From: an uncultured Pseudomonadaceae bacterium
GTDB taxonomy: Bacteria; Pseudomonadota; Gammaproteobacteria; Pseudomonadales; Pseudomonadaceae
NCBI GenBank assembly: GCA_947630465.1
Contig: CANRHT010000047.1
Span: 1 to 11,522, forward strand
Reading direction: 5' to 3'
Length of the DNA: 11,522 nt
Shown: positions 1-11,522 of the stretch, piece by piece
How positions within the stretch are numbered: position 1 is the stretch's first letter
Layout: every line of letters starts with the position of its first letter
Notes under the pieces: model-generated
What the model saw: only the letters and a program-made list of their open reading frames with translations
The model's database searches: none
Told to the model about the DNA's origin: nothing
Position numbers and translations under genes: made by a program

Positions 1-1050
1 ACCACCGCGGCTGAGATTGAATTGACTCATCTGCCGGTGGCGATTGCCAGTCATCTGAGTGTGGTGGATAAAGCAGTTTTATTAGAAAAGGTTAATCTGT
101 ATTGGCGCGAGTTGATTCGCCCTTCAGAAGCGCACATTCGCTTGCCGATTCGTGGCTATCACCGGATTAAACTACTGTCGTTAACCGGCGAAGTGCTGGA
201 TCCGCACTACACTCATATCATTGTCGATGAGGGGCATGATATTCCCACGCCGATGCTGCAAGTGCTCGATCGCAGTCCGCAAGCGGTGATCACTTTAAGT
301 GATGAGTTGCAGAATTTAAACGCTATGGCACCGGTGCGCAGCGATGTGATTCGCCAGCGTGCAATTACCCAGTCGATTCGTCTTGGTAAGCAAGTGGAAA
401 ACGTGGTGAACCCATTGATTCAAGCGCATCCGGGGGCGACTAAGGAACTGTTTGCTGGGCGTGCGGATCATTGCACTCATCTGCAGCATTACAGTGGCTG
501 GCAAATACCGCAGCGTGCGACCACTATTATTGTCGCAGATGAGTTTGATTTATTTGCTTGGTTTCAGCGTTTAACCCATGCCGGCGCCTCCTTTCGTTTA
601 GCGCGCGCCACTTTTAAAGATTTTATGACCTTTGCTCAAGACTGCATTGAGTTGTACAGCAAAGGCACGCGGCCGCGCCATGGTTTGATTTTTCGTTATG
701 CCAGTTGGGATGCATTGAGTGCTGCGATGGCGCACAACCCATCCTTTGAGGCGATTGAGCGGATGCTCGATAAAGGCTATTCGCAGGCGGATTTTCAAAC
801 AGCGGTGGATCGGCATATGCGCAAAGGTGGCGGCAGCATTATTTTGGCGCGGGTCGTGGATACAAAAAATATGGAATTTGCCAGTGTGTATTTGTCTAAA
901 GATTTATTAGTTGCCCCCGCTGCACACCATAATGCCGATCATCGTGCGCGCTTGTTTTCCAGTTTATATACCGCCTGTACACGCGCGCAGCATGAGCTCA
1001 TTGTGCCGGATGGTTTGGCGGATTGGATCAGTGATGCAGTCAAGTCCTGA
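1..1050 (+). CDS. Superfamily 1 (UvrD/FBH1-like) DNA helicase, C-terminal part (5' end outside window)
   Basis: The frame is open from the first base, so the gene begins upstream; a TTG at 22 is only an internal codon. The visible 349 codons carry late SF1 helicase motifs: a Walker B-like IIVDEGHDIP (bases about 217-249), a motif III-like LSDELQNL (about 295-318), a motif V-like TKNMEFASVYL (about 862-894) and a motif VI-like YTACTRAQHELIV near the end (about 967-1005). Walker A must lie upstream of the window. The layout, including a YHRIKLLSLTG stretch before the DE-box, resembles FBH1-type and UvrD-like helicases, which use ATP to unwind DNA or displace recombinase. The usual DEAQD is DEGHD here and the usual GDxxQ is SDELQ, so it is a divergent member. 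It ends in TGA at 1048-1050. The family is fairly sure; the exact role cannot be told from this part. Confidence 0.8.
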   Translation, partial: TTAAEIELTHLPVAIASHLSVVDKAVLLEKVNLYWRELIRPSEAHIRLPIRGYHRIKLLSLTGEVLDPHYTHIIVDEGHDIPTPMLQVLDRSPQAVITLSDELQNLNAMAPVRSDVIRQRAITQSIRLGKQVENVVNPLIQAHPGATKELFAGRADHCTHLQHYSGWQIPQRATTIIVADEFDLFAWFQRLTHAGASFRLARATFKDFMTFAQDCIELYSKGTRPRHGLIFRYASWDALSAAMAHNPSFEAIERMLDKGYSQADFQTAVDRHMRKGGGSIILARVVDTKNMEFASVYLSKDLLVAPAAHHNADHRARLFSSLYTACTRAQHELIVPDGLADWISDAVKS

Positions 1051-1147
1051 TCGACTAAAACAGCGCTATTAGGTGTTGAGCACAGGTGATCTCGATGGCG
1101 TATAGCCGCCTGTGGCGATATGATTAAGCCGTAAATAGATTATGAAT

Positions 1148-1152
1148 GAGGA
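1148..1152 (+). promoter_or_regulatory. Shine-Dalgarno (GAGGA) deciding the methyltransferase start
   Basis: GAGGA lies 10 nt before the ATG at 1163, whereas the upstream in-frame ATG at 1142 has only an AT-rich stretch before it. This favours the shorter protein by seven residues. Confidence 0.5.
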
Positions 1153-1162
1153 TACTTTGCTA

Positions 1163-1780
1163 ATGACTGATAAAACCGCAACTTTAGCCGATGCACATTT
1201 TGTCCGTGCCGCCGAGCGTTTTGAACACAGTCCCATTTCCCAGCAGTTGGCCGCCTTAACGGACCAGGTTTTTCCGTTGCTGAGCTTGAGTAAAGCGCAG
1301 CACTGGTTGGATTTTGGCGCGGGCACCGGCGCTGTCAGTGTGCCATTGGCGGCGCAGGTGCAGCAGGTGACCGCTTTAGATACATCCGCAGCTATGCTGA
1401 GCAAGTTAATTGATAAAAATATTGCCAATATAGCCACGCTCGAACAGGATATTTTCTGCGGTTTACATGATGTGTATGACGGCGTGATCAGCAGTATGGC
1501 GCTGCATCATGTGGCGGATATTGAAAAGCTGTTGACCTGTATGCACCAGTGTTTGCATCAGGGTGGACAGTTAGCGTTGGTGGATTTGTATCAAGAAGAT
1601 GGCAGTTTCCATGGTGATAATGCAGGTAAAGGTGTGGTGCATTTTGGCTTTGCGCCGCAGCAATTACTTGAGATAGCACAGCGTGTTGGTTTTAAGGATT
1701 TAAGCTACCGCGAGATTTTTAATATTGAACATAAAAATGGTCGCCGTTATCCGTTATTTGTCCTGCTGGGGCGCGCTTAA
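1163..1780 (+). CDS. Class I SAM-dependent methyltransferase
   Basis: The product is about 205 residues with a Rossmann methyltransferase fold. SAM-binding motif I, LDFGAGTGAVSVPLA, lies about 50 residues in; an acidic strand-2 end (TALDTS) follows, then a motif near ISSMALHHV typical of UbiE/Methyltransf_11 enzymes and a motif III-like GGQLALVDLY. These indicate a soluble cytoplasmic enzyme that transfers a methyl group from SAM; the acceptor cannot be deduced. Start choice: an ATG at 1142 is in frame but has no Shine-Dalgarno sequence. The ATG at 1163 is preceded by GAGGA at 1148-1152 with a 10-nt gap, so I prefer 1163. It follows the helicase by 112 nt and need not be cotranscribed. It ends in TAA. 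Confidence 0.85.
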   Translation: MTDKTATLADAHFVRAAERFEHSPISQQLAALTDQVFPLLSLSKAQHWLDFGAGTGAVSVPLAAQVQQVTALDTSAAMLSKLIDKNIANIATLEQDIFCGLHDVYDGVISSMALHHVADIEKLLTCMHQCLHQGGQLALVDLYQEDGSFHGDNAGKGVVHFGFAPQQLLEIAQRVGFKDLSYREIFNIEHKNGRRYPLFVLLGRA

Positions 1781-1881
1781 TACCCGGCGATTCACTGCCA
1801 TGTAAGCAAGAGACACATTGTTGGCTGGCAATGCAAGGCGTTGCTAAGCGGTGTCGATGCAGTAAACTGGTGCGCTATTTA

Positions 1882-1887
1882 TATAAT
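1882..1887 (+). promoter_or_regulatory. Candidate -10 box of the efflux operon promoter
   Basis: A perfect TATAAT sits 51 nt before the adaptor start, in the 158-nt gap after the methyltransferase. No good -35 hexamer occurs 16-18 nt upstream (about 1859-1864 reads GCAGTA), so if real the promoter may depend on an activator. An imperfect 7-3-7 palindrome at 1828-1844 (GCAATGC, AAG, GCGTTGC, one wobble pair) lies upstream and could be a regulator site. Inferred from sequence match only. Confidence 0.3.
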
Positions 1888-1925
1888 AATGTACCGAGTC
1901 GGGGTGCGTTATTGCTGTAGTCATC

Positions 1926-1930
1926 AGGAG
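1926..1930 (+). promoter_or_regulatory. Shine-Dalgarno (AGGAG) fixing a TTG start at 1939
   Basis: A strong AGGAG lies 8 nt before the TTG at 1939, the first codon of a lipoprotein signal peptide in frame with the adaptor. The later in-frame candidates GTG 2044 and ATG 2050 have no purine-rich site in front, which shows that the real gene starts before the in-frame stop. Confidence 0.7.
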
Positions 1931-1938
1931 AACGCAGG

Positions 1939-2991
1939 TTGATAAAGCATAGAAATTGGCTGGTGAGCGCCGTTGTACTGGGCTTGCTCGCAGGGTGCAC
2001 GGATAACTAAGAGGCCACTGAACAGGCTGAAGTATCACGTCCCGTGCCTATGTTGGTGGTCGGTGCTTCTGATCAAGCGTCAAACCTGCGCTTTCCTGGA
2101 CGTGTGCGTGCCGCGCAGCGTGCTGATCTCGCCTTTAACGTTGCTGGGCAGGTGATAGAACTGCCTGCTGAAGAAGGCCAACATGTGCAAAAAGGTGATT
2201 TGGTCGCGCGTCTCGATGATGCCAATTACCGCATTCAAATGCGCTCATCCTTGGCCAGCTACAACAAAGCGCGCACCGATTATCAGCGTGTTGAACAACT
2301 GTGGCAGCGCAGCCAAGCGGTGGCGAAAGCTGAAGTGGATAAGCAGCGCACCGCGATGGATGTTGCACAAGCCGAATATGCCCTAGCGAAAAAGGACTTT
2401 GACGACACACGTTTAGTTGCACCTTTTAATGGCGTAGTGGCCAAGCGTTATGTAGAAAACTACAGCAACGTGCAAGACAAAGAAGCCATCGTCAGTCTGC
2501 AAGATTTAGCCAATTTAGAAATTGTGATTAATGTGCCCGAGCGTGTGGTGCGCAATACGCCTAAGCAGTTGGCAGGCTTTGCTATTTTTGCTGATCAACC
2601 GCAAGAGCTGTTGCCGATCACCTTAAAATCTTTTTCGGCAGCCAGCGACAGTCAAACACAAAGTTATGAAGTGGTGATGGCGCTTGAGCCGGGCTATACC
2701 TTGACCGTGTTACCGGGCATGTCAGTGAGTGTTGTGCCGCAGCAAGACTTGGCTGGAATGAGTGATGGGCTGGTTAAAGTGCCCTTGCAAGCGATTTACT
2801 CCAGCGCAGATAACGTGACTGGTGTCTGGCAAGTCGATCCGCAAACATCACGCGTCAGCCTGCAAGAGGTTGAGGTGGGTGAGGTGTTAGGTACAGATAT
2901 TTTGGTGCATAAAGGGCTTGAGGGCGGCGAGCGCATTGTCACGGCTGGCGTCAGTCAATTGCGTGACGGTATGTTAGTTCGTGAGCTTTAA
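1939..2991 (+). pseudogene. RND efflux periplasmic adaptor (MFP/HlyD family) lipoprotein, interrupted by an in-frame TAA at codon 24
   Basis: Read from TTG 1939, codons 1-20 form a lipoprotein signal peptide: basic start (IKHRN), hydrophobic core, then LLAGC with the lipidated Cys at codon 20. Codon 24 is TAA (2008-2010). The same frame then continues uninterrupted to TAA 2989-2991. The mature part has MFP architecture: first lipoyl half (GQVIELPAEEGQHVQKGDLV), an alpha-helical hairpin of about 65 residues rich in Ala, Lys and Gln, second lipoyl half (LVAPFNGVVAKRY), then beta-barrel and membrane-proximal regions. Total length of about 350 codons is normal for the family, whose members bridge an RND pump to an outer-membrane channel. 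Without readthrough only a 23-residue peptide is made; restart at 2044 or 2050 would lack the signal peptide and leave the protein in the cytoplasm. I call it a pseudogene, but readthrough or sequence error is possible. The permease follows after 36 nt. Confidence 0.8.
2008..2010 (+). other. Premature in-frame TAA in the adaptor gene
   Basis: The context is GAT AAC TAA GAG GCC, between the lipobox and the mature adaptor. One C-to-T change from CAA (Gln) would account for it; AAA (Lys) or GAA (Glu) are also one change away. The reading frame is open on both sides and the coding character continues across the stop. Confidence 0.85.
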
Positions 2992-3027
2992 GCTCGGCTT
3001 GATCATCAATAAAAGGCGTATTTTAAA

Positions 3028-6000
3028 GTGAATATTGCGCAATACACACTGGCTAAGCGTACCATTGCTTGGATGTTTACTCTGCTGGTGTTGCTGGGTG
3101 GCTATATCAGTTACGAAAAACTTGGGCGCTTTGAAGACCCCGAGTTTGTGATTCGCTAAGCGGCGATTACCACCTCTTATCCCGGCGCTATGCCTGAGCA
3201 AGTGGCTGAAGAAGTCACTGAGGTGATTGAAGAAGCGGTGCAGCAACTGCAAGAACTGAAAGAAGTCACTTCCGTCTCACGCATGGGCAGTTCTTTGGTT
3301 AAAGTGGAAATCGACTTAGAGTTTGCCTCCAGTCGCGCGGAGCTGGAGCAGGTGTGGGATAAGCTGCGACGTAAAGTCAATGACATTCAATACAAGCTAC
3401 CACCGGGTGCGGGGCCGTCTTTTGTTAATGATGACTTTGGCGATGTGTATGCACTGTTTTTTGCGGTCACCGGTGAAGGTTACAGCTTACAAGAGATCAA
3501 AGACTACTTAGATGACCTTGAACGTGAGTTATTACAGGTGCCGGGAGTGGCACGCGTAGCCACCTTGGGTGAGCCAGAAGAGGCGATTTTTATTGAAATT
3601 GCCGCTGCGAAAGCCGCACAGTTAGGCATTGCGCAAGACGATATTTATCGCTCGTTACGTCAGCAAAACGTGATTACAGATGCCGGTAATCTATTAATTG
3701 GTGCACAGCGTGTGCAGTTCAGCCCGCAAGGCCAAGTCGATTCCGTGCAGGCCTTGGGTGATATCGCTTTAGGTTCGCCCAGCGGCGAGCAGGTGATTTT
3801 TCTTAAAGACATCGCCACTATCACCCGCTCCACGGTTGAGCCACCGCGCGCCTTGATGAGCTTTGATGGCAAGCCTGCGATCGGTTTGGGTATTTCTCAA
3901 GTGGCTGGCGGTAACATTGTCGATATGGGCGATGCGGTGCGCGCGCGTTTAAAAGAGTTGGATTCACAGCGCCCAATTGGCATTGATTTACAGATCGTCT
4001 CGTATCAGTCTGATTCGGTACGCGAAGCTGTGGATGGTTTTGTTGCTAACCTAGCCGCCGCCGTGGCAATTGTGGTGTTGGTGCTGATTGTTTTTATGGG
4101 TTGGCGCAGCGGCGTTATTGTTGGCACCGTGTTACTGCTGACCGTCGCAGCAACCTTAATCACCATGTACATGGATAATATCGCCATGCAGCGGGTGTCG
4201 CTGGGTGCGTTGATTATTGCGCTGGGTATGTTGGTGGATAATGCCATTGTAGTCACCGATGGCATTTTAGTGCGCATGGAGCGCGGCGAGGCGGCTGAGA
4301 GTGCTGCTAGTGCTGTGGTGAAAGGCACGCAAATGCCGTTACTCGGTGGCACTGTGGTGGGTATTTTAGCCTTTAGCGCGATTGGCTTGTCACCAACGGA
4401 TATGGGTGAATATGCCGGCTCATTGTTTTGGGTGATTCTCTATTCCATGCTGTTCAGCTGGCTGTTCGCGGTCACTTTAACGCCGCTGCTGTGCGTAACC
4501 CTGCTGAAAGTGAAAGTTAAGCCCGCTGATGCGCAAGAAAAACAAAGCGGTGTTTTATTTCGCTACCGTGGATTGCTCAATGTAGCCTTGCGTCATCGTC
4601 TCTTTACTGGGGCGTTAATGCTGACATTACTGGGCAGTGCCATTTTTGGATTTAAATGGGTGCAACCCGGCTTTATGCCCGATTCGGCGCGGCCACAATT
4701 TGTCGTGGATATGTATCTGCCGCAAGGTTCGGACATTCGTGAAACGGCGCAAGAGTTAGCAGCGATGGCGGACTACGTGCAGGACAAAGAGGGAGTGACA
4801 CATGTCACACGCTTTGTCGGTCAGGGTGGTTTGCGCTTTATGCTCACCTACAGCCCAGAAGACCCTAATAGCAGTTATGGGCAGCTGTTGATTGATGTGG
4901 AGGATGACTCAGGTATTGCCGAGTTGGTGGATGAGTTACAGCATGAGTTGGCCGAGCGTCACCCGTTAGCCGCCATTAAAGTTTGGAAGTTTATGCTGGG
5001 CCGTGGTGGTGGTAAAAAGATTGAAGTGGCCTTTAAGGGCCCAGAAGCAACGGTGCTGCGCAATTTGGCTGAGCAAGCTAAAACCATTATGGCGCAAGAC
5101 TCAGGGGCGATTGCGATTCAAGATGACTGGCGTGATAAAACGCCGGTGCTGCGCCCAGTGGTCAATGAAGTGGCGGCACGCCGTGCGGGTGTTGATATCA
5201 CCCAGATCAGTCAAGCTTTAAATCGTGCGTTTACCGGTGAGCGTGTCGGTGTCTATCGTGAAAAAGATAAACTGATTCCCATTATCGCCCGTGCTCCCTT
5301 AAGCGAGCGTGAGCTGGCGCAAGATATTGAAAACGTCCAAGTCTATAGTCCTACTGCGCATAAATACTTGCCCATCAGTCAATTGGTCAGCGAGGTTAAG
5401 GTTGAGTGGGCCGATGCGATTTTACGTCGCGTGGATCGTTTTCCAACCATTATGGCGCAGACCGACCCCTTGCCGGGCGAGCAGGCTGATCCCTTGTTCA
5501 ATCGCTTAAAACCACAGATCGAGGCCATTGAGCTGCCGCCAGGTTACAGCTTGGAATGGCATGGTGAATATAAAGATTCCAATGAGTCCAATGAAGGTCT
5601 CGCGATCTCAGCGCCTTATGGCTTTACCGCGATGATTTTAGCTGTGGTGTTGATGTTTAACTCACTGCGCCAACCTTTAGTGATTTGGCTCACCGCGCCC
5701 TTAGCGATTATTGGTGTGACTGTGGGTTTAGTTATTTTCCAAGTGCCTTTTGAGTTTATGGCCATCTTAGGTTGCCTGAGCTTGGTGGGGATGTTGGTGA
5801 AGAACTCGATTGTGTTAGTCGATCAGGCCGATGTGGAAATACGTGAGGGTAAGCCGCCCTTTATTGCTGTGATTGATGCCGCGGTGAGTCGTGCACGACC
5901 GGTGTTTTTGGGGGCTTTTACCACCATTTTAGGTGTTGCACCGCTGCTGTTTGACCCCTTCTTTAAGAGTATGGCAGTGGTGATTATGTTTGGTCTGACC

Positions 6001-6090
6001 TTTGCTACGATCTTGACCTTAGTGGTGGTGCCGCTGCTGTATGTCGTGGTGTTACGCATACCAACGCCCAGCGAGGCCACACAGAGTTAA
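3028..6090 (+). pseudogene. RND-family efflux permease, interrupted by an in-frame TAA at codon 44
   Basis: Read from GTG 3028, the frame spans 1020 sense or stop codons, the normal length of a proton-driven RND pump. Codons 1-43 hold the N-terminal transmembrane helix (about 11-30) and the family-typical LGRFEDPEFVIR; codon 44 is TAA (3157-3159), followed in frame by AAITTSYPGA, so the stop sits where homologues continue, often with Gln. The rest is intact: porter loops, TM helices 2-6, a second large loop and TM 8-12. TM4 carries LVDNAIVV with Asp404 as the proton-relay acid (Asn405 replaces the second Asp of AcrB), and TM10 carries LVKNSIVLVDQ with Lys925. Substrate is unknown; no outer-membrane channel gene is in the window. 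Restart at ATG 3190 would remove TM1 and upset topology, so function needs readthrough or correction. A weak AAAAGG lies 11 nt before the GTG. Confidence 0.85.
3157..3159 (+). other. Premature in-frame TAA in the RND permease gene
   Basis: The context is ATT CGC TAA GCG GCG, in the conserved segment between the first transmembrane helix and the first periplasmic loop. CAA (Gln) is the most likely ancestral codon (inference from family wording such as FVIRQA). It is the only stop in a frame of about 3 kb. Its C-TAA-G surroundings match those of the stop at 2008. Confidence 0.88.
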
Positions 6091-6121
6091 GCCAAATCAG
6101 GGGAGTAGGTGAACACAGACT

Positions 6122-6148
6122 AAAAAAGCGCCATTGCGGCGCTTTTTT
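6122..6148. terminator. Bidirectional rho-independent terminator between convergent genes
   Basis: A perfect 11-bp stem (AAAAAAGCGCC with GGCGCTTTTTT) encloses the 5-nt loop ATTGC. The GC core plus T-run works in both directions. It lies 31 nt after the permease stop and 32 nt past the stop of the minus-strand methyltransferase, so it can end both transcripts. Confidence 0.93.
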
Positions 6149-6180
6149 ATGTGTAGTTTCAGTGTGATTTTGAGGAGTAC

Positions 6181-6759
6181 TCAGTGTGCCAGCAGCAGCG
6201 CATTCAGCCACTGCTCATCACTGCGCTCAGGGCGTTGATCATTGCTCACCCAAAAGCTATCTAAGGTCAGGCCTGTGCCGGCTAAAAAGCCAATTAAGCG
6301 CTCTTCCGTGCAGTTGGTAAAATGACGGCCATCGCGTACATTGTCGTCTTCGCCATATTTGAAGGATACGTAAATAACCCCTTGCGGCATTAATAGCTGA
6401 GCTAAATGGCGCAGTGTGCCATTCAATTGTGCCGCTGGTACGTGCAATAACGAAGCGCAGGCCCAGATGCCAGCAAAGCGTTGTTCGTTTTCATAGGCTA
6501 AAAAAGTGCTGTGCTGGATCTCAATGTTGCTGACCTTGCGTGCAATTTCAACCAGTTTAGCACTGGCATCAAAGCCGCTCACTTCATAGCCCAACTGTAA
6601 GAATGCCGCCACATCACGTCCAGCACCGCAGCCTGCATCTAAAATAGGGCCGGGTTGTGGTAAGGCGGATAAAAAGCGCTCATAGATGGCGCTCATATCA
6701 ACGTCGAGCGTGTTGGCAGCAAATTGCTCTGCGTTATCTTCGTAGAATTTCAGTGACAT
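6181..6759 (-). CDS. Class I SAM-dependent methyltransferase
   Basis: This 192-residue protein opens with SLKFYEDNAEQFAANT, a start typical of a family of small stand-alone methyltransferases. SAM motif I, ILDAGCGAGRDV, is at residues 39-50, an acidic loop (VSGFDAS) follows, then a motif near IWACASLLHVP at about 97-107 and a late YVSFKYGE. It is a soluble cytoplasmic enzyme; the acceptor is not evident. The ATG at 6757-6759 has AAAGGA on the minus strand about 9 nt upstream, a good Shine-Dalgarno sequence. It is not closely related to the methyltransferase at 1163, as the motifs around the core differ. It is convergent with the efflux operon and divergent from zapE. Confidence 0.88.
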   Translation of the reverse strand: MSLKFYEDNAEQFAANTLDVDMSAIYERFLSALPQPGPILDAGCGAGRDVAAFLQLGYEVSGFDASAKLVEIARKVSNIEIQHSTFLAYENEQRFAGIWACASLLHVPAAQLNGTLRHLAQLLMPQGVIYVSFKYGEDDNVRDGRHFTNCTEERLIGFLAGTGLTLDSFWVSNDQRPERSDEQWLNALLLAH

Positions 6760-6790
6760 GGCTATTTCCTTTCAATGATAACGAGAGTCG

Positions 6791-6886
6791 TCAGTGCAGT
6801 ATGCAAGATAAGCGCATGCGACTCCAGCCAAGTATCCTGCTATAGACTCGCATAGATGAGGCTGGCATCTACTTGTACTGCACTGA
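6791..6886. repeat. Nested inverted repeats in the zapE upstream region
   Basis: TCAGTGCAGTA (6791-6801) and TACTGCACTGA (6876-6886) are perfect 11-bp complements. Inside them CCAGCC (6824-6829) pairs with GGCTGG (6860-6865), so a nested fold is possible. A separate GAGTCG (6785-6790) pairs with CGACTC (6819-6824). CGCATGCG at 6813-6820 is palindromic. There is no T-run, so it is not a terminator. Confidence 0.55.
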
Positions 6887-7044
6887 TCACCTGTGTGCGC
6901 TGAAGTGTGTTCAGTGTTGCACGCTCTATACTGCATTGGTTTGTACTTCTGCGGCTTGATCTGCGACCATTCACTGCACGTTAAGTGTGATCTGCAGCAT
7001 GGAGTCTGCTGAGATGGCACCGAGTCGCTGTAGTGAAGATTGAC

Positions 7045-7058
7045 ACTGCAATTGCAGT
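7045..7058. repeat. Perfect 14-bp palindrome ACTGCAATTGCAGT before zapE
   Basis: The site is fully self-complementary and lies 27 nt before the zapE ATG. It has the size of a dimeric regulator's operator and joins two copies of the ACTGCA word that recurs in this region. A regulatory role is inference. Confidence 0.6.
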
Positions 7059-7085
7059 ATGGGCATGGCAAGCAGGATGTAAAGA

Positions 7086-8207
7086 ATGACAGAACACAAA
7101 GCAACGCCTTTACAGGCCTATGAGCAGGCGCTGGCGGATGGGTTTGTTGAAGATTCTGCACAACGTGCCGCGGTGCAGATCTTGGAGCAGTGCCATCAGG
7201 CGTTACAGCATCAAGCCGCGAACGGGCAGGGGGTGTATTTATACGGTCGAGTTGGGCGTGGTAAAACCTGGCTCATGGATCAGTTTTATCGCAGTTTGAC
7301 TGTACCGGCGCGGCGTCAGCATTTTCATCATTTTATGCAAGATGTGCATCAGCGCTTGTTTCGTTTAGTGGGTACGGCAGATCCTTTAGCTAAATTAGCC
7401 GACGAGCTCAGTGCTGAAATTGAGGTGTTGTGTTTTGATGAGTTATTTGTCAGTGATATTGCCGATGCGATGATTTTAGGTGGTTTATTTCAGGCCTTGT
7501 TTGCTCGCGGCTTGGTCATAGTGGCGACATCCAACCAGCCGCCCTCTGAGCTCTATAGTGGCGGTTATAACCGCCAGCAACTCCTGCCGGCCATTGCTGC
7601 GATTGAAAAGCATATGCTGCTGGTCAGTGTGGATGGTGAGCAGGATCACCGCTTACACCAAGGTCCCAGTATTCAGCGCTATTGGGTGCGGCAAGCAGGG
7701 CAGGCCAGCGTTATGCCAGAGCTGTTTGCACAGCTTAATGCGGGTCAAGCATCGACGCGTGCCAGCTTAGACTTAAGTGGACGAAGCCTAGAAACCTGTG
7801 AATATAGCGCTACAGTACTCTGGTGTGAGTTTGCCCAGCTGTGTGAGCAGGCCTTTGCCGCGCAAGAATTTATGTTGCTGTGTGATCGGTTTGAGCAGTT
7901 GATGATCAGTGCAGTGCCCGCGTTGGGTGGTGAGCAGCGCGAGGCTAAGATTGCTCGTGGTACTGAAGACGGCGCGGTGCGCGTGGATGCGGGTGATCGT
8001 GAACTGCCAAAGCTCGCTTTGGGTGATGACAGTGTGCGACGTTTTATCGCTTTGATTGATGAGTGTTATGACCGCCGGATTCCGGTGTATATCGAAGCTG
8101 AAGTGGCGCTAGAAGACTTGTATATGAATGGCTATTTAGCCTTTGCCTTTCGCCGCACTTACAGTCGACTTAAGCAAATGCAATTAGAAAGTTTTACTCG
8201 GTACTGA
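7086..8207 (+). CDS. zapE: ZapE-like AFG1-family P-loop ATPase
   Basis: The 373-residue protein has AFG1/ZapE architecture: Walker A GRVGRGKT (54-61), Walker B LCFDE (115-119) followed by LFVSDIADAMILGGLF, and a sensor-like VATSNQPPSELY (146-157). E. coli ZapE (YhcM) is of similar length and shares the blocks GGVGRGKTWLMD, VLCFDE, ATSN and RRFIAL. ZapE is an ATPase that associates with the FtsZ ring and affects division under stress; the yeast relative Afg1 acts in protein quality control. Residues about 281-314 form a charged, Gly-rich insert before SVRRFIALIDE that I do not recall in E. coli ZapE. The start is backed by AGGA 8 nt upstream. Pseudomonas species may carry more than one AFG1-type gene, so the symbol marks family membership rather than proven orthology. 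It probably leads a transcript with the two genes downstream. Confidence 0.88.
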   Translation: MTEHKATPLQAYEQALADGFVEDSAQRAAVQILEQCHQALQHQAANGQGVYLYGRVGRGKTWLMDQFYRSLTVPARRQHFHHFMQDVHQRLFRLVGTADPLAKLADELSAEIEVLCFDELFVSDIADAMILGGLFQALFARGLVIVATSNQPPSELYSGGYNRQQLLPAIAAIEKHMLLVSVDGEQDHRLHQGPSIQRYWVRQAGQASVMPELFAQLNAGQASTRASLDLSGRSLETCEYSATVLWCEFAQLCEQAFAAQEFMLLCDRFEQLMISAVPALGGEQREAKIARGTEDGAVRVDAGDRELPKLALGDDSVRRFIALIDECYDRRIPVYIEAEVALEDLYMNGYLAFAFRRTYSRLKQMQLESFTRY

Positions 8208-8261
8208 GCAGCGTTTTGTTAGAGTTCGCTGCATTGATTATTTATAAAGAGGACGTACTGC

Positions 8262-8792
8262 ATGCTGATGAGTATCCGTTTGCTGGGTTTAGCCAGTCTT
8301 GTGTTGTTAACAGCTTGTTCGTCACGCGCACCCATCACTGAACCAACACCTGCACCGCGCACTACCGCGTCTGCAGTATTTAATCCGGTTGCAGATGATG
8401 TGTTATTTCGCGCGATTGGTTTAGTGGGTACCCCCTATGTGTGGGGTGGTAATACACCGTCGTCAGGCTTTGATTGCAGTGGCTTAATTACCTTTGTGTA
8501 TAACGATGTGGCGGGTATTCGCTTACCACGCACCACGCAGCAAATGGTGCAAATGAAAGGCCAAAAGGTGCCACGCAGTCAATTACGCAGCGGTGATATT
8601 GTCTTTTTCAGCACGGCTGGACATGGGCGTGTCAGTCACGCAGGTATCTATGTCGGTGACGGACGTTTCGTGCATGCACCCTCATCGGGTGGCACGGTGC
8701 GCTTGGATAGTGTGAATTCTAAATATTGGAATAACGCCTATTTGCAAGCCAAGCGTGTCTTGGGTAACGAAACCCTCGTGGTTAATCCTTAA
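8262..8792 (+). CDS. NlpC/P60 (C40) cysteine peptidase lipoprotein, putative murein endopeptidase
   Basis: The 176-residue protein begins with a lipoprotein signal ending LLTAC (Cys19). A Pro/Thr-rich linker (about 25-40) leads to an NlpC/P60 domain. The catalytic Cys72 lies in FDCSGLITF, His126 in VSHAGIYVGDG and the third polar residue, His138, in FVHAPSSGG; the YVWGGNTPSSGFDCSG block is diagnostic. Relatives such as E. coli Spr/MepS and NlpC cut peptide crosslinks in the cell wall, so this one is expected to be membrane-anchored and act on peptidoglycan. AAAGAGGA lies 8 nt before the ATG at 8262; a second ATG two codons later is spaced less well. It follows zapE by 54 nt on the same strand, which suggests cotranscription. 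Confidence 0.93.
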   Translation: MLMSIRLLGLASLVLLTACSSRAPITEPTPAPRTTASAVFNPVADDVLFRAIGLVGTPYVWGGNTPSSGFDCSGLITFVYNDVAGIRLPRTTQQMVQMKGQKVPRSQLRSGDIVFFSTAGHGRVSHAGIYVGDGRFVHAPSSGGTVRLDSVNSKYWNNAYLQAKRVLGNETLVVNP

Positions 8793-8850
8793 ATAATAGC
8801 GCCGTGCGTACTTTTTTCGTGCGCGCGGTTTCCAGTACAAGAGAGACGCT

Positions 8851-9792
8851 ATGAGTAAGCAACAGCAGCCACGTATTGGCATTATTGGCACCGGTGCGAT
8901 TGGTGGGTTTTATGGCTTAATGCTGGCGCGAGCCGGTTTTGATGTGCATTTTTTATTGCGCAGCGAGTATGAAGCGGTCAAAGGCAATGGTTTGCGGGTC
9001 AATAGTACTGAGCATGGCACTTTGCATTTACCACAGGTGAACGCTTGGCATGACCCCGCTGCGATGCCCAAGTGTGATTGGCTGTTTGTTGGAACAAAAA
9101 CCACCAGCACCAACGATTTAGCACCGGTGATCAATCAGGTTGCTGCGCCGGGAGCCAAGGTGGTGCTGTTGCAAAACGGTTTAGCCGTGGAAGAGCAATT
9201 GCGCCCGTTGCTAGCGGACAGCCTGCATTTATTGGGCGGCTTATGTTTTATTTGTGTACACCGCAGTGCGCCAGGCGTGGTTGAGCACCAAGCGCAAGGT
9301 GCGATTAGCTTGGGTTACCACAGTGGCCCAGCCACAAGCGACGAAGGCTATATGCTGGCTCAGCACGGCGCCGAGTTGTTTAAGTTGGCGGGGCTGGATT
9401 CTAGAGCGGCACGTAAGCTGCAGCAGGCGCGCTGGCAAAAACTGGTGTGGAATATTCCTTATAACGGTTTGTCGGTGCTGCTCAACAGCAGTACAGAACA
9501 GCTGATGGGTAACTTGCACAGTCGCGAGTTGGTCACCGAATTGATGGATGAAGTGATGGCTGCCGCCGCTGCTTGTGGTTATCCGCTGCCAGAGAACATC
9601 GTGCAAATGATGCTCAAATCAACCGATGGCATGCCAGCGTATTTGCCCAGTATGTACCATGATTTTAAGCTTAAGCGCCCAATGGAGTTGCAGGCGATCT
9701 ATCAAGCACCACTGGAAGCCGCACAGGCAGCGGGCTGCGCGATGCCTAAAACTAAAATGCTGTGGCAAGCGCTAGCCTATTTGTCAGCCTAA
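8851..9792 (+). CDS. Putative 2-dehydropantoate 2-reductase (PanE/ApbA family)
   Basis: The 313-residue protein starts with a Rossmann NADP-binding motif, GIIGTGAIGGFYG (GxGxxG at 13-18). VVLLQNGLAVEEQL (about 104-117) follows, and WQKLVWNIPYNGLS (195-208) carries the likely catalytic Lys197 and nearby Asn201 of ketopantoate reductases. The C-terminal helical ApbA domain ends close to the stop. The family reduces 2-dehydropantoate to pantoate with NADPH in pantothenate and CoA synthesis, but many bacteria hold several paralogues with unproven substrates, so I give no symbol. The start has only a weak AGAGAG upstream. It lies 58 nt after the peptidase gene and its last 9 nt overlap the converging DNAJ-related gene. 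Confidence 0.85.
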   Translation: MSKQQQPRIGIIGTGAIGGFYGLMLARAGFDVHFLLRSEYEAVKGNGLRVNSTEHGTLHLPQVNAWHDPAAMPKCDWLFVGTKTTSTNDLAPVINQVAAPGAKVVLLQNGLAVEEQLRPLLADSLHLLGGLCFICVHRSAPGVVEHQAQGAISLGYHSGPATSDEGYMLAQHGAELFKLAGLDSRAARKLQQARWQKLVWNIPYNGLSVLLNSSTEQLMGNLHSRELVTELMDEVMAAAAACGYPLPENIVQMMLKSTDGMPAYLPSMYHDFKLKRPMELQAIYQAPLEAAQAAGCAMPKTKMLWQALAYLSA

Positions 9793-10401
9793 TAAATGAT
9801 ACTCGCGCAGCGTAGCCATCGCCTGATTGATGCGCTGCAAGCGCTCTGTGCAGCCACCGCGATCAGGGTGATGACGGCTGACTAACTGACGGTACTGCTG
9901 TTTCACCTGTTGAGGGTTAAGTTTGTGTGCGGGGCGTTGCAGTTCCAATTCTGCTAATGCGTCTGTGACGGCTTGCGGCTGGCTGAGCTGATTGATGCCG
10001 CGATACAGCAGTTGCTCTACAGCATCTCGATCGGTACGGGCTAAGTGCTCTAAGTCTAAATAATAGGCGCGCAGTGGATCGCTGGTGTTCAGCGCTTTTT
10101 GCTCGGCTGCAGGTGTTGTGAGGGCAGGTTGTAATTGAATGCGCAGCGGATTGATCAGCACATCATAAGTACCTGCCGCGCGCAGACTGTCGCGTAACAC
10201 ATACAAGCTATGAAACAAAATAAAATGCGTGCGAAATAAGCTGAGCGTATCGCTCAAGTCCACACTGATAAATAACGGATGCTGTTGCTGTTTGAGTCGT
10301 TGGATCAGCGCAAACTCACTGATGCCCTGTTGTTCATCGAGCAATATATGTTGCACAGCGGTTAATAATTGAGGGTGTTCTAAGGTGGGCACCAGGATCA
10401 A
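9784..10401 (-). CDS. DNAJ-related protein with C-terminal J domain
   Basis: The product is about 205 residues. The N-terminal two thirds match the DNAJ-related pattern: LLDEQQGISEFALIQRL at about 20-36 and a helical LFRTHFILFHSLYVLRD at about 55-71. The C-terminal end is a short J domain with QYRQLVSRHHPDRGG, including the HPD triad at 178-180 that activates DnaK-type ATPases. It is therefore likely a cytoplasmic co-chaperone; its client is unknown. The start is unsure: TTG at 10399-10401 has a weak GAG just upstream and a TAA lies three codons before it. A GTG three codons in (10390-10392) is better spaced from the same GAG. It converges on the reductase with a 9-nt overlap and diverges from ttcA. 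Confidence 0.85.
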   Translation of the reverse strand: MILVPTLEHPQLLTAVQHILLDEQQGISEFALIQRLKQQQHPLFISVDLSDTLSLFRTHFILFHSLYVLRDSLRAAGTYDVLINPLRIQLQPALTTPAAEQKALNTSDPLRAYYLDLEHLARTDRDAVEQLLYRGINQLSQPQAVTDALAELELQRPAHKLNPQQVKQQYRQLVSRHHPDRGGCTERLQRINQAMATLREYHLLG

Positions 10402-10476
10402 CTCGTATTAAATGTGAGTGCTGCGCCAAGGCAGTTATCAGTAAAGAGTTACAAGACAGCGCTAGGGTTTGTGTAG

Positions 10477-10511
10477 CGTAACAGGTAAAATGCCGTTTTT
10501 TACCTGTTACG
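10477..10511. repeat. Perfect 14-bp inverted repeat in the ttcA leader
   Basis: CGTAACAGGTAAAA (10477-10490) and TTTTACCTGTTACG (10498-10511) are exact complements around the 7-nt spacer TGCCGTT. The right arm ends 9 nt before the ttcA ATG and reaches into the weak GGA ribosome site (10511-10513). A -10-like TAAAAT (10486-10491) lies in the left arm. No T-run follows, so it is not a terminator. It may be an operator between the divergent DNAJ-related gene and ttcA, or an RNA hairpin controlling ttcA translation; sequence alone cannot decide. Confidence 0.75.
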
Positions 10512-10520
10512 GATCATGTC

Positions 10521-11345
10521 ATGAGTAGTGTGCCAGCCCAGCAAAAGAAATTACAGAAACGTTTATACCGTCTTGCCGGCGAAGCTGTGACTGAATTCAA
10601 CATGATTGAGGACGGCGATAAAATCATGGTGTGCCTGTCTGGCGGTAAAGACAGCTACGCGATGCTCGATGTGCTGCTGCATTTACAAAAAGTAGCGCCG
10701 ATCAAGTTTTCCTTGGTGGCGGTGAATATGGATCAGAAGCAGCCGGGTTTTCCCGAGCATGTATTGCCTGCCTATTTAGAATCGGTTGGGGTTGAGTACC
10801 ATATTATTGAGAAAGACACCTACTCAGTAGTCAAAGAAAAAATTCCAGAAGGTAAAACCACCTGTTCTCTGTGTTCGCGCCTGCGTCGCGGGACTTTGTA
10901 CACTTATGCCGATGAAATTGGCGCGACTAAAATGGCGCTAGGGCATCACCGCGATGATATTTTAGAAACCTTTTTCCTCAATATGTTCTTTGGCGGTACG
11001 CTCAAAGCTATGCCGCCTAAGTTGCTCTCAGATGATGGACGTAATGTGGTGATTCGTCCGTTAGCCTATTGCAAAGAAAGTGATATTGCTGAATATGCAC
11101 AGCTGCAGGAATTCCCGATTATTCCCTGCAATTTATGCGGTTCGCAAGAAAATTTACAGCGCCAAGTGGTCAAGGGCATGTTGCAAGAATGGGAGCAAAA
11201 AACGCCTGGGCGTTTGGATATTATGTTCCGCGCGCTGCAAAACGTCGCGCCCTCACAATTGGCGGATCGTCAGTTGTTTGATTTTGCCAGTTTAGCCATT
11301 AATCCACAGGCTGAGCCGCGTTACTTAGATGTGATGAGCGTTTAA
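10521..11345 (+). CDS. ttcA: tRNA 2-thiocytidine(32) synthetase TtcA
   Basis: The 274-residue protein has the ATP-pyrophosphatase PP-loop SGGKDS at 40-45, a CSLC pair (Cys115, Cys118) in [28 protein letters not shown] at 141-154 and a second pair in PCNLCGSQ (Cys203, Cys206). TtcA adenylates C32 of certain tRNAs and replaces its oxygen with sulfur; the Cys residues hold a [4Fe-4S] cluster in characterised members. All expected residues are present and the length is usual. The ATG at 10521 follows a weak GGA site; another ATG at 10516 is out of frame. The gene has its own leader with a perfect inverted repeat and is divergent from the DNAJ-related gene, so it is likely transcribed alone. It ends in TAA. 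Confidence 0.97.
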
Positions 11346-11476
11346 ACGTCAAATTAGTGGCAGTCAGTTGCCCTGCAGTGGCGCTTATAGGGCGCATTGC
11401 TTTGAAAACGGCCTGTATGAGTTGGCGTGGAATTTGCTTTGATTATTGCGGTACATGTCTAAGGTAGGAGCACACT

Positions 11477-11522
11477 ATGGCGACCACGGATTTTTTATTA
11501 AAGCCGACTGCACAGCCCACGC
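11477..11522 (+). CDS. Start of an unidentified protein (3' end outside window)
   Basis: An ATG at 11477 follows a good Shine-Dalgarno sequence (GGAG at 11467-11470, 6 nt gap). Fifteen codons are visible, reading MATTDFLLKPTAQPT, with no stop before the window ends. The stretch is too short to assign a family. It lies 131 nt after ttcA. Confidence 0.6.
   Translation, partial: MATTDFLLKPTAQPT

What the first reader, a model, noticed from the sequence alone, without database searches (positions are those of the whole stretch)
1939..6090. Two neighbouring efflux genes each carry one in-frame TAA near the 5' end and are otherwise intact
Seen: adaptor stop at 2008-2010 (codon 24) and permease stop at 3157-3159 (codon 44), with open, family-typical frames before and after (about 1.05 and 3.06 kb) and no frameshift. 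Known: the adaptor needs its lipoprotein signal, and the pump needs its first membrane helix. Inference: both read as CAA to TAA, the same C-to-T change in the same C-TAA-G context. Random decay would more often hit anywhere in 4 kb and add frameshifts. Options are very recent stepwise inactivation, selection for pump loss, ochre readthrough or suppression, or base-level error.
Basis: partly seen in the sequence, partly recalled or inferred. Interest (0 to 1): 0.8.

Follow-up and report, generated by a model that had tools for sequence, protein, structure and literature searches.

The report
Efflux pump operon recently switched off
Two neighbouring genes for one bacterial export pump each carry a single early stop signal and look otherwise intact, which most likely means that this environmental bacterium lost the pump very recently, an ordinary event.

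Summary
The adaptor gene (TTG 1939 to 2991) has an in-frame TAA at 2008-2010 (codon 24 of 350) and the permease gene (GTG 3028 to 6090) one at 3157-3159 (codon 44 of 1020), with no other in-frame stop. The window is a contig of a 76%-complete draft genome in the Denitrificimonas caeni group. Aligned relatives have sense codons at the sites: 34 of 35 (1 gap) and 36 of 36. The downstream frames show strong purifying selection without clear relaxation. Of 236 genes compared only these two are clearly interrupted; four others stay unresolved. TAA is the commonest ordinary stop here, and no UUA-anticodon tRNA was found in the incomplete assembly.

Best explanation: a dispensable TriABC/MexJK-like RND operon inactivated very recently by two separate nonsense substitutions. 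Base error is unlikely but not excluded without reads; readthrough has no positive support. Interest is low.

The parts
1939..2007 (+). 5' piece of the adaptor gene: TTG start, signal peptide and lipobox-like LAGC (23 codons)
   Evidence: TTG in 8 of 9 and AGGAG in 9 of 9 congener rows
2008..2010 (+). in-frame TAA in the adaptor gene (codon 24)
   Evidence: aligned relatives: 34 of 35 sense codon, 1 gap
2011..2991 (+). rest of the adaptor frame (326 codons, then normal TAA), RND periplasmic adaptor (TIGR01730)
3028..3156 (+). 5' piece of the permease gene: GTG start and first membrane helix region (43 codons; helix placed by family knowledge, not by a call)
3157..3159 (+). in-frame TAA in the permease gene (codon 44)
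   Evidence: 36 of 36 aligned relatives have a sense codon
3160..6090 (+). rest of the permease frame (976 codons, then normal TAA), RND permease (PF00873)

Best explanation
This is a two-gene RND efflux operon (periplasmic adaptor plus inner-membrane permease, nearest solved relatives TriABC and MexJK) in an environmental Denitrificimonas, and it has become a very young pseudogene pair. Shown: one TAA in each gene, otherwise open frames, sense codons in relatives, constraint kept downstream. Inferred: translation stops after 23 and 43 residues, so no lipid-anchored adaptor and no complete permease are made; the two stops arose by separate substitutions, the second probably after the first had removed selection on the operon; other pumps make it dispensable.
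For: Relatives: adaptor site 34 of 35 aligned rows sense and 1 gap, permease site 36 of 36 sense; of the 38 loci, 2 had no adaptor match and 1 only a late part, and 2 had only a late part of the permease. In 9 of 9 congeners checked again neither site is a stop. The orthologous adaptor and permease are found in 9 of 11 other genomes of the genus with no stop in the listed matches, the permease being split over contigs in G003 and G005. Constraint: permease dN/dS 0.036-0.054 to seven congeners, adaptor 0.061-0.092 in the five of seven where it could be computed. Distance to four outgroups is not raised: permease excess -0.0069 (95% -0.0178 to 0.0041), adaptor 0.0102 (-0.0156 to 0.0353). Of 236 compared genes (81,815 aligned codons) only these two are clearly interrupted. 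Three other large RND permease matches in this genome carry no stop, one of them lacking its N-terminal part.
Against: No expression, read-level or phenotype data, and no second genome of the same species (nearest permeases 86-91% identical). The tally of interrupted genes is not blind: the window was put in by design, and the adaptor's stop too lies ahead of its Pfam domains; it is counted because start, AGGAG and lipobox are conserved. Four other genes stay unresolved (L083, L098, L103, L201) and three have odd N-terminal regions (L084, L093, L096). The window's permease dN to congeners (0.070-0.080) is higher than that among congeners (0.030-0.062), and in Tajima tests the adaptor has an excess of window-specific changes against 2 of 7 congeners (chi-square 6.40 and 5.16, uncorrected); the outgroup test does not show an excess in either gene.
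Confidence: 0.77

Rival explanations
1. Base-level or assembly error, or a minority allele of a mixed population written into the draft consensus.
For: The genome is a draft in 308 contigs, 76% complete; raw reads were not available; no same-species copy could be compared.
Against: Of 236 genes compared only these two adjacent ones are clearly interrupted (four unresolved); scattered errors would be expected to hit other genes too. Each gene has one substitution-type lesion and no frameshift.
Confidence: 0.14
2. A variant of the best explanation: loss of the pump was favoured by selection (an energetic or proton-leak cost, or no substrate in the habitat), rather than drifting in.
For: Two stops sit in one operon. 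Among 70 strong RND matches (E up to 3.1e-35, contig fragments included) in 12 genomes of the genus, 2 carry an in-frame TAA, the second in another pump of another species (G002). Repeated loss of an RND pump subunit, tied to a habitat, is published for Neisseria gonorrhoeae mtrC (PMC7431566, passages seen).
Against: One genome only; two stops in a dispensable operon need no selection. The operon was not found in G001 and G011, but these are draft genomes, and G011 is nearly identical in another pump gene to G008, which has the operon.
Confidence: 0.2
3. The stops are read through, or translation restarts behind them (GTG 2044, ATG 3190), so that a working or modified pump is still made.
For: The downstream frames are constrained, and possible start codons lie 12 and 11 codons on from the stops.
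Against: A restarted product would lack the lipoprotein signal and the first membrane helix. TAA is the main ordinary stop: 422 of 688 ORFs of 150 aa or more in the sample. Of 23 tRNA matches, those that ARAGORN classified include no UUA anticodon; five matches stayed unclassified. No congener has a stop at either site (9 of 9). Constraint is equally explained by recency.
Confidence: 0.03

Closest known systems
RND tripartite efflux systems, TriABC/MexJK branch (PDB 6vej, 20yy, 9xwg)
   Same: Permease residues 5-961 of the downstream piece match 6vej_A (E 3.4e-161) and 3-958 match MexK; the adaptor piece matches the adaptor chains of 6vej and 20yy, after an unnamed putative efflux transporter, 4l8j. 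That 6vej is TriABC is recalled.
   Different: One adaptor gene only; TriABC has two (recalled). No outer-membrane channel gene was seen among the window's listed ORFs that were scanned. Both genes here carry a stop.
Recent loss-of-function alleles of efflux genes in natural populations (mtrC and farA in gonococci, PMC7431566, passages seen)
   Same: Disabling changes in proton-driven efflux genes while intact copies circulate.
   Different: There the lesions were mainly frameshifts in short repeats and were tied to a body site; here there are two nonsense codons in one draft genome with no ecological data.

Membership tests
RND efflux operon (adaptor plus permease) | permease matching PF00873 over its full length | tested here: met
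   downstream piece: profile 54-1020 of 1021, E 1.5e-142; whole locus 2-1020 with one TAA counted
RND efflux operon (adaptor plus permease) | periplasmic adaptor of TIGR01730 next to the permease | tested here: met
   211.6 bits against a cut-off of 94.9
TriABC system proper | two adaptor genes before the permease (recalled) | tested here: not met
   one adaptor frame between 1939 and 2991; the ORF before it is methyltransferase-like, below the curated cut-offs
recent pseudogene | disabling lesion absent from orthologues | tested here: met
   34 of 35 (1 gap) and 36 of 36 aligned relatives have sense codons; 9 of 9 congeners
recent pseudogene | no relaxed constraint or further lesions yet | tested here: met
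   two of seven adaptor Tajima tests point the other way
recent pseudogene | no functional product | not testable with these tools
   no expression or protein data
ochre suppression or recoding | tRNA reading UAA | tested here: inconclusive
   none among the tRNAs classified; assembly 76% complete, five of 23 matches unclassified
ochre suppression or recoding | TAA conserved at the sites in relatives | tested here: not met

The most novel reading that the evidence does not exclude
The two TAA codons are tolerated because this lineage reads through, or restarts behind, ochre codons often enough to keep a little pump. The stops would then act as a translational dimmer on one operon, and the single TAA in another pump of the related genome G002 would be a second case.
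Probability: 0.03. Interest if true: 0.65.

Novelty: new member of a known kind. Interest (0 to 1): 0.15.

Why it matters
It is a clean snapshot of an efflux operon caught at the start of its decay in an environmental relative of Pseudomonas. It suggests that a pump kept by 9 of 11 sampled congeners can be lost. A gene-calling pipeline could count it as a working efflux pump, which it probably is not. It changes no concept.

Tried and rejected
Rejected: genetic-code change (TAA ends 422 of 688 long ORFs sampled). Rejected: one shared change at both sites. Rejected: an extra lost start codon in the adaptor; the codon after TTG is not ATG in 5 of 9 intact congener rows either. Rejected: special stop context. 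The first count over seven congeners was widened to nine; this raised the codons one substitution from TAA at the adaptor site from 0 of 7 to 1 of 9.

Other flagged genes in the comparison of 236 (833 reference ORFs were offered): 17 besides the two operon genes. Nine have early stops ahead of the first Pfam domain of the reference protein; in 7 of these 9 a start codon with an SD-like stretch follows within 2-11 codons, so they look like start-site differences, and L098 and L201 lack the SD-like stretch and stay unresolved. Three have stops in the last residues (L109, L112, L209). L083 (175 of 192) and L103 (240 of 294) stay unresolved. L084, L093 and L096 show frame changes ahead of the domain.

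Led nowhere: promoter and terminator scan at chance level; plasmid search gave one partial match (7% of the query, 73.8% identity); tRNA scans of the window and of sampled contigs gave no suppressor; paper searches on readthrough of bacterial pseudogenes returned nothing; the other listings were seen only as listings. The print was usable for two of nine loci, because several loci lie on the other strand; one search replaced it. Eleven weak PF00873 matches (E 7.9e-12 or worse) also carry stops; I take them for ends of other families but did not check.

Full report
What is there. The adaptor frame begins at TTG 1939 and is stopped by TAA at 2008-2010; the permease frame begins at GTG 3028 and is stopped by TAA at 3157-3159. 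Each is the only in-frame stop before the normal end: codon 24 of 350 and codon 44 of 1020. The pieces behind the stops, searched apart, are an RND periplasmic adaptor (TIGR01730, 211.6 bits) and an RND permease (PF00873, E 1.5e-142). Among solved structures the permease is nearest to 6vej (TriABC, name recalled) and MexK, and the adaptor to a putative efflux transporter (4l8j), 6vej and MexJ.

Whose genome. The window is contig 47 of a draft genome of 2,196,778 bases in 308 contigs, 76% complete. The closest permeases (86-91% identity) belong to the Denitrificimonas caeni group; G009 is D. caeni DSM 24390 by its contig length. That the genus is environmental is recalled. No same-species genome was available, and the protein database was switched off.

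Relatives. One search gave 38 loci. Two had no adaptor match (L026, L030) and L020 only a late part; L026 and L030 had only a late part of the permease. In the alignment of the rest the adaptor site is a sense codon in 34 of 35 rows and a gap in 1, and the permease site a sense codon in 36 of 36. Inside the genus 9 of 11 other genomes hold the orthologous adaptor and permease without stops in the listed matches, with the permease split over contigs in G003 and G005. They were not found in G001 (83% complete) and G011. G011 is nearly identical to G008 in another pump gene, and G008 has the operon, so absence from a draft is weak evidence.

One cause for both stops? In nine congeners the permease site has one residue in 9 of 9, and 6 of 9 codons are one substitution from TAA. 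At the adaptor site the commonest residue stands in 7 of 9, there are three residues in all, and 1 of 9 codons is one substitution from TAA (in the seven the figures were 5 of 7 and 0 of 7). So one repeated C-to-T change is not supported; two different substitutions are more likely. The C-TAA-G context is common (13 of 167 TAA). The 5' position of both stops is mildly unusual (combined p about 0.02, post hoc).

How old? The downstream permease has dN/dS 0.036-0.054 to seven congeners and the adaptor 0.061-0.092 in the five of seven where it could be computed; synonymous sites are near saturation, so these values are rough. The window's permease dN to congeners (0.070-0.080) exceeds that among congeners (0.030-0.062), but distances to four outgroups show no excess for the permease (-0.0069, 95% -0.0178 to 0.0041) or the adaptor (0.0102, -0.0156 to 0.0353), which fits an earlier branch rather than acceleration. 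Tajima tests exceed 3.84 for the adaptor against 2 of 7 congeners (6.40, 5.16, uncorrected) and for the permease against 0 of 7. The stops are therefore probably young; the adaptor may have been released slightly earlier. Two nonsense changes without a frameshift are not surprising when there are only two lesions (inference).

Error, decay or readthrough? Of 833 reference ORFs from 42% of G008, 236 had a match in the sampled 42% of the draft genome (81,815 aligned codons); only the two operon genes are clearly interrupted. Seventeen others were flagged. Nine have early stops ahead of the first Pfam domain, and 7 of these have a start codon with an SD-like stretch 2-11 codons on; three have stops in the last residues; L083, L098, L103 and L201 stay unresolved; L084, L093 and L096 have frame changes ahead of the domain. 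The tally is not blind, since the window was in it by design, and the adaptor's stop too lies ahead of its domains; it is counted because TTG, AGGAG and the lipobox are conserved. The draft is thus not riddled with false stops, which speaks against base error without excluding it. TAA is the main ordinary stop (422 of 688). Of 23 tRNA matches, those that ARAGORN classified include no UUA anticodon; five stayed unclassified, and the genome is incomplete. A restart behind the stops would give an adaptor without its lipoprotein signal and a permease without its first helix, which by general knowledge of RND pumps should not work.

Verdict. A dispensable RND operon, very recently inactivated by two separate nonsense substitutions. 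Drift and selection cannot be separated. Loss of RND pump function in natural populations is known (gonococcal mtrC, PMC7431566, passages seen). Among 70 strong RND matches (fragments included) in 12 genomes of this genus, one other, in G002, carries a single in-frame TAA, a hint that pump genes are lost now and then here.

Noticed in passing
L137 2657-5764, minus strand (G002:C8): Another Denitrificimonas draft genome has a different RND permease split into 276 and 759 codons by a single in-frame TAA, otherwise open.
   Followed up: partly
L021, L035, L038: Shortened open frames of the adaptor (L021) or permease (L035, L038) in more distant relatives; they may be sequencing frameshifts.
   Followed up: no
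window 6091-7085: The permease and the zapE-like gene are about 1 kb apart here but about 5 kb apart in G008 (L138), so gene order behind the operon differs.
   Followed up: no
L178 1500-1595: A selenocysteine tRNA is predicted in this draft genome.
   Followed up: no
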